Assembly: GCA_020350205.1 (NCBI GenBank)
Contig: CP070707.1
Span: 3,978,928-4,033,607, forward strand
Length of the DNA stretch: 54,680 nt
Direction of reading: 5' to 3'
Source: a bacterium
Lineage (GTDB): Bacteria; Calditrichota; Calditrichia; RBG-13-44-9
Shown here: piece by piece, positions 1-54,680 of the stretch
How the letters are laid out: each line of letters opens with the position of its first letter
How positions within the stretch are numbered: position 1 is the stretch's first letter
The notes under the pieces: model-generated
Seen by the model: the letters and a program-made list of their open reading frames with translations, nothing else
Database searches by the model: none
What the model was told of the DNA's origin: nothing
Made by a program: the position numbers and the translations under genes

Positions 1-1029
1 TTGTGGATTAAAGTATGCACTTTCTAACAGAACATGCTGAGTTTGTGTGCTAACTTCGGAATTCAAACCACCCATGATACCACCGATGGCAACCGGCTCC
101 TGGGCGTCACAAATTAAAACAGTACCCTTCTTCAGAATCCGCTCTTTGTCATCCAGAGTTGTGAATTTTTCATTTTTTTGTGCTTCCCGAACGATTATTT
201 TTTCCCCCTGAATGAGTTCGTAATCAAAAGCATGCAATGGATGACCCGTCTCCATGAGAACATAATTGGTAATATCCACAACATTATTTATGGGTCGCAA
301 ACCGACGGCTTCAAGTCTTCGCACCAGCCAGGAAGGAGATTCCCCTATTTTTACATTCCGTATCAGCCTGGCCGAGTATCTGGGACATCCTGCAGGTGTT
401 TCAATTACTATTTTGATTTGTTCGGACGCTGCTTGCTTGATTTCTTGCAATTTTATTTCAGGTTTTTTTATATGCTGATTGACCAATGCACCAACCTCCC
501 GGGCGATACCCAGATGACTCAGACAATCCGGACGATTGGGGGTAACGGCAATATCAAATATGTAATCTGTCTCCAGCTGCAAAGCCTTATCCAGAGGAAC
601 ACCCAATGGCAGGTTTTCTGGCAGGATCCAGATTCCCTCAGAATGTTCTTCCAGACCTAATTCTGCTTGAGAACAAATCATCCCCTCAGATTCAACATTT
701 CTGATCTTGGTCTTATGAATTTTTAAGCCCTGTGGGAGAGTTGCTCCAATTTTCGCCACCGCTACCACCTGTCCGCTTGCGACATTTGTTGCACCACAAA
801 TAATCGAAAGTTCTTCGTCCCCGGTGGTTACTCTGCACAGGGAAAGTTTATCGGCATTGGGATGCGGATCCACACCTAAAATCTGTCCTACAACAACCTG
901 GGGGAAATCAAATTTTCGCTCGATAACCTCCTCAACTTCCAGCCCGATAAGGGAAAGGCGATCTGCCAAATGATGCGGATCAACCGAGAGGTCAAGATAA
1001 TCCTTCAGCCAATTATAGGATATCTTCAT
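1..1029 (-). CDS. pheT: Phenylalanyl-tRNA synthetase beta subunit, N-terminal part (cut by window edge)
   Basis: Reading the minus strand from the ATG at 1029 gives 343 uninterrupted codons up to the window start, so the 3' part lies outside. The protein begins MKISYNWLKDYLDL, typical of PheT. The OB-fold tRNA-binding domain follows at about residues 40-150 (HPNADKLSLC, TPNRPDCLSH nearby), then the start of the B3/4 editing domain (RYSARLI). The subunit pairs with PheS as an alpha2-beta2 enzyme that charges tRNA-Phe; the B3/4 domain edits Tyr-tRNA-Phe. It lies 32 bases downstream of pheS and is surely co-transcribed. No defects are visible in the part seen. Confidence 0.95.
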   Translation of the reverse strand, partial: MKISYNWLKDYLDLSVDPHHLADRLSLIGLEVEEVIERKFDFPQVVVGQILGVDPHPNADKLSLCRVTTGDEELSIICGATNVASGQVVAVAKIGATLPQGLKIHKTKIRNVESEGMICSQAELGLEEHSEGIWILPENLPLGVPLDKALQLETDYIFDIAVTPNRPDCLSHLGIAREVGALVNQHIKKPEIKLQEIKQAASEQIKIVIETPAGCPRYSARLIRNVKIGESPSWLVRRLEAVGLRPINNVVDITNYVLMETGHPLHAFDYELIQGEKIIVREAQKNEKFTTLDDKERILKKGTVLICDAQEPVAIGGIMGGLNSEVSTQTQHVLLESAYFNPQ

Positions 1030-1061
1030 ATTTTTCCTTCATCTTTCAACCTTGCATAAAC

Positions 1062-2081
1062 TCAAAATTGATGTAAAAAACGCATATCATTTTCAAAAAA
1101 GAGACGGATATCGTCAATATTATATCTGATCATTGCAATACGATCAATACCCATTCCGAAGGCATACCCCGTATAGACTGCAGGATCATAATTTACTGCC
1201 TTAAAGACGTTGGGGTGGACCATTCCTGCCCCGGATATTTCCACCCATCCTGTATACTTACAAACTTTACACCCTTTTCCCCGACAAAATATACAGTTAA
1301 AGTCATATTCCATACTGGGCTCAGTAAAAGGAAAAAAACTGGGTCGGAATCGTACATGGATATCTTTCCCGAAGAGATATTTTGCAAATTCCTGGATGAT
1401 AGCTCTGAGATCGGCAAAACTTACCCCTTTATCCACAAACAGCCCCTCAACCTGATGAAAGAACGGAGAATGACTGGCATCGGGAGTATCCCGACGGTAT
1501 ACTCTGCCAGGCGCGATTATCCTGATGGGCGGGGGTTGTTCTTGCATTGTGCGGATTTGAACCGGTGAGGTATGTGTTCTCAGCAGAATTTTATCGGTAA
1601 TAAAAAGTGTATCTTGCATCGCCCGGGCGGGATGATTTTCAGGAAAGTTCAGGGCAGTGAAATTGTAATAATCAGTTTCCACGTCCGGGCCGTCAGCAAT
1701 ACTGAAACCTAATCGAAGAAAAAATCTTTTGACTTCATCTAGAATCTGTGTCAGAGGGTGTTTCCGTCCAATGAATGGTCTGCGGCCGGGCAGGCTGATA
1801 TCTAAAATCTCTTCGCTTCTCTTTTTTGCAAATTTCAATTTTAGAGCTTCAATATTTTCTTCTACGATCTTTCTGAGCTCATTTACTGCTTTGCCATAAG
1901 CGGGGCGGTCTTTAGGATCGATCTGTGACATTGACGCATAAAGTTCCGGTATCAACCCTTTTTTACTCAGGTACTTTATTCGAATAGCCTCAAATTCCTG
2001 AGCTGTTTTTACCTTGCCGATTTCATTTGAGAAGTCTGTTTGAAGGTCTTCAATATTTTTTTTCATGTTCCTAGATGTCAT
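1062..2081 (-). CDS. pheS: Phenylalanyl-tRNA synthetase alpha subunit
   Basis: The 339-residue product has the normal length for PheS. It has an N-terminal coiled-coil arm (about 1-90) and a class II catalytic core. Motif 2 is in the RVYRRDTPDASH segment, followed by FHQVEGL; motif 3 is near the C-terminus (GMGIDRIAMIRY). It forms the catalytic subunit with PheT, and the two genes are adjacent. The first ATG (2081) has no clear ribosome binding site. An in-frame ATG at 2066 follows AGGA at close spacing and gives MKKNIEDL, a plausible alternative start. A strong terminator separates pheS from rplT, so it probably has its own promoter or is reached by read-through. Confidence 0.95.
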   Translation of the reverse strand: MTSRNMKKNIEDLQTDFSNEIGKVKTAQEFEAIRIKYLSKKGLIPELYASMSQIDPKDRPAYGKAVNELRKIVEENIEALKLKFAKKRSEEILDISLPGRRPFIGRKHPLTQILDEVKRFFLRLGFSIADGPDVETDYYNFTALNFPENHPARAMQDTLFITDKILLRTHTSPVQIRTMQEQPPPIRIIAPGRVYRRDTPDASHSPFFHQVEGLFVDKGVSFADLRAIIQEFAKYLFGKDIHVRFRPSFFPFTEPSMEYDFNCIFCRGKGCKVCKYTGWVEISGAGMVHPNVFKAVNYDPAVYTGYAFGMGIDRIAMIRYNIDDIRLFFENDMRFLHQF

Positions 2082-2175
2082 TTTTGTTCTGGCTAAATAT
2101 CGATATTTGTTTCAGGGAGTAAACTATTCGTGTTCTTAATTTAAATAGAGAACAAATTAATCTATGATTCTATCG

Positions 2176-2220
2176 GAAAAAAAATAGGAATTGAAAGATG
2201 CTTTCAATTCCTATTTTTCT
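2176..2220 (-). terminator. Rho-independent terminator (or attenuator) between rplT and pheS
   Basis: The arms at about 2183-2197 and 2201-2216 are perfect complements (AATAGGAATTGAAAG with its inverse) around a 3-base loop. On the minus strand the hairpin is followed by a run of eight T. It lies 14 bases past the rplT stop and 95 bases before pheS, so it ends the thrS-infC-rpmI-rplT transcript or attenuates read-through into pheST. No phenylalanine-rich leader peptide is visible. Confidence 0.85.
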
Positions 2221-2233
2221 GATAAAAGTGGAA

Positions 2234-2581
2234 TTAAGCAGTCACTTGCTGTACTAACTGTTCGAAGGCTTTAGGCTCATGCATGGCCAGATGGGCCAGA
2301 GACTTGCGGTCCAGTTCTACATTTTTTTCCTGTAATGCATGGATAAATTTGGAATACGAAATATTATTAAGTCGACACGCTGCGTTGATTCTGGCGATCC
2401 ACAGAGATCGGAAGTGTCGTTTTTTTGCACGACGATCCCGATATGCGTATCGCAGACTTTTATCCACTTGATCTTTGGCGGTTTTATAAAGTTTACCCCG
2501 TGAAAGTCGATAACCTTTAGCCATCTTTAATATTTTTTTATGGCGACTTTTGGCAGCCACATTATTTTTTGCTCTAGGCAT
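2234..2581 (-). CDS. rplT: 50S ribosomal protein L20
   Basis: The 115-residue basic protein starts MPRAKNNVAAKSRHKKILK and contains the conserved GYRLSRGKLYKTAKDQV and RDRRAKKRHFRSLWI stretches of bacterial L20. It binds 23S rRNA early in large-subunit assembly and in many bacteria represses its own operon by binding the leader. It sits 19 bases after rpmI in the standard infC-rpmI-rplT order. Length is close to the usual 115-120 residues. Confidence 0.97.
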   Translation of the reverse strand: MPRAKNNVAAKSRHKKILKMAKGYRLSRGKLYKTAKDQVDKSLRYAYRDRRAKKRHFRSLWIARINAACRLNNISYSKFIHALQEKNVELDRKSLAHLAMHEPKAFEQLVQQVTA

Positions 2582-2600
2582 TGTAAATCTCCTCCGTTTC

Positions 2601-2795
2601 CTATTCGAGAATCATTTTGTGAACACGCGGTTCATCAACCGGGTGGAGATAAGCCGCCTTCCGCAGATTCCGTTTTCTTTTGGTTGTTTTACTCGTAAGT
2701 ATATGACTCTTGTAAGCCCTACGTGATTTAACTTTTCCGGAAGCGCTTACTTTAAATCTTTTTTTCGCGCCCCGGCATGATTTCATCTTTGGCAT
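2601..2795 (-). CDS. rpmI: 50S ribosomal protein L35
   Basis: The 64-residue, very basic protein starts [20 protein letters not shown], matching L35, and retains the [18 protein letters not shown] core. It is a small structural protein of the large ribosomal subunit. The gene lies between infC (28 bases upstream) and rplT (19 bases downstream), the conserved order. Nothing unusual is seen. Confidence 0.96.
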
Positions 2796-2823
2796 GTTAA
2801 CTCCTACAATTTTATGATATATT

Positions 2824-3339
2824 TTAATTTTTCGCTGTTAAAACCATGATCATACGACGACCTTCCATTTTCGGTTCCGATTCAACCTTGGCGATATCCT
2901 CAAGCAGATGAATGACCTTCTCCATCAATTCTGTCCCAAAGTCTCTGTATGCCATTTCCCGACCCCTGAAAAATATTGTAATTTTAACTTTGTTCTTCTG
3001 TTCGAGAAATTTTCGGGCATGTCGTAATTTGGTTTCCAGATCATGATCATCAGTTCTCGGTCTTAAGCGTAATTCCTTTACGACAATCGTATGCTGCTTT
3101 TTCTTACTGATTTTTTCTTTCTTGCTCTGCTCATATTTGTATTTACCGTAATCCATAATTCTACAAACAGGAGGTTTTGCATTGGGTGACACTTCCACCA
3201 GATCCAGTCCATAATTTTCTGCTTTTTGCAGAGCTTCACTAGTTGAAACAACTCCGATCTGTTCTCCATCAGGAGCAATTAAACGAACATTCTGTACTCT
3301 GATCTGATCGTTTATTCGAACATCGGTATCTTTGCTAAT
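2824..3339 (-). CDS. infC: Translation initiation factor IF-3, with ATT start codon
   Basis: The 171-residue product is IF-3. It starts [14 protein letters not shown] (first residue Met in vivo), continues into the N domain ([32 protein letters not shown]), the linker helix ([11 protein letters not shown]) and the C domain ([26 protein letters not shown]). No ATG, GTG or TTG fits the conserved N-terminus. An ATT codon at 3337-3339 sits six bases after a GGAG ribosome binding site and restores full length. Rare AUU starts on infC are a known autoregulatory device: IF-3 rejects its own start codon. IF-3 controls start-codon fidelity and subunit dissociation. Confidence 0.93.
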
Positions 3340-3365
3340 ATGTTACTCCTTCAGTTTTGTTAATT

Positions 3366-4130
3366 TTAATTTTTATTATCGATATCTTTTTGAATTCGTT
3401 GATTTAATTCCAGTAGATTCATCTTTCCTAAATCACCGCTGCCTTTCTGCCTGACCGAGATTTGCTGATTTTCCGCTTCCTGATCTCCAACAATAATCAT
3501 ATAGGGAATCTTATTTACCTCGGCTTCCCGAATTTTATATCCCACTTTTTCATTTCTACTATCGATTTCAGCTCGAAACTCCTCTTTTAGCAGCGCTTCA
3601 TAGACCATCCGGGCATACGAGTGATGGCGCTCCGAAATGGGAATAACAATAGCCTGAACCGGGGTAAGCCAAACCGGAAATGCACCCGCATAGTGTTCAA
3701 TGAGAACGCCAAAAAATCTTTCAACAGATCCCATTAAAGCACGATGAATCATGATCGGCTGATGAGGCTGACCGTCTTCTCCAATAAATTCCACCTGGAA
3801 GCGTTCCGGCAGATTAAAATCTACCTGAATGGTTGAGCATTGCCAGGAACGTCCCAGAGAGTCTTTTATTTTTATATCGATTTTAGGGCCATAGAAAACA
3901 CCCTCACCGGGATCAATACGATAGGGTAGACCACTCTTGTCCAATGCATATTTCAAAGCTTCGGTCGCTTTGTCCCAATTTTCCACCTCACCGACAAATT
4001 TCTCTGGCCGGGTGGAAAGATATATCTCATATTCGCTAAAACCAAAAGTTTTCAAAATATGCAGGGTGAAATCCAAAACCCTGGATATTTCTTCGTTCAA
4101 ATTATCGGGCGTACAAAAAAATGTGTGCAT
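3366..4130 (-). CDS. thrS: Threonyl-tRNA synthetase, C-terminal part (downstream of frameshift)
   Basis: This frame encodes the last ~250 residues of ThrRS. It contains class II motif 3 (IHRALMGSVERFFG, which includes a zinc-ligand His) and the C-terminal anticodon-binding domain (WLTPVQAIVIPIS to the end). It overlaps the N-terminal frame at 4102-4130. Translation from the Met at 4130 is probably an artefact: CTPDNLNEEI directly continues the DDAHIF of the upstream frame. The two parts together make 639 residues, the normal ThrRS length, if one base of the A run at 4115-4121 is removed. The most likely explanation is a sequencing or assembly error, because the enzyme is essential and no second copy is seen here. 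Confidence 0.9.
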   Translation of the reverse strand: MHTFFCTPDNLNEEISRVLDFTLHILKTFGFSEYEIYLSTRPEKFVGEVENWDKATEALKYALDKSGLPYRIDPGEGVFYGPKIDIKIKDSLGRSWQCSTIQVDFNLPERFQVEFIGEDGQPHQPIMIHRALMGSVERFFGVLIEHYAGAFPVWLTPVQAIVIPISERHHSYARMVYEALLKEEFRAEIDSRNEKVGYKIREAEVNKIPYMIIVGDQEAENQQISVRQKGSGDLGKMNLLELNQRIQKDIDNKN

Positions 4131-5286
4131 CGTCCTGTGTAAATCCCCGCACCCGCATTAATCCGTGAAGTACCCCGGATCTCTCAAACCGATAGACTGT
4201 CCCCAATTCAAATAACCGGATAGGTAAATCCCGGTAACTTCGGATCCCATTCTTATATATCGTGATATGGAACGGACAATTCATGGGTTTAAGCTGATAA
4301 TCTACCTCTTCTACCTCCATAGGAGAAAACATATTTTCCCGGTAAAAACCGGTATGACCGCTGGTTTTCCATAAATCAAGCTTTGCCACATGAGGCGTGT
4401 AGATCAGTTCGTAACCATGTTTGTAATGTTCTCGAATCGTAAATTCTTCCATAATTCGCCTCACCCGCGCTCCTTTAGGATGCCAGAGAATTAGACCATT
4501 TCCCACATTTTCCTGAATGCTAAATAAATCCAGCTGTCTACCTAATTTTCGGTGATCGCGTTTTTTAGCTTCTTCCAGCCGGTGAATGTGCTCTTCCAGC
4601 AGTTTACGCTTAGGATAGGAAGTGGCGTACAACCGCTGCAGCATTTTATTTTTTTCATCACCCCGCCAGTATGCACCGGCTACATTCAGCAATTTAAAAT
4701 TTTTTCCTATTTTCCCGGTCGATGGTAAATGGGGTCCACGACACAGATCGGTGAAATCCCCCTGGGAATATGTAGAGACACCATCTTCCAACTCTTGAAG
4801 AAGATCTAGTTTTAGGTCTTCGCGGCGTTTATTAAAATATTCTACTGCCTCTTTTTTATTCCACTCTTTTCTAACAATCGGATAATCTTCGTCAACAATT
4901 TTGCCCATTTCTGATTCGATTTTTTCGAAGTCTTCAGGACTGATTGCATGCTCCAGCTCAATATCGTAATAGAAACCATCGTCAATTGGAGGTCCGATGC
5001 CGAACTTGGTTTCAGGGAAAACTCTTTGAATCGCATGGGCCATCAAATGGGCTGAACTATGCCAGAAAACATCCCGTCCCTCTTCATCGTCAAATGTAAG
5101 AAAGCGTATTTCTGCATCACTCGTAATCGATTCAGGTAAGCTTCTAACTTCACCGTTTACCAAAATACCGGTAGCCTCTTTCTGAATTTTATGGTTCAGG
5201 GTTTTCAAAATATCCAATCCTGAAACACCTTTTGGAAAGGACTTGGTGCTGCCATCCGGAAATTTTATGTTGATTTTTTCGGCCAT
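4102..5286 (-). CDS. thrS: Threonyl-tRNA synthetase, N-terminal part (ends early by frameshift)
   Basis: This frame encodes the TGS domain (about 1-65), the SAD editing domain (HSSAHLMAHA, an HXXXH metal site, and FYYDIE), and the start of the class II core (GLILWHPKGARVRR; MNCPFH with the zinc-binding Cys; motif 2 RFERSGVLHG). It then leaves the family sequence at DDAHIF and stops 4 residues later. The break falls exactly at a run of seven T on the coding strand (4115-4121); six would keep the frame. ThrRS charges tRNA-Thr and edits Ser-tRNA-Thr. The gene heads the infC operon, 26 bases before infC. Confidence 0.93.
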   Translation of the reverse strand: MAEKINIKFPDGSTKSFPKGVSGLDILKTLNHKIQKEATGILVNGEVRSLPESITSDAEIRFLTFDDEEGRDVFWHSSAHLMAHAIQRVFPETKFGIGPPIDDGFYYDIELEHAISPEDFEKIESEMGKIVDEDYPIVRKEWNKKEAVEYFNKRREDLKLDLLQELEDGVSTYSQGDFTDLCRGPHLPSTGKIGKNFKLLNVAGAYWRGDEKNKMLQRLYATSYPKRKLLEEHIHRLEEAKKRDHRKLGRQLDLFSIQENVGNGLILWHPKGARVRRIMEEFTIREHYKHGYELIYTPHVAKLDLWKTSGHTGFYRENMFSPMEVEEVDYQLKPMNCPFHITIYKNGIRSYRDLPIRLFELGTVYRFERSGVLHGLMRVRGFTQDDAHIFLYAR

Positions 5287-5309
5287 TTAGTTCTGTCCAT
5301 TACTCAAAA

Positions 5310-5343
5310 TATGAAAGAAAGCCACGAAATTTTCGTGGCTTTC
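5310..5343 (-). terminator. Hairpin downstream of tRNA-Val
   Basis: GAAAGCCACGAAA (5317-5329) and its complement (5331-5343) form a 13-base-pair stem with almost no loop, just past the tRNA 3' end. On the minus strand it is followed by only a short mixed T stretch (CTTTCAT). It could end the tRNA transcript, leave partial read-through into thrS, or mark a processing site. The role is inferred from position only. Confidence 0.5.
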
Positions 5344-5348
5344 CGTTG

Positions 5349-5422
<74 letters not shown>

Positions 5423-5577
5423 AAACCACGTAAAAAGTAACAAAAAATTTAATTACGTTCAGTGGTTAATGCAACTATAAATTAAAACAACCCCTTACAT
5501 TAAAAAAGAAAAATAATCAGAAAAAAAGGTATGTAAAACAAGTATTTTAATTCAGTAATACTCTATACGTATTGTGA

Positions 5578-6375
5578 TTATTTTTTAAAAATTTCATCAA
5601 AGAATATCTGCATGGCTTCCCAGGATCTTGTTGCGGCTTTTTCATTATAGGCAGCACCACTGGATTTATCCTGGCCAGCGGCCGGATTGGTAAAACTGTG
5701 GACCGCATCCCCATAGTAATTCATTTGCCAGTCTACACCGGCATTCCTCATCTCTTCTTGAAATGCCCGGACCTCTTCAGACTCGACATAGGGATCATCA
5801 GCGCCATGTAAAGCCAGAATGGAACCTTTGATATTTTTTGCATCTTCCGGATGCGGGGTATTGAGACCTCCGTGAAAACTGACTACGCCATCAATATCCG
5901 CACCGCTTCGGGCAAGCTCGAGAGCACAGGTACCGCCAAAACAAAAGCCGATGACAGCCAATCGGTTAGAATCGGTAACTTTTTGTTTTTTCAATATTTC
6001 TAATCCCGATCCAGCCCTTTCCTGCATGAGCTTTCGGTCAGTATAAAATGATCCTGCCAATTCAGATGCTTTTTTTGGATCAGCGGTGAGGACACCTTTT
6101 CCATACATATCCAGAGCGAATGCAACATAACCTAATTCAGCCAGTTGCCTGGCCCGCATCTGGGCATAATCATTGTGTCCCCACCACTCATGGATAATGA
6201 GAACTCCCGGTCGTTTCTCAGAATTTGATGCATCATAGGCGAGATAACCCTGAAGGGTGATACCACCGTGCTGATATTCAATATTTTCTGTATGAATATT
6301 TGGTTTTATCTGCACCTCTGGTTGTGCCAGAACCAGAAACACACTACATATAACAAAAACAAGAGATAACTTCAT
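5578..6375 (-). CDS. Exported dienelactone-hydrolase-family protein
   Basis: The 265-residue product starts with a signal peptide (MKLSLVFVICSVFLVLAQ) and is then an alpha/beta hydrolase of the dienelactone hydrolase family. It has the Cys nucleophile in GFCFGGT, the acid Asp in HGADDPYV and the His in GDAVHSF, plus the family motif HEWWGHN. Members hydrolyse cyclic or aromatic esters; the substrate here is unknown. Export to the periplasm or cell surface is inferred from the signal peptide. A GGAG site lies 6 bases before the ATG. It lies 39 bases downstream of the sugar dehydrogenase gene and may share its transcript. Confidence 0.88.
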   Translation of the reverse strand: MKLSLVFVICSVFLVLAQPEVQIKPNIHTENIEYQHGGITLQGYLAYDASNSEKRPGVLIIHEWWGHNDYAQMRARQLAELGYVAFALDMYGKGVLTADPKKASELAGSFYTDRKLMQERAGSGLEILKKQKVTDSNRLAVIGFCFGGTCALELARSGADIDGVVSFHGGLNTPHPEDAKNIKGSILALHGADDPYVESEEVRAFQEEMRNAGVDWQMNYYGDAVHSFTNPAAGQDKSSGAAYNEKAATRSWEAMQIFFDEIFKK

Positions 6376-6414
6376 TTATATTCTCCTTCATAATATATTA
6401 GCGTTTTGACCCGG

Positions 6415-7884
6415 TCATTTTAGATATAATAATTGTTTTTTATCCGCAATTTCCTGATTAAGAACCAATTGGTAAAAGTATAGACCACTGGAGATCCGTG
6501 AATTAAAATCACTTGAACCATTCCATCTAATCTGATGATTTCCACCGGAAAGGTTTTGATCGATAAGGGTATGAACCCGCTTTCCCTGAATATCGTAGAT
6601 ATATAATTGCACAAAATTATCCCCATTAAGATAAAATGGGATGACAGTCTCACCGTTAAATGGATTCGGAAAATTTTGACCCAGATTAAATTCTGTGGGT
6701 GAATCGGGGTGAATTCTGTTAATAGGGGAGACGGTGGATTTAAAGCGATATATCTTCCCGTCAAAGGCACACAAGTAGAGTTCGGAGTCGGAGTCGATTC
6801 CAAAAGATGAAATACCCAGGTTGGTATCGAGTAAAAGCGTGTTTTCGGTTTGCCCGGTGCTGTTTTGTGAAAGTGCCCAGATCTTTCCGGTCATAAAATC
6901 TGCATAAATATATTTTCCTGTTAATTCAGGTACCTGGTTACCTCGATAAACATAGCCGCCGGTTACGGATAGACCTTCACTGTGACTATATTCGTAAATT
7001 GGCATAATCAAACCGGTGCTATCACAAGGTTGTGTACAAGGCCAGGGAGAATTGTAACAATGGAGACCCTCAAACATGCTCCAGCCATAATTCCCTCCCT
7101 TCATTATAAGATCAATTTCTTCCCACAAACCCTGGCCGACGTCTCCGGCCCAAATTGTTCCAGTCTGAACATCAAAGCTAAACCGCCAGGGGTTTCTGAG
7201 CCCGTAGGCATAGATTTCTTCCCTATATCCCAATGGATTGGATGCAAAAGGATTATCGACTGGAATGCTGTAGGGTAAATTTCCTGAAGGTTGATTTATG
7301 TCAATACGTAAAATTTTTCCCAGCAAGGAGGATAGATCCTGAGCATTACAATCCGGATCCCCGTAAGAACCTCCGTCACCGGTGGCGATGTAGAGGTAGC
7401 CATCTGATGGGCCAAAAGCCAGTTGACCGCCGTTGTGATTAGAAAAAGGCTGGGAAAATTCCAATATTATAACTTCACTTCCCGGAACGGCCACATTTGG
7501 ATTGCTGCTCGAAACTGTAAATTTCGAAATGACTGTCCGGTTTGGTTGAGTAGCTGTATAATTAACGTATAAGTAACCATTGGTCGTATAGTCAGGATGA
7601 AATGCAAGTCCCAGTAGTCCTTCTTCATTTCCGGTGTCATCAACCCGACTGGTAATATCGAGAAATACCGCCGATGAGTTTACCTGACTCTGATTCGGAA
7701 ATACCCTGATTATGCCCTCCTGCTCTACCACGAAAAGACGGTTTGTACCATCCGGCGAATACTGGAGATCTACCGGGCGGGTAAAAGTGAGATTGGGAAA
7801 GGCCTGCTCTAATTGAAATTGTGAATATATGTATCCAGGCAAAAGTAGCAGGATTCCGAAAGGAATAAACCACTTGAAATTCAT
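6415..7884 (-). CDS. Secreted PQQ-type glucose/sorbosone dehydrogenase with C-terminal sorting domain
   Basis: The 489-residue protein has a signal peptide (about 1-21) and a six-bladed propeller of the soluble quinoprotein glucose/sorbosone dehydrogenase family (about 22-385). Typical segments are EGLLGLAFHPDY, NHNGGQLAFGPDG-like, GDGGSYGDP and GGNYGW. A linker then leads to an ~85-residue C-terminal domain beginning FNLGQNFPNPFNGET and ending SSGLYFYQL...KKQLLYLK. This matches the Por/type IX secretion sorting domains common in FCB bacteria. Family members oxidise aldose sugars or related alcohols with PQQ; the substrate is not determinable. Secretion to the surface is inferred. Confidence 0.88.
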   Translation of the reverse strand: MNFKWFIPFGILLLLPGYIYSQFQLEQAFPNLTFTRPVDLQYSPDGTNRLFVVEQEGIIRVFPNQSQVNSSAVFLDITSRVDDTGNEEGLLGLAFHPDYTTNGYLYVNYTATQPNRTVISKFTVSSSNPNVAVPGSEVIILEFSQPFSNHNGGQLAFGPSDGYLYIATGDGGSYGDPDCNAQDLSSLLGKILRIDINQPSGNLPYSIPVDNPFASNPLGYREEIYAYGLRNPWRFSFDVQTGTIWAGDVGQGLWEEIDLIMKGGNYGWSMFEGLHCYNSPWPCTQPCDSTGLIMPIYEYSHSEGLSVTGGYVYRGNQVPELTGKYIYADFMTGKIWALSQNSTGQTENTLLLDTNLGISSFGIDSDSELYLCAFDGKIYRFKSTVSPINRIHPDSPTEFNLGQNFPNPFNGETVIPFYLNGDNFVQLYIYDIQGKRVHTLIDQNLSGGNHQIRWNGSSDFNSRISSGLYFYQLVLNQEIADKKQLLYLK

Positions 7885-8035
7885 TTAATCACCAGTTATT
7901 TTTATTGCGATTCAATATTAATAAATAATCCGGGTAAATTCAAATGAATTAGCCTGTAAATCTGAATCAATTATTCATAAGTTTTTATTTCTGAAGTAAA
8001 TATTATAAAAATTTTAAATTTTTGGAGAAGTACTG

Positions 8036-8611
8036 ATGAAAAGTTTTTTGGTGATTGGTAGTATCATGATCCTGACTCTATGCACGGCATGCGAAATATC
8101 AGAAGAAAAATCTGATGATAATAAGATAGATACTTCTTCTGAGGCAATACTATATACTCCACCTGATGCATGGATCTCTGAAATGCCACGTTCTTCAATG
8201 CGTAAGGCACAATATAAATTACCCGGAAAAGGAAATACAGGTGCGGCAGAATTGGCTGTATTTCATTTTCCGGGTACTGGCGGATCAGTGGATGCAAACC
8301 TGGAAAGATGGTATGGTCAATTTACCCAGCCGGATAGATCTCCCACTCGAGTTCATGTAAAAAAGAATATCATTGAAGTGAATGGTTTGAAGGTGATTGT
8401 GGTTTACACAACCGGCACCTACTTTCAATCGAATTCCCCGATGATGAATGGTCCATTTGAGGAAAAACCAGGTTACGCCATGCTGGCCGCTATTGCAGAA
8501 ACTTCACAGGGACCCTGGTTCTTTAAAGCTGTCGGGCCCCAACATACTATAGATGCCTGGCGGGAAGAATTCGACAATTTTGTTAAAACTTTCCGGAAGT
8601 CAGCATCGTGA
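8036..8611 (+). CDS. Probable lipoprotein of unknown function
   Basis: The 191-residue protein starts with a hydrophobic signal ending in LTLCTAC, a plausible lipoprotein cleavage site, followed by an acidic, polar linker. The mature part contains PDAWISEMPRSSMRKAQY and a GTGGSVDANLERWYGQF segment. I have the impression of a widespread uncharacterised family but cannot name it. GGAG lies 8 bases before the ATG. The gene stands alone on the plus strand between two minus-strand groups and converges on the Fe-S/FAD oxidoreductase gene. Confidence 0.8.
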   Translation: MKSFLVIGSIMILTLCTACEISEEKSDDNKIDTSSEAILYTPPDAWISEMPRSSMRKAQYKLPGKGNTGAAELAVFHFPGTGGSVDANLERWYGQFTQPDRSPTRVHVKKNIIEVNGLKVIVVYTTGTYFQSNSPMMNGPFEEKPGYAMLAAIAETSQGPWFFKAVGPQHTIDAWREEFDNFVKTFRKSAS

Positions 8612-8713
8612 AGGAACGAAAATAAAGACTCAGAAAGTGAATAATATATCCAAAATTATAAGAAAAGCCTGGGGGAGATTTGAAACACTATACTGCTATC
8701 TTTGAGTAAATCG

Positions 8714-10045
8714 TTAAGGAGTTTTAGTCCAATTTATTACAGCAGTTTTGGTCTCACCGCCGAATTTGATCCCCATCTCCTTGAGCATCTGAAACGGGGG
8801 AATGCCCCCGGCAAATATGAATATAAAATCGTTGGGAATTTCAATGGTCTTATCTTGGTGTTCAATAGTTACTGAGTGATCCTTAATTTCAGTGGGACTT
8901 GAATTAAACAGCGGTTTAATCTTTTTTCCATCTATCATTTCAAGAATACGGTCCTGGTTTTTCTTTTTAATCCTGAAAAACTTTTCCTTCCTATAAGAGA
9001 TAGTGACGCTATTTCCTTTCTGCCGGGCCAATCCAACGGCTGCCTCTACTGCACTATCGCCGCCACCCACCACCAAAATTTTCTTATCCTGATACGATTG
9101 AGCATCAATAAGTTGATACAGGACTTTAGATTTATTTTCTCCGGGGATTTCTAATTTTCGGGGAGTTCCTCTTCTTCCCATTGCCAGAACGACGTAGGTT
9201 GATTTAAATTCTCCCTCACTGCTTATTACATTAAATAAACCATTTTCCTTGCGAACGCCGGATACGTAAATGCCAGAGTGTATAATAATTTGATGCTTAT
9301 TTATAATGCTATACCAGATTTCAAGAAGTTGCTCCTTTTCCAATTCACTTTTATTTAAGCGCCCGTATAGCGGTATTTCCACCGGCTGAGTCATAACCAG
9401 TTTTTGTCGCGGGTATTTTAATATTGTACCTCCCATATCCTGTTGATCAAAAATTTTATATTTGAGACCGTTCCGATGGGCTTCCAGTGCAGCACTCATT
9501 CCCGCAGGCCCGGCACCCACGATAATAAGATCATCTGGTGCATCGGATGGTGTTTCTCCCCGCTGTGAGACAATTTGTTGTACCACTCGTTTTCCCTGTT
9601 CAACAGCGTTTCTTATCAGAGATATCCCTCCTAACTCGCCTGCAATAAATAAGCCCGGGACGTTAGTCTGGTTAAACTCATCCATAATCGGAATATCATC
9701 TCTCTCTTTAATATCACCTAATCCAACTTTTAAAGCACCCACCGGGCAGGCGGGCTCACAAAATCCGTGTCCGATACAACGCAAGCCATTGATAACAGTA
9801 GCTTTGCCATATACTATTCCCAGCACGTCACCTTCCGGGCAGGCAAGCACACAGGAACCACATCCGATGCAAAAAGTTTGGTTGATAAAGGGAAACTGAG
9901 AAGTTGGTCTGTCTATTCCCAGTTCTTGGGCTTCTTTTTTTCTTTCCCTATTCTGTTTCTGGGAACGTCTGAATTTTATATAATAAGGTATGAAAATAAC
10001 CGCAATTAAAATGATTGTAAAATACCAAATAATAATAGATTCCAT
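8714..10045 (-). CDS. Membrane-anchored ferredoxin-FAD/NAD(P) oxidoreductase
   Basis: The 443-residue protein has an N-terminal membrane helix (about 4-22), then a double-cluster ferredoxin domain. The first cluster motif is complete (Cys59, 62, 65, 69). The second is CIGHGFCEPAC (Cys90, His93, Cys96, Cys100), with His in place of the second Cys. A thioredoxin-reductase-like fold follows: FAD site GAGPAG (177-182) and a second Rossmann site GGGDSAVEAA. The redox CXXC of thioredoxin reductase is absent. It is the last gene after the cytochromes and barrel, 88 bases downstream on the same strand. I infer that it passes electrons between NAD(P)H and ferredoxin-like centres near the membrane and the cytochromes, direction unknown. 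Confidence 0.85.
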   Translation of the reverse strand: MESIIIWYFTIILIAVIFIPYYIKFRRSQKQNRERKKEAQELGIDRPTSQFPFINQTFCIGCGSCVLACPEGDVLGIVYGKATVINGLRCIGHGFCEPACPVGALKVGLGDIKERDDIPIMDEFNQTNVPGLFIAGELGGISLIRNAVEQGKRVVQQIVSQRGETPSDAPDDLIIVGAGPAGMSAALEAHRNGLKYKIFDQQDMGGTILKYPRQKLVMTQPVEIPLYGRLNKSELEKEQLLEIWYSIINKHQIIIHSGIYVSGVRKENGLFNVISSEGEFKSTYVVLAMGRRGTPRKLEIPGENKSKVLYQLIDAQSYQDKKILVVGGGDSAVEAAVGLARQKGNSVTISYRKEKFFRIKKKNQDRILEMIDGKKIKPLFNSSPTEIKDHSVTIEHQDKTIEIPNDFIFIFAGGIPPFQMLKEMGIKFGGETKTAVINWTKTP

Positions 10046-10133
10046 ACTCTGCAGCGTTATTTATAAAATAGGTTAATGCTCACTACAGATGCCCGTGTCT
10101 GAGATATATTTCATATCAGGATTTATGTTTCAC

Positions 10134-11759
10134 CTAAAGTCTATATCCGATTTCTGCGAGCACTCGGTGACCCTTCATGTCATCACCCCAGTCGTATTCA
10201 TACTGTCCTGACAAGAAAAACTTTCCAATTATATCGCTGAGAAAATTTATCCTAGCCCACTGATTTATGCGCTGACTGTCGTCAGCTTTTAAGCTGTATC
10301 GATACCCTCCGTATGCCAGATCGATGTTGATCCGATTCCCAAAGTATTTTCCAACTATAAATGAGTAGTTAATCCCGTTGGTAAAAAAATTTGAAAATCC
10401 GGCAGCATTGATATACAGTCTAAAATTTGGCATCAGGAAATTAACTTTACTAAGCCCTGCGGCATATGATTTGGTAGTCTCCGTATCCGTATCCCGTTTT
10501 CGAATACCAAAATTTCCAAAAAGTCGGTAATTTTGTGGTAAAATAACGGTTACATTCCCCCTGAATCCCTGCCGGAGGGCTTCATCAAACAGGCTGTCTG
10601 CCAGTGAACGGGTTTCATAGGTCAGATAATTCTGACGATTATCGTACATGGCCCCAACCATAAGATTTTTTAAAATGTTCCATTGAGCCGAGACAAACAG
10701 ATTTGTCAAGGAGACATCTTCTCCGGCAACCTCTTTTCGCCAGGACCTATTCAAGTCCATTTCGGCACTCTGAAATATTGTCCATTTCTGAGACAAATAA
10801 AAACTATTCTGAAAATAAATAAATTCTCTGCTGACGGTACTACCATGATACTCGCCAGCTGCAGCCAGTGTCGATTCAAAACGTCCTCCGCTGTAGTCTC
10901 CGCTGACATAATTCAAATAGGCACCATACTTTTGGATAGAAGTTTGAAAACTGCTATACTGCCATTGGGGTTGTGAACCTCCGAAGATGCCGGCGTGAAA
11001 TTTGGTTGAGGCATTATATTGAAGTAACAAGCCATCAATATAACCGACCCCGCTAAATTTATTGGATATAATCCGACCCATCTGATAATTTATAGGAGCA
11101 TTTATATTGTCATAACTAAATGAAATTTCATATATCCGGTTCCGCCATTCCTGTTCGGGCGCATTACTGTTCAGGGAGCGTGCTCTCTGATTATGTCTTA
11201 ACCGTGCACGGATCCTTAAATTAAAATCCTTTCCCCATAATCGTCTGCCGCGTAAACTCAACCTCAAGGTTGGTTGACTAAAGTCTAATTGGGTTTCGTA
11301 AAGGTCTTTCCAGTAATAATATTGTAGTGAGAAGGTTCCACTAAAAGGTGACCGTTTTCTTCCGGAACTGGGGGGCGTTATCGGTTTAATATCTTTTTGA
11401 ATATCGGGTTGGTTTCCTTTAATTCCTGTGGTGACTGACACTGTATCTGGTTTTGCATTGCTTTTGTGCATATACGCTTTATCACCCGCTTGTATGGAAA
11501 GCGTTAAATTAGTGATGCTGCAGGATGCAGAATGATCGGACACATACTTAACTTCTATTTCAGCTACCGTCTGACCATTTCTCTTGATCAAGAGACGGTC
11601 GCCAACATTCAGCCCTTGCAATTTACCGGCGTCCAGATAAACATTTTCAGCTGAGATATATTTGACCTGGTACACTTTCGACTGGTTATTTTGCGCCGTT
11701 AAGAGGTTTATAAAAAAAATTATCAGTATAATATAGACAAAAATCTGAATTTTAGTCAT
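10134..11759 (-). CDS. Outer-membrane beta-barrel candidate of the cytochrome operon
   Basis: The 541-residue protein has a signal peptide (MTKIQIFVYIILIIFFINLLTAQ), then a small domain (about 25-90) with VYLDAGKLQGLNVGDRL, like the C-terminal fold seen in FlgT-type proteins. A Pro/Ser linker follows, then about 380 residues of alternating aromatic strands ending in GYRL. The start at 11759 is preferred over an upstream ATG because GGAGG lies just before it. It overlaps the 10-heme cytochrome gene by 8 bases, so the two are translationally coupled. Position suggests the porin of a porin-cytochrome conduit, but I cannot assign it to the MtrB or OmbB families. Confidence 0.75.
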   Translation of the reverse strand: MTKIQIFVYIILIIFFINLLTAQNNQSKVYQVKYISAENVYLDAGKLQGLNVGDRLLIKRNGQTVAEIEVKYVSDHSASCSITNLTLSIQAGDKAYMHKSNAKPDTVSVTTGIKGNQPDIQKDIKPITPPSSGRKRSPFSGTFSLQYYYWKDLYETQLDFSQPTLRLSLRGRRLWGKDFNLRIRARLRHNQRARSLNSNAPEQEWRNRIYEISFSYDNINAPINYQMGRIISNKFSGVGYIDGLLLQYNASTKFHAGIFGGSQPQWQYSSFQTSIQKYGAYLNYVSGDYSGGRFESTLAAAGEYHGSTVSREFIYFQNSFYLSQKWTIFQSAEMDLNRSWRKEVAGEDVSLTNLFVSAQWNILKNLMVGAMYDNRQNYLTYETRSLADSLFDEALRQGFRGNVTVILPQNYRLFGNFGIRKRDTDTETTKSYAAGLSKVNFLMPNFRLYINAAGFSNFFTNGINYSFIVGKYFGNRINIDLAYGGYRYSLKADDSQRINQWARINFLSDIIGKFFLSGQYEYDWGDDMKGHRVLAEIGYRL

Positions 11760-12552
11760 TGTTTCCTCCTTCTGCAGAACCGGTGGGGTGGCAATTATAA
11801 CAGGCATTACTTTCATAGATGTAACCGTTTACTTCCCGGTGCTCATTATCCATCCTGTCCTTGCGGTGTTCGTGGCAATTCAAGCAACTGAAAATCTGGA
11901 AATTCCCTGGTGAAACATGACAATCGCTGCACTCATTCCATTCCCCTGAATGAGTTCCTGAAAATATCGGGAAAATGCCATCGTGTTCAGTGAATTGGGC
12001 AGGTTTCCAGCCGTAAAAACTATGGCAGATTTCACAGGTCTTTGGAAATCCGGAACTTTGATGGTTCGGACTTTGGACACTATTATAATCTTGAATATGA
12101 CATATGTAACATTCCGATTTAAGGGGGGAAAATTCTCCCTCAATGTCGCTGTAATGACAGGCACCGCAATCGAGTCGGGCGTGTTTCCCCAAAAGCGGGA
12201 AGGTTGTATTGGCATGGGCTACTGAGGGGTCGATAACCGTCCAGCTTATCGGTGTGTGACAGGATTCACACCATGGACCCAGCCGGGCCTGATGAATATC
12301 TGTATGGCATGCCCTGCAGTCCGAGCTTTGATTATAAAAATTTTTTATGTCATGACAGATATTGCAGTTAAATCCCCTATGTTTACCAGTTAATGGGAAA
12401 TCTGTTTTAGAATGGTCAAAATTAATTTGTAACCAATCCTGCGCATTATGACAGGTTTGACAATCCATATCCATTTGCTCATGTGGCATATCCTGACTGA
12501 ATAAGATAGTTTGACCAGTCAAAAGTGACAGAAAAATAAGTGTTCTCATCAT
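11752..12552 (-). CDS. Decaheme c-type cytochrome, exported
   Basis: The 266-residue protein has a signal peptide (about 1-19) and ten CXXCH heme sites: CQTCH, CNICH, CRACH, CESCH, CGACH, CYICH, CEICH, CSDCH, CLNCH and CYNCH. Many His residues lie in FDHSKT and GKHRGF type segments that probably supply distal ligands, as in cytochrome c3/c7-like proteins. Both ends align with the ends of the neighbouring 22-heme protein (MPHE near the start, EW.ECSDCH and ACYNCHPTG near the end), so the two are paralogues. It lies 8 bases from the 22-heme gene and overlaps the barrel gene. It probably acts in the periplasm or at the cell surface. Confidence 0.92.
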   Translation of the reverse strand: MMRTLIFLSLLTGQTILFSQDMPHEQMDMDCQTCHNAQDWLQINFDHSKTDFPLTGKHRGFNCNICHDIKNFYNQSSDCRACHTDIHQARLGPWCESCHTPISWTVIDPSVAHANTTFPLLGKHARLDCGACHYSDIEGEFSPLKSECYICHIQDYNSVQSPNHQSSGFPKTCEICHSFYGWKPAQFTEHDGIFPIFSGTHSGEWNECSDCHVSPGNFQIFSCLNCHEHRKDRMDNEHREVNGYIYESNACYNCHPTGSAEGGNND

Positions 12553-12560
12553 GATAATTC

Positions 12561-14255
12561 CTATTTTTCCCCGGTAGGATGACAGTTATAACATGCCTGA
12601 CTGTTATATTGATAACCTTGAACCCCCTGGTGTTTACCGGCGAGATCCACCGGATCATTATGTTCATGGCAAAGTATGCATTCAAAGGTCAGATAATTAT
12701 TAGGATCAATGTGGCAATCGGTACAGAGATTCCATTCTCCCTGATGCCTTCCGGAATAGATGGGAAAGTATTGAGTGTCATGATTCCAGTTGGTTTGATT
12801 CCAGTTTGTAGTGTTATGGCAGGACTCACACTCTACAGGAAATCCGGCTGCAGCATGATTGGGATTTTGGGTATTCTGATAGTCATCTTGATGACAGGAA
12901 TAACAGTCCGTGGGTGTATTGGTGTAACCTTGTGAATGACAGTCGATGCAGTTTAAACTGGCGTGGGCGCCGGTAAGAGGGAAATTTGTGTTGGAATGGT
13001 CAAATGTTGCTGGAGACCAGGCCACGGTGCTATGACAGATGGTGCAATCATGGCTGAAACTGTTCTGCACATGATTTGGGTCCAAGGTGGTATTAAAATC
13101 ATTCTGGTGGCAAGAGAAACAATCTGTCGGTGTGTTCACATATCCGTTCTCATGACAATCTATACATTGAAGACTCAGATGAGCACCTGTTAACGGGAAT
13201 GCGGTATTGGCATGATTAAAGGTCGCCGGAGACCAGGTAAGATTATTGTGGCAAAATAGACAATCCCGGTCAAAATTATTCACAACATGATTTGGATCGG
13301 AAACAGCTGTGTAGTCCTTTTCATGACAGCCATAGCATTCTCTCGGCAAACCACTGGTCTGATTGTTTATATGACAAGAATTACAGGTCAGAGTTTGATG
13401 CACCCCGGTCAAGGCAAAACCGGAGGCCTCGATATGGTCAAAAATAGCATCACCCCAGCGAGTGGTGTTATGGCACAGTTCACAGGTGGTTAAGAATCCA
13501 AATATGATATGGCTGGGATTGGTAGCTTGTTGATAATCCTGAGAATGGCAGGCATAACACTCCAAGGGTGTACCCTCATAAACCTGAGAATGACAATCGA
13601 TGCATTCAATCCGTTTATGGGCTCCCTCTAATTTAAAATTCAATGAATGCTGGTAAATGGCTTTCTGCCAGCTAGATGACTGAATGGGATGGCATTCTTC
13701 ACATTGAGGGGCGAATGCAGCTGCACGGTGATCAGGATTTTTGCTGGCCAGATAAATATCCATATGGCAACCGTCGCATTCGAGAGGCAGGCGAGCGATA
13801 TCTTTTTTTTCAGGACTGTAATGACAGGCTTCACAATCGACAACGGCGTGAACGCCGACAAGAGGAAAGTTGGTGCGCTGGTGTTCTTCCAGCAATTCAC
13901 GTCGGTTCTCCCAGCTGAGGGGAGTATGGCAATTATCACAGCGCAGACCCAATTCCCCCTGATGAATATCGGCATGACAATCTACACAGGAAGTGCCGAC
14001 ATGGAAAAATTTCAGGCTCTCGTGGCAGATTCGGCATTGAACATCTTTATGACCACCCCAAAGGGGAAATCCCGTCTTCGAATGGTCAAAAGAAATGTTT
14101 TTTTGATTAACCGTCCAGTTTGTGGTAGAGTGACACAATGCACAATCAAATGATATATTCTCATGGGGCATTTCTTTTTCCTGCTGGAACGCAGGAGAAT
14201 AAACCAGAAAAATTATTATCCCTATGGCGATGAAAACTCTAGTTAATTTTTGCAT
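12561..14255 (-). CDS. 22-heme c-type cytochrome with tandem triheme modules
   Basis: The protein (564 residues from the ATG at 14255) has a signal peptide and 22 CXXCH motifs. From about residue 174 the sequence is built of modules 72-74 residues long. Each starts with a PNH or PDH and holds three CXXCH motifs, a W..A.F.H segment and an FPLTGAH segment. Two central modules (12864-13295 in DNA) are nearly identical. The ends match the 10-heme paralogue, so the size difference (12 hemes) equals four modules. An AGGAG site lies 10 bases before the ATG; GTG 14258 and TTG 14261 are alternatives. The start overlaps the end of the 20-heme gene, which suggests coupling. Confidence 0.92.
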   Translation of the reverse strand: MQKLTRVFIAIGIIIFLVYSPAFQQEKEMPHENISFDCALCHSTTNWTVNQKNISFDHSKTGFPLWGGHKDVQCRICHESLKFFHVGTSCVDCHADIHQGELGLRCDNCHTPLSWENRRELLEEHQRTNFPLVGVHAVVDCEACHYSPEKKDIARLPLECDGCHMDIYLASKNPDHRAAAFAPQCEECHPIQSSSWQKAIYQHSLNFKLEGAHKRIECIDCHSQVYEGTPLECYACHSQDYQQATNPSHIIFGFLTTCELCHNTTRWGDAIFDHIEASGFALTGVHQTLTCNSCHINNQTSGLPRECYGCHEKDYTAVSDPNHVVNNFDRDCLFCHNNLTWSPATFNHANTAFPLTGAHLSLQCIDCHENGYVNTPTDCFSCHQNDFNTTLDPNHVQNSFSHDCTICHSTVAWSPATFDHSNTNFPLTGAHASLNCIDCHSQGYTNTPTDCYSCHQDDYQNTQNPNHAAAGFPVECESCHNTTNWNQTNWNHDTQYFPIYSGRHQGEWNLCTDCHIDPNNYLTFECILCHEHNDPVDLAGKHQGVQGYQYNSQACYNCHPTGEK

Positions 14256-15915
14256 CACCAATTTTCTCCTGTTTTAAGGATTTACCATGACAATCAATGC
14301 AATTTGATGGTATTGGTTTATAACGGACAAAGGTTATATTCGATTTGGTTTCGGTTGGATGACACTTGTTACAGCTGATTCTCTCATGGGCACCTTCGAG
14401 TTTAAATAGAGCATGGATATCATGATTAAATCTTTCGGCTTTCCAATCCCGGGGAGTATGACATTTCTCACAGGTTTGCGATTTCTTATTTCCGCCTGAG
14501 CTGGTTGCAAACTGGTTATAATGAGGATCCTGGTGGCAATTCTCACAATTTTTTGCAGTGTGAGTAAACAGTATGAAATTTTCAGAAGATTTCTTATGAC
14601 AGGATTGGCAGGGAGCTTTGGCATGTTTGAGTTCGAGCGGAAAGCCGGTTCTAGAGTGATCGAATGTAATAACCTGCCAGCTCTGAACATCGTGACAACC
14701 GCTACAACCCACTTCATCCATATATTTGGTAACCGACCCTTTATGAGGATCAGAATGACAGTCGATACAATTTGTAGAAGGAAAACTGAATTTCACTAAT
14801 TCGAAGGAAGTTCCCTCTTTGAGTTTATAATGGCACCGATTACAGGGAGTAGCCAGATGTCCACCTTCAAGTTTAAAAGAGATCTGGTTATGTTTTTCGA
14901 TGGTAAATAAAACAGGTTTGTATCCATATACAGTATGGCATTCCTGGCAGTCTCCCTGTGTTGGTCGATGAGTAAATTGTCCTTTGTGGTAATCATCGTG
15001 GCAGTCTAAACAACGGTTAAACCTAAGACTCGCCAATGATTTTCCCGGCAAATGGCATTTTTTACAGGTGACCTCGCGGTGTTTACCGTTCAAAGGATAC
15101 CGGGTCATTGAATGATCGAAACTGTCACTTTCATAATTTGTCCAACCGGTAGTATTGTGGCATTTGGCGCAATTCTGACCGAATTTATTCTTATGAATAT
15201 CATTATGACACCCGCTGCAGTTATTATATGTGAGTCCCGTCATTTTTAAATATGTTTTGTCATTATCAGCCTGGCCATCGGTAAGAGGAAAATGACATTT
15301 TACACACGAGACCAGGGTATGTTTACCGGTCAGTGGATACCTGGTATTACTGTGTGTGAAAAATTCTGCGGGCTTCCATTTCTGAAAAGTGTGACAGTTC
15401 TGGCAGAACAGTGAAAGTTGACCCCGGTGTTCATCAAAATGACAAGTATTACAGCGTGAAACCAGCCCAAGGAAAGTTTTATCGGGGTTTTTTTTTGCCC
15501 GTGTGATTGTCTCTATTTGAATGATATGTTTTGCTTGATGACAGTCTCTGCATTTTAGTTGAGCATGTTTTCCCTCGAGAACAAAGCCGGTCAGCTGATG
15601 ATTAAAGTTTTCCTGACCATTTTCCCAATAGATTAGGTCAAAATCCCTTCCGTGATGTTCCACATGGCACTTTTCGCACTCCCTGTAGGCTGCATTTGAA
15701 TGCAAACCTATATTCTCATCGATTCTTTCTTTAAGTACACGATGACACTTAAGACAATTATCGGCCGCTATTTTCTGTCCTATTCCATGACATTCGGAAC
15801 AATTTTTTAAACCCTCCAGTTGTGCATGCGACTGATGCAAATCACCCGGTGAAAGTTGACTGAATCCAGTCGACCAGAAAGATAGAAGAGCGAACAGACC
15901 GTATCTTAAATCCAT
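14239..15915 (-). CDS. 20-heme c-type cytochrome, first gene of the cytochrome operon
   Basis: The 558-residue protein has a signal peptide (LFALLSFWSTGFSQ) and 20 CXXCH motifs spread over its length, with repeated RYPLTGKH, RYPLNGKH and FDHSRTGFPLELKH segments that supply further His residues. This is the pattern of large cytochrome c3/c7-like multiheme chains. It heads a run of three cytochrome genes with overlapping or nearly touching ends. No clear Shine-Dalgarno is present before the ATG, but a near-consensus sigma-54 promoter lies about 90 bases upstream. The role is probably electron storage or long-range transfer across the periplasm or outside the cell; the substrate is unknown. Confidence 0.92.
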   Translation of the reverse strand: MDLRYGLFALLSFWSTGFSQLSPGDLHQSHAQLEGLKNCSECHGIGQKIAADNCLKCHRVLKERIDENIGLHSNAAYRECEKCHVEHHGRDFDLIYWENGQENFNHQLTGFVLEGKHAQLKCRDCHQAKHIIQIETITRAKKNPDKTFLGLVSRCNTCHFDEHRGQLSLFCQNCHTFQKWKPAEFFTHSNTRYPLTGKHTLVSCVKCHFPLTDGQADNDKTYLKMTGLTYNNCSGCHNDIHKNKFGQNCAKCHNTTGWTNYESDSFDHSMTRYPLNGKHREVTCKKCHLPGKSLASLRFNRCLDCHDDYHKGQFTHRPTQGDCQECHTVYGYKPVLFTIEKHNQISFKLEGGHLATPCNRCHYKLKEGTSFELVKFSFPSTNCIDCHSDPHKGSVTKYMDEVGCSGCHDVQSWQVITFDHSRTGFPLELKHAKAPCQSCHKKSSENFILFTHTAKNCENCHQDPHYNQFATSSGGNKKSQTCEKCHTPRDWKAERFNHDIHALFKLEGAHERISCNKCHPTETKSNITFVRYKPIPSNCIDCHGKSLKQEKIGDAKIN

Positions 15916-16004
15916 ACGTGAAAATCAAATTCAGTTAGAAAATATATTTCATGGATAATTTATTCAATTTTATAATCAGGAGCATTACAAAAAACAAATC
16001 AATC

Positions 16005-16021
16005 TGCAAATATATTGCCAG
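16005..16021 (-). promoter_or_regulatory. Sigma-54 promoter upstream of the cytochrome operon
   Basis: The minus strand reads CTGGCAATATATTTGCA. It has the -24 TGGCA and -12 TTGCA elements with the required GG-N10-GC spacing. The start point would be near 15994, leaving about 80 bases of leader before the 20-heme gene. A nearly identical element is found at 53926-53942. Confidence 0.75.
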
Positions 16022-16144
16022 CTAAATATTATATTAAATTTATTAATGTGGAATTATAATTGGTAAATTGCGAAAAATATTTACACAATTATGTCTAAAA
16101 TTGTGTGCTATTGCGAGAATTGTATCTTATAAATTATTCAATGT

Positions 16145-17044
16145 TCAAAAAATCCAGAAATATCCTACATAGACTGCCACCAGGATGTGAATTAGCATGA
16201 TGATATACATGATTATTGCGAACGGTTTGTGAATAACATGCCAGTAGTGAAAAAGTTGGTGGATGGCGTTCCACATGGAGATTCTTCGCTGCAGCATTGC
16301 CTTGCGTTTAATTGTTATTAACATCTGACTGACTTCCTGAAATGACAGGTTTAGTTTTTTTATCAAATGTTTTCTGAGTCGATAAGAACGGATAGGCTTG
16401 AGAGCATCATTAAAAATCATGGATAAAAATGCAAATATCAATCCTTTTTCAGGCCGAATGGGAGGGAAAATAGAAGCTTCGATGGATTCTAGTTGCTTTG
16501 GTTCTATTCTAAATTTATTGTAGATTTCCTGTGCCAGATTTTGATTCATCTGTTCCAGTTCTTTAAAATCGATCTCCTGCCCCGCAATCGTTCTGGGAAT
16601 CTGTTTATAAAGATATCTTCCTAAAATACCACTTAGAGCCACCGCAATCATCGACCAGAAGCTAACGGCTATTAATCCCTGCACTTTAAAAGATGAATGC
16701 AATATGATCAGGAGCGGTCCAATTATTCCAAAATAGATGTGCACCCGGAGCCAGCTGCTTAAATACCCCAGATTCTGTAGCCTCCGGATTCTTTTGCGAA
16801 TCGAATAGAGTAACATGAAGATCATCATAGCGCTGCCAATAACACCGAAAGCATGACCGATCATTCCTGCCGGACGAAGACTACGATAATCAGGATGATG
16901 GGGTTGCTCCCGGAGGGATGTTGAATAAAAATCAGTACCGGTGATCAGAAAATAGACGTAGATGCTGAAAGAGACTAGATACAGAATAATCAAAATCACA
17001 TCGAGTAAACTGGTTTTGCGAGACTCCGTGGTAGATGATTTCAT
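16145..17044 (-). CDS. Polytopic membrane protein, probable b-type heme redox protein
   Basis: The 299-residue protein has about five membrane segments: two near the N-terminus (residues ~14-35 and ~63-85), two in the middle (~97-118 and ~122-145) and one at the C-terminal end (~270-295). A cytoplasmic-like helical insert lies at about 150-250. His residues sit at helix positions suited to heme (RVHIYFG, ILHSS, HVIHKPF, LIHILVA), as in cytochrome b561 or ferric-reductase-like proteins. I cannot name the family. It is on the same strand just upstream of the cytochrome operon (229-base gap), so it is a candidate quinol-facing partner. Confidence 0.65.
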   Translation of the reverse strand: MKSSTTESRKTSLLDVILIILYLVSFSIYVYFLITGTDFYSTSLREQPHHPDYRSLRPAGMIGHAFGVIGSAMMIFMLLYSIRKRIRRLQNLGYLSSWLRVHIYFGIIGPLLIILHSSFKVQGLIAVSFWSMIAVALSGILGRYLYKQIPRTIAGQEIDFKELEQMNQNLAQEIYNKFRIEPKQLESIEASIFPPIRPEKGLIFAFLSMIFNDALKPIRSYRLRKHLIKKLNLSFQEVSQMLITIKRKAMLQRRISMWNAIHQLFHYWHVIHKPFAIIMYIIMLIHILVAVYVGYFWIF

Positions 17045-17160
17045 TTGCTCTTTTTCTTAAGGATTTACAGTTAGGGTGATAATATATGGTGAAATTATAA
17101 AAATCAAATTAATTTTACAACTCATGATAATAATCGGGGTTAAGTACCTTATTAACTCAA

Positions 17161-17302
17161 AAAAGGAGTGTCTAAAAAATTCTGTCTTTCTAGAGAAAAA
17201 ATATGAACCATGTGAAGATTGTTGAAAGGGGATCTTATGTTATAGATTGTGACATCTGTAAGCATTGGTGACCTACTTCTACTAGATCCCTTGAACAATC
17301 TT
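17161..17302. repeat. Inverted-repeat fragment, possible degraded insertion element
   Basis: Between the membrane protein and VOC genes, a sequence at 17215-17235 (AAGATTGTT...GGGGATCT) recurs inverted at 17284-17302 with two small gaps, leaving a 48-base centre. The plus strand from 17203 also reads as a short, stop-interrupted peptide (MNHVKIVERGSYVIDCDICK). This could be a remnant of a mobile element end or a long hairpin. No transposase can be recognised. Confidence 0.3.
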
Positions 17303-17336
17303 TAGGCAATAGAACACAACGAAATTTAATAAATCT

Positions 17337-18152
17337 TTAATCCGGGTTCGAAACAAAAACCACAATCGCTTGTTGATCAGGTGACTCTATTTTTATTCCT
17401 TTCTGACCTGCAGACTCAATATTTTCAAATTTTATATCGTCGGCTTTCAGCTTTGCGGTGAAAGATTCTATAGTACCAGATTCAAGCTTATAAACCAGCG
17501 CAGGTCTTTGAAGAACTGTATCTTGACTAAAATCCAACCATAGTCCTGCCTGATATAAATATGCCGCACCTGAATCGGTCTTATTCTTATGAGGGTTCAA
17601 AAATCCGAGTTGATTCCAAAAGGCAATGGACTGGCCTATATCCGGGGTTGGAATTTTTAAATGATCAAAATTTCCCAGGAAAAATTCTGGATTTTTTTTT
17701 GGTTTGGATATCAACTTGGAATCGAAATTAATGAGGGTAATGTTAATATCTGCAGGATTTTTGAGAACGGCCGATTTCAATTGTCCTTCCTGATCATAAA
17801 TCAGATCAAAGTCTATTCCTTTGGCCTGCATTCTATTTATTCTATTCGGAAGAGACCGACCGTAAAAAGTTAACGCAGGGGAGGGGAATTCATTTTCACT
17901 CAACATATAAAGTTGGGAGCCATCGGATATAAGTGCCCAGGGCACATTTGCATTGGATTGAACGTTTAGCTTGGAATAATGTAATTTTTCGTAAAATGAC
18001 AGAGATTTTTCTAAATCATGACATGACAGCGAAATTTGACCTAAATCTCCAATCAGTGCAGAATTTGATGACTGCTGGATGTCACTCTCTCTCATACAGC
18101 CCTGAAAAATTAAGAAAATCATGATTAAATAGAAAACAACCTTTTTCTGCAT
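17337..18152 (-). CDS. Lipoprotein with two VOC (glyoxalase-fold) domains
   Basis: The 271-residue protein starts with a lipoprotein signal (IFLIFQGC, cleavage before Cys19). Two repeats of the vicinal-oxygen-chelate fold follow: GDLGQISLSCHDLEKSLSFYEKL-like at about 34-150 and LGNFDHLKIPTPDIGQSIAFW at about 158-270. VOC proteins include glyoxalase I, extradiol dioxygenases and resistance proteins; the metal ligands are not clearly conserved here, so I do not assign a reaction. The gene is flanked by intergenic regions and seems monocistronic. Confidence 0.75.
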   Translation of the reverse strand: MQKKVVFYLIMIFLIFQGCMRESDIQQSSNSALIGDLGQISLSCHDLEKSLSFYEKLHYSKLNVQSNANVPWALISDGSQLYMLSENEFPSPALTFYGRSLPNRINRMQAKGIDFDLIYDQEGQLKSAVLKNPADINITLINFDSKLISKPKKNPEFFLGNFDHLKIPTPDIGQSIAFWNQLGFLNPHKNKTDSGAAYLYQAGLWLDFSQDTVLQRPALVYKLESGTIESFTAKLKADDIKFENIESAGQKGIKIESPDQQAIVVFVSNPD

Positions 18153-18349
18153 GGATATACTCCCTTTAAACTATGAATGACAAAAGCTAAGTTAAATAAA
18201 ATAGGGCCTAGAATCATCATGACTTTTTTTTGGAAAGATTCTAATTTCTGAATTTTGGTATAAAGAAGCGATTATTTTCTTGAGCATCCTAAATTTTAGC
18301 TCTATATTAGATCAAAGAACAAGTTAATTACCAAAACTGACCGAGGTTT

Positions 18350-19339
18350 TTGGGGCATTTGAGAAAATCTATCAAATCTCTATTTATTGTCATAAGTATC
18401 TTTATTCTTCTGTTGTTTTTGATTTTTGTGATTAATCAAACTGTTCAAATCATAAATCTGGCAGGATCATTTCACCCTCTCCTGGGTACTATTATTGCCT
18501 GGGTTTTGCTGGTGCTCTATCTTATTCTATTTATAGTCCCCATTTTCCTTTACTTCCGGCTTCCTAAAACCTTGACTCCCCCTGACGATATTAACTCGCC
18601 AGATTTTACCTTATACCTGGAAAAACTGGGTAGAAGACTGGCAGTCAATAGTCGTCTCCAAGGGAGTCCGCTGTCCACCCGACGGGAGATTGAAGAGGCA
18701 CTCAAAATACTCAATAATCAATCGATGGACATCGTCAGGAAAAATGCCACAACTGTTTTTATCACAACCGCAATTTCCCAATCCGGGAGACTGGATGCCT
18801 TTACCGTTCTATTAACTCAAATCAGAATGGTCTGGCAAATTGCACACGTCTACTCTCAAAGGCCGACTCTGCGTGAAATGTTACATTTATACGCCAATGT
18901 GGCTGCCACGGCTTTTATCGCCAGTGAGCTTAATGAGATCGATGTGAGTCAGCAGATTGAACCCATTGTTTCCAGTGTATTGGGGGCTTCTCTTACCGGC
19001 TCGATTCCCGGAATCAATATTGTGGCCGGTATAGTTACCAATTCTCTGATTAGTGGCTCAGCAAATGCATTTCTTACACTCCGGGTGGGAATTATTGCCA
19101 GTAAATATTCTGGAAGTATGGTCAGGAAAGAACGAAGTATCATTCGTAAATCTGCCAGCCTTGAGGCTGCCCGGTATTTAAGCCTTATTGTAATGAATTC
19201 TGCTGGAAATATCAGTCGCTCTATCGTTAATGCAGCTGTAAAAAGTCCAGGAAAAATTTCCCGGGATGTTATTCGGAGCACCTGGGGGAAACTTACCGGT
19301 AGGGAAAAACCGACCTCAGAACTTTCTGAAGAACTTTAA
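18350..19339 (+). CDS. DUF697-type membrane protein
   Basis: The 329-residue protein has two membrane helices near the N-terminus (about 10-32 and 42-66). The rest fits the DUF697 (YcjF-like) family: a helical region, then a Gly/Ala-rich hydrophobic part (ASLTGSIPGINIVAGIVTNSLISG). In other bacteria such proteins often accompany a dynamin-like GTPase, but no GTPase domain or neighbour is present here. The start is uncertain: TTG at 18350 closely follows GAGG, and another in-frame TTG lies at 18359. The ACT protein gene follows 38 bases downstream and may share the transcript. Confidence 0.7.
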   Translation: MGHLRKSIKSLFIVISIFILLLFLIFVINQTVQIINLAGSFHPLLGTIIAWVLLVLYLILFIVPIFLYFRLPKTLTPPDDINSPDFTLYLEKLGRRLAVNSRLQGSPLSTRREIEEALKILNNQSMDIVRKNATTVFITTAISQSGRLDAFTVLLTQIRMVWQIAHVYSQRPTLREMLHLYANVAATAFIASELNEIDVSQQIEPIVSSVLGASLTGSIPGINIVAGIVTNSLISGSANAFLTLRVGIIASKYSGSMVRKERSIIRKSASLEAARYLSLIVMNSAGNISRSIVNAAVKSPGKISRDVIRSTWGKLTGREKPTSELSEEL

Positions 19340-19377
19340 TCATAAAACCTAATCAAAACTTAATAAGGGGTATATTT

Positions 19378-19767
19378 ATGCAAAAGATTATAGAGTTGTA
19401 TGTTGTCATTGAAAATCGGCCCAATTCAGCGGGAGAATTATTCCGGATTCTGAAAAAGAAAAACATTTCTATTTATGCCATCGGCCTCTTTCAGGACGTT
19501 GCACGACTCTATGTATCGGATTCAATGAAAGCTTTTACTCTCTTGCAAGACAATAACTATGTTGTAGAAGAACGGGAAGTGCTGGCTATTAATTTGCCGA
19601 ATCATCCTGGTGCTCTGATGGAATTGACAATGAAATTAGGTAACGCCGGTATCAATATTGACTACCTGTATGGTGCTTTAGAACCAAAACAAAAGAAGGG
19701 GATGTTAATTCTGGAAGTAGATAAACCCGATCTTGCACAGGATATTTTTCGAAACGACCCGTATTAA
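19378..19767 (+). CDS. Tandem ACT-domain protein
   Basis: The 129-residue protein consists of two ACT domains (about 4-65 and 70-129): IIELYVVIENRPNSAGEL and VLAINLPNHPGALMELTMKL, each with the Gly at the first loop where ligands bind. Stand-alone ACT pairs usually sense amino acids, but no enzyme domain is attached and the ligand is unknown. AAGGGG lies before the ATG. A strong terminator follows the gene, closing the unit that begins with the DUF697 gene. Confidence 0.85.
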   Translation: MQKIIELYVVIENRPNSAGELFRILKKKNISIYAIGLFQDVARLYVSDSMKAFTLLQDNNYVVEEREVLAINLPNHPGALMELTMKLGNAGINIDYLYGALEPKQKKGMLILEVDKPDLAQDIFRNDPY

Positions 19768-19801
19768 AAGATAGATTTAATGGTAGATTTCCATTTTGTA
19801 T

Positions 19802-19848
19802 AAAACCTCAAATGAGGAAATAAATTACCTCATTTGAGGTTTTTTTTG
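19802..19848 (+). terminator. Rho-independent terminator after the ACT gene
   Basis: AAAACCTCAAATGAGG (19802-19817) and its complement (19828-19843) form a perfect 16-base-pair stem with a 10-base loop, followed by a run of eight T. It lies 34 bases past the ACT stop codon. Because of the A tail on the other arm it could also act in reverse. Confidence 0.92.
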
Positions 19849-19892
19849 TGTTTGTAATATAGTAACTTATTGTATTCATTAGATTTAGATTT

Positions 19893-19909
19893 TTGGCATG
19901 TTTTCTGTA
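19893..19909 (+). promoter_or_regulatory. Sigma-54-like element upstream of the PDZ-kinase-regulator operon
   Basis: TTGGCATGTTTTCTGTA has a good -24 element and the right spacing, but the -12 element reads TGT instead of TGC. It lies about 39 bases before the PDZ gene, the first gene of an operon that encodes a sigma-54 activator. Autoregulation is possible; the match is imperfect. Confidence 0.4.
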
Positions 19910-19947
19910 CTACAGGAACTGAATCTATTATTTAGAAAGGAGAAAAC

Positions 19948-20922
19948 ATGTATCGTTTTTTTGTGTTCGGAATTTTAGTGGCTGCAACATTTATGGTCAA
20001 TATTTTGCAAGCAGCTGATTTACACGAGGAGAAACAGATTAAGATTGTTAAGGAAGAGTCGCGTTTTCGGCTGGGTATTGTTGTAAAAACGCTCGATTCG
20101 GAAAAATTAAAACAGCATCAATTAACAGGAGGTGTAGAGGTAATTAAGGTATTACCAAACAGTGCTGCAGTTGAAGCTGGTTTGAAAAAGGGAGATATTA
20201 TTGTTAGCTGCAATGGAAAGATGATTGATGAAGCATCCACCCTTCGCGAAATCATCACTGAGAACAAGGAACAGCAGGAAGTGAAAATGAATGTGATCCG
20301 GGAGGGTAAGACGATTGAAGTAAAGGCTACTTTGAATGCATATGAGGGCGGGGAAGAAGAGTATCACGTTCATATTGATCCCGAAGATTTGGATATCGAT
20401 TTGAAAGAGCTTGAAGAAATTCCTAAAATTATTAAAAAATCAATTAAAATAGGCCCGCAAAAAGGGGGTTATCTGGGAATTAGAGGACGCACCTTATCCG
20501 AACAGTTGAAGGTTTATTTTGAGGTGGAAAATGGGGTACTCATTGAGGAAATTATTGAGAGTTCCGCGGCGGACAGTGTCGGATTAAAAGCTGGCGATAT
20601 CATTATTGAAATTGCAGATAAAAAGATTGCTGATTATAGTGACCTGATTCGAAGTCTGAATTACCATGACGCGGGTGAGGTAGTAAAACTCAGCTATGTT
20701 CGCAAAGGAAAAGAAAAACAAATCAGCGTTAGACTCCAGGATAAAAGGTACCCGCATCACAGTTTTAAATGGATCGAAGAGGGGGAGAAAGAGAAGATTT
20801 TTGAAGATCTCGAGAATTTTCATTTCAATCATGAAATGATGCTCGAATTGCAGGAAGAAATGAAGGATGTTCAGGAAGAGCTGAAGGAAATTAAGGTAGA
20901 AATTGACATCTATTTTATTTAA
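19948..20922 (+). CDS. Exported protein with two PDZ domains and no protease domain
   Basis: The 324-residue protein has a signal peptide (about 1-22). The first PDZ domain (about 30-130) contains VLPNSAAVEAGLKKGDIIV; the second (about 170-265) contains IIESSAADSVGLKAGDIII. Between them is an acidic, His-containing linker, and the C-terminus is an acidic helical tail. No Ser protease triad as in DegP/HtrA is present. It lies directly upstream of a histidine kinase and response regulator on the same strand (37-base gap). By analogy with PDZ proteins in envelope-stress sensing, it may present a signal to the kinase; this is inference. AAAGGAG precedes the ATG. Confidence 0.82.
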   Translation: MYRFFVFGILVAATFMVNILQAADLHEEKQIKIVKEESRFRLGIVVKTLDSEKLKQHQLTGGVEVIKVLPNSAAVEAGLKKGDIIVSCNGKMIDEASTLREIITENKEQQEVKMNVIREGKTIEVKATLNAYEGGEEEYHVHIDPEDLDIDLKELEEIPKIIKKSIKIGPQKGGYLGIRGRTLSEQLKVYFEVENGVLIEEIIESSAADSVGLKAGDIIIEIADKKIADYSDLIRSLNYHDAGEVVKLSYVRKGKEKQISVRLQDKRYPHHSFKWIEEGEKEKIFEDLENFHFNHEMMLELQEEMKDVQEELKEIKVEIDIYFI

Positions 20923-20959
20923 TATGTAGAATCGAGCTGTATATCATGGTGAAAGCTTT

Positions 20960-21292
20960 ATGAAAAAATCCTTCTTTATAAGTATAAAAACCAAACTCTT
21001 CCTGATACTTTCTGCCTTGATGGCTTTAATCCTGGCGGTTCAGTTTTTCATGGCATATCAAGCCCAGCAGGATTTATTGAAGGAATTGAATTATTTATCG
21101 CAAAATATTAATATGGCGATCGATTCGCACTATCTGAATGTGCTTAAAGACATCCAGCAGGAAGCGGAAATTGGTTATGAGACCTTCAAAATAAAAGATG
21201 ATAGTTTCGCTTTTAGCCGTGGTTATGAAACTTTTCCGGAAAGCCTATATGTTCAGGTCATAACCGAATTAAAAAATCTTAAAATTGTTTAA
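20960..21292 (+). CDS. Sensor histidine kinase, N-terminal fragment before an in-frame stop
   Basis: This 110-residue piece has a membrane helix (about 12-32) and the first part of an extracytoplasmic sensor domain, then ends at TAA (21290-21292). The same frame continues without another stop into the kinase body: EHLKVTEGLIEKSY follows the TAA immediately. It is therefore the first third of one kinase gene (20960-22672). The break is a nonsense mutation, a sequencing error (AAA, GAA or CAA read as TAA) or, less likely, read-through recoding. Confidence 0.8.
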   Translation: MKKSFFISIKTKLFLILSALMALILAVQFFMAYQAQQDLLKELNYLSQNINMAIDSHYLNVLKDIQQEAEIGYETFKIKDDSFAFSRGYETFPESLYVQVITELKNLKIV

Positions 21293-21304
21293 GAACACCT
21301 GAAA

Positions 21305-22672
21305 GTGACGGAAGGATTGATCGAAAAATCTTACCCGAAAATTCCGTATCCCGGTGGGAAATACAGTATGAAAATTGAAACTGATGTACCTGAACATTCC
21401 GCAGAGGCCTCGGAAAAGATGCTTCATGAGAATCAGCATGAGATGGTTATTCTGGAACGGCAATTGAGTAAGATTCAGGAACAAATGGCAGATCTTCAAA
21501 CCGAAAAAATGTTTGCAATGCTTGATCGTGACAGCCTCCGTGAAGTACTGAAGAGGACAACTATTCCGCATATTGAAACGATTGATATTGACATCGACCG
21601 GAATGAAAATTCACCTCAACCATTAATAAATATTGTCCCAAGAGATCCTGATACTGATATTTCAGGGAGTGAGGAGAAAATTATTTTTCGCATTCCAGAT
21701 TTTTCGGTGCCTGATAAACCAAAGCTGATTCGATATAATTATCATTCCGCAGAGTTTGAAGATGCACTGGAGGCTTCATTTAAAAGGAATATCCTGATTA
21801 CGGTTATTCTTTTTGGTTTTTCTATATTGGCAATCCTCTTCATCTCCAGAAAATTCTTAAAACCAATCGGAGTTCTGCAGCAATCCTTCGACCAGGTAAT
21901 CAATGGGAATCTCGAAGTTACCGCAGCGGTAAAAAGCCGGGATGAAATGGCCTATCTGACCGGTGCCTTCAACCATATGGTTGGTGAGTTACGCAAGAAT
22001 CGAGAAAAAGAAAAATTATTACAACAAAAAGAGCGTCTCGCCTCAATGGGACAACTGGCGGCGGGTATTGCCCATGAGATAAAAAATCCGCTGAATGCCA
22101 TAAATTTAACCATCGATCATTTGCGGGATAAATTTGCCAAAAAGGATAGAACAGCCCAAAAATATATTCGGACAATTCAGAGCGAAATTACCAGACTTGA
22201 CAGCATTGTGGATAATTTTCTCAATTTTTTGCGGAGCGAATACCTGAAGAAGACAAAAACAAACTTAAATGAACTGATTGAAAATGTCAGGAGTCTGCTG
22301 GAGACCGAAATCCGGTCTGCAGGGATTATTACTGAAATTATTTCAGATAAACCTTTTATTACCAGGGTAGATCCGGAAAGATTTAAAACGGTTTTGTTAA
22401 ATATTCTGCTCAATGCGATTCATGCGCTGCCCCAGGGGGGTAAAATTAGAATTTTCATCACCCCGGAGGAGAACAAAATTTGCATTGAAGATAATGGCAT
22501 CGGGATTCCGCCGGACAATATTGAAAAGATCTTTGATATTTTTTACACCACTAAATCGAAAGGCACCGGATTGGGCCTGCCTACGGCCTATAAAATAGTA
22601 AAAGAACATGGAGGGGATATCTCGATAGAGAGTGAAGAAGGCAAAGGTACTCGGGTAAGTATTCATCTATAA
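21305..22672 (+). CDS. Sensor histidine kinase, catalytic part
   Basis: This 455-residue frame continues the preceding fragment. It has the rest of the sensor domain with a helical stretch (about 30-90), a second membrane helix (about 163-182), a HAMP domain, a HisKA domain with phospho-acceptor His257 (HEIKNPLNA), and a HATPase domain with N box (NILLNAIHALPQGG), DNGIGI and GTGLGLPTAYK. No good ribosome binding site precedes the GTG at 21305, so independent translation is doubtful. It would phosphorylate the sigma-54 regulator encoded 46 bases downstream. Without the N-terminal piece the kinase lacks its first membrane helix, which would change topology. Confidence 0.85.
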   Translation: MTEGLIEKSYPKIPYPGGKYSMKIETDVPEHSAEASEKMLHENQHEMVILERQLSKIQEQMADLQTEKMFAMLDRDSLREVLKRTTIPHIETIDIDIDRNENSPQPLINIVPRDPDTDISGSEEKIIFRIPDFSVPDKPKLIRYNYHSAEFEDALEASFKRNILITVILFGFSILAILFISRKFLKPIGVLQQSFDQVINGNLEVTAAVKSRDEMAYLTGAFNHMVGELRKNREKEKLLQQKERLASMGQLAAGIAHEIKNPLNAINLTIDHLRDKFAKKDRTAQKYIRTIQSEITRLDSIVDNFLNFLRSEYLKKTKTNLNELIENVRSLLETEIRSAGIITEIISDKPFITRVDPERFKTVLLNILLNAIHALPQGGKIRIFITPEENKICIEDNGIGIPPDNIEKIFDIFYTTKSKGTGLGLPTAYKIVKEHGGDISIESEEGKGTRVSIHL

Positions 22673-22718
22673 AAAGAGTCGTCCGAAAATAGCCAATAAT
22701 AAATTTGACAGGTATATC

Positions 22719-24071
22719 TTGAAAATTTTAATTGTTGATGATGAATCATCGCAGCGGGAAATCCTGAATGATATCTTGGAGGATGCCGGATTTCAGGTAA
22801 AACTGGCCGCCAGTGGAGAGGAAGGAATGGAAGTCCTCAAAAATCAGGAAATATTTTTAATTTTAACTGACCTGAAAATGCCGGGTATGGATGGTATTCA
22901 ACTACTGCAAAAAGCTTTACACTTAAATCCAGATATACAGGTTATCTTGATGACCGCTTTCGGATCGATTCCCAGTGCGGTTAATGCGATTAAGAACGGT
23001 GCATATGATTACCTTACCAAACCGTTTAATAAAAATGATCTTCTACGACTTCTTCAGAGAGCTTCGGACAAAATCCGGCTTATCATTGAAAATCGGCAAT
23101 TAAAAGATCAGTTGCTGCATAATTATGGATACCACCAGTTAATTGGCCGTAGTAAATCCATGCAGCATGTATTTCATCTGATCGACAAAATCAAGGATGT
23201 TGATTCCGCAGTTTTGATCACCGGAGAGAGTGGAACAGGTAAGGAACTGGTGGCCCGGGCTATTCACTTTGGCAGTCGGCGTAAAGATAGTGCTTTCGTC
23301 GCTTTGAATTGTAGCGCTATACCGGAAAATTTAATTGAAAGTGAACTATTTGGCTATGAAAAGGGTGCCTTTACAGGTGCGGTTCGAGACCATGCGGGTA
23401 AATTTGAACAGGCTCAGGGCGGCACAATATTTCTGGATGAAATCGGAGCAATGCCATTTCATCTTCAACCCAGGTTGTTACGAGTACTGGAAGAAAAGAA
23501 AATCAGTAAACTGGGGGGTAAAAAAAACATACATTTAAATGTGAGAGTTATTTCCGCAACCAATGAGGACATCCAGAAAAATATTAAAGAACACAAATTC
23601 AGAATCGATCTTTTTCATCGTTTGAATATTTTTGAGATCCAGCTGCCCCCGCTCAGGGAGCGAAAAGAGGACATTGAAATTTTGGCCAGGCATTTTCTGG
23701 ATAAATTTGTCAGTCGTTATGATAAAAAAGATGTCATCCTGACGTCTGCTGCAATACAGGAATTAAGCCGGTACGATTTTCCTGGAAATGTGAGGGAATT
23801 GGAAAATATCATCGAAAAAACAATCTTACTGGGAGAGGACAACAGGATTACACCCGAATCTTTGGTTTTTTCTGGTAAAATCGATTCCATGAAATTGGAT
23901 CGAAATGAAGCTGAAACGCTTCCCCAGATGGAAAGAGAAATGATAAAAAATGCCCTTCAAATGGCGAATGGATCTATAAAGAAGGCATCTGCCCATCTGG
24001 GCATTACTTATAAAACTTTACAATATCGAATGAAAAAATTTAAAATTGACAAAAAAGCCTATAAAGTATAA
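22719..24071 (+). CDS. Sigma-54-dependent response regulator (NtrC family)
   Basis: The 450-residue protein has a receiver domain with Asp51 (LTDLKMPGMDG), an AAA+ domain with Walker A GESGTGKE, the sigma-54 contact loop GAFTGA, and Walker B with GGTIFLDEIG, and a C-terminal Fis-type helix-turn-helix (SIKKASAHLGITYKTLQYRM). It starts with TTG at 22719; the N-terminus MKILIVDDES fits the family. It would activate sigma-54 promoters after phosphorylation by the kinase encoded just upstream. Targets may include the sigma-54-type elements in this window, but which ones is unknown. Confidence 0.95.
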   Translation: MKILIVDDESSQREILNDILEDAGFQVKLAASGEEGMEVLKNQEIFLILTDLKMPGMDGIQLLQKALHLNPDIQVILMTAFGSIPSAVNAIKNGAYDYLTKPFNKNDLLRLLQRASDKIRLIIENRQLKDQLLHNYGYHQLIGRSKSMQHVFHLIDKIKDVDSAVLITGESGTGKELVARAIHFGSRRKDSAFVALNCSAIPENLIESELFGYEKGAFTGAVRDHAGKFEQAQGGTIFLDEIGAMPFHLQPRLLRVLEEKKISKLGGKKNIHLNVRVISATNEDIQKNIKEHKFRIDLFHRLNIFEIQLPPLRERKEDIEILARHFLDKFVSRYDKKDVILTSAAIQELSRYDFPGNVRELENIIEKTILLGEDNRITPESLVFSGKIDSMKLDRNEAETLPQMEREMIKNALQMANGSIKKASAHLGITYKTLQYRMKKFKIDKKAYKV

Positions 24072-24312
24072 TTCACCCTTTTTTTGCTTATCTGAAATTT
24101 ATTATAAGAATATTATCTACCCTGGTACAGCAGCACCCCCATGAGCATCGGATAGCTTGGTTACATTTCCTCCAATTAATTCCAGTTTTTTTCTTTTTAG
24201 TGGCTAATACTTCCATTAGGAGTAGTATGAATTTGCAACATTGATCTTTGAATAAGCATGTTCATTTCTTAATTTGAAATTTATTTTACGATGTTGTTGA
24301 GGAGAGATGTAT

Positions 24313-25437
24313 ATGAAAATTCTAATATTGGGTGCGGGCAGAGTAGGGAGTGCCATGGCGGAAGATCTGAGAACAGATACTCGCTTCAAGGTAACACTGG
24401 CAGACATTAATGAAATTCCTTTAAAAAAGTTTAAAGGCTCTGTAATTCATGCTGATCTTTCAAAACCCAGAACTATTACTGATCTAGCAAAAAAATTTGA
24501 TTTAGTTCTAAATGCGGTGCCGGGATTTATGGGTTTTAAAGTATTTAAAACCGTAATTGAATCTGGAACTGATATCGTTGATATCGCTTTTTTCCCGGAA
24601 GATCCCTTTCTCGTGGATGAACTTGCACAAAAAAGAGGGGTGGTGGCGGTAATGGATTCGGGCGTCGCGCCTGGATTGAGCAACTTACTGGTGGGACATG
24701 CTGCCCGTAAACTGGATAGTCTATTATCAGTCAAAATTTATGTAGGGGGATTACCGTTATTTCGGGATTGGCCCTATGAATATCGGGCGGTTTTTTCTCC
24801 TCTGGATGTCATAGAGGAATACACCAGACCAGCCAGGTTTCGCCAGAATGGCGAGTTGATTGTCAAGGATGCGCTTACTGATCGGGAGTTATTGACGTTC
24901 CAGCGTGTTGGTACTCTGGAGGCCTTTAATACTGACGGTCTTCGGACTTTACTTAAAACTGTCCACTGTCCTGATATGGTGGAAAAAACTCTTCGTTATC
25001 CGGGACATGTGGATAAAATGTTATTACTCAGGGAAAGTGGATTTTTCAGTGCCAATCCGATTCAGGTGAAAGGAAAGAAAATCAAACCATTGGACGTTAC
25101 CGCACACTTGCTTTTCCCCATGTGGGAGCTAAAACAGGGAGAAGAGGATATTACGGTAATGCGGGTAGAAGTGGATGGAAAAAAGGGAAAGTCGCACATT
25201 AAATACTTGTTTAATCTTTTTGACCGCTTCGATGTTCAATCACAAACCACCTCCATGTCCAGAACAACCGGGTATACTGCGACTATGGTCGTACGCCTTA
25301 TCAGCGAAGGTTTATTTCGGGTACCGGGGATATCTCCACCGGAAAAAATCGGGGAAAGTGAAGAGTGTGTCAATTATGTACTTCAGGGCTTACGAGAAAA
25401 AGGAATTACTGTTGATCAGCAAATACAAGTGTCCTAG
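24313..25437 (+). CDS. Saccharopine-dehydrogenase-family oxidoreductase (possible lysine 6-dehydrogenase)
   Basis: The 374-residue protein begins with a Rossmann NAD(P) site (ILGAGRVGSAMAEDL). It retains the family segments FDLVLNAVPGF and VAVMDSGVAPGLSN, and the C-terminal dimerisation part. The fold is shared by saccharopine dehydrogenases and L-lysine 6-dehydrogenases; the lack of a bifunctional partner and the length favour the latter, but the substrate is unproven. The ATG at 24313 is preferred over 24307 because GAGGAG is then spaced 8 bases away. The Zn-dehydrogenase gene follows 20 bases later, so they probably act in one pathway. Confidence 0.8.
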   Translation: MKILILGAGRVGSAMAEDLRTDTRFKVTLADINEIPLKKFKGSVIHADLSKPRTITDLAKKFDLVLNAVPGFMGFKVFKTVIESGTDIVDIAFFPEDPFLVDELAQKRGVVAVMDSGVAPGLSNLLVGHAARKLDSLLSVKIYVGGLPLFRDWPYEYRAVFSPLDVIEEYTRPARFRQNGELIVKDALTDRELLTFQRVGTLEAFNTDGLRTLLKTVHCPDMVEKTLRYPGHVDKMLLLRESGFFSANPIQVKGKKIKPLDVTAHLLFPMWELKQGEEDITVMRVEVDGKKGKSHIKYLFNLFDRFDVQSQTTSMSRTTGYTATMVVRLISEGLFRVPGISPPEKIGESEECVNYVLQGLREKGITVDQQIQVS

Positions 25438-25457
25438 AATGGGCCAGGAGTGAAGAA

Positions 25458-26420
25458 ATGATGATGAAAGCGCTCTATTTTGACCGCCACAATCTTAAAT
25501 TAAGTGAAGTTCCAGTACCTGAACCCCGCGATGATGAAGCTCTGCTTAAAGTAAAATACTCTGGAATTTGTAATACGGATTTGGAAATTCTGAAGGGGTA
25601 TATGGATTTCAAGGGTATCCTCGGACATGAATTTGTGGGAATCGTCGTAAAATCACCCCTGCCCGAGTGGCAAAATAAACTGGTGGTCGGTGAAATCAAT
25701 ATCTCCTGTGGAAAATGTGAATATTGCCATCAGGGACTGGACCGGCATTGTCCTTACCGATCTGTTCTTGGAATACAGGGAAAATCAGGAGTCATGGCAG
25801 AATATATCACTCTCCCCCTGCGGAACCTGCATGCCATTCCCGAACCAGTAAAACCACAGTGCGCTTTGTTTACGGAACCACTGGCTGCAGCATGTGAAAT
25901 TTTTGAGCAAATTCGAATCCTGAGCGATTACCGCGTTTTAGTTATTGGAGATGGCAAGTTGGGACAATTAATTGCCCGGGTAACCAATCTGCATACTTCA
26001 AACCTGTGTGTTTTAGGAAAACACCAACAAAAATTAAATTTGTTAAATAAATTGGGTATTGATACGGTTCACAGCGATAATTTCAAGATAGAAGCGGAAA
26101 AATTTCAGGTAGTTATTGAAGCAACCGGAAGCTGGCAGGGCTGGGAACTGGCGCTTCAAGCTGTCAGACCCCGGGGAATTATTGTTTTAAAAAGTACTTA
26201 TACCGGCGCACATAATTTCAACCCAGCTCCCCTTATTATTCATGAGATTACAGTACTTGGTTCAAGATGCGGACCATTTCCGCTCGCTCTGCAGTTACTG
26301 GCAAAAAAACAGGTCGTCGTAGATGATTTAATCACTGCCTCTTTTCCGTTTTCTGAATGGAATAAGGCATTTGATATGGCCTCCCGCCAGGATTCGCTCA
26401 AAATAATAATGAAACATTAA
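25458..26420 (+). CDS. Zinc-dependent medium-chain alcohol dehydrogenase
   Basis: The 320-residue protein is a medium-chain dehydrogenase. Catalytic zinc ligands lie in SGICNTD and GHEF. The structural zinc site has all four Cys (CGKCEYC and the Cys of DRHC). The Rossmann domain follows (VLVIGDGKLGQLIA). Family members oxidise alcohols, polyols or threonine. It is close to 20 residues shorter than typical, and the substrate is unknown. GGAG lies before the ATG. Spacing suggests co-transcription with the saccharopine-dehydrogenase-like gene and perhaps the PhnP-like gene downstream. Confidence 0.87.
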   Translation: MMMKALYFDRHNLKLSEVPVPEPRDDEALLKVKYSGICNTDLEILKGYMDFKGILGHEFVGIVVKSPLPEWQNKLVVGEINISCGKCEYCHQGLDRHCPYRSVLGIQGKSGVMAEYITLPLRNLHAIPEPVKPQCALFTEPLAAACEIFEQIRILSDYRVLVIGDGKLGQLIARVTNLHTSNLCVLGKHQQKLNLLNKLGIDTVHSDNFKIEAEKFQVVIEATGSWQGWELALQAVRPRGIIVLKSTYTGAHNFNPAPLIIHEITVLGSRCGPFPLALQLLAKKQVVVDDLITASFPFSEWNKAFDMASRQDSLKIIMKH

Positions 26421-26477
26421 TCAATGTGACCTGCATTCAGATATATAGAAAACCTTAGACTGGTAAGGATTAAAACA

Positions 26478-27239
26478 ATGGAAGTAACGTTTTTAGGTAC
26501 CGGGACCTCCATGGGGATACCTATGATTGGGTGTCGATGTGATACCTGTACTTCCTCGGATCCCAGGAACAACCGCTTACGAACATCGGTTTGGATTCAA
26601 AAAAAGAAAAAGAACATTATCGTAGATACCGGGATTGATTTTCGGCAGCAGGCATTGCGCTATGCGATTCCCACCCTGGATGCAGTTTTATTCACGCACC
26701 ATCACGTCGATCATATTTTTGGATTAGATGAATTACGACCTATTCATTTTCTTCAGAATAAGACGGTTAAAGTATTTGGCACCTCCGAGACCCGGGAACA
26801 TCTGTTACGAGTATATCCCTATGTATTCGAAGCAGGAAATTGTCCCTCCGATGTGCCCAAAATAGAGTATCATACATTTAGTAACGAGCCATTTATATTT
26901 ATTGATATTAAAATTATCCCCATCCCGCTGTTCCATGGAAATTTACCCATCATGGGATTCCGTCTGGATAATTTTGCTTACTGTACAGATGTAAGCAGAA
27001 TTCCGCGGTCAAGTTATTCATTACTCGAAAATCTGGATGTCCTAGTTCTGGGGGCTTTACGGGACAGCCCCCATCCAACTCATTTTACTTTGAGTGAAGC
27101 AGTGGATGAAGCTCAGAAAATTGCTGCCCGTCGGACATATTTCGTCCACATGAGCCATGAATTGAGTCATCAGGAAATGCTTAACAGACTTCCGGCCCAA
27201 ATGGAACCGGCCTTTGATGGTTTGAAAATAACCCTTTAA
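26478..27239 (+). CDS. Metallo-beta-lactamase-fold hydrolase, PhnP-like
   Basis: The 253-residue protein starts LGTGTSMGIPMIGCRCDTC, with Cys residues in the position that binds structural zinc in PhnP. It has the metal motif THHHVDH and a downstream FHGNLPIMGF and FVHMSH. PhnP-type enzymes cleave cyclic phosphodiesters, and relatives act as octanoyltransferase-like or phosphoribosyl hydrolases. No phosphonate genes are nearby, so the exact role is open. AAGGAT lies before the ATG. Confidence 0.85.
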   Translation: MEVTFLGTGTSMGIPMIGCRCDTCTSSDPRNNRLRTSVWIQKKKKNIIVDTGIDFRQQALRYAIPTLDAVLFTHHHVDHIFGLDELRPIHFLQNKTVKVFGTSETREHLLRVYPYVFEAGNCPSDVPKIEYHTFSNEPFIFIDIKIIPIPLFHGNLPIMGFRLDNFAYCTDVSRIPRSSYSLLENLDVLVLGALRDSPHPTHFTLSEAVDEAQKIAARRTYFVHMSHELSHQEMLNRLPAQMEPAFDGLKITL

Positions 27240-27509
27240 ATTTGTTCCGCCCCGCAGGTTCTGCGGTCATTAATCCAACTGTTTGCAATAATCTTTCGCA
27301 ATCGTTAATTTATGATCATTATTATTCTGATAGTAAGGTTTTTAAGCACGTTCGATCATTTGTAAAACTTATGAGCTTGAGTTAAATATTTGCAATATGA
27401 GTGATTTAATCTGAGACGGGGTCAATAAGAATTCCATACGTTTATACATTAAAAATGTTTTGAATGTGTCCTGATATTTTTCGCGATTCTGCGGTGTTGG
27501 AGATTTAAA
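27240..27509. other. Intergenic region without a recognisable gene
   Basis: The 311-base gap before the flippase contains a small GC hairpin (CCGCAG at 27252-27257 and CTGCGG at 27261-27266) just after the PhnP-like gene. It lacks a T run, so it is a weak terminator candidate. The rest is AT-rich and probably holds the flippase promoter. I see no sigma-54 element or RNA gene. Confidence 0.5.
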
Positions 27510-27554
27510 ATGAATCAGAAATTTGCGAAATTGATGAAAACGGGGTTGTTTTGA
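27510..27554 (+). CDS. Possible 14-residue leader peptide overlapping the flippase start
   Basis: An ATG with GGAG seven bases upstream opens MNQKFAKLMKTGLF, whose TGA stop (27552-27554) overlaps the TTG start of the flippase (27551). Such an overlap would allow translational coupling, because the flippase itself has no ribosome binding site of its own. It may equally be a chance short frame. Confidence 0.3.
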   Translation: MNQKFAKLMKTGLF

Positions 27555-29056
27555 ACAAGGACAATCAGCAGTTATTTGAAGAACTTAATCAATCCTCCAC
27601 TGAAAAATCTGGTGGTATTATTTACCGGCTTTTTCAACACTCTGCAATCTATTCACTAAGCACCTCAGTACAAAGATTGCAGGGTTTAATCATGACTCCC
27701 ATTTACACCAGTACCCTCTATCTACCTGAGATGAGTCAATATGGGAATTATGGGCTGATTTATACGTTTATCGCTTTTATGAATTTTGTTTATCTGTTTG
27801 GAATGGATTCTGCATTTTTACGATACTTTTTTCTCGGAAAGTCTAATCGTAAAACTGTTTTTTCGACAATATTTATCATTTTATTACTTTCTGGGGTGGT
27901 ATTAAGTGTAATTTTATTTGCCTTCTCAAACCAACTTGCCAGATGGATTCTCTTCTCTACGAATTTAGCGCCCCTGGTTAAACTTGCCGGTATTATCCTG
28001 TTCCTGGATTCACTGGGAAATCTGCCCTTCCTGATTCTCAGAGCAGAAGAAAAACCGGTACGATTTTCAGTTTTTCGCATGATTCGTTTTGTGTTTGAAC
28101 TTCTTTTGAATATTCTATTTGTAGTAATTTTGAGGAAAGGTGTGTTAGGTATCCTGTATGCAAATATTGGGGCAGCACTGGTAAATTTCATAATCATGCT
28201 CCCGTATACCATAAAATATCTTGGTTTACGGTTTAATCGATCACTGCTTTCTGAGATGGTAAAATTTGGAATCCCCTTTTTGCCGAACGGTATTGCTTTT
28301 ATGACCATTGAAATGATCGACCGATTTTTGGTCACAAAATATTTGGGTAAAGATGTTTTGGCATACTACCATGCAAACTACAAATTTGCCTCTATTTTAC
28401 TTCTCTTGATTGTCGGTTTTCGAAATGCATGGCAACCTTTTTTTCTAAAATATGCCAAAAAATCAGATGCTCCCACCATTTATCTGAGGGTTTTGGATTA
28501 TTATCTTTTTATCGCCAGCATACTGGTAGTCGGGGCAACATTGTTTGTGCAGGATATCTTAACTTATAAATTTTTCGATAGTTTCTATTTGCTAAACAAT
28601 TCGGAATATTGGGCAGGTATCGATTTTATTCCCTGGATTATTCTGGCCTATTTTTGCTATGGAATTTATGTGATCTTTACCCCCGGATTTTATATTGAAA
28701 AGAAAAGTCAATACATGGTGGTGTTCACTGGTACCGGTGCTTTACTGAATATTTTGCTTAATCTTTGGTTATTGCCCCGTATTGGAGTATGGGGTGCGGT
28801 TATTGCCACCGTGGCTGCCTATGCCATGATGGCGATCTCAATCTATGGGGTGGCACAGAAAATTTATCCCATTCCCGTATCGGGAAAAAACTTCCTGGCA
28901 GTTTTTCTGTTAATTGGCATTTTTTATGGAATTTACTATATTTTTGAACCTCAACTGGTTTTTAAAATAGGTCTTTTTATGATTTACACTGTTCTGGCCT
29001 GGCAGTTAATTCTAACCAAAAAAACTCGAAACGCAATAATAACTTATTTCAAATGA
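27551..29056 (+). CDS. Lipid-linked oligosaccharide flippase (polysaccharide exporter, MOP superfamily)
   Basis: The 501-residue protein is hydrophobic throughout, with about 12-14 predicted membrane helices. It has the pattern of Wzx/RfbX-type flippases (TSVQRLQGLIMTPIYTSTL at the start and PFLPNGIAFMTIEMIDRFLV in the middle). These move lipid-linked sugars across the inner membrane for surface polysaccharides. The start codon is TTG, overlapped by a possible leader peptide. The GH57 gene starts within its stop codon (ATGA overlap), so the two are co-translated and probably act in one glycan pathway. Confidence 0.87.
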   Translation: MNKDNQQLFEELNQSSTEKSGGIIYRLFQHSAIYSLSTSVQRLQGLIMTPIYTSTLYLPEMSQYGNYGLIYTFIAFMNFVYLFGMDSAFLRYFFLGKSNRKTVFSTIFIILLLSGVVLSVILFAFSNQLARWILFSTNLAPLVKLAGIILFLDSLGNLPFLILRAEEKPVRFSVFRMIRFVFELLLNILFVVILRKGVLGILYANIGAALVNFIIMLPYTIKYLGLRFNRSLLSEMVKFGIPFLPNGIAFMTIEMIDRFLVTKYLGKDVLAYYHANYKFASILLLLIVGFRNAWQPFFLKYAKKSDAPTIYLRVLDYYLFIASILVVGATLFVQDILTYKFFDSFYLLNNSEYWAGIDFIPWIILAYFCYGIYVIFTPGFYIEKKSQYMVVFTGTGALLNILLNLWLLPRIGVWGAVIATVAAYAMMAISIYGVAQKIYPIPVSGKNFLAVFLLIGIFYGIYYIFEPQLVFKIGLFMIYTVLAWQLILTKKTRNAIITYFK

Positions 29057-31242
29057 CTCCCAAGAAATCAGAAAAACATAAACTCCCATTGACGATTTTA
29101 TGGCACCAGCACCAGCCCTATTATAAGAATAGTTCTGGGATATATCAAATGCCTTGGGTTCGGTTTCATAGCATTAAGGATTACCTTGATATACTGCTTA
29201 TTCTGAAAGACTATCCTGAAATAAAACAAAATTTTAATTTTGTCCCTTCCCTGCTCTCACAAATACAGGATTATTCGGAAAGGGATGCAAAAGATCTGAT
29301 CTGGGAATTATCGGAAAAGCCCGCCGAGCTTTTGGAACCTGAAGATAAGAGGAAAATTCTGGATCAATTTTTTCTTATCAACACCAATAATATGATTAAA
29401 CCTTATCCGCGGTACTATCAAATCTACTTAAAAGTAAAGGATTTTTTAAAGGAAGATTCCTTAAATAGTTTCCTGAATGTTTTAAGTGTGGAAGAGTATC
29501 GTGATTTGCAAATCTGGTATAATTTGGCCTGGATTGGAATGGAATCACGTAAAAAGCCAGCGATTGTGAAGTTGTTTAAGAAAGGTAAAAATTTCTCTGA
29601 GTCTGATAAAAAAATACTTTTCCGGGAGATTCGCGCAATTATGAATCTGATCGTGAAATCCATAAGAAAACTCTGGGATGCTGATCAAATTGAAGTAAGT
29701 ACTTCTCCCTTCTATCATCCTATTTTACCTTTATTGTGCGATAATTTTATCAGTCGGGAATCTGCATCCACAATTTCCCTTCCTCAATATCAATTTGCCT
29801 ACCCTGAAGATGCAGAAATTCAAATTGAGCGGGGATTGCAATATATGGAACAATTATTTGGGAGGCAGCCGCAGGGGGTATGGCCCTCGGAAGGTGGCGT
29901 GAGTATGGAATCTCTGGAAATCATTGCCCGCCTGGGAGTGGCCTGGGCAGCTACAGATGAAGGGATTTTGGCCAATACCCTGAAAGAAAAATTCAGTCAA
30001 ATTCAAATCTATCAACCTTACTTGCTCGATACCGGTAAAAATTCAATTAATCTTTTTTTCAGGGATCATTATTTATCCGATGCTATTGGATTTGTTTACA
30101 GTAATTGGCCATATGAGCAGGCGGTATCAGATTTTATTGAACGTCTGAGAGCTATTCGGAATTTAATCATTGATCAAAAAGGGCAGGATGCTCTTTCCAA
30201 ATCAGTTGTTCCCATCATCCTGGATGGAGAAAATTGCTGGGAATATTATGAGGGTGATGGCAAACCATTTTTACGTTGCTTGTATGAGACTCTGCAGAAT
30301 GATGATCTACTCGAAACGGTTACCTTTTCAGAAGTATTACGACGTCAAAAAAATCCACAAAGATTACAACACATTTTTCCCGGTTCCTGGATTAACAATA
30401 ATTTTAATATTTGGGTTGGTGCTGAAGAAGACAATAAATCCTGGGATATTCTCAGTCAAACTCGCGACTTCCTGGTACAGCAAGAAAAAGAAGGCATTTA
30501 TGCTGAGGAAAAAATCCAACAAGCCTGGGAAAAAATATTCATTGCAGAAGGTTCAGATTGGAATTGGTGGTATGGTGAAGAACATTCTTCGGCAAATGAT
30601 ATTGAGTTTGATCAATTGTATCGTGAGCACTTGATGGAAATATATCAATTACTTGATGCAGAAATTCCGTCCAGTCTTTATCAGACGATTAAACGGATTC
30701 ATTTTGATCGTTTCGAAAGCAGCATGCCAAAAAATTTCATCAATCCCATTTTAGATGGCTGGTCCACCCATTTTTATGAATGGGTGGGAGCGGCAGTCTA
30801 TGAATTGAAAAATGTACCTCAATCTTCCATGCATCAGGTTACCCGCATCCTGAATGCACTCCACGTTGGTTTTAACCAACAAAACTTATTTATTCGTCTG
30901 GATTTTGTCTCTAAACCGGATCCTCTTACCGAGTTCGTGGTGGCAATAAAACGACCTAAGAATATCACCGTAGTGGTATCTCCTTTGCGTGGTGTCCTGG
31001 AAAAATATGAAATGAAAAAAGAAATACAGGTGAAGACTAATCTTATTCCCAGTTTTAAAATGAATAAAATTTTGGAAGTTGGGATTCCCTTCAGTAATTT
31101 GAAAATTCTCGCCGGAGAAGTAATTGGGTTCCAAATTTTAGTTAAATTAAACGGCAAGCTTCTGGAAATTTATCCTAGGATGAACCTCATAGAGTTAGAA
31201 GTTCCTGACCATTACTATGACCTTGTTGAGTGGTCGGTTTAA
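29053..31242 (+). CDS. Glycoside hydrolase family 57 protein
   Basis: The 729-residue protein starts with the GH57 signature HQHQPY. It contains a likely nucleophile Glu280 in GVWPSEGG and likely acid/base Asp391 in LDGENCWEYYEG, spaced as in the family. No signal peptide is seen, so it is probably cytoplasmic. GH57 enzymes are alpha-amylases, branching enzymes, 4-alpha-glucanotransferases or related; the specificity cannot be read here. The C-terminal 200 residues look like an accessory beta domain. It overlaps the flippase stop by four bases. Confidence 0.9.
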   Translation: MTPKKSEKHKLPLTILWHQHQPYYKNSSGIYQMPWVRFHSIKDYLDILLILKDYPEIKQNFNFVPSLLSQIQDYSERDAKDLIWELSEKPAELLEPEDKRKILDQFFLINTNNMIKPYPRYYQIYLKVKDFLKEDSLNSFLNVLSVEEYRDLQIWYNLAWIGMESRKKPAIVKLFKKGKNFSESDKKILFREIRAIMNLIVKSIRKLWDADQIEVSTSPFYHPILPLLCDNFISRESASTISLPQYQFAYPEDAEIQIERGLQYMEQLFGRQPQGVWPSEGGVSMESLEIIARLGVAWAATDEGILANTLKEKFSQIQIYQPYLLDTGKNSINLFFRDHYLSDAIGFVYSNWPYEQAVSDFIERLRAIRNLIIDQKGQDALSKSVVPIILDGENCWEYYEGDGKPFLRCLYETLQNDDLLETVTFSEVLRRQKNPQRLQHIFPGSWINNNFNIWVGAEEDNKSWDILSQTRDFLVQQEKEGIYAEEKIQQAWEKIFIAEGSDWNWWYGEEHSSANDIEFDQLYREHLMEIYQLLDAEIPSSLYQTIKRIHFDRFESSMPKNFINPILDGWSTHFYEWVGAAVYELKNVPQSSMHQVTRILNALHVGFNQQNLFIRLDFVSKPDPLTEFVVAIKRPKNITVVVSPLRGVLEKYEMKKEIQVKTNLIPSFKMNKILEVGIPFSNLKILAGEVIGFQILVKLNGKLLEIYPRMNLIELEVPDHYYDLVEWSV

Positions 31243-31300
31243 TTGTTCAATTCCTAAGCCCCATTGTATATAAAAATCATACTAAGTATAATTTTTTGTG

Positions 31301-32020
31301 ATGATAATGTTTGAAAGCAGGGAAAGATTTGATGCAATATATCAATTGTTTTCCCGAAAATATCCATTAAATCAAACCAAAATCCAGCTTGGACAGAAGG
31401 AGATAACCCTGTTCTATATCAAGGATGTGGATAAATTGCTGGATGATTTGATCGATTTGGGTCCCGAAGCCGAAGCGGTGAAAGATGAGCGACTTCCTTA
31501 CTGGGCTGAACTCTGGCCAGCTTCAATTGCCCTGTCTGAATTCATTATAGAAAATGATAATCTGGTGTCAGGTAAAAACGCTCTGGAACTGGGATGTGGT
31601 GTGGGCCTTGCCGGCCTGACCGCAGCCATGTACGGTGCCTTCGTGACGATATCTGATTACCAACCTGATGCATTGAGAATTTCTGAATTGAATTGGTTAC
31701 TCAATCTTGATCGCTCGCCAACTTCCATTCTCATGGATTGGAGAAATCCAATATTAGATGAGAAATTTGATATTATTATTGCCTCTGATGTGGTTTATGA
31801 GAAAAGATATTTTGAGGTGTTGATCAATGTATTCAATCATACTCTTAAACCGGATGGTCACATTATATTAAGTGAGCCAAACCGGACTATTGCAATGGAT
31901 TTTTTCAAGATGCTTACCGAGGAAGGATACTGTTTTAAGAGTTATCCAGCGAAGATCGATATGAATGATCATACATACCACATAAAAGTTTATGTAATCG
32001 AGAGTTATAAATCCGGCTAA
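31301..32020 (+). CDS. SAM-dependent methyltransferase (protein or small-molecule class)
   Basis: The 239-residue protein has the class I methyltransferase motifs: LELGCGVGLAGLTAAMYGA (motif I), TISDY (acidic end of beta-2) and DIIIASDVVYE (motif II region). The pattern resembles the METTL21/ETFB lysine methyltransferase or nicotinamide N-methyltransferase-like group. The substrate is not determinable. Several starts are possible (GTG 31298, ATG 31301, ATG 31307), none with a clear Shine-Dalgarno. It lies 58 bases after the GH57 gene. Confidence 0.82.
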   Translation: MIMFESRERFDAIYQLFSRKYPLNQTKIQLGQKEITLFYIKDVDKLLDDLIDLGPEAEAVKDERLPYWAELWPASIALSEFIIENDNLVSGKNALELGCGVGLAGLTAAMYGAFVTISDYQPDALRISELNWLLNLDRSPTSILMDWRNPILDEKFDIIIASDVVYEKRYFEVLINVFNHTLKPDGHIILSEPNRTIAMDFFKMLTEEGYCFKSYPAKIDMNDHTYHIKVYVIESYKSG

Positions 32021-32212
32021 AGAGTTATCAGATTTTGCCTTGGATAAAATTCTCGCTTGGTATCTCAAATAAAGGAATCTGATATTTTGGGTTCAAATTT
32101 GGATAAATTATGTATATATTTTAGGACTTCTGCATCTGAAAATGAATAGTATTAGGTCATGACAGTTTTATAAGATAAATTTTTAGAAAACTTACATTGT
32201 TCTGAGGAAAAA

Positions 32213-32974
32213 ATGAATAACCGATCTCTTCATTTTTTACGAATTATTCTGATTATACTTTTGTTGTTCGGTTGTGCTTCAACCAAAAAGGATGTTCATG
32301 AGGTATCCGTTGTTGAAAGCCGGAATCTTCAAATCGATTCAACCATAACAGCAGATCCGGCCCTTATGACACTTGTGCAACCGTATAAGGACGATTTAAA
32401 GCAAAAAATGGAAGTCATAATCGGATCTGCTGCTCTCGAACTAAGCAAAGGTAAACCGGAAGCTCCTCTAAATAATTTTATAGCTGATTTAATGCTGGAA
32501 AGAGCCAACCAGGAATTCGAACAAGGAGTTCAGGTAGCTTTGACTAATTTAGGTGGATTGCGGACTGAAATTCCCCAGGGACCAGTTACCCTTGGCAGAA
32601 TTTATGAAGTGATGCCATTTGAGAATGAACTGGTTGTTTTAGAAATGAATGGAATGCAACTCCTGACTTTGGCCAAAGAAATTGGAGAAGTCGGGGGAGA
32701 GCCCATTTCCGGAATGGTGTTAACATTTCAGGGAGAGAATCTTGCAAAGATGCTGGTTGATCAAAAGCCGGTTGAGAATGACAGTATCTACTACCTGACC
32801 ACCACTGATTTTCTCTCCTCGCCCGGACGTAATCGATTTGCGATCTTAAGTACCGTTCCCCGCACGTTTCTGGGTGTTACACTTCGCGATGCTATTATTG
32901 ACAAGGTAAAAGCACTCGACGCAGCCGGAGAATCAATTACGGCAAAAATTGAGGGAAGGATTTCTTTTGAATAA
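32213..32974 (+). CDS. Lipoprotein with 5'-nucleotidase C-terminal domain only
   Basis: The 253-residue protein starts with a lipoprotein signal (LLFGCAS). The mature part is the substrate-binding domain of UshA-type 5'-nucleotidases: NNFIADLMLERA, ALTNLGGLRTEIPQG and VMPFENELVVLEMNG. The catalytic metallophosphatase domain is missing from this polypeptide and is encoded by the next gene. The two gene products would together rebuild a UshA-like enzyme that hydrolyses nucleotides or UDP-sugars in the periplasm. A GAGGAAAAA site precedes the ATG. Confidence 0.87.
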   Translation: MNNRSLHFLRIILIILLLFGCASTKKDVHEVSVVESRNLQIDSTITADPALMTLVQPYKDDLKQKMEVIIGSAALELSKGKPEAPLNNFIADLMLERANQEFEQGVQVALTNLGGLRTEIPQGPVTLGRIYEVMPFENELVVLEMNGMQLLTLAKEIGEVGGEPISGMVLTFQGENLAKMLVDQKPVENDSIYYLTTTDFLSSPGRNRFAILSTVPRTFLGVTLRDAIIDKVKALDAAGESITAKIEGRISFE

Positions 32975-33020
32975 CTGTGATATCTTATACCTGATAATTA
33001 AAATCATGTAAAACAATAAA

Positions 33021-33989
33021 ATGGATTCAAAGATGAAACGACGTGATTTTTTGAAGAATACACTATTTGCAACTGCCGCCATGCAATTTCCCCATCTGTG
33101 GATTAAAACAGGTATGGCGGACACCGATCAATTTAAATTGACAATTCTCCAAACCAATGACACCCATTCGCGAATTGATCCCTTTCCCATGGATGGGAGC
33201 AGGAATGAAGGATTGGGAGGTATTGCCAGACGAACTACCTTGGTGAATCGAATACGCTCTCAAAATCCTCATACCTTGCTGGTTGATGCGGGTGATGTAT
33301 TACAGGGAACTCCTTATTTTAATATGTTTAAAGGAAAAGTTGAATATGAAACCATGACTCAATGCGGCTATGATTTTTGCACTCTGGGGAATCATGAATT
33401 TGATAATGGTGTTGATTCCCTAGCAGATGTTTTACAGTATGCAAAATTTGATATTGTCAATTGCAATTATGATTTTGGGGATTCTCCTTTAGCACCGTCA
33501 ATTAAAACATATGAAATAAGGCAAATGGGACCCATAAAAGTAGGTATAACAGGCGTAGGGATCGATTTTGCAGATTTGGTGGCTCTAAAAAATCACCAGG
33601 GTATTTCCTATAACCATCCCTACAAGCGGCTTCAATCTGTCGTGACCTATCTGCGCCGGGATCTAGGATGTTCCCTGGTCGTGGTGCTTTCCCACCTGGG
33701 ATTCCGTTATGATGATCCCCGCCCCTCTGATGAGGAAATGGCAGTAAAAGTAAATGGCATTGACTGGATTGTGGGTGGGCATACTCACACCTTTATGAAG
33801 GAACCATTGGAAATGTTATCCAAAAATCGTCATACCACCCGAATTTTACAGGTGGGTTGGGCCGGTATCCTGTTAGGAAAAACTGATTTCTTCTTTGAGG
33901 GTCAAAAATTAGTGGCAGTGAAAACCGAGCCAATGCGTATCGATTCAAACCTTGCAGAATGTAGCAAAGTTGCAGGAAATTGGTCCTAA
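33021..33989 (+). CDS. Tat-exported metallophosphatase, catalytic half of a split 5'-nucleotidase
   Basis: The 322-residue protein has a twin-arginine signal (KRRDFLK followed by a hydrophobic stretch to about residue 32). The calcineurin-like domain shows all core motifs: NDTHSRID, DAGDVLQG, GNHEFDNG, LSHLGF and GGHTHT. It corresponds to the N-terminal domain of UshA-type 5'-nucleotidases and ends where the C-terminal domain would begin. The preceding gene supplies that domain. An in-frame ATG at 33033 is an alternative start. The gene converges on plsX, 81 bases away. Confidence 0.9.
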   Translation: MDSKMKRRDFLKNTLFATAAMQFPHLWIKTGMADTDQFKLTILQTNDTHSRIDPFPMDGSRNEGLGGIARRTTLVNRIRSQNPHTLLVDAGDVLQGTPYFNMFKGKVEYETMTQCGYDFCTLGNHEFDNGVDSLADVLQYAKFDIVNCNYDFGDSPLAPSIKTYEIRQMGPIKVGITGVGIDFADLVALKNHQGISYNHPYKRLQSVVTYLRRDLGCSLVVVLSHLGFRYDDPRPSDEEMAVKVNGIDWIVGGHTHTFMKEPLEMLSKNRHTTRILQVGWAGILLGKTDFFFEGQKLVAVKTEPMRIDSNLAECSKVAGNWS

Positions 33990-34070
33990 CTTTGCACATT
34001 CCTGCCGTAGTATGAAAAATGGGGAATGGGTGATTTTTGTACGGCCCGGTAACTGATCCCTGGTATATTT

Positions 34071-35117
34071 TCAATAAATTTGAAAAAATACCTGGTTATA
34101 CTTTTGTATATCCCTTTGAATATTTTGAACCAGATCGTGTTTTAAGGACTGTTCTGCCATCAGCAAGGCATTCTTTATGGCTTTTGCCTTGGATCTTCCA
34201 TGAGATTTAATGACCAAGTTCTGAAATCCCAGTATGGGGGCGCCTCCATATTCTGAGTAGTCTACCCTTTTTTTAACCTTTTTCAGCATCGGGGAAAGCA
34301 GGGTTATACCCATTTTTGCCATAACACTTTTTTTCCAGATTCGCTTGCCGGTTTCAATGCCCATTTCGGCAGCACCCTCAAGTGCTTTGAGTACGATATT
34401 TCCGACCAGGCCTTCACTGATAATGACATCGGTGATCCCCCGCATAATATCTTTACCTTCCACATTACCAATGAACTCACCGATTTCAAGTTTTTTGAGA
34501 TGGGAGTAGGTTTCAATGAGCGTATCGTGTCCTTTCGTTTCCTCCTCACCAATGTTTAATAAACCGACTCTGGGTTTCTCAATTTGAAATAATTCGCGGG
34601 CATAATGGATACCCATAACAGCAAATTGTATAAGTTGTGCGGCGCTGCAATGGAGTGTGGCCCCTACGTCCAGCATGATAGATTTCCCTGGATCGGTTGC
34701 CTTATTTTTCATAGCCGGAAAAATAGCTGCCAGAGCACCCCTTTCTACTCCTTCTATTCTGGGTAGATGTTTTGCACAGGATATGATTGTGGCGCCTGTG
34801 TTACCGGCACTCACTAAAGCTGAACCATCGCCTTCGGCAAGGACTCTGCAAGCTACATTGATTGATGAATCAGGTTTCTCATCCACTGCGAATTTTGGGG
34901 CGTCTTTCATGGTAATTACATCTGAAGCATGAAAAATTTCGAAATTCAGGCCAGTGATATCAAGTTTGTCAAGTTCAGCTTTAATCTGATCACGATCTCC
35001 AACTAAAAGGATTTGCAAAGTAGGGCTTTCCTTGCTCGCCGAAATAGCCCCTTTAATAATTTCATGGGGGGCATTGTCCCCACCCATGGCATCCAAAATG
35101 ATCCGGTTCTTTTTCAT
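34071..35117 (-). CDS. plsX: Phosphate acyltransferase PlsX
   Basis: The 348-residue protein starts MKKNRIILDAMGGDNAP, as in PlsX, and contains SAGNTGA, DVGATLHCSA and GNVEGKDI segments. It converts acyl-ACP to acyl-phosphate for phospholipid synthesis by PlsY. The start at 35117 is chosen over the longer frame (35183) because a GGAAGGGAAG site precedes it and the N-terminus matches the family. The usual partner fabH is not adjacent. Confidence 0.95.
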   Translation of the reverse strand: MKKNRIILDAMGGDNAPHEIIKGAISASKESPTLQILLVGDRDQIKAELDKLDITGLNFEIFHASDVITMKDAPKFAVDEKPDSSINVACRVLAEGDGSALVSAGNTGATIISCAKHLPRIEGVERGALAAIFPAMKNKATDPGKSIMLDVGATLHCSAAQLIQFAVMGIHYARELFQIEKPRVGLLNIGEEETKGHDTLIETYSHLKKLEIGEFIGNVEGKDIMRGITDVIISEGLVGNIVLKALEGAAEMGIETGKRIWKKSVMAKMGITLLSPMLKKVKKRVDYSEYGGAPILGFQNLVIKSHGRSKAKAIKNALLMAEQSLKHDLVQNIQRDIQKYNQVFFQIY

Positions 35118-35247
35118 GAATAGCTTCCCTTCCGTGAGTGTTTGAAAAATATAAAAGATTGGATCTGAAAATACAAGCGACATCTATTAAGTTGCAAAAA
35201 TTAAGGGAATAAATTAAGTGTAAAGCAGTAGTTGAGGAGGGATAGAT

Positions 35248-36858
35248 TTAAAATTGGTACAGAAGACTGATATTAAAGAGGGTATTCAGATTGTCATTAT
35301 TGTCATGGTCTCGGTCCTGATCATTATCATAATTTGCATAAAATTGAAATTGCCTGTGTCTGTTAAGCGGGCAGAATCCAAATAGCTGAAGAGAATGAAT
35401 ACGTCGGTTGCTATAAATGCCTAAAATATCCTCAGTACCTGCATTTGGGAAAGTCCGCAGAAGGTAACCATAATTTAAGGAGATCATGAGACCTTTCATT
35501 TGCAGTATGTCCATGGAAACTGAAATACCCCGTGACCGGGAATCTTCCAGATTAATCACTGGGGATTCTGAAGAATCATCCGGTAGATGATCTTCTGTTT
35601 CTAAGAGATAACCTATTCCAAAAGCTGTATAGACATTAAAATAGTATTTGAGTTGCAGATTGAAATAGGTGTACAGATAATCCGAGTAGGTGAGGTCAGG
35701 ATTTTGATATGAACGTTTGTCTAATTCAAAACGACCTTCAAGACCAAACGGCTCAATGACTGGCCATTCTGCTTCCAGGGACGGCCGTAAAGACTGATAT
35801 TGATTTGTGTAGTTATCGGTATAAAATGAGTTTCTGAAATCACGCAAATAATAATTGAACCGACCAATCAGATACCGGTTATAGTCTAAGCGATTATTAT
35901 ACGCGAACTGGGCATTTAACTGGGTGTAGTGAGAACCCTCAGATTGATTTTCCAGATACCGCCTGGGCCTCACTGACAGCTCCAGCCAGTGGAGGGTGCG
36001 AAAATGATGCCGAATAGCGATATACAGCTCACCATCATAAATATTTCGAAATGTTTCGTTGCTGGGAAAATAAATCTTCGAACGCAGATTACTCTGTAAA
36101 TAGAGCCTATTTCTCGAAGTTAAAAGATAATTCCAGTATAGACGAAGTTCGTTCTCCCAAAAAGTGCCGCTGTTTTCCTGCAGTAACCAAAACCAATCGG
36201 TTCGGCCTTCAATCCTCCAGTTTTTTTTATATTCCATTGATTCCATGGCCAGATAAAAGCTGGTCTGAAGCAGGTCCTGATCAATCCGAGTGAAATTATA
36301 AAAGTTGAGCCAGTTTTGGGCTCGTGAATAGCTTTTAGAAATTCTCATGGCCAAAAAGGGATTGTTTAACTGTTCCAGTATCAGACTGTCTGATTCCAGA
36401 AAACTTAACTCGTATTCATTACGCGAAAAGTCAGTTCCCATTTCGGCTGTGAACTGCCAGGGGTTCCGGGGTTGATCTGAAATTGAAAGATTTTTTGCCC
36501 AAGGTGTGATAAGATCTAGGAAATCCAGTTCAGAGACGTCTGCAGTATCGGGTTTCATGCTCAAAAAATCTATAGCTTCATTTAAAAGGTCCGTGGCTAT
36601 TTGATACTCCTCCTGCCGGGCAAAATATTCTGCCTCATTTACATAATAATAGATCAGGCTGTCTGTGAGCTGTACAGTCTCTATGAGGAAATCCAATTGT
36701 ACTTTACGCGATTCGTAAGCCGTTTTCAGATCGGAATTTTGAGTGAATGACGGGTATAGCAAACCAGAAGATAATAGGATGAAAGTAAACCATGGCCGTA
36801 GGAATGCATGGGAGGATGCCACCCGATTGCGTAAGACATGTGAAATATTTGTGAACAT
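35248..36858 (-). CDS. Outer-membrane beta-barrel candidate, unknown function
   Basis: The 536-residue protein has an N-terminal signal, a helical segment at about 40-115 (SDLKTAYESRKVQLDFLIE), then about 400 residues of alternating Tyr/Arg/Asn-rich strands ending LFNISLLYQF, a typical barrel end with a C-terminal Phe. I do not recognise the family. It is the last of three genes on the minus strand, after the helical-repeat protein and a lipoprotein. A hairpin lies before it, so its expression may be partly uncoupled. Confidence 0.7.
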   Translation of the reverse strand: MFTNISHVLRNRVASSHAFLRPWFTFILLSSGLLYPSFTQNSDLKTAYESRKVQLDFLIETVQLTDSLIYYYVNEAEYFARQEEYQIATDLLNEAIDFLSMKPDTADVSELDFLDLITPWAKNLSISDQPRNPWQFTAEMGTDFSRNEYELSFLESDSLILEQLNNPFLAMRISKSYSRAQNWLNFYNFTRIDQDLLQTSFYLAMESMEYKKNWRIEGRTDWFWLLQENSGTFWENELRLYWNYLLTSRNRLYLQSNLRSKIYFPSNETFRNIYDGELYIAIRHHFRTLHWLELSVRPRRYLENQSEGSHYTQLNAQFAYNNRLDYNRYLIGRFNYYLRDFRNSFYTDNYTNQYQSLRPSLEAEWPVIEPFGLEGRFELDKRSYQNPDLTYSDYLYTYFNLQLKYYFNVYTAFGIGYLLETEDHLPDDSSESPVINLEDSRSRGISVSMDILQMKGLMISLNYGYLLRTFPNAGTEDILGIYSNRRIHSLQLFGFCPLNRHRQFQFYANYDNDQDRDHDNNDNLNTLFNISLLYQF

Positions 36859-36896
36859 GAAATATATTGCAGCTTTCTGATTGGATGACTTAATAA

Positions 36897-36926
36897 TATG
36901 GCCCGGATTAAAGTTAATCCGGGCCT
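36897..36926 (-). terminator. Hairpin between the lipoprotein and barrel genes
   Basis: GGCCCGGATTAA (36900-36911) and its exact complement (36914-36925) form a stable 12-base-pair stem with a 2-base loop. On the minus strand it is followed by ATATTATT, a poor T run. It may be a weak terminator or an mRNA-stabilising element just past the lipoprotein stop. Confidence 0.6.
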
Positions 36927-36955
36927 GCTGCCAGATTAGGTGTGTCCACCTGAAC

Positions 36956-37969
36956 TTATTTCGTCGAGACGACCCGATAGGGGAATCCCCAGGTCATAGA
37001 ATTGTAGGGATAAATTTGCTCATCTTCGTCATAAATCGTCCCGTTATCGATAGCATCAATGACTGCATGAAATGCTCGGAAAGCAGGTTCGTGAACAGTC
37101 CAAACTCCCTTATAAAGATTGTAACCGGTATTAGGATCCACACCTATATACTCAAATTGTTTCCTGGCTCTGTGGATTCTGTTCAAACCGAAATGCAACA
37201 AGAGTGTTTCTGTTGCTCCGGTCTCTGGATTGACCACAGGATTATTCGCATTATTGCTGACCAGAACCTGAACAGTTACCTCTTCTCCCTGGGCAACCAC
37301 AGGCAGGTTGTCCGGGATGCTAAAAATGGTTCTTAACGGATTTGTAAAAGAGTAAGACTCTCCGGTACTGGTAGTTATATCAATTTGCTGAATTGCAACA
37401 GTGGGTAATGGTCTGCTGTTTCCCAAATCCATGGATACTGCCGATAACCGCCAACGTCTCCGGGGATCTCTCATTGCATCTTCATCTTCAGTCTTTTTTG
37501 TAAAGATAGCGGTCCGTTTTACGGTGTGTACAAGTGGTTTACGATGGAGGATGAGTGTATCTTCTGTCAAAGGCTGTTCAAGAATTAGGAAATTCCCACC
37601 CCATACACGCTCCATGTGCACCAGAATGGAATCGCGAGATATTCTCCTGATAAGCAGGGTTCGGGGAATACGGCGATTTAGAATCCGTCCGAAACGCACC
37701 ACGCTATCAATCGGAGTCAGAATTTTAGGGAAGTAATTTCCCGGAGAGAAAGTGGAGAAACCATTATACATTTGGCTTTCGTCAATGTCATCGATTCCCC
37801 AATCCATAACATAATCACTTTCTTCAATATTCTCATTCGTCAATATTTCTGTAATGGCATTATCTTCCAGTTGTTGATCTGACAAAGCTGAATTTGTATC
37901 CTTTTCACAACCACTGATGATGAATAATCCCAAGAGTACTATCATGAAAGTGCAGATGATTTTATTCAT
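36956..37969 (-). CDS. Lipoprotein of unknown function
   Basis: The 337-residue protein starts with a lipoprotein signal (LFIISGC, Cys21) and a polar linker. The rest has no fold I can name; it contains RRIPRTLLIRRISRDSILVHM and, in its second half, strand-like segments (VQVLVSNNANNPVVNPETG) suggesting a beta-sandwich. AAGGAG lies before the ATG. It sits 58 bases downstream of the helical-repeat gene in the same strand group. Confidence 0.75.
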   Translation of the reverse strand: MNKIICTFMIVLLGLFIISGCEKDTNSALSDQQLEDNAITEILTNENIEESDYVMDWGIDDIDESQMYNGFSTFSPGNYFPKILTPIDSVVRFGRILNRRIPRTLLIRRISRDSILVHMERVWGGNFLILEQPLTEDTLILHRKPLVHTVKRTAIFTKKTEDEDAMRDPRRRWRLSAVSMDLGNSRPLPTVAIQQIDITTSTGESYSFTNPLRTIFSIPDNLPVVAQGEEVTVQVLVSNNANNPVVNPETGATETLLLHFGLNRIHRARKQFEYIGVDPNTGYNLYKGVWTVHEPAFRAFHAVIDAIDNGTIYDEDEQIYPYNSMTWGFPYRVVSTK

Positions 37970-38027
37970 TTTTTGCTCCTTGTTTCGGTTAGTGAATAAG
38001 ACTTCTTCCCGGGCCCTGGGATTAAGT

Positions 38028-39521
38028 TTATTGAGTTAACAGGTTTATTGCCATTCGGCTCAATTGATTGCACATTTCAAAGTAACCGCTTTTACAGGCC
38101 TCCCTCGCGATCTCATACAGTTTCTTGGCATTATAGTAGTTCGCTTGTAGCTGGATGTCCTGCCTGGTTTTTTCCGGGGCATTTTCGAGCATATTTTCTA
38201 AACGCTGCAGGTTATTTTCAATTTGCACCTGCTGGTTGTCTTCCACGCTGTATTCAGAACGTAACTGATTAGTTTTAACAGCGAGGCGATTGAAAATTTG
38301 TAAATATTGAAAGGCCAGTTTTTGATTTCCCTGTTGTGTTTGCTCTTTGGCATTCAGATAATTTGATTCCTGCAGTTCAAGGAGTCTCTCATAAGTGGGA
38401 TGTTCAACTTTTTCCAGTTTGAGAGATTGAAGCATCATTTCTGCCGTTTCCAACTGATCTTGTAACTGATTATGCAGGGATTGTCCGGTATTGTTTAATC
38501 GCCGGTGTATCTGAAATACTAAACGGTTTGCTAAACTGATACTTTGCCTTGCTCCTACAGGATCATTGCTATTGTATTTATTGCGTGCCTTTGAAGTCAG
38601 AAACAGTGTTCTTTCAAAAATTTTATGGACTTGCTCATCTGTGCTTAATTCAATTTCAGGACGCAGGTCTGTGATTCGATCCTCCAGCAGTTGCAGATCA
38701 AGATCCAATCTTTCGCTCAGGGAAGACGGAGTACTCTCCAAGAGATCTAACGCCCGGTATAGAAATCGATTCACAATTTGTAATTTCTGAAATGCCTGTC
38801 GATATAAATTCTGATCATATAATTGCTGCACATTCAGCAGTTCCCTGCGGGCATTTCGTAAAATTTTCCGGATGGTTTCGTCCGCTTCATTTCCTGCCAT
38901 TTCTTCAACCTGATTGTAGAGTTCTTTACTGTCTTCCAAATAGCGATTAAATTCAGAAGCATACCTGATTTCTTGTCCGGAAGAAATTCTCAATGCTGAT
39001 TCTGCAAAAAAGATAGCCACGAAATAATTTCTAAACATCGCTTCCGGCTGATCATTTCTGAAGGTCTGGAATGCTCTTTCCCGGTAGTATTTTGCCCGGT
39101 TTAACAATTTAGCCGCCTCCGAGTTTGGCGATTGGAATATTTTCTGTTCGGCCTCCTGAATTTTCAGATCCAGCTGTTCCTTAAATCTCTGGCGGAACCG
39201 ATCATTATTTTTAAGCCGGAGATAAAATTGAGAGAGGTAGAAATAGCCTAATTTAATGTGACTTACGGCAACTATATAATTTTGAGATATAAAAGCAGAT
39301 TGTGCCAGACCGTGCTCTTGAGAAGCGTTTTGTATAATATTTCTCAATTCCTGATCATGAAATAACTCCCCGAAACGTCTTGCTTCCCGAATCTTGCTTT
39401 CAAGACGATTGAGCTGCCGCTCAATTTCTTCTACCCGAGGTTGAGTTTGGCTCAATGATATGGTTGACATGAGAAGTGATATGAAAAGAATTTTGAGAAG
39501 TATTAAATTTTTCATCGTCAT
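38028..39521 (-). CDS. Exported six-repeat helical protein, unknown function
   Basis: The 497-residue protein has a signal peptide (about 1-24) and then six tandem helical repeats of about 80 residues, starting near residues 33, 114, 191, 273, 352 and 433. Each opens with an L..LE..I pattern, has a central A....A helix and ends with a helix containing an NR or RAL element (IVNRFLYRALDLLES, ANRLVFQIHRRL, FNRLAVKTNQL). I do not recognise a named family. A sigma-54-like promoter lies just upstream. The lipoprotein and barrel genes downstream suggest an envelope assembly in which this is a periplasmic scaffold; that is inference. Confidence 0.75.
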   Translation of the reverse strand: MTMKNLILLKILFISLLMSTISLSQTQPRVEEIERQLNRLESKIREARRFGELFHDQELRNIIQNASQEHGLAQSAFISQNYIVAVSHIKLGYFYLSQFYLRLKNNDRFRQRFKEQLDLKIQEAEQKIFQSPNSEAAKLLNRAKYYRERAFQTFRNDQPEAMFRNYFVAIFFAESALRISSGQEIRYASEFNRYLEDSKELYNQVEEMAGNEADETIRKILRNARRELLNVQQLYDQNLYRQAFQKLQIVNRFLYRALDLLESTPSSLSERLDLDLQLLEDRITDLRPEIELSTDEQVHKIFERTLFLTSKARNKYNSNDPVGARQSISLANRLVFQIHRRLNNTGQSLHNQLQDQLETAEMMLQSLKLEKVEHPTYERLLELQESNYLNAKEQTQQGNQKLAFQYLQIFNRLAVKTNQLRSEYSVEDNQQVQIENNLQRLENMLENAPEKTRQDIQLQANYYNAKKLYEIAREACKSGYFEMCNQLSRMAINLLTQ

Positions 39522-39547
39522 TACTCTCCAACGTCTGATATTTTTAA

Positions 39548-39564
39548 CTCAACAACCGTGCCAG
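39548..39564 (-). promoter_or_regulatory. Sigma-54-like promoter upstream of the helical-repeat gene
   Basis: The minus strand reads CTGGCACGGTTGTTGAG. The -24 half is a perfect TGGCACG. The -12 half is TTGA instead of TTGC, at the correct spacing. It ends about 28 bases before the ATG, leaving room for a short leader with a GGAG site. It lies beside an operon encoding a sigma-54 activator. Confidence 0.55.
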
Positions 39565-39738
39565 AATTTATAAAATTCGTAAGCCTATAAATAATAATTA
39601 ATTATAAAAAATCCAAACAGGGCGTTTCCTATAAAGGCGTACCATTTGGTACATCGGTATGGACCACATCGTACAGTCTTTCAAGCGAAGTATTAAATAA
39701 ATACAAATCGTGGGATAAGTGTTTGAAGTAGTGAGGCA

Positions 39739-40851
39739 TCAATGGTCTAATTCAAATCCACATAAAAATTGCCAGCCTTGGGCGGTAAAATTTTGCAGGG
39801 CAAACTCGTCTTTGAAGTAACCACCTCGAATAAAATAGAGCAGATTTTTTGTGAGGGGTCTTTCAATTTTAATGTCAATTCGATTTTCGGAATCAAATGG
39901 TAGATATAAAGCTAGAATATCACCATCATTCTGGAGCTTCAAATTATTCCAGTAATAATCAATGACGCAAAGCAAGGTAAAATTTTTCAGGAAAACTTTC
40001 CCGAAAAGTATTCGAAAATATTGTTCAAAAGAGGGATCCATGGTAATTTTTGACCAATGTCTTAAAAAACTGTATCGGAAAGTCAGATACAAAATTTTAT
40101 TGGATTCAAAATAGAACTCCGGGCCAAATCGAAATCCGTGGTTATCATTCTGATTTTGTTGTAATGTCATGATAGAATTACTCTCCACGGAAAATTTTTC
40201 CAGGTATAAACCGGCACCTAGATTCAGACGGTTTGAATGTATGTGTGATATATATAATTTCGTTTTTAGGGCATCCAATTTTTGTCTGGGAGTATCAGAA
40301 ATATCCTGATAATAATAAGCAGGGTAAAAAAATAAACGATAATGCTGAGATAGAAAACAGGAAAATATCCCGCTTAATTCGAACAGGTCCAGGGAGATAT
40401 CACGCGGGGTATTTATATAAAAATAACGTCGTATGTCCAGGCCCATGCCCATATCCAGGCCCGATTTTTGATAAAGATATTGTCCTTTGGTAATCATTTT
40501 CATGCTGGTATATCCAACTATATCCTGATAGAATTCAGGTTTAAGTTGTAGGGATAACCACCACAAATTCGAGCGAGTTTGATTTTTAAACTTAAGATAC
40601 CCATTTAGTCTGCTAAGGAAATACAGGGATCTGTCGGATTCGAATAGGCTTCTCTGGTAAAATCCGGTTTCTGCAGAAATCCGCCATCTGGTCTGACCTC
40701 GAGCCTCTAATGAAATAAAAATCAGCAGGATCAAAAAACCGAACAAAATGGATAAACTTATAGGAAAACGAGTCCTGTTTATGTGGTCACCATACAGTTC
40801 AGGACAATGTTTATTTCCCTGCATATGTAAATTTCCTGACCGTGTGAACAT
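39739..40851 (-). CDS. Barrel-like exported protein of the kinase-regulator operon
   Basis: The 370-residue protein has a long polar N-terminus (about 28 residues), then a hydrophobic signal or anchor (SILFGFLILLIFISLEARGQ), then strand-rich sequence with many Tyr, Phe and Asn (SNLWWLSLQLKPEFYQDIVG) ending GFELDH. It resembles an outer-membrane barrel, but the family is unknown. The real start may lie inside, since the leader before the signal is unusually long. It is the last of four genes with the coiled-coil protein 7 bases upstream. Confidence 0.65.
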   Translation of the reverse strand: MFTRSGNLHMQGNKHCPELYGDHINRTRFPISLSILFGFLILLIFISLEARGQTRWRISAETGFYQRSLFESDRSLYFLSRLNGYLKFKNQTRSNLWWLSLQLKPEFYQDIVGYTSMKMITKGQYLYQKSGLDMGMGLDIRRYFYINTPRDISLDLFELSGIFSCFLSQHYRLFFYPAYYYQDISDTPRQKLDALKTKLYISHIHSNRLNLGAGLYLEKFSVESNSIMTLQQNQNDNHGFRFGPEFYFESNKILYLTFRYSFLRHWSKITMDPSFEQYFRILFGKVFLKNFTLLCVIDYYWNNLKLQNDGDILALYLPFDSENRIDIKIERPLTKNLLYFIRGGYFKDEFALQNFTAQGWQFLCGFELDH

Positions 40852-40858
40852 ATGAAGA

Positions 40859-41809
40859 TTATGGTCGAATTTTTTGATTCAGAAAATCTAAATAACCCTC
40901 TAAAATATCCTCTGCACGTAGAAGTATTTTCTGATATTCATCCAGGGTCAAGGTTACTTTTCCGGAATCCACCGGGGAGGTCCAGTTAAATTTTTGTTCA
41001 GGAAAATATTCCGGCTGGAATTGTTCCATTATGTTGATTAAAGATTCAGCCTGGGGGAGATTGCTAAAAATATCTGTTTGATTGATTCCACTAAATGTGA
41101 CAGTCCTTTCTGAGAAGGATTGAGAGCTAAGTATTAAGGGTCTGTTATCATCCATGTCTTCCAGAAAGCGGTTTCCTCTTTCCTTTAAATATATGAGTTC
41201 TTCGATTTCTTTTCGCATATTTTGCATGTTATGAAGTGTTACTATAATTTCGGACCGGGCATTATTTAAATAATCTCTGTAAATTGCTACCTCCAGTGAG
41301 TCTTTACTGTTATGCAGATCAATCTCAACAATTTTATGAGGGTCGAATGAAAATGATTTAAATTTTGGCAGCATTAACAGTCTTTTCTCGGAAAGCACAT
41401 ATATTTGCTTCTGAATTTCTTCGCGTTTCTTTATATCAGGGGTGTTTGACAAGGTTTGGTTTAATGAATCAATTCCTCTGCTATATGATTTTGCCAGATC
41501 ACTTTTAATCGCTGAGAGTTCTCCCTGTAGCTCATTCAGCTCCATTTTCTGCAGTTCTATCGATTCGGATAGCTGCTTTAATTTTTGATACCATTCTGCC
41601 TGTCGGGTTTGATTATTTTCTGCAGCAGATATATCTTTTTCAAGAAGATTCGTCCAATAATCCAGAGTATGTTTAAGAGAATCCAGACGGTGTTCTGCTT
41701 GCATCATGTCTTGAATACAGGTTTCCAGTTGCATTTCTAACATAGAAGTGTTTTGAGAAAGTCCGGTATAATGCAAAAGTATAAACAACAGAAGTAAAAA
41801 TTGTTTCAT
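40859..41809 (-). CDS. Exported coiled-coil protein of the kinase-regulator operon
   Basis: The 316-residue protein has a signal peptide (MKQFLLLLFILLHYTGLSQ) followed by long heptad-like stretches (about 20-125 and 175-220) rich in Glu, Leu, Lys and Gln, with a less regular C-terminal part. No known domain is recognised. Its ATG overlaps the stop of the sigma-54 regulator gene (ATGA), so it is translated in step with the regulator. It may be the extracytoplasmic partner or target of the two-component system. Confidence 0.7.
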   Translation of the reverse strand: MKQFLLLLFILLHYTGLSQNTSMLEMQLETCIQDMMQAEHRLDSLKHTLDYWTNLLEKDISAAENNQTRQAEWYQKLKQLSESIELQKMELNELQGELSAIKSDLAKSYSRGIDSLNQTLSNTPDIKKREEIQKQIYVLSEKRLLMLPKFKSFSFDPHKIVEIDLHNSKDSLEVAIYRDYLNNARSEIIVTLHNMQNMRKEIEELIYLKERGNRFLEDMDDNRPLILSSQSFSERTVTFSGINQTDIFSNLPQAESLINIMEQFQPEYFPEQKFNWTSPVDSGKVTLTLDEYQKILLRAEDILEGYLDFLNQKIRP

Positions 41810-43179
41810 TTGATCAATCCAAATTTTTGTAATTTATAATAGAGTGTACTGGTACGGACACCTAAAATTTTCGCAGCCCGGTTTTTAACTCCATCCGCTT
41901 CTTTCAAGGCTTTAATGATCAAATTTCTTTCGTAGTCTTGCAGTGCTTTTTCCAGAGTTTCACTGAGGACGATTTCCGTTTCATCTCCTGTATATCCTAA
42001 CTGTTGTGCGGTAAGGGCGGGGGCTATTTCCTGAGTAGAAGAAATCACCACAAGTCTCTCAATCACATTCTCAAGTTCCCGGATATTTCCTGGCCAGTGA
42101 TATGTTTTTAATAAATTGAGACTTTTTTCGGAAAGGACTCTTTTTTCATGCGCTCGGTTATGCATAATTTTTTGCAAGAAATGTTCAGCCAGCAGTGGGA
42201 TATCCTCTCGGCGATCCCGGAGAGGCGGGATTTTTATAGGAATGACACTCAGGCGGTAAAATAAATCCTCCCTAAAGCGGCCATCATGCAGTGCCTCCCG
42301 CAGATTTTGGTTGGTAGCTGAAATGATCCGCACATCCACCTTGAGTGTCTGTTCGCCGCCCACCCGCTCAAATTCTTGCTCCTGGAGCACCCGCAAAAGT
42401 TTGATCTGCATATTCGCTGAAATATCCCCGATCTCATCCAGAAATAGAGTTCCCCCATCTGCAAGTTCAAAACGTCCCCGTTTTTGTCTGATTGCGCCAG
42501 TAAAAGAACCTTTTTCATGCCCGAATAGTTCACTTTCCAGTAGATTTTCATTTAATGCCCCACAGTTTACCCGGATAAAGGGTTGATCCTTCCGGTCACT
42601 TTTATTGTGGATTGCGCGCGCCACCAGTTCTTTACCAGTTCCACTCTCGCCTTCAATCAGAATACTGCTGTCCTGTTTTGCGACTTTATCAATAATATTG
42701 AAAATTTCCTGCATTGCCGAAGACTGACCAATTATATTTTCATATTGATCCTCAAAATGTTCTTGAAAAATCAGGTTTTCTGCCCGAAGACGTTCCAGTT
42801 TATCCTGTTGTTTAATTTTATCAACAATTTTGTCGACTCTGACTCTTAACTCTTCAGGAGAAAACGGTTTGGTTAAAAAATCGATTGCTCCCTCACGCAT
42901 TGCCTTGACAGCAACATCAATGGTACCGTAAGCAGAAATCATCAGGACCTCTAATTGAGGCTTCATCTTTTTAATTGAATTCAGGAGTGAAAGCCCGTCA
43001 ATGGGTTCCATTTTTAAGTCAGTAATAACCAAATCAGGTTCATTCTTTTGAATAAATTGCAGCGCTTCTTCTGGATGGCTGAAATCTGTTACCAGATATC
43101 CCTCGCGCCTTAAACTTTCCATAATACCTAAACGCATGGTCTCGTTATCTTCCACCACCAGAATGTGAATAGTTTTCAT
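41806..43179 (-). CDS. Sigma-54-dependent response regulator (NtrC family), second copy
   Basis: The 457-residue protein has a receiver domain with Asp54 (VITDLKMEPIDG), an AAA+ domain with GESGTGKE and GGTLFLDEIG, and a Fis-type helix-turn-helix (KNRAAKILGVRTSTLYYKL). The sigma-54 contact loop reads GSFTGA rather than the usual GAFTGA, a conservative change. It lies 13 bases downstream of its kinase gene and overlaps the coiled-coil gene. Likely targets include the sigma-54-like elements next to the flanking envelope operons. Confidence 0.95.
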   Translation of the reverse strand: MKTIHILVVEDNETMRLGIMESLRREGYLVTDFSHPEEALQFIQKNEPDLVITDLKMEPIDGLSLLNSIKKMKPQLEVLMISAYGTIDVAVKAMREGAIDFLTKPFSPEELRVRVDKIVDKIKQQDKLERLRAENLIFQEHFEDQYENIIGQSSAMQEIFNIIDKVAKQDSSILIEGESGTGKELVARAIHNKSDRKDQPFIRVNCGALNENLLESELFGHEKGSFTGAIRQKRGRFELADGGTLFLDEIGDISANMQIKLLRVLQEQEFERVGGEQTLKVDVRIISATNQNLREALHDGRFREDLFYRLSVIPIKIPPLRDRREDIPLLAEHFLQKIMHNRAHEKRVLSEKSLNLLKTYHWPGNIRELENVIERLVVISSTQEIAPALTAQQLGYTGDETEIVLSETLEKALQDYERNLIIKALKEADGVKNRAAKILGVRTSTLYYKLQKFGLIK

Positions 43180-43192
43180 AAATAACCTTTAA

Positions 43193-44662
43193 TTAATTTT
43201 CTTTCTCATTAAGCTCAATTTTGCCTTCCTGTTTTTGGGTGAGGGATTCTGACAAGCGGCCCCTAATAAAAAATGTACATCCCCTGTCGGTATGGTTTTC
43301 AACCCAGATATGGGCATTATTTTCCTGGCATAATTTCCTACAAATTGCCAACCCTAATCCTGCGCCATGTTCCCGGGTGCTAAAAAATGGATTGAATATT
43401 TTGTCCAGGTGATCAGATTCAATTCCAGTACCCTGATCCGCGACCATAAGAAGACAGTGTTCGTTTTCCCGACGCTGAATAATTTTAATAAGGCTGTTCT
43501 TAGGTGATGCTTCAATACTGTTCGCAATCAAATTAATCAGAATGTGTCGAAGATGAGCGGGATCGAAACGGATATAATCATCAGTAAAATGCGAATCAAT
43601 GGATATGTTCTTACTCCGGAGCTTATCCAGCAGAATTTCTTTTATATTTTCAATAAGTTCAGCCAAATTTATTTTTTCTGGATTTGCCTGAATGGGTCGA
43701 CTGAAATTAAGATAATCGTTAATTAAATTTTTCAGCGTATGTATTTCCCGAGAAATCTTATCGATATATTCTGCATTCTGACCTGCACTTAACAAATCTT
43801 CTTTCACCAAGCCCGCCAAAAGTTCAATCCCTCCGAGGGGATTTCTAAGTTCGTGGGCAATCTGTGCTAACATATTTTCTTTTTCCTGCTGATGGTCCTG
43901 CAAATCAAGTCGCATTTTATCCAATGACTGATTGAGGATAGCCAGCTCACCATAAATGTTTTTTGGGACAGTAGCAGCAAAATTGCCTTTTCCGATTTCT
44001 CTGCTGAAAGAGACCAGATTTTCAATTGGTTTATATATCCTGGCCGCCAGAATCCACCCCATGATTAATGTTATGAGCAAGGATAGGAAGCCGATCAGAA
44101 AGAAGAGCAACGCCAATTGATCTACCTCAGCCAGGCGACTCGCATCTTCACGGACACCAAGATAATATTTTTGGTGAAACCGGTAAAATCCCCACAGATA
44201 CCATTGATCATCTTTTCCTCTGAAAGGTTCTGACGTCATGGATTCATCAATCCTCAGATTGAGAATCTTCCTTTTGTTCAAAAGAAGCGATGCCAGAAGA
44301 TTTCCTCCTATAGAATCCAAATTGGTATGTACCAATATTTCAAAATCTTGATTATAAATGTACAATTCTGCAAAGCCTGACCTGCTTATTTTTTCAGCGA
44401 GTTCTTTTTTGTAATAGTCACGGGCCAGTATCTTCTCTCCGGTTGGTTGAATTAGGTCAAGGTATTTTATATTCAAATCTGAGATTAAATTTCGGGTTAA
44501 CAGATTGACCTGTTCTTCCAGCTGATTGAGGTAAATTCTTTTCACAGTAAAATAAGAGAGGAATGACAAAAGGATGGAAATCAAGAACACCAGCGTGGAG
44601 AAGGTAATCAGGATTCTGCTTCTCAGAGACAATTTCTGAATCTTTCCGGCTAAATAATTCAT
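43193..44662 (-). CDS. Sensor histidine kinase of the second two-component system
   Basis: The 489-residue kinase has a membrane helix (about 18-40), an extracytoplasmic sensor of about 140 residues with a FAELYIYNQDFEILVHTNLD stretch suggesting a double-Cache or PAS-like fold, a second helix (about 183-207), HAMP, HisKA with His270 (HELRNPLGG), and HATPase with NLIANSIEAS, DQGTGI and GAGLGLAI. It phosphorylates the regulator encoded just downstream. The operon has no strong sigma-54 site upstream; a sigma-70-like TTGATA/TAATTT pair is possible. Confidence 0.92.
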   Translation of the reverse strand: MNYLAGKIQKLSLRSRILITFSTLVFLISILLSFLSYFTVKRIYLNQLEEQVNLLTRNLISDLNIKYLDLIQPTGEKILARDYYKKELAEKISRSGFAELYIYNQDFEILVHTNLDSIGGNLLASLLLNKRKILNLRIDESMTSEPFRGKDDQWYLWGFYRFHQKYYLGVREDASRLAEVDQLALLFFLIGFLSLLITLIMGWILAARIYKPIENLVSFSREIGKGNFAATVPKNIYGELAILNQSLDKMRLDLQDHQQEKENMLAQIAHELRNPLGGIELLAGLVKEDLLSAGQNAEYIDKISREIHTLKNLINDYLNFSRPIQANPEKINLAELIENIKEILLDKLRSKNISIDSHFTDDYIRFDPAHLRHILINLIANSIEASPKNSLIKIIQRRENEHCLLMVADQGTGIESDHLDKIFNPFFSTREHGAGLGLAICRKLCQENNAHIWVENHTDRGCTFFIRGRLSESLTQKQEGKIELNEKEN

Positions 44663-44756
44663 TAAACTTATCTGTTATTCTCAACATATTAAATTACAGG
44701 TATTTATACGTTATTATCAAGGATTATTCTTCACATTAAGTGGAAGTCACAATTTT

Positions 44757-45323
44757 TTACGAAATCCATACCATCTCCATCTGATCTATTTCCCATCGCT
44801 CTCTTTTGGATAAGATGATCATATATCCGAATCCTGCCAGATAATGTATGTTCAATGAAATGTAGATGAGGGCCTGGTTTCCGGTTTCGTTAAATCCTAC
44901 TCGGGAGAAACCAACCAATCCGGGAGAATTTGGATAGGTCTGATAAAATCCTTCCCATCCCCCTAATAGTTCCCAACGTTTCCAGGAAATAAAATCCAAA
45001 TTCAGGGGCCCGTCAATCGTAATTTTAAATGGATAGCAAACCTGATTACAGAAATTATAATTGTCTATTGTAGCCTGCTGGAGAGTTGGAAATTGTAAGG
45101 AATCCTGAGGTTGAAAAAACCAGGTTTCGGTAGAATCCAGAAAGACCATCCATTCCCTTCCTGGCACTAATAACAGAGAATCTATAACAATGCTATATAT
45201 CAGAAACTCGTTGTTATCTGTATTCAATGAATTCGGTTGTGTAGGATTAATGTTTCCTGAACAGGCAGCAATGATAACCACCATGAAAAAAAGGTGAAAA
45301 AAAATAATTTTAGTGAATCCCAT
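44757..45323 (-). CDS. Lipoprotein of unknown function
   Basis: The 188-residue protein has a lipoprotein signal (MVVIIAACSG). The mature sequence contains several aromatic-rich segments (DSTETWFFQPQDSLQF, WKRWELLGGWEGFYQTYP) and appears all-beta. I do not recognise a family. It is the last gene of a four-gene minus-strand group, 20 bases after a barrel gene. Confidence 0.7.
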   Translation of the reverse strand: MGFTKIIFFHLFFMVVIIAACSGNINPTQPNSLNTDNNEFLIYSIVIDSLLLVPGREWMVFLDSTETWFFQPQDSLQFPTLQQATIDNYNFCNQVCYPFKITIDGPLNLDFISWKRWELLGGWEGFYQTYPNSPGLVGFSRVGFNETGNQALIYISLNIHYLAGFGYMIILSKRERWEIDQMEMVWIS

Positions 45324-45343
45324 ATGAGTCTCCTATCCCTGAT

Positions 45344-47134
45344 TTACAGTGAAGTTCTAAAAACCAGCCACCACTGTGCAATCCTGAAGGTTTCTTCAAA
45401 TTCCGGATTGATTAAGAGCTGAAACTGAAACCGGGGTGAGATATCTACCTCAATCTTGCTGATGAGATCGGTAAAATCCTCTGAAATTTTCTGGGGAGGA
45501 TTTGTATATCTTTCCGCAAAATTATTCTCAGTTTTCAGGCTATCATTTTCCAAACGTTGACGGGTATGAAAATAGGCGACGGTGACCTCCTCGATTTCCC
45601 AGTTCCTGAGAATTTTATTGATACCCACGGTAAAAGACCATTGCCGGTTTAATTGGAAATCGAATATAAGCGGAATCTGGATTGACCATTCTTTCGAATT
45701 GTATTTCCAATCCAGAATTTTGTCTTCATACAGGTAATGGTTCCAATCATACGGGGAATTACTCTGGTGGTCAGAAAATAGGGTAACGATAACCGGTTCA
45801 GTCGATTGTATTATCGAGGTTTTATGGGCATAATAAAATCCAAGCGATAAATTGCTTGTTCGATTTAATTTAAAACGAAAATTCAACAAAGCCTGATGCC
45901 AGTCAATCTGTTTATCTCCAGAGCCCGTCCGGTGATCATGCAATCCGGATTGATAACGGCTTTCATAAATGAGGGTATCGCCGCGCCAGCTTGATTCATA
46001 AAATGAGGTATCCCTGATCTGCGATTGATTGGTGGGGTCAATTTCGGAGGATGTATAACGATAATAAAAATTTATTTGATTCTGATCCTTTAAAATTTTT
46101 GAAAGATTAACACTACCGTACCAATTCTTTCCATCCTGATCCCAGTTTTGCCTGGTCTGAGAATCATTGAAACTATTTCCGTTATTTTCAGGGACAATCC
46201 GGTCCTGATAACTATACTCAGAAAAATAACCTGTTTGGTAAAGTTGATCTGCATGGCCATTCAGATATCCCAATTTTGACCCTATGGCAAAATTTGAGTG
46301 AACTTGATAATCCATACCAACCGCCAGATCGAGGTGGTGATAGTTTTGTTCCCGCTGAATTTCGTTTAATGATCGCCAGTCAGAATCGTTGGTACTGCCA
46401 TATTCATCACTTTGCAGGTTCTGATATATTCCATCTCTGGATTGTAACACACCATTCATAGAAACACCCAGAGTGAGTTTTGTATTTATTCTGCTACCCA
46501 AGAAAGCTGAAATAAGATGTCCTTGATGGTTCATCTCATCCTTTCCGGAATATCGATCCTGGACAGGATAATTAAATCCACCTACCTGATTACCAAATAC
46601 ATCATAACCATAACGATTGTAAAAAATCCAGGATGGCATGCTGTAAAAATTTTCTTGTTTGTAAATCAGCTGATAGGTCCCACCCAAAAATAATTTTTGA
46701 TTTTTGGGATCTTTCAGATAGGTTAGGAATCCTAATGAAAATACGGGTTCCGGATCTCTGCGAGTGGTATTATACCATCTTGGATCAATATAAATTGGGG
46801 CATGATATTGGGACATATCCCATAATGGATGAATATAATAATCATCCGCAATAGTCGCAGATGTACGGTCGCCTCGAAAATCCAGATGAATAAGATTACC
46901 TTCAGTTAATACAGGTAATTTTGCTGGATTCAAATAGAGATTTAAAAATGGGTCTTCAACTAAACCCACCGAAACCTCGCGATAGCGGTGAAGTCCAAAT
47001 GTATTCAGATAATAACTGGTAAAGTAAAGATCTGATTGCTCAAAACTTTGTTCAGTTACTCTCTCCCCCCAATATTGTGAATACGCAGGCAAAATCATAC
47101 AAATCCAGGCTAGAAAGCAGAAATATTTTTTCAT
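45344..47134 (-). CDS. Outer-membrane beta-barrel candidate, unknown function
   Basis: The 596-residue protein has a signal peptide (FLAWICMILPAYSQ). The mature part has an early LNLYLNPAKLPVL segment, reminiscent of the NPA motifs of FadL- or PorV-like barrels, then many amphipathic strands rich in Tyr, Trp and Asn and a C-terminal WWLVFRTSL. No function can be assigned. It follows the serpin gene by 27 bases and precedes a lipoprotein gene. Confidence 0.72.
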   Translation of the reverse strand: MKKYFCFLAWICMILPAYSQYWGERVTEQSFEQSDLYFTSYYLNTFGLHRYREVSVGLVEDPFLNLYLNPAKLPVLTEGNLIHLDFRGDRTSATIADDYYIHPLWDMSQYHAPIYIDPRWYNTTRRDPEPVFSLGFLTYLKDPKNQKLFLGGTYQLIYKQENFYSMPSWIFYNRYGYDVFGNQVGGFNYPVQDRYSGKDEMNHQGHLISAFLGSRINTKLTLGVSMNGVLQSRDGIYQNLQSDEYGSTNDSDWRSLNEIQREQNYHHLDLAVGMDYQVHSNFAIGSKLGYLNGHADQLYQTGYFSEYSYQDRIVPENNGNSFNDSQTRQNWDQDGKNWYGSVNLSKILKDQNQINFYYRYTSSEIDPTNQSQIRDTSFYESSWRGDTLIYESRYQSGLHDHRTGSGDKQIDWHQALLNFRFKLNRTSNLSLGFYYAHKTSIIQSTEPVIVTLFSDHQSNSPYDWNHYLYEDKILDWKYNSKEWSIQIPLIFDFQLNRQWSFTVGINKILRNWEIEEVTVAYFHTRQRLENDSLKTENNFAERYTNPPQKISEDFTDLISKIEVDISPRFQFQLLINPEFEETFRIAQWWLVFRTSL

Positions 47135-47161
47135 ATATCTTCTCCATAAAAGTGTGCATTA

Positions 47162-48406
47162 TTAATTTTCCCACTGTGGTTCAGTGATCTTTCCAACAAA
47201 AAGAACTGTCTGTGAGGGTTTATCATAAAGAACAAAAAGGAAAGGTCGGACTACCCGCATAATAAATTTGTCGCTACCCGCTGAGGTCAGGGTTATCGTA
47301 ACAGAGGTTGCGGCTGCCGCTTCTGTACCTTCTTCGTCAACCTGAATAAAGCTTTTATGCATAACCAGACTGATGAATGCGTTTCCCAGTCCCTCATAGA
47401 GATTTGAAAAATTCGCATTTATTGGGTCAAACGCGACACCCATGCCCAGTTTTCCCAGTATATCATTCAGCTTTTTTTTGTAGGCAAACTTGAATTTTGG
47501 AAATTCCAAAACCCCCTGGCAGGTCTGGAAACTCCCCAGCCAGTTTATGAGCTGCTCATGTGTGATATTAGAAATGAGATTTTGCAAAGAAACCTCTTTC
47601 TTTGGAAGAATAATGGCCATCCGGAAATCTCCGTTACCATATGGTAACTCGACAGCCTGAATATCATTATCTTCCAGATAAAAGAAATTTCTTTCCTGAT
47701 GCATTAATTGACAGGTAATGGTATGTCCGGCCGGGTGATAGAACTGATCTTCCTGGGTCAATTGCGGATCAAACTGGTAGGTCCATATACCCTTAAAATA
47801 AATGGCATTAATCAAAAACATGATGTCATTCGGATCAATCTGGTTGATCATTTTCTTAATTTTACCATGGGTCTGATCGAAAACCCACTGATTGATTTTT
47901 AGTATCGAGCCTGGATCCGAGAAATTCAAACTTTCAACCCTGGCATTGAAATAATATTTGTTGATATCGATAAACTCCTGTTTGAAAGAGAGATCGTCGC
48001 GGTACCAAATTGAATTTGCAATTTTAAAGGCCACTTTAGGGTCCAGCTGGGAAAGGAGAGTAATCAAGCTTAAATAGGATTGGTTGATTTCCTGCTGGGT
48101 AAGTCCATATAATTCCAATGTTTTCTCCATCGCCAGACGGGTTTCCCCGGCGGCTCCGTTGAGTGTCATACCCAGCGCCATAGAGATACTTAACGGGGAG
48201 ATGAACACATTGGAATCTGGTGAAGATTGGGACAATTCTTTAAATATTTTAATACCGAACCGGTTATCCGAGGAAACCAGCTTTGTTTCTTCGGTATTTA
48301 ACTGGCGCCTCTGGCTGAAAGGAATAGGATCGGTTATTCGTGTACAGGCACCGGCCATAAGGGCGAAAGCGATAAAAATGAAATGTTTTTGAATGAAATA
48401 GGTCAT
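47162..48406 (-). CDS. Serpin-family protease inhibitor, lipoprotein
   Basis: The 414-residue protein starts with a lipoprotein signal (ALMAGAC) and is then a full-length serpin. Typical segments are SPLSISMALGMTLNGAAGET, LINAIYFKGIW and RPFLFVLYD. The hinge EEGTEAAAATS is the small-residue type of inhibitory serpins. Counting from Gly P15, the P1 residue would be near a Thr-Ser pair, suggesting a target with small or polar preference (subtilisin or elastase-like); this is uncertain. The ATG at 48406 is chosen over TTG 48421 because GGAGG lies 8 bases before it. A cell-surface or periplasmic location is inferred. Confidence 0.92.
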   Translation of the reverse strand: MTYFIQKHFIFIAFALMAGACTRITDPIPFSQRRQLNTEETKLVSSDNRFGIKIFKELSQSSPDSNVFISPLSISMALGMTLNGAAGETRLAMEKTLELYGLTQQEINQSYLSLITLLSQLDPKVAFKIANSIWYRDDLSFKQEFIDINKYYFNARVESLNFSDPGSILKINQWVFDQTHGKIKKMINQIDPNDIMFLINAIYFKGIWTYQFDPQLTQEDQFYHPAGHTITCQLMHQERNFFYLEDNDIQAVELPYGNGDFRMAIILPKKEVSLQNLISNITHEQLINWLGSFQTCQGVLEFPKFKFAYKKKLNDILGKLGMGVAFDPINANFSNLYEGLGNAFISLVMHKSFIQVDEEGTEAAAATSVTITLTSAGSDKFIMRVVRPFLFVLYDKPSQTVLFVGKITEPQWEN

Positions 48407-48433
48407 TTTATTTTCCTCCAATATTGATTATTC

Positions 48434-48865
48434 TCAGGGAATACGGCTGGTTTGCCATTCCCCGTATCCCACCAATTGACTGTGCGGGTCGAGTTCCTTA
48501 TAAGTCCCCTGTAGACTGTCTGCTAAAATCTTCCCTCTCATTTGAAAACTCTCTTTACCTTGATGATCTGTCAGATATAGACTGAACCACAGTGAATCTA
48601 TCCCGTTGTGAGTACCGCCCATCACCAAAAATGATGTAAAGACTGAGTCGACAGAAAGATGTGCTGATCCAGTAACGGTAGGAGAATTTTCGAATTCACC
48701 CTCGATAAGGGTAAGGAAAAAAGAATGACTGTTTAATTGACCTTTCCAGCTTCCTTCAACCAGAACGGACAACGGGGAATTCGGAAGATTATTTTTACAA
48801 CCCAAAAGATAGCATGCAATAGGAACACAAATATACAGGAAACTTCTCAGAATATTGAGTTTCAT
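48434..48865 (-). CDS. Small lipoprotein of unknown function
   Basis: The 143-residue protein has a lipoprotein signal (ACYLLGC). The mature part is short and strand-rich (GSWKGQLNSHSFFLTLIEG, GSAHLSVDSVFTS), resembling a lipocalin-like small beta domain, but I make no firm family call. It heads the operon with the serpin and barrel genes, and a sigma-54-like element lies about 90 bases upstream. Confidence 0.72.
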   Translation of the reverse strand: MKLNILRSFLYICVPIACYLLGCKNNLPNSPLSVLVEGSWKGQLNSHSFFLTLIEGEFENSPTVTGSAHLSVDSVFTSFLVMGGTHNGIDSLWFSLYLTDHQGKESFQMRGKILADSLQGTYKELDPHSQLVGYGEWQTSRIP

Positions 48866-48955
48866 TCATTCTCCAGGGGTTATTCCATTTTATTTTTAGA
48901 CATCATTTTCCAGCGAAAATATTTTAAATTCATGGCCCTCTTATTCCATATTAAT

Positions 48956-48970
48956 TCAAATGACATGCCA
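48956..48970 (-). promoter_or_regulatory. Sigma-54-like element upstream of the serpin-barrel operon
   Basis: The minus strand reads TGGCATGTCATTTGA: -24 TGGCATG and -12 TTGA at correct spacing, with A in place of the consensus C, the same deviation as at 39548-39564. The gene start is about 90 bases downstream. Confidence 0.45.
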
Positions 48971-49073
48971 CCATAAACTGAATGGTGATCTCAATTTATA
49001 ATATTTCGTAACTATATAAATATTAGTAGATTATGCCTGTTTTAATATGTGTCGTTTTATTGTATGATGTGGA

Positions 49074-49115
49074 AAAATATTATCAGAATTCTGATACTCT
49101 ATCAAAATTCTGATA
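49074..49115 (-). terminator. Terminator of the metK/scaffold unit, or twin palindromic operator
   Basis: ATCAGAATTCTGAT (49082-49095) is a perfect palindrome, and ATCAAAATTCTGAT (49101-49114) repeats it with one change, 19 bases apart. Together they also pair into one long stem with a 5-base loop, followed on the minus strand by AATATTTTTCC. Position downstream of the scaffold gene favours a terminator. Confidence 0.55.
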
Positions 49116-49156
49116 TGAAGAAGGTGTGGATTAAACTCAGTGGGATAAGAAATTTT

Positions 49157-49561
49157 TCAGTTCTGAGAAAAAAATGTTTCCAGGGCTTTTTTGAGGGTAG
49201 TGCTGGCCAGTAGGGCACACTCATGTTTTTGCTCCGGTAATCCACCCAGAAAACTGAGAATATCACTGGATTCTATTTTCTGAGCATTCTTAACAGTTTG
49301 ACCCTTGATCATTTCTGTTAAAGCGGATGCCGCTGCCTGCAGTCCGGCACATCCGATATAGTCATACTTTGCTTCCGTGATAATATTTTGCTCTATGGTG
49401 AGATATAATATCATAATGTCTCCGCAGGTTCCCTGATTCTTGGCGCTGACGGTGGGTGAAGGTATCTCTCCCACATTGGTCTTATTCAAGATATATTGGA
49501 TTGCCTTATCCGAGTATCCCATTGCCTGTAACAGGGGAATGCGTTTCTGCTCCATTTCCAT
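49157..49561 (-). CDS. IscU/NifU-like iron-sulfur scaffold protein
   Basis: The 134-residue protein has the three Cys positions of the IscU/NifU N-terminal family: GTCGDIM, YIGCAGLQAAAS and HECALLA. Such scaffolds build Fe-S clusters for delivery to other proteins. An N-terminal extension of about 40 residues precedes the core, and other isc or suf genes are not adjacent. It lies 22 bases downstream of metK on the same strand. ATG 49555 is an alternative start. Distinction between a true scaffold and a regulatory IscU-like protein is not possible here. Confidence 0.85.
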   Translation of the reverse strand: MEMEQKRIPLLQAMGYSDKAIQYILNKTNVGEIPSPTVSAKNQGTCGDIMILYLTIEQNIITEAKYDYIGCAGLQAAASALTEMIKGQTVKNAQKIESSDILSFLGGLPEQKHECALLASTTLKKALETFFSQN

Positions 49562-49583
49562 GTTACCATCCCTTTTCAGGACA

Positions 49584-50720
49584 TCACGCCCTTTTTAATA
49601 GCTCCTTTACCTTATCGGTAGATTCCCAGGTAAAGTCTTTATCTTTTCGTCCAAAATGTCCAAATGCGGCGGTTTTTTTGTATATGGGTCGTAATAATTC
49701 AAGATGATTGATAATCCCGCCGGGAGTAAAATCAAATATATCCTGCACAATTTTAGTGAGGTGATTATCTGGCAACTTGCCGGTTCCAAAAGTTTCAACC
49801 ATGAGGCTTACTGGTTCTGCAATGCCAATAGCATAGGCGACCTGAATGCCGCATCTCTCAGCTAAACCGGCTTTTACGACATTCTTGGTGACATACCGTG
49901 CAAAATATGAGGCGGAACGGTCTACTTTCGTGGGATCTTTGCCACTAAAACAACCTCCGCCGACATAGTATGAACCACCGTAAGTGTCAACCACCACTTT
50001 ACGCCCGGTCAGACCGGTATCGGCTTTGGGTCCACCGACCACAAATCGGCCGGTTGGATTAATGAAATACTTGATATTTTTATCCTGGAGATTTTCGGGA
50101 ATGATCGGCTCAATGACTTCTTTGATGATATCTTCTTTTAGTTTTTCAAGATCAATTCCATCATCATGGTTGGCGGAGACAACCACTTTTTCAACCGCTT
50201 CGGGCTTATGATTTTTGTAACGTACGGTGACTTGAGACTTTCCATCAGGGCGCAGGTAGGTCAGCACCTTTTTGCGCCTGACTTCACTTAACTTCATGGT
50301 AATTTTATGGGCAAGAGTAATGGGCATGGGCATAAGTTCTTCTGTTTCGCTGGAAGCATAACCGAACATCATTCCCTGATCACCTGCACCTGCACGGTCT
50401 ACCCCGATAGCTATATCGGGTGATTGCTGATTAATATTTGTTAACACAGCACAGCTTTCGGAATCAAAACCATAATGAGGATCTGTGTAACCGATTTCCC
50501 GGACGGTATCTCTAACAATGCCAGGAATATCTACATAAGTTTCACAGCTTATTTCTCCTCCAATAAAAACTAAACCATTACTTATAAATGTTTCACAAGC
50601 TACTCGCCCAAAAGGATCGCTGGTAATGATGGCATCGAGGATAGCGTCAGAAATCTGATCTGCCATTTTATCGGGATGGCCCTCTGTGACTGATTCTGAG
50701 GAAAAACTAAAGTTGTTCAT
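49584..50720 (-). CDS. metK: S-adenosylmethionine synthetase
   Basis: The 378-residue protein has the MetK signatures [26 protein letters not shown] and [16 protein letters not shown]. Length is close to the family norm. It makes S-adenosylmethionine from ATP and methionine. No SAM riboswitch is visible in the 80 bases upstream. The IscU-like gene follows closely and probably shares the transcript. Confidence 0.97.
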
Positions 50721-50800
50721 AGGTACTCCGTAACTGTCAGGCTGAATAAACTAATTATCTAAATTTCATTTAAATCCGATAATAATTGACTCTCCAAATA

Positions 50801-51859
50801 TCAGACTTTCATATCATCATTAAATTTACTTAAAGAATCTTTCAGAAACTGGATGCTATCAATTTTATAAGGATCCTTCTCGTAAATCAGGGCTAAGTAA
50901 TAACTCACCCAGTCACCGATGTATATCAATGAAAATATCCGTGATAAAAGACTTTTTCCTTCACCAAATACTTCAAATATCGGAACATGATTTTTTTGGA
51001 ATATTTCTTTGGTAATATCCAGTCTGATTTTGTTTCTGGTGAGTTCTGATTGATCCCGTAAAAAAAGTATATTGAAGTTTTCCAGTACTTCCCTGGGTGC
51101 CTCCCATCCCATTATCTCGTTATGATTCAATTCTGGAAGAACATTGCTGAAGGCTAAAACTTTAGAATTTTCATTGAATTGATTCCGCCAGCGGGTAACC
51201 ACGGGGTATAATAATTCTGAGGCTGTGTAAATCATCGGTATTTTTTTGTAAAGCCGCTGTGCAATTAATTTAGCCAGATTATGAATGTGAGTAGTCTGGG
51301 GTGCATTTCTTTCTCGAAGTTCGTGTAAAACTTTTATAGTTTCGCTAATTTCCTCATTCTTTGGCTCGATCAAACCAAGATGTTGAAAGAAATTAAGAAT
51401 GGGAAAAAACATATATCCAAGTGCTTGACGTGGGGGATACCCCTGGGGAATTTTTAAATAGGGAAATTTATGCGACTGTAAAATTTGTTCAAGTTTGCCG
51501 CCGCTGGAGAGACCAAAAACAGATGCTTTTTTTTCGATAGCATGTAGGGTGGCATTCAAGGTTTCTTCGGTATTTCCTGAATAACTACAGCTAATAACGA
51601 GGGTCTGCGGGCTAACGAAATTTGGCAGGGAATAATTTCGGTTAACAATAAAGGGTATTGCAAATTCATCCTGCAGGTAATATTTAAGCAAATCACCTGC
51701 TATGGCAGAACCACCCATGCCGGTGAAAACGACCTCTTTAAAATCTTTTTTTATCGTCTTGATATTTAAATCTTTAACTAGACTGGGCGCTTTCTCAATT
51801 TGGTCAGGAAATTCGCAAATAAATTGAAAAAAGTTGGAATGATCAGATGTTTGCATCAA
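50801..51859 (-). CDS. Bifunctional phosphoglucose/phosphomannose isomerase (SIS domain)
   Basis: The 352-residue protein has the tandem SIS fold of the bifunctional PGI/PMI family: FTGMGGSAIAGDLLKYY and SCSYSGNTEETLNAT in the first domain, then PRQALGYMFFP and the C-terminal isomerase part. It interconverts glucose-6-phosphate or mannose-6-phosphate with fructose-6-phosphate. The gene follows ptsI by 50 bases, which suggests a sugar-phosphate unit. Confidence 0.9.
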   Translation of the reverse strand: MMQTSDHSNFFQFICEFPDQIEKAPSLVKDLNIKTIKKDFKEVVFTGMGGSAIAGDLLKYYLQDEFAIPFIVNRNYSLPNFVSPQTLVISCSYSGNTEETLNATLHAIEKKASVFGLSSGGKLEQILQSHKFPYLKIPQGYPPRQALGYMFFPILNFFQHLGLIEPKNEEISETIKVLHELRERNAPQTTHIHNLAKLIAQRLYKKIPMIYTASELLYPVVTRWRNQFNENSKVLAFSNVLPELNHNEIMGWEAPREVLENFNILFLRDQSELTRNKIRLDITKEIFQKNHVPIFEVFGEGKSLLSRIFSLIYIGDWVSYYLALIYEKDPYKIDSIQFLKDSLSKFNDDMKV

Positions 51860-51909
51860 AAATACTCCTTATAGACTTTTCGGTTATATGAGACATCAGC
51901 ATGTTTAGT

Positions 51910-53700
51910 TTATGCCTTTTTATATACTTCTCCCCGATGATTCGAAAGTTCGTGGGGTACTGTAAATATGCTGGAATAAAAAGTTTCACACAGATATTGA
52001 CTTTTTGAGGCAGTTCGGCACTTTTGAACCCGGGTATATAATTTTTTACATGAGTCAAGGTTGATATGGCGAATAACATCTTTTATTTCCGGAATTGCAT
52101 AATGGGCAACACTCAGATTTTCTAAACCCATGCCGATGAGCAGAGGAATTGCGATCGGATCCCCAGCCATTTCTCCACACATACTGACCAGTTTATTTTT
52201 CCTTTTACTAGCATCAATTACCAGTTTTACTAAATGTAAATGAGCGGGATGAAAATGATTATAGAGATGAGAAATTTTTTCATTAGCTCGGTCAACAGCC
52301 ATGGTGTATTGAACAAGATCGTTCGTACCGATACTGAAAAAATCGACTTCCTCCAGAAAATCATCAATTCGAATGGCCGCAGAAGGGATTTCCACCATCA
52401 TACCCACTTCGATATCGGGATTAAATTTTTTCCCTTCACTTTCTAAAACCTCCTGTGCTTCTTTGATTACCTGTTTAAATTGAATAATTTCTTCGATTGA
52501 GCTGATCATGGGAAGCAGGAGTTTCATATTGCCGTGAATATTGGCGCGCAGGATAGCTTTGAGTTGCGGGATGAATATCTCTTTGTGGTCCAGACAAAAA
52601 CGTATGGCTCGCCAACCCAGAAAAGGATTTTTTTCGGGAAGGCCGACCAGATCCGGGAGTAATTTATCACCCCCCACGTCCAGAGTTCGGATGAGGACAT
52701 CTTCAGGATTTACCGCTTCTGCAATCTTTAGATAATGTTCAGTTTGTATATCTTCTGAAGGGAAGGATGATCCGGAAAGAAAAAGACCTTCGGTTCTATA
52801 GAGGCCGATCCCCTCAGCGCCTGACTTTTTTAATTGTTCAAGCTCCTCGGTAAATTCAATATTACCCATAATCTGAATTATTTTCCCATCCAGAGTCTGC
52901 GCAGGTTTTCCAGCGGTTTTAAGCAAGCTATTTTCCAGAACTATGAATTCTTTTCGCTTTTTGGAATAGGAATCGATAGTATGTGGGGAAGGATTGATAA
53001 TGATAATTCCCTCACCACCATCCAGAATTAACATATCTCCCTTTTTAACCATATTGGTAATAAACTCCGTACCAACCACTGCCGGAACGCCTAATGATCT
53101 TGCTACAATTGCAGTGTGAGAATTTTTACCACCTACATTGGTGCAAAAACCGAGGGTGTTTTTATGATGTAATTTGATAATATCCGCCGGACTGACATTA
53201 TCGGCCACAACCAGCGATGGCCTTTTAAAATTAAAACCTGTTTTTTTTCCAAGAAGTTTTTTTAAGATAAGCCTCTTTAAATTCTGAATATCTAAAGCCC
53301 GTTCTCGAAGATATTCATCCGATAAGTGTTGAAAATGTTCTTTTTTATTTTTGAAAACCTTAAATGTGCCATATGCTGCATTATAATTATTTTCTGAGAT
53401 CATCAGTTCAACTTCGTTCAGAAATATTTTATCTTCCAGGATGGAAATTTGAACCTGCAGAATATCGGCAAAATCCTTTCCATATTTTTTGTCGGATTCA
53501 CGGTAGACTCTTTTTAAATCGCGACGGCACGCACTGATTGCTTTTCTGAATTGTTTGATTTCTAGTTCGATACTTTCTTGGGGAATAATCTGAAGTTCCG
53601 GTTCATAAGTTGTCTCATGGTAAATGTAGGCTGGCCCAATCGCAATTCCGGAAGATGCTGGAATACCTTTCAGGGTGATTTCAGGTTTAACTTTCATCAT
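51910..53700 (-). CDS. ptsI: Phosphoenolpyruvate-protein phosphotransferase (enzyme I of the PTS)
   Basis: The 596-residue protein has an HPr-binding helical domain, the swivelling phospho-His domain with His195 (GGKNSHTAIVARS), and the PEP-binding barrel (EGIGLYRTEGLF, GTNDLVQYTMAVDR, SMCGEMAGDP). It moves phosphate from PEP to HPr. No GAF domain is present, so it is not the PtsP nitrogen type. HPr and enzyme II genes are not in the window. The gene is divergent from the fibronectin-protein gene across a 274-base region. Confidence 0.95.
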   Translation of the reverse strand: MMKVKPEITLKGIPASSGIAIGPAYIYHETTYEPELQIIPQESIELEIKQFRKAISACRRDLKRVYRESDKKYGKDFADILQVQISILEDKIFLNEVELMISENNYNAAYGTFKVFKNKKEHFQHLSDEYLRERALDIQNLKRLILKKLLGKKTGFNFKRPSLVVADNVSPADIIKLHHKNTLGFCTNVGGKNSHTAIVARSLGVPAVVGTEFITNMVKKGDMLILDGGEGIIIINPSPHTIDSYSKKRKEFIVLENSLLKTAGKPAQTLDGKIIQIMGNIEFTEELEQLKKSGAEGIGLYRTEGLFLSGSSFPSEDIQTEHYLKIAEAVNPEDVLIRTLDVGGDKLLPDLVGLPEKNPFLGWRAIRFCLDHKEIFIPQLKAILRANIHGNMKLLLPMISSIEEIIQFKQVIKEAQEVLESEGKKFNPDIEVGMMVEIPSAAIRIDDFLEEVDFFSIGTNDLVQYTMAVDRANEKISHLYNHFHPAHLHLVKLVIDASKRKNKLVSMCGEMAGDPIAIPLLIGMGLENLSVAHYAIPEIKDVIRHINLDSCKKLYTRVQKCRTASKSQYLCETFYSSIFTVPHELSNHRGEVYKKA

Positions 53701-53925
53701 TAAAATTGCTTTAAGATTAAAAATTCAGGATAAATGAAAATAGATAATTTTAATTGATATATCAAATATAATTTTATGTCAGGAAAAAGACCATCTTACA
53801 TGCTATCGTGGTTACTTTTTTGATAGAGTATAATACGGTATCTACTCCGCCTTCATGCTGTAAAAAAATTTCTCAGATTTATAATTCATTCTGTCAATAA
53901 GGCTATCTATTCCTCAAAAAATATT

Positions 53926-53942
53926 TTGGCAATATTTTTGCA
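53926..53942 (+). promoter_or_regulatory. Sigma-54 promoter upstream of the fibronectin-III protein
   Basis: TTGGCAATATTTTTGCA has both consensus halves with GG-N10-GC spacing. It lies 32 bases before the GTG start, with an AAGGAG ribosome binding site between. It matches the element at 16005-16021 at all but two positions. Confidence 0.78.
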
Positions 53943-53974
53943 AGCCTTTTATAAGGTTATAAAAGGAGACCCAC

Positions 53975-54680
53975 GTGGAACGATTCATTACATCGCTTCT
54001 GATTTTACTGATACTGATCTTAACGCCTCTGTATACTCAGACAGATTCTCTGCGCATTTCCTGGAATCCTAATCCAGAAAGTGATATGCTTGAATATCGA
54101 GTGCAACGAGCATTGAATGGCCCCCAGAATTTTCAACTGGTCCAAACTGTTCTGCATCCAACTACTCAGGCAGTGGACCGATCGAATATACAACCTGGAA
54201 ATCTATATTCTTTCCGATTGATAGCAGTGGATTCTGCAGGAAATCAATCTGAACCCTCGGACACCGTTTCGGTGGGTATTCCACAATCGAATTGGACCCT
54301 GGCTCAAATTGTGAATGGAATTTCCACAAGTGTACCTCTTTCAAGTTTTGCATCCGATCCTGATAATTCCGTCTCAGAATTAACTTTCATTGCCAGTAAT
54401 CAGAATAATATTTCAGTAAATCGAAGTGGAAATAATCTAATTTTAACACCAAATCCCTTAACCTTTACGGGAACTGCAGGATTCACTCTCCGGGTTGAGG
54501 ATCCTGCAGGATTTTGGGATCTCGAGTCAGTTCAGCTATCAGTGACAGCTCCCGTGAATCATCCTCCTCAAATCACCTCCACTCCGGTGACGGTGGATAC
54601 TGTGGGACAGCTGTATCGTTATCAGGTAACCGCCAGCGATCCGGACCCGGGTGACATTCTTTCCTATTCACTCACGGTAG
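53975..54680 (+). CDS. Secreted fibronectin-type-III/cadherin-like protein, N-terminal part (cut by window edge)
   Basis: Reading from GTG 53975, 235 codons are open to the window end. A signal peptide (SLLILLILILTPLYTQ) is followed by a fibronectin type III domain at about 23-110 (WNPNPESDMLEYRVQRA, GNLYSFRLIAVDSAGNQS). A second domain with Ig/cadherin-like features follows (ASDPDNSVSELTF, FTLRVEDPAGFWD), and a third begins with PPQITSTP. It is likely a large surface or secreted protein. AAGGAG is 8 bases upstream. No function beyond surface binding can be inferred. Confidence 0.85.
   Translation, partial: MERFITSLLILLILILTPLYTQTDSLRISWNPNPESDMLEYRVQRALNGPQNFQLVQTVLHPTTQAVDRSNIQPGNLYSFRLIAVDSAGNQSEPSDTVSVGIPQSNWTLAQIVNGISTSVPLSSFASDPDNSVSELTFIASNQNNISVNRSGNNLILTPNPLTFTGTAGFTLRVEDPAGFWDLESVQLSVTAPVNHPPQITSTPVTVDTVGQLYRYQVTASDPDPGDILSYSLTV

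What the first reader, a model, noticed from the sequence alone, without database searches (positions are those of the whole stretch)
8714..17044. A 52-heme, five-gene electron-transfer operon with adjacent membrane redox protein
Three consecutive cytochromes carry 20, 22 and 10 CXXCH motifs (counted directly). They overlap or nearly touch each other and a beta-barrel candidate, followed by a membrane-anchored ferredoxin/FAD oxidoreductase; a His-rich polytopic membrane protein lies upstream. Known porin-cytochrome systems (MtrCAB, Pcc) join a barrel with multiheme cytochromes, but I do not recognise this gene set. It is a candidate new trans-envelope or extracellular electron conduit with its own flavoprotein exit or entry.
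Basis: partly seen in the sequence, partly recalled or inferred. Interest (0 to 1): 0.85.

Follow-up and report, generated by a model that had tools for sequence, protein, structure and literature searches.

The report
Inner-to-outer-membrane electron-transfer operon
Six neighbouring genes appear to build a continuous electrical path from the inside of a bacterial cell, across both membranes, to the outside; the same unnamed gene set occurs in about a dozen bacterial phyla, so it is probably a widespread and so far unnamed way of exchanging electrons with the surroundings.

Summary
In detail: three adjacent ORFs carry exactly 20, 22 and 10 CXXCH motifs, and no other ORF in the window has more than one. 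They belong to one minus-strand operon: polytopic His-rich protein, 20-heme, 22-heme and 10-heme cytochromes, beta-barrel, ferredoxin-flavoprotein. The barrel is predicted with high confidence (22 strands plus a small periplasmic beta-domain) and is a distant homologue of a Pcc-type porin family in the same genomes (hhalign 98.3%, E 2.5e-14; controls 0.2-3.2%). It is not MtrB. The His-rich protein is a predicted five-helix diheme b protein; the flavoprotein is a cytoplasm-facing, rearranged YpdA/thioredoxin-reductase-like enzyme. Among 28 well-covered loci found through the b protein, 25 hold all five core families, across about a dozen phyla. Heme numbers move in steps of three: the "20-heme" protein stays at 20 (rarely 17 or 23), while the "22-heme" protein ranges from 13 to 73. 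I read it as a trans-envelope electron conduit wired to cytoplasmic NAD(P)H or ferredoxin, a new variant of porin-cytochrome systems. I found no paper describing this gene set, though generic "pcc-like" reports exist for Caldithrix and Zixibacteria. Direction, partners and actual outer-membrane crossing are untested.

The parts
16145..17044 (-). Membrane protein, 299 aa: predicted 5 TM helices (13-35, 61-85, 95-116, 124-148, 258-292) and a basic ~110-aa helical insert; His102/His116 and His272/His286 (14 apart on TM3 and TM5) are the likely ligands of two stacked b hemes
   Evidence: AF2 pLDDT 92.5; H116, H272, H286 invariant and H102 over 90% in 69 relatives; weak hits of family members to DUF4405, Ferric_reduct and cytochrome b561; charges
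14239..15915 (-). 20-heme c-type cytochrome, 558 aa, signal peptide, no lipobox; triheme-repeat (c7-like) chain, 26 further His for 20 hemes
   Evidence: best PDB profile hit 3ov0; 20 hemes in 51 of 63 relatives
12561..14255 (-). 22-heme c-type cytochrome, signal peptide, expandable 3-heme repeats of ~73 aa (alternative TTG start at 14261)
   Evidence: relatives with 13 to 73 hemes, 36 of 45 counts equal 1 mod 3
11752..12552 (-). 10-heme c-type cytochrome, a paralogue of the 22-heme protein lacking four middle 3-heme repeats; only in part of the family
   Evidence: heme spacings match head and tail of the 22-heme protein
10134..11759 (-). Outer-membrane protein, 541 aa: signal peptide, N-terminal six-strand beta domain (29-99), linker, 22-strand barrel (139-540) of Pcc-porin ancestry
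   Evidence: AF2; profile match to Pcc-type porin family with controls; RBS AGGAGG upstream of this start
8714..10045 (-). Membrane-anchored cytoplasmic flavoprotein, 443 aa: N-terminal TM, two Fe-S motifs (CxxCxxCxxxCP and CxxHxxCxxxCP), FAD C-terminal motif placed before the FAD N-terminal motif, NAD(P) site

Best explanation
A trans-envelope electron conduit. Electrons pass between cytoplasmic NAD(P)H (or ferredoxin) and the FAD and Fe-S centres of the membrane-anchored flavoprotein, then through two stacked b hemes of the five-helix protein across the inner membrane, then along the 20-heme wire in the periplasm (its fixed length would suit a roughly constant distance), then along the extendable triheme-repeat cytochromes, and through or at the 22-strand barrel to an acceptor or donor outside (iron minerals, humics, other cells). 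Shown by sequence and model: the composition, conserved linkage, barrel fold, porin ancestry, repeat-wise heme changes. Inferred: cofactor loading, docking, order of steps, crossing of the outer membrane. Not determined: direction of flow, and whether quinone also feeds the b protein.
For: 52 heme motifs in three ORFs. All five core families in 25 of 28 fully covered loci, in varied order, over about a dozen phyla. Barrel-positive genomes are all b-protein-positive (24 of 24; P 2e-16). 22-strand barrel with Pcc-type porin ancestry. Predicted diheme b arrangement. Flavoprotein homologous to YpdA/TrxR and ferredoxins with a cytoplasmic topology. Cytochromes with enough extra His for bis-His hemes and triheme periodicity; 20-heme profile best matches GSU1996 (PDB 3ov0; entry identity from my knowledge), HmcA, MtrF and MtrA.
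Against: No experiment. No cytochrome has a lipobox or clear outer-surface signal. The b-protein model has no PDB fold match and its sequence hits are weak. No cytochrome-in-barrel complex could be modelled. The host keeps a cytochrome oxidase, an alternative complex III and a separate Pcc-like cluster, so this module need not be its main respiratory route.
Confidence: 0.62

Rival explanations
1. A quinol-linked conduit: the five-helix b protein oxidises (or reduces) the quinone pool as CymA, CbcL or ImcH do in known systems, and the flavoprotein only tunes or side-feeds it.
For: Known outer-membrane conduits are fed by quinol oxidases (PMC6295460, read). The five-helix protein shows weak b-type cytochrome family hits.
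Against: The flavoprotein family is present in 27 of 28 fully covered loci and nearly always adjacent, which argues for an obligate redox partner; no quinone-site signature was tested.
Confidence: 0.2
2. A periplasmic electron store or buffer: the multiheme proteins hold charge as proposed for Geobacter GSU1996, and the barrel is a structural or transport neighbour.
For: Triheme-polymer architecture and best PDB profile match to 3ov0; the storage role proposed in PMC10138318.
Against: The barrel is linked in 25 of 28 well-covered loci and belongs to a porin line that sits with cytochromes.
Confidence: 0.1
3. A reducing-power exporter for periplasmic repair or detoxification (thiols, peroxides, metalloids), driven by a YpdA/TrxR-like flavoprotein through a ferric-reductase-like b protein.
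For: Flavoprotein closest to YpdA/TrxR; b protein shows weak Ferric_reduct hits.
Against: No terminal reductase or thiol relay in the conserved set; 40 to 90 hemes and an outer-membrane barrel are not needed for this.
Confidence: 0.06

Closest known systems
Pcc porin-cytochrome system (OmbB-OmaB-OmcB) of Geobacter; generic 'pcc-like' clusters reported in Caldithrix (PMC6137239) and Zixibacteria (PMC7005843)
   Same: Barrel gene beside multiheme cytochromes; barrel distantly homologous to a Pcc-type porin family in the same genomes; 22 strands, within the 18-22 reported for Pcc porins (PMC4245776)
   Different: 20-heme and 13-to-73-heme cytochromes instead of 5-14-heme periplasmic ones; no OmcB-type lipoprotein; extra N-terminal beta domain on the barrel; dedicated diheme b protein and ferredoxin-flavoprotein in the operon
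MtrCAB / MtoAB / PioAB
   Same: Same general logic of barrel plus multiheme cytochromes
   Different: No MtrB_PioB family match in the barrel or anywhere in this genome; no 10-heme MtrA equivalog
GSU1996 / GSU0592 periplasmic heme 'nanowires' of Geobacter
   Same: Chains of triheme c7-type units; best PDB profile match of the 20-heme family
   Different: 20 hemes held constant, or open-ended repeat number; linked to a barrel and an inner-membrane module
CbcL, ImcH and CymA quinol oxidases of EET chains
   Same: Inner-membrane electron entry to a cytochrome chain
   Different: The b protein here has no c-type heme motif, no family match, and a flavoprotein partner
YpdA (bacillithiol disulfide reductase) and thioredoxin reductase
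   Same: FAD and NAD(P) domain (E 4e-52 to YpdA)
   Different: Membrane-anchored, fused to two Fe-S motifs, FAD C-terminal motif relocated to the N-terminal side

Membership tests
MtrCAB/MtoAB/PioAB | MtrB/PioB-family barrel (PF11854) | tested here: not met
   No hit in window barrel, 17 relatives or whole genome
MtrCAB/MtoAB/PioAB | MtrA/DmsE-type decaheme in the barrel | tested here: not met
   TIGR03508 scores 29.7 and 41.9 against a cut-off of 192.2; 20 and 22 hemes
Geobacter Pcc (OmbB-OmaB-OmcB) | Homologous porin-like barrel | tested here: inconclusive
   Barrel is homologous to family A7 (98.3%, E 2.5e-14, controls 0.2-3.2%). A7 sits beside a TIGR01904 OmcB-type cytochrome, but OmbB itself was not compared
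Geobacter Pcc (OmbB-OmaB-OmcB) | Periplasmic cytochrome of 5-14 hemes | tested here: not met
   20, 22 and 10 hemes; range from PMC4245776; only the 10-heme one fits, and it is absent from many loci
Geobacter Pcc (OmbB-OmaB-OmcB) | Outer-membrane (lipoprotein) OmcB-type cytochrome | tested here: not met
   No lipobox in the three window cytochromes and almost none in relatives; no atypical CX3CH or CX4CH
GSU1996-type triheme polymer | Whole triheme units | tested here: met
   Counts 2 mod 3 in 60 of 63 and 1 mod 3 in 36 of 45; best PDB profile hit 3ov0
GSU1996-type triheme polymer | One His-Met heme per domain | not tested
   Extra His exceed heme number (26/20, 25/22, 11/10), which suggests bis-His, but ligands were not modelled
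CbcL/ImcH/CymA quinol oxidase | Membrane protein with c-type hemes or a known quinol-oxidase family | tested here: not met
   No CXXCH in the five-helix protein; no curated family
YpdA / thioredoxin reductase | Curated equivalog score and standard FAD-N, NAD, FAD-C domain order | tested here: not met
   177 bits against 339.9; match stops at 271/316, and the FAD-C motif lies upstream (GR 313-371 aligns to 119-176)

The most novel reading that the evidence does not exclude
A quinone-independent, NAD(P)H- or ferredoxin-wired trans-envelope conduit, with a fixed-length 20-heme periplasmic wire and an extendable triheme wire, shared by about a dozen mostly uncultured phyla and partly spread by transfer: a further major class of outer-membrane electron conduit with its own cytoplasmic redox enzyme.
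Probability: 0.3. Interest if true: 0.85.

Novelty: new variant of a known kind. Interest (0 to 1): 0.66.

Why it matters
It would give a recognisable marker set for extracellular electron exchange in Calditrichota, Zixibacteria, Acidobacteriota, Neomarinimicrobiota, Krumholzibacteriota, Ignavibacteria and others, where tools look for Mtr or Geobacter genes. It would also tie an outer-membrane conduit to a specific cytoplasmic flavoenzyme, a step usually left to the quinone pool. The contrast between a length held at 20 hemes and one free to vary in triheme steps makes a testable length-ruler hypothesis for periplasmic heme wires.

Tried and rejected
Mtr/Pio membership: rejected on PF11854. 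Sequence search of solved structures for barrel and b protein: no hit at E up to 1. Foldseek of the barrel: only generic outer-membrane barrels (TM-score normalised by the query 0.41 or less, no MtrB in the top 50), so fold gave no closer kin. Foldseek of the b protein: nothing below E 0.4. Chance similarity of barrels as the reason for the porin match: rejected with Porin_O_P, Toluene_X and reversed-profile controls. Recent tandem duplication of the 22-heme repeats: not supported (repeat DNA 45-60% identical). Promoter and terminator scan: near the shuffled background, uninformative. The published Pcc of Ignavibacterium album (IALB_1837-1840) as the same system: the 14-heme protein and atypical-motif cytochrome described do not fit this gene set. 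Ten literature searches found no description of the set; the library holds open-access papers only.
Full report
OBSERVATION. The three cytochrome ORFs carry 20, 22 and 10 CXXCH motifs and are the only ORFs in the window with two or more. They lie on the minus strand at 14239-15915, 12561-14261 and 11752-12552, followed by the barrel candidate (10134-11816) and the ferredoxin/FAD protein (8714-10045); the His-rich protein is upstream (16145-17044). Two starts should be moved: the barrel starts best at codon 20 (11759), with AGGAGG just upstream and a signal peptide right after; the 22-heme gene at the ATG at 14255. Overlaps are then 8 and 17 bp. The window is part of a single-contig 4.06 Mb genome with one copy of this barrel family and of the b protein.

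CONSERVATION. The b protein was sought in one genome per species: 490 relatives, of which the best 80 were fetched with flanks. They come from Calditrichota, Zixibacteria, Acidobacteriota (Holophagae and Thermoanaerobaculia), Krumholzibacteriota, Eisenbacteria, Neomarinimicrobiota, KSB1, Ignavibacteria, Electryoneota, Schekmanbacteria, Abyssubacteria, WOR-3 and Marinamargulisbacteria. HMMs from Calditrichota members were used to map the neighbours. Among 28 loci with at least 8 kb downstream and 3 kb upstream, 25 hold all five core families (b protein, 20-heme, triheme-repeat cytochrome, barrel, flavoprotein); 27 of 28 hold the flavoprotein. Gene order differs between lineages (b-20-22-barrel-flavoprotein; flavoprotein-b-20-22-barrel; b-flavoprotein-20-...), so linkage is kept although order is not. 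In 98 genomes sampled from genus to domain, all 24 with the barrel also have the b protein (32 of 98 do; P 2e-16 counting genomes as independent, 0.002 outside the class). Pairwise distances of the families correlate (Spearman 0.40-0.65). In a tree of b protein plus flavoprotein, Calditrichota fall in three places and Zixibacteria in four, the window nesting with Zixibacteria: horizontal transfer or old paralogues, and binning errors cannot be excluded.

CYTOCHROMES. Heme numbers change in steps of three. For the 20-heme family, 60 of 63 complete-ORF counts equal 2 mod 3 and 51 are exactly 20 (17 and 23 also occur); for the 22-heme family, 36 of 45 equal 1 mod 3, from 13 up to 67 and 73 (binomial P 3e-25 and 2e-10 if sequences were independent, which they are not). 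The 10-heme protein is the head and tail of the 22-heme protein without four middle triheme units. All three have signal peptides by inspection and no lipobox, and more free histidines than hemes (26/20, 25/22, 11/10). The best solved-structure match of the 20-heme profile is 3ov0, then HmcA, MtrF and MtrA. 3ov0 is, to my knowledge, the GSU1996 dodecaheme; GSU1996 is a chain of four triheme domains proposed as a periplasmic electron store (PMC10138318). My reading that 20 hemes is a length suited to the periplasm is inference.

BARREL. AlphaFold2 with 35 sequences gives pLDDT 86.7: signal helix, a six-strand beta domain (29-99), a disordered linker and 22 strands (139-540). Pfam and NCBIfam have no family for it; MtrB_PioB is absent from the whole genome. 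The same genome has a second cluster (G000:C1, about 1388.3-1391.4 kb, L161) with a 404-residue barrel, an 11-heme and a 7-heme cytochrome; the last matches TIGR01904, the CxxxxCH/CxxCH domain, which I know from Geobacter OmcB-type proteins. Profile comparison of the two barrel families gives 98.3% probability, E 2.5e-14 over the whole barrel; Porin_O_P, Toluene_X and a reversed profile give 0.3, 3.2 and 0.2%. So the operon's barrel is a divergent member of a Pcc-type porin line. That this line is OmbB itself was not tested. In one relative (G021) the two systems lie side by side.

INNER-MEMBRANE AND CYTOPLASMIC PARTS. The His-rich protein is modelled at pLDDT 92.5 with five TM helices and a basic 110-residue insert. 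H116, H272 and H286 are invariant and H102 nearly so over 69 sequences; with 14-residue spacing on TM3 and TM5 they look like ligands of two stacked b hemes. Weak family hits (DUF4405 in 17 of 24 members, Ferric_reduct in 12, cytochrome b561 in 7) agree. Charges put the insert in the cytoplasm (19 K/R). Foldseek finds no PDB match, so the b assignment is inference. The flavoprotein has an N-terminal TM followed by FRRSQKQNRERKK, hence a cytoplasmic body; two ferredoxin motifs, the second CxxHxxCxxxCP with a nearly invariant His; and a YpdA/TrxR-like FAD-NAD(P) part. The FAD C-terminal motif (PGLFIAGELGG...) stands before the FAD N-terminal motif: glutathione reductase 313-371 aligns to residues 119-176, and the TrxR match stops short of the profile end, as in a circular permutation.

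FUNCTION. The simplest reading is a chain NAD(P)H or ferredoxin - flavoprotein - b hemes - 20-heme wire - triheme-repeat wire - barrel - outside. Composition and linkage are shown; cofactors, order, direction and outer-membrane crossing are inferred. The host also has cytochrome oxidase and, by inspection, alternative complex III genes, so the module may be one of several branches.

KNOWN OR NEW. Papers on Pcc clusters (PMC4245776), quinol oxidases of EET (PMC6295460), Caldithrix abyssi (PMC5317091), bioanode genomes (PMC7399161), Chocolate Pots (PMC6137239) and FeGenie (PMC7005843) were searched for key terms. PMC6137239 says Caldithrix has a pcc-like system and that C. abyssi has a Geobacter-like pcc porin; PMC7005843 says Zixibacteria have porin-cytochrome operons. 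Neither passage describes this gene set; C. abyssi carries both barrel types if G017 is that species (4,978,541 bases against the published 4.98 Mb), so those reports may refer to the other cluster or, generically, to this one. Only open-access papers were searchable, and their supplements were not. I file it as a new variant of porin-cytochrome conduits.

Noticed in passing
L161:4326-7445 (G000:C1, about 1388.3-1391.4 kb): Second porin-cytochrome cluster in the same genome: 404-aa barrel, 11-heme and 7-heme (TIGR01904) cytochromes, Geobacter Pcc-like layout; its barrel family occurs in 23 of 60 genomes sampled.
   Followed up: partly
window 8714-10045 and relatives in A6: Apparent circular permutation of the FAD-binding parts, and a His in place of the second Cys of the second Fe-S motif; in the Zixibacteria/KSB1/Ignavibacteria/Electryoneota subtype the second Cys of the first motif is lost as well.
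   Followed up: partly
L075:11674-17031 and L080:6629-11554: Triheme-repeat cytochromes with 73 and 67 CXXCH motifs in the position of the 22-heme gene.
   Followed up: partly
L114, L122, L127, L131, L134, L137 and others, next to the b protein or flavoprotein: A recurring membrane-anchored protein of about 200 aa that looks like a TPR protein inside the operon, in Ignavibacteria and Electryoneota lineages.
   Followed up: no
L062, L066, L071, L076, L100, L104, L106, L123: Sensor kinase and NtrC-type response regulator genes recur near the operon.
   Followed up: no
window 17337-18152; L022:1746-2537: A lipoprotein-like VOC/glyoxalase-fold protein lies upstream of the b protein in the window and in a same-genus genome.
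   Followed up: no
window 3366-5286: The threonyl-tRNA synthetase gene looks split into two overlapping frames (4102-5286 and 3366-4130): a frameshift in the assembly or a real lesion.
   Followed up: no
L158:6065-8689 and L159:6432-8474: Further large multiheme proteins in the same genome: a 19-motif 874-aa protein and an 11-motif 680-aa protein with a membrane segment.
   Followed up: no

Follow-up and report, generated by a model that had tools for sequence, protein, structure and literature searches.

The serpin encoded on the minus strand of the window (the whole stretch of DNA that we analysed, 54,680 nt at positions 3,978,928 to 4,033,607 of contig CP070707.1, from a bacterium of the class Calditrichia) is likely a lipid-anchored suicide inhibitor that is switched on by the adjoining two-component system through a tandem operator and a sigma-54 promoter, and it is probably a member of the regulon of this NtrC-type system. 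The computed features behind this proposal are the identity of the serpin, its hinge and conserved Cys, the gene cassette around it, an operator and a promoter-like element shared among loci, and the presence of the operator before some serpins outside the cassette. In the order in which the minus strand is read, the features of the locus are:

49081..49115, minus strand, tandem operator, TATCAGAATTTTGATA (49115-49100) plus TATCAGAATTCTGATA (49096-49081), 19-bp repeat
48955..48970, minus strand, sigma-54-like -24/-12 element TGGCATGTCATTTGAA, 113 bp downstream of the operator, with the first gene starting about 90-105 nt further on
48434..48865, minus strand, small lipoprotein, 143 aa, first gene of the run
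47162..48406, minus strand, serpin lipoprotein, 414 aa, Pfam Serpin, hinge at 358-368, Leu373 before Thr374-Ser375
45344..47134, minus strand, outer-membrane beta barrel, 596 aa, cassette barrel 1
44757..45323, minus strand, small lipoprotein, 188 aa
43193..44662, minus strand, histidine kinase with a conserved region between membrane segments
41806..43179, minus strand, NtrC-type response regulator by its Pfam domains (receiver, sigma-54 activator, Fis HTH)
40859..41809, minus strand, coiled-coil protein with a signal-peptide-like start, cassette family
39739..40851, minus strand, second outer-membrane barrel, 370 aa, 16 predicted strands, mean pLDDT 82.2

The serpin reading frame opens with an ATG at 48406, with GGAGG immediately 5' of it, and its stop codon ends at 47162. 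The 414-aa product matches Pfam Serpin (PF00079) over positions 2-370 of the 370-position profile, with 380 bits against a cut-off of 27 (E 1.7e-113), and its best match by sequence among solved structures is miropin (5ncs, 8.8e-72). The serpin that an earlier, sequence-only reading had claimed at 47162-48406 is real and correctly placed, and its strand, absent from that reading, is minus. Bacterial serpins had also been called uncommon there, which holds for the window's own genome, a single contig of 4.06 Mb with this serpin only, but not for the class, in which 21 of 40 sampled genomes (G000 to G039) carry one. The signal-peptide-like start of the protein ends in a lipobox-like ALMAGAC with Cys21, and the column of this Cys is invariant across 23 aligned serpins, which fits a lipoprotein and supports the lipid anchor proposed earlier. 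A strict PROSITE-like lipobox was present in 58 of 124 serpins, some of whose ORFs are truncated or over-extended; in many of the listed serpins lacking it, a Cys follows a hydrophobic stretch.

The hinge EEGTEAAAATS, previously read as inhibitory, is intact at residues 358-368, and its columns are nearly invariant in an alignment of 124 serpins, taken from the collected loci and chosen by a loose hinge pattern. This reactive-loop alignment, a check suggested with the original claim, also shows that the residue before the Thr-Ser pair is variable: its column (Leu373 here, P2 by hinge count) has an entropy of 3.67 bits and ranks second in variability among the 399 alignment columns, the usual Thr and Ser being present in 82 and 90 of the 124 serpins, respectively. 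Because this column is hypervariable, as expected of a target-selecting P1, Leu373 is probably the working P1, with Thr374-Ser375 as P1'-P2'. A Leu at P1 suggests a chymotrypsin-, elastase- or subtilisin-like target. Miropin, from Tannerella forsythia, is alike in fold family by sequence, in the hinge start EEGTEAAA and in the Thr-Ser after the variable residue, but has Lys at the position aligned with Leu373. Within the genus, the serpin of locus L031, 62% identical overall to that of the window, retains the loop core SVTITLTSAG. The idea that tandem duplicates diversify their loops beyond chance is not supported, 28 of 29 adjacent pairs differing at the variable residue as compared with 91% of random pairs; three adjacent pairs of 83-87% identity do differ there.

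The serpin gene belongs to a run of eight minus-strand genes, from 48865 down to 39739 and in the order listed above, neighbouring genes being at most about 95 bp apart or overlapping slightly. As the sequence-only reading had it, the gene lies between small lipoproteins and a barrel, with the lipoprotein at 48434-48865 upstream, and the barrel at 45344-47134 and then the lipoprotein at 44757-45323 downstream. Likewise, the term sigma-54-associated is justified by the receiver/sigma-54/HTH regulator at 41806-43179 and by a sigma-54 gene in the same genome. The 143-aa lipoprotein has a homologue in serpin locus L101, from a record labelled Deferribacteres, and the predicted structure of barrel 1 is beta-rich and barrel-like (mean pLDDT 63.9). 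Neither Pfam nor NCBIfam has a family that either barrel, the coiled coil or either small lipoprotein matches above cut-off; sporadic low-scoring matches came from individual sequences in the barrel alignments, to Phenol_MetA_deg for barrel 2 (1/8) and to OMP_b-brl (3/7) and NtrZ (2/7) for barrel 1. A reading of the region as an RNA switch was discarded, as the sole hit of Rfam and ARAGORN was a distant tRNA (Val).

Upstream of the first gene, the operator consists of two 16-bp palindromes placed 19 bp start to start. NtrC-type activators typically have tandem dyads upstream of a sigma-54 element, and such dyads are present here. Defining the exact operator as TCAN6TGA-Nk-TCAN6TGA, where k is the spacer, we found in 111 loci (1.6 Mb) 17 operators with k=7, six with k=8 and three with k=9, each other spacer from 0 to 24 giving none or one; mononucleotide shuffles yielded none at k=7. 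Among 64 dyads of the same shape, TCA came first with 17 occurrences, followed by an A/T-only dyad with 7, and the median was 0. The window's own genome has 33 single palindromes with up to two mismatches, counting both strands, and 11 matches to the reversed control, but the pair in the window is the only one side by side; one other sequence in this genome fits the loose pattern exactly but lacks the conserved inner bases.

The sigma-54-like element that follows the operator has the GG of the -24 box, with the GC of the -12 box replaced by GA (TTTGAA, not TTGC). It scores 11.9 with an approximate matrix, by which 99% of random 300-bp stretches score below 10.6. In the window alone, scans for canonical sigma-54 and sigma-70 promoters gave no excess over chance, with 14 matches to the sigma-54 pattern for 10.9 expected, and it was the comparison across genomes that revealed the element. 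By the relaxed pattern [CT]GG[CT]A[CT]-N5-TTG, which was derived after seeing these same loci, an element occurs within 330 bp on the gene's side of 16 of the 17 k=7 operators and on the opposite side of none of the 17, for a background of 0.017 per 330 bp. Four of the six k=8 operators also have one, and by the same pattern the operators of L043, L108 and L130 have none.

The palindromes keep their 19- or 20-bp repeat before differing genes, including serpins that lie outside the cassette. Among the latter, the operator is directly upstream of the serpin in L042, L045 and L049 (a contig of 7.5 kb), together with the sigma-54-like element, and in L130 without it; in the genomes of L042 and L045, the serpin-free barrel loci L077 and L078 have an operator of their own. 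Additionally, L101 and L102 have the operator at a serpin near a regulator. The exact operator was nevertheless found within 450 bp upstream of only nine of 119 serpin genes, later members of tandem arrays included, indicating that many serpins are controlled otherwise. In genus g8 (L036, L072), the operators of the cassette and of a separate serpin seem, by eye, to have drifted from TGA towards CGA half-sites; this would fit co-evolution with the regulator, although at three mismatches the L036 site does not outperform shuffles, 7 of 20 of which did as well.

A stricter operator pattern applied to the 40 class genomes recovered 24 sites in 19 genomes, as compared with none for the reversed pattern, and the sigma-54-like element follows 22 of them (14 of 15 at known loci and eight of nine new ones). 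Fifteen operators are at cassettes or serpins already collected and nine are elsewhere. In G004, the operator directly follows nifU at the end of a contig, a position matching that in the window; others precede lipoproteins and a barrel (G021:C14 and G031), a lipoprotein (G006) and, in G028, a protein with a type IX-like tail plus lipoproteins at one site and a lipoprotein at another. Operators in G028:C128 and G021:C1 precede two large proteins that share an LTD-like start (Pfam was run on the latter). The site in G010:C134, a 31-bp, GC-richer palindrome with no sigma-54-like element, was set aside as probably due to chance. In the collected loci L218 (operator at 4747) and L220 (operator at 4982), a protein of about 1,540 aa is encoded after the operator and the sigma-54-like element; the L220 copy combines LTD, CotH kinase and beta-helix with a type IX-like sorting tail.

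We also compared the occurrence of operator and regulator in the class. An orthologue of the regulator was detected in 23 of the 40 genomes, with one match per genome at E 1e-190, and the operator is present in 16 of these 23 genomes (G010 included) versus three of the 17 others (Fisher p 0.0014, relatedness ignored); the remaining seven genomes with the regulator have no exact operator. For the serpins found in G005 and G007 (family f2), there is neither a regulator orthologue nor an operator, 253 bp upstream being covered in G007.

Much of the gene run recurs with one or more serpins in L037, L039, L040, L041, L107 and L031, with another barrel family replacing barrel 1 in L041 and a contig end in L031; some of the recurring stretches end before the last genes. 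The cassette also occurs with lipoproteins and no serpin (L072, L074, L075 and L077), showing that a slot which otherwise carries small lipoproteins takes serpins as optional cargo, and that the system has another job. Barrel 1 was detected in 19 of the 40 class genomes (weakly in G038) and together with a serpin in 15 (Fisher p 0.0018, relatedness ignored), and in eight of these 15 the two genes are within 2.6 kb on one strand. For a wider view we used named serpin loci, the best 80 of at least 567 confirmed stretches, to which selection the following counts refer; five duplicates (L085, L087, L091, L089 and L098) were removed before the barrel, clustering and operator counts. A barrel-1 homologue was found by profile in 11 of the 75 non-duplicate loci, in all 11 on the same strand as the serpin and in nine within 600 bp, seven of the 11 being labelled (Neo)marinimicrobiota and one Ignavibacteriales. 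Most named serpin loci have no cassette. What had been read as an inhibitory-type, lipid-anchored serpin in a sigma-54-associated envelope operon is supported by these data, but the conserved linkage to barrel and lipoproteins that went with this reading, recovered in the eight class genomes and 11 named loci, is not obligatory.

A regulator homologue of at least 400 bits occurs in nine of the 80 named loci, where paralogues are possible. All ORFs were also clustered, in a set of which 15 loci had been added on account of the barrel or to supply missing flanks. The families found next to the largest numbers of serpin loci were barrel 1 (17), the regulator (17) and the kinase (11), the next being an ECF-sigma-like family (10, on mixed strands). 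A second arrangement, in L046, L092, L105, L106 and L161, has a coiled coil and a barrel near the serpin and a regulator; profile comparisons indicate that they are distant relatives of the coiled coil (97.3%) and of the second barrel (95.3%) of the window. In family f5 (L050, L076, L077, L078 and L082), the cassette or serpin is divergent from another operon, which we take, from the sequence starts, to read tig-clpP-clpX-lon.

We propose that the histidine kinase would sense a condition of the envelope, protease attack being the leading guess for the signal, and would phosphorylate the neighbouring NtrC-type regulator. The latter would then bind the two tandem palindromes, 113 bp upstream of the putative sigma-54 promoter, and turn on the genes for the lipoprotein, serpin, barrel and lipoprotein, and probably also those for the kinase, regulator, coiled coil and second barrel. 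Produced on demand and held at the outer membrane by its lipid anchor, the serpin would act as a suicide inhibitor, so that an attacking protease cleaving the exposed loop at or next to Leu373 would become trapped; the residue presumed to select the target would be free to vary among serpins. We infer the binding of the regulator to the operator, inhibition, surface exposure, the inducing signal and the extent of the operon from the biology of serpins and NtrC-type regulators and from SerRK of B. breve. In that bacterium, the serpin is reported to be controlled by the adjacent SerRK two-component system, through which proteases induce it, with autoregulation (PMC7822027, PMC8012564). The window likewise has a serpin beside a two-component system but in another phylum and envelope, and with an NtrC-type sigma-54 regulator, a tandem operator, outer-membrane barrels and lipoproteins. 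To our knowledge, SerR of B. breve is not a sigma-54 activator. Another partial parallel is QseE/QseG/QseF of E. coli, in which a kinase, a lipoprotein and a regulator of sigma-54 promoters share one operon and the lipoprotein is described as stimulating the kinase (PMC6075780), although that operon has no serpin or barrel. That the serpin protects the surface from proteases, as first suggested, is plausible; nothing in the sequence analysis of the locus points to a secretion system, the other object of protection then considered.

The variety of cargo suggests a possible alternative, which we rate next after this mechanism and which is compatible with it: the barrel, coiled coil and second barrel might export lipoproteins for surface display, the serpin being interchangeable cargo and protease defence incidental. 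Numerous small lipoproteins, belonging to different families, occupy the slot, and the operator precedes lipoproteins with no serpin in the stretch read in L217, L219, L221 and L224, L221 having two ORFs that match the lipobox pattern and three more with a Cys after a hydrophobic stretch. Slam/DUF560 proteins offer a precedent, as these outer-membrane barrels are described in published passages as often encoded next to lipoprotein genes (PMC5449769, PMC8406197). A distant homologue family of the second barrel, matching it by profile at 95.3%, hits the Pfam family SlipAM (PF04575) in two of seven members, but marginally, the best with 22.0 bits at a cut-off of 22, whereas the barrel families of the window itself do not hit it (0/8 members for barrel 2 and 0/7 for barrel 1) and no TPR domain was seen. 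Additionally, Foldseek and VIA-align matched both barrels to generic porins, FadL-like barrels, transporters and receptors, and Slam is absent among the matches listed.

It is rather unlikely, in our view, that the serpin has a housekeeping role, guarding against the cell's own secreted proteases and not foreign ones. There would be proteases to guard against, since subtilase matches were found in about nine ORFs of the genome (10 stretches) and Caldithrix abyssi is reported, in the passage available, to have more than 150 peptidase genes (PMC5317091), and the loop core shared with L031 would allow for a fixed target within the genus; a hypervariable probable P1, however, fits varied targets better than one fixed self-target. 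We regard as improbable that the tandem palindromes bind another regulator or act as a terminator, the two-component system being merely nearby. The stretch 49115-49081 is also listed in a scan as a terminator-like stem followed by T, and a terminator role could account for part of its conservation; furthermore, the link to the regulator is one of co-occurrence, and three of 17 genomes have the operator with no detected regulator orthologue. Two of these three genomes, however, are 72-76% complete, and in the third, G031, the operator is followed at 3.7 kb by a kinase belonging to the cassette family. The 19- or 20-bp repeat of the palindromes before different genes, non-cassette serpins among them, also counts against this reading, as does their arrangement, usual for NtrC-type activators, and we favour control of the serpin by the adjoining two-component system.

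Two elements of this proposal are already known, namely membrane-anchored prokaryotic serpins (PMC8233489) and, in B. breve, a serpin under two-component control. In the passages of Spence et al. (PMC8233489), some prokaryotic serpins are membrane anchored, the hinge motif is given as ExGTEAAAA and the functions of prokaryotic serpins are called enigmatic; regulation and a cassette do not appear in these passages, nor the word 'operon' in the text. The target proteases of bacterial serpins have been described, in a published passage, as 'elusive'. The sigma-54/envelope-lipoprotein form of serpin control looks new: no match listed, by its title or the start of its abstract, deals with control of a bacterial serpin by RpoN/sigma54, and a literature of partial coverage, with few subscription papers, contained no NtrC/sigma-54 regulon that joins outer-membrane barrels, lipoproteins and serpins and spans two or more phyla. 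As the regulator, operator and promoter-like element can be named, control of a bacterial serpin becomes directly testable, and a culturable relative would allow the serpin to be turned on or off and its target to be sought. Serpins tied to an outer-membrane lipoprotein cassette are present in more than one phylum. A bolder idea, which we hold only tentatively and think more doubtful than the mechanism above, is that a sigma-54 two-component regulon of several candidate phyla (Calditrichota, Neomarinimicrobiota and KSB1-type) is a response to protease attack on the outer membrane, which would sense proteolytic damage and send changeable surface lipoproteins, including serpins of switchable specificity, out via its own barrels.

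Elsewhere in the window, two overlapping minus-strand ORFs in different frames at 3366-5286 (4102-5286 and 3366-4130), which we take to be a threonyl-tRNA synthetase, are split by a frameshift, either real or an assembly error. At 10134-17044, also on the minus strand, CXXCH-rich proteins resembling multihaem cytochromes adjoin a protein that appears, by eye, to be barrel-like.
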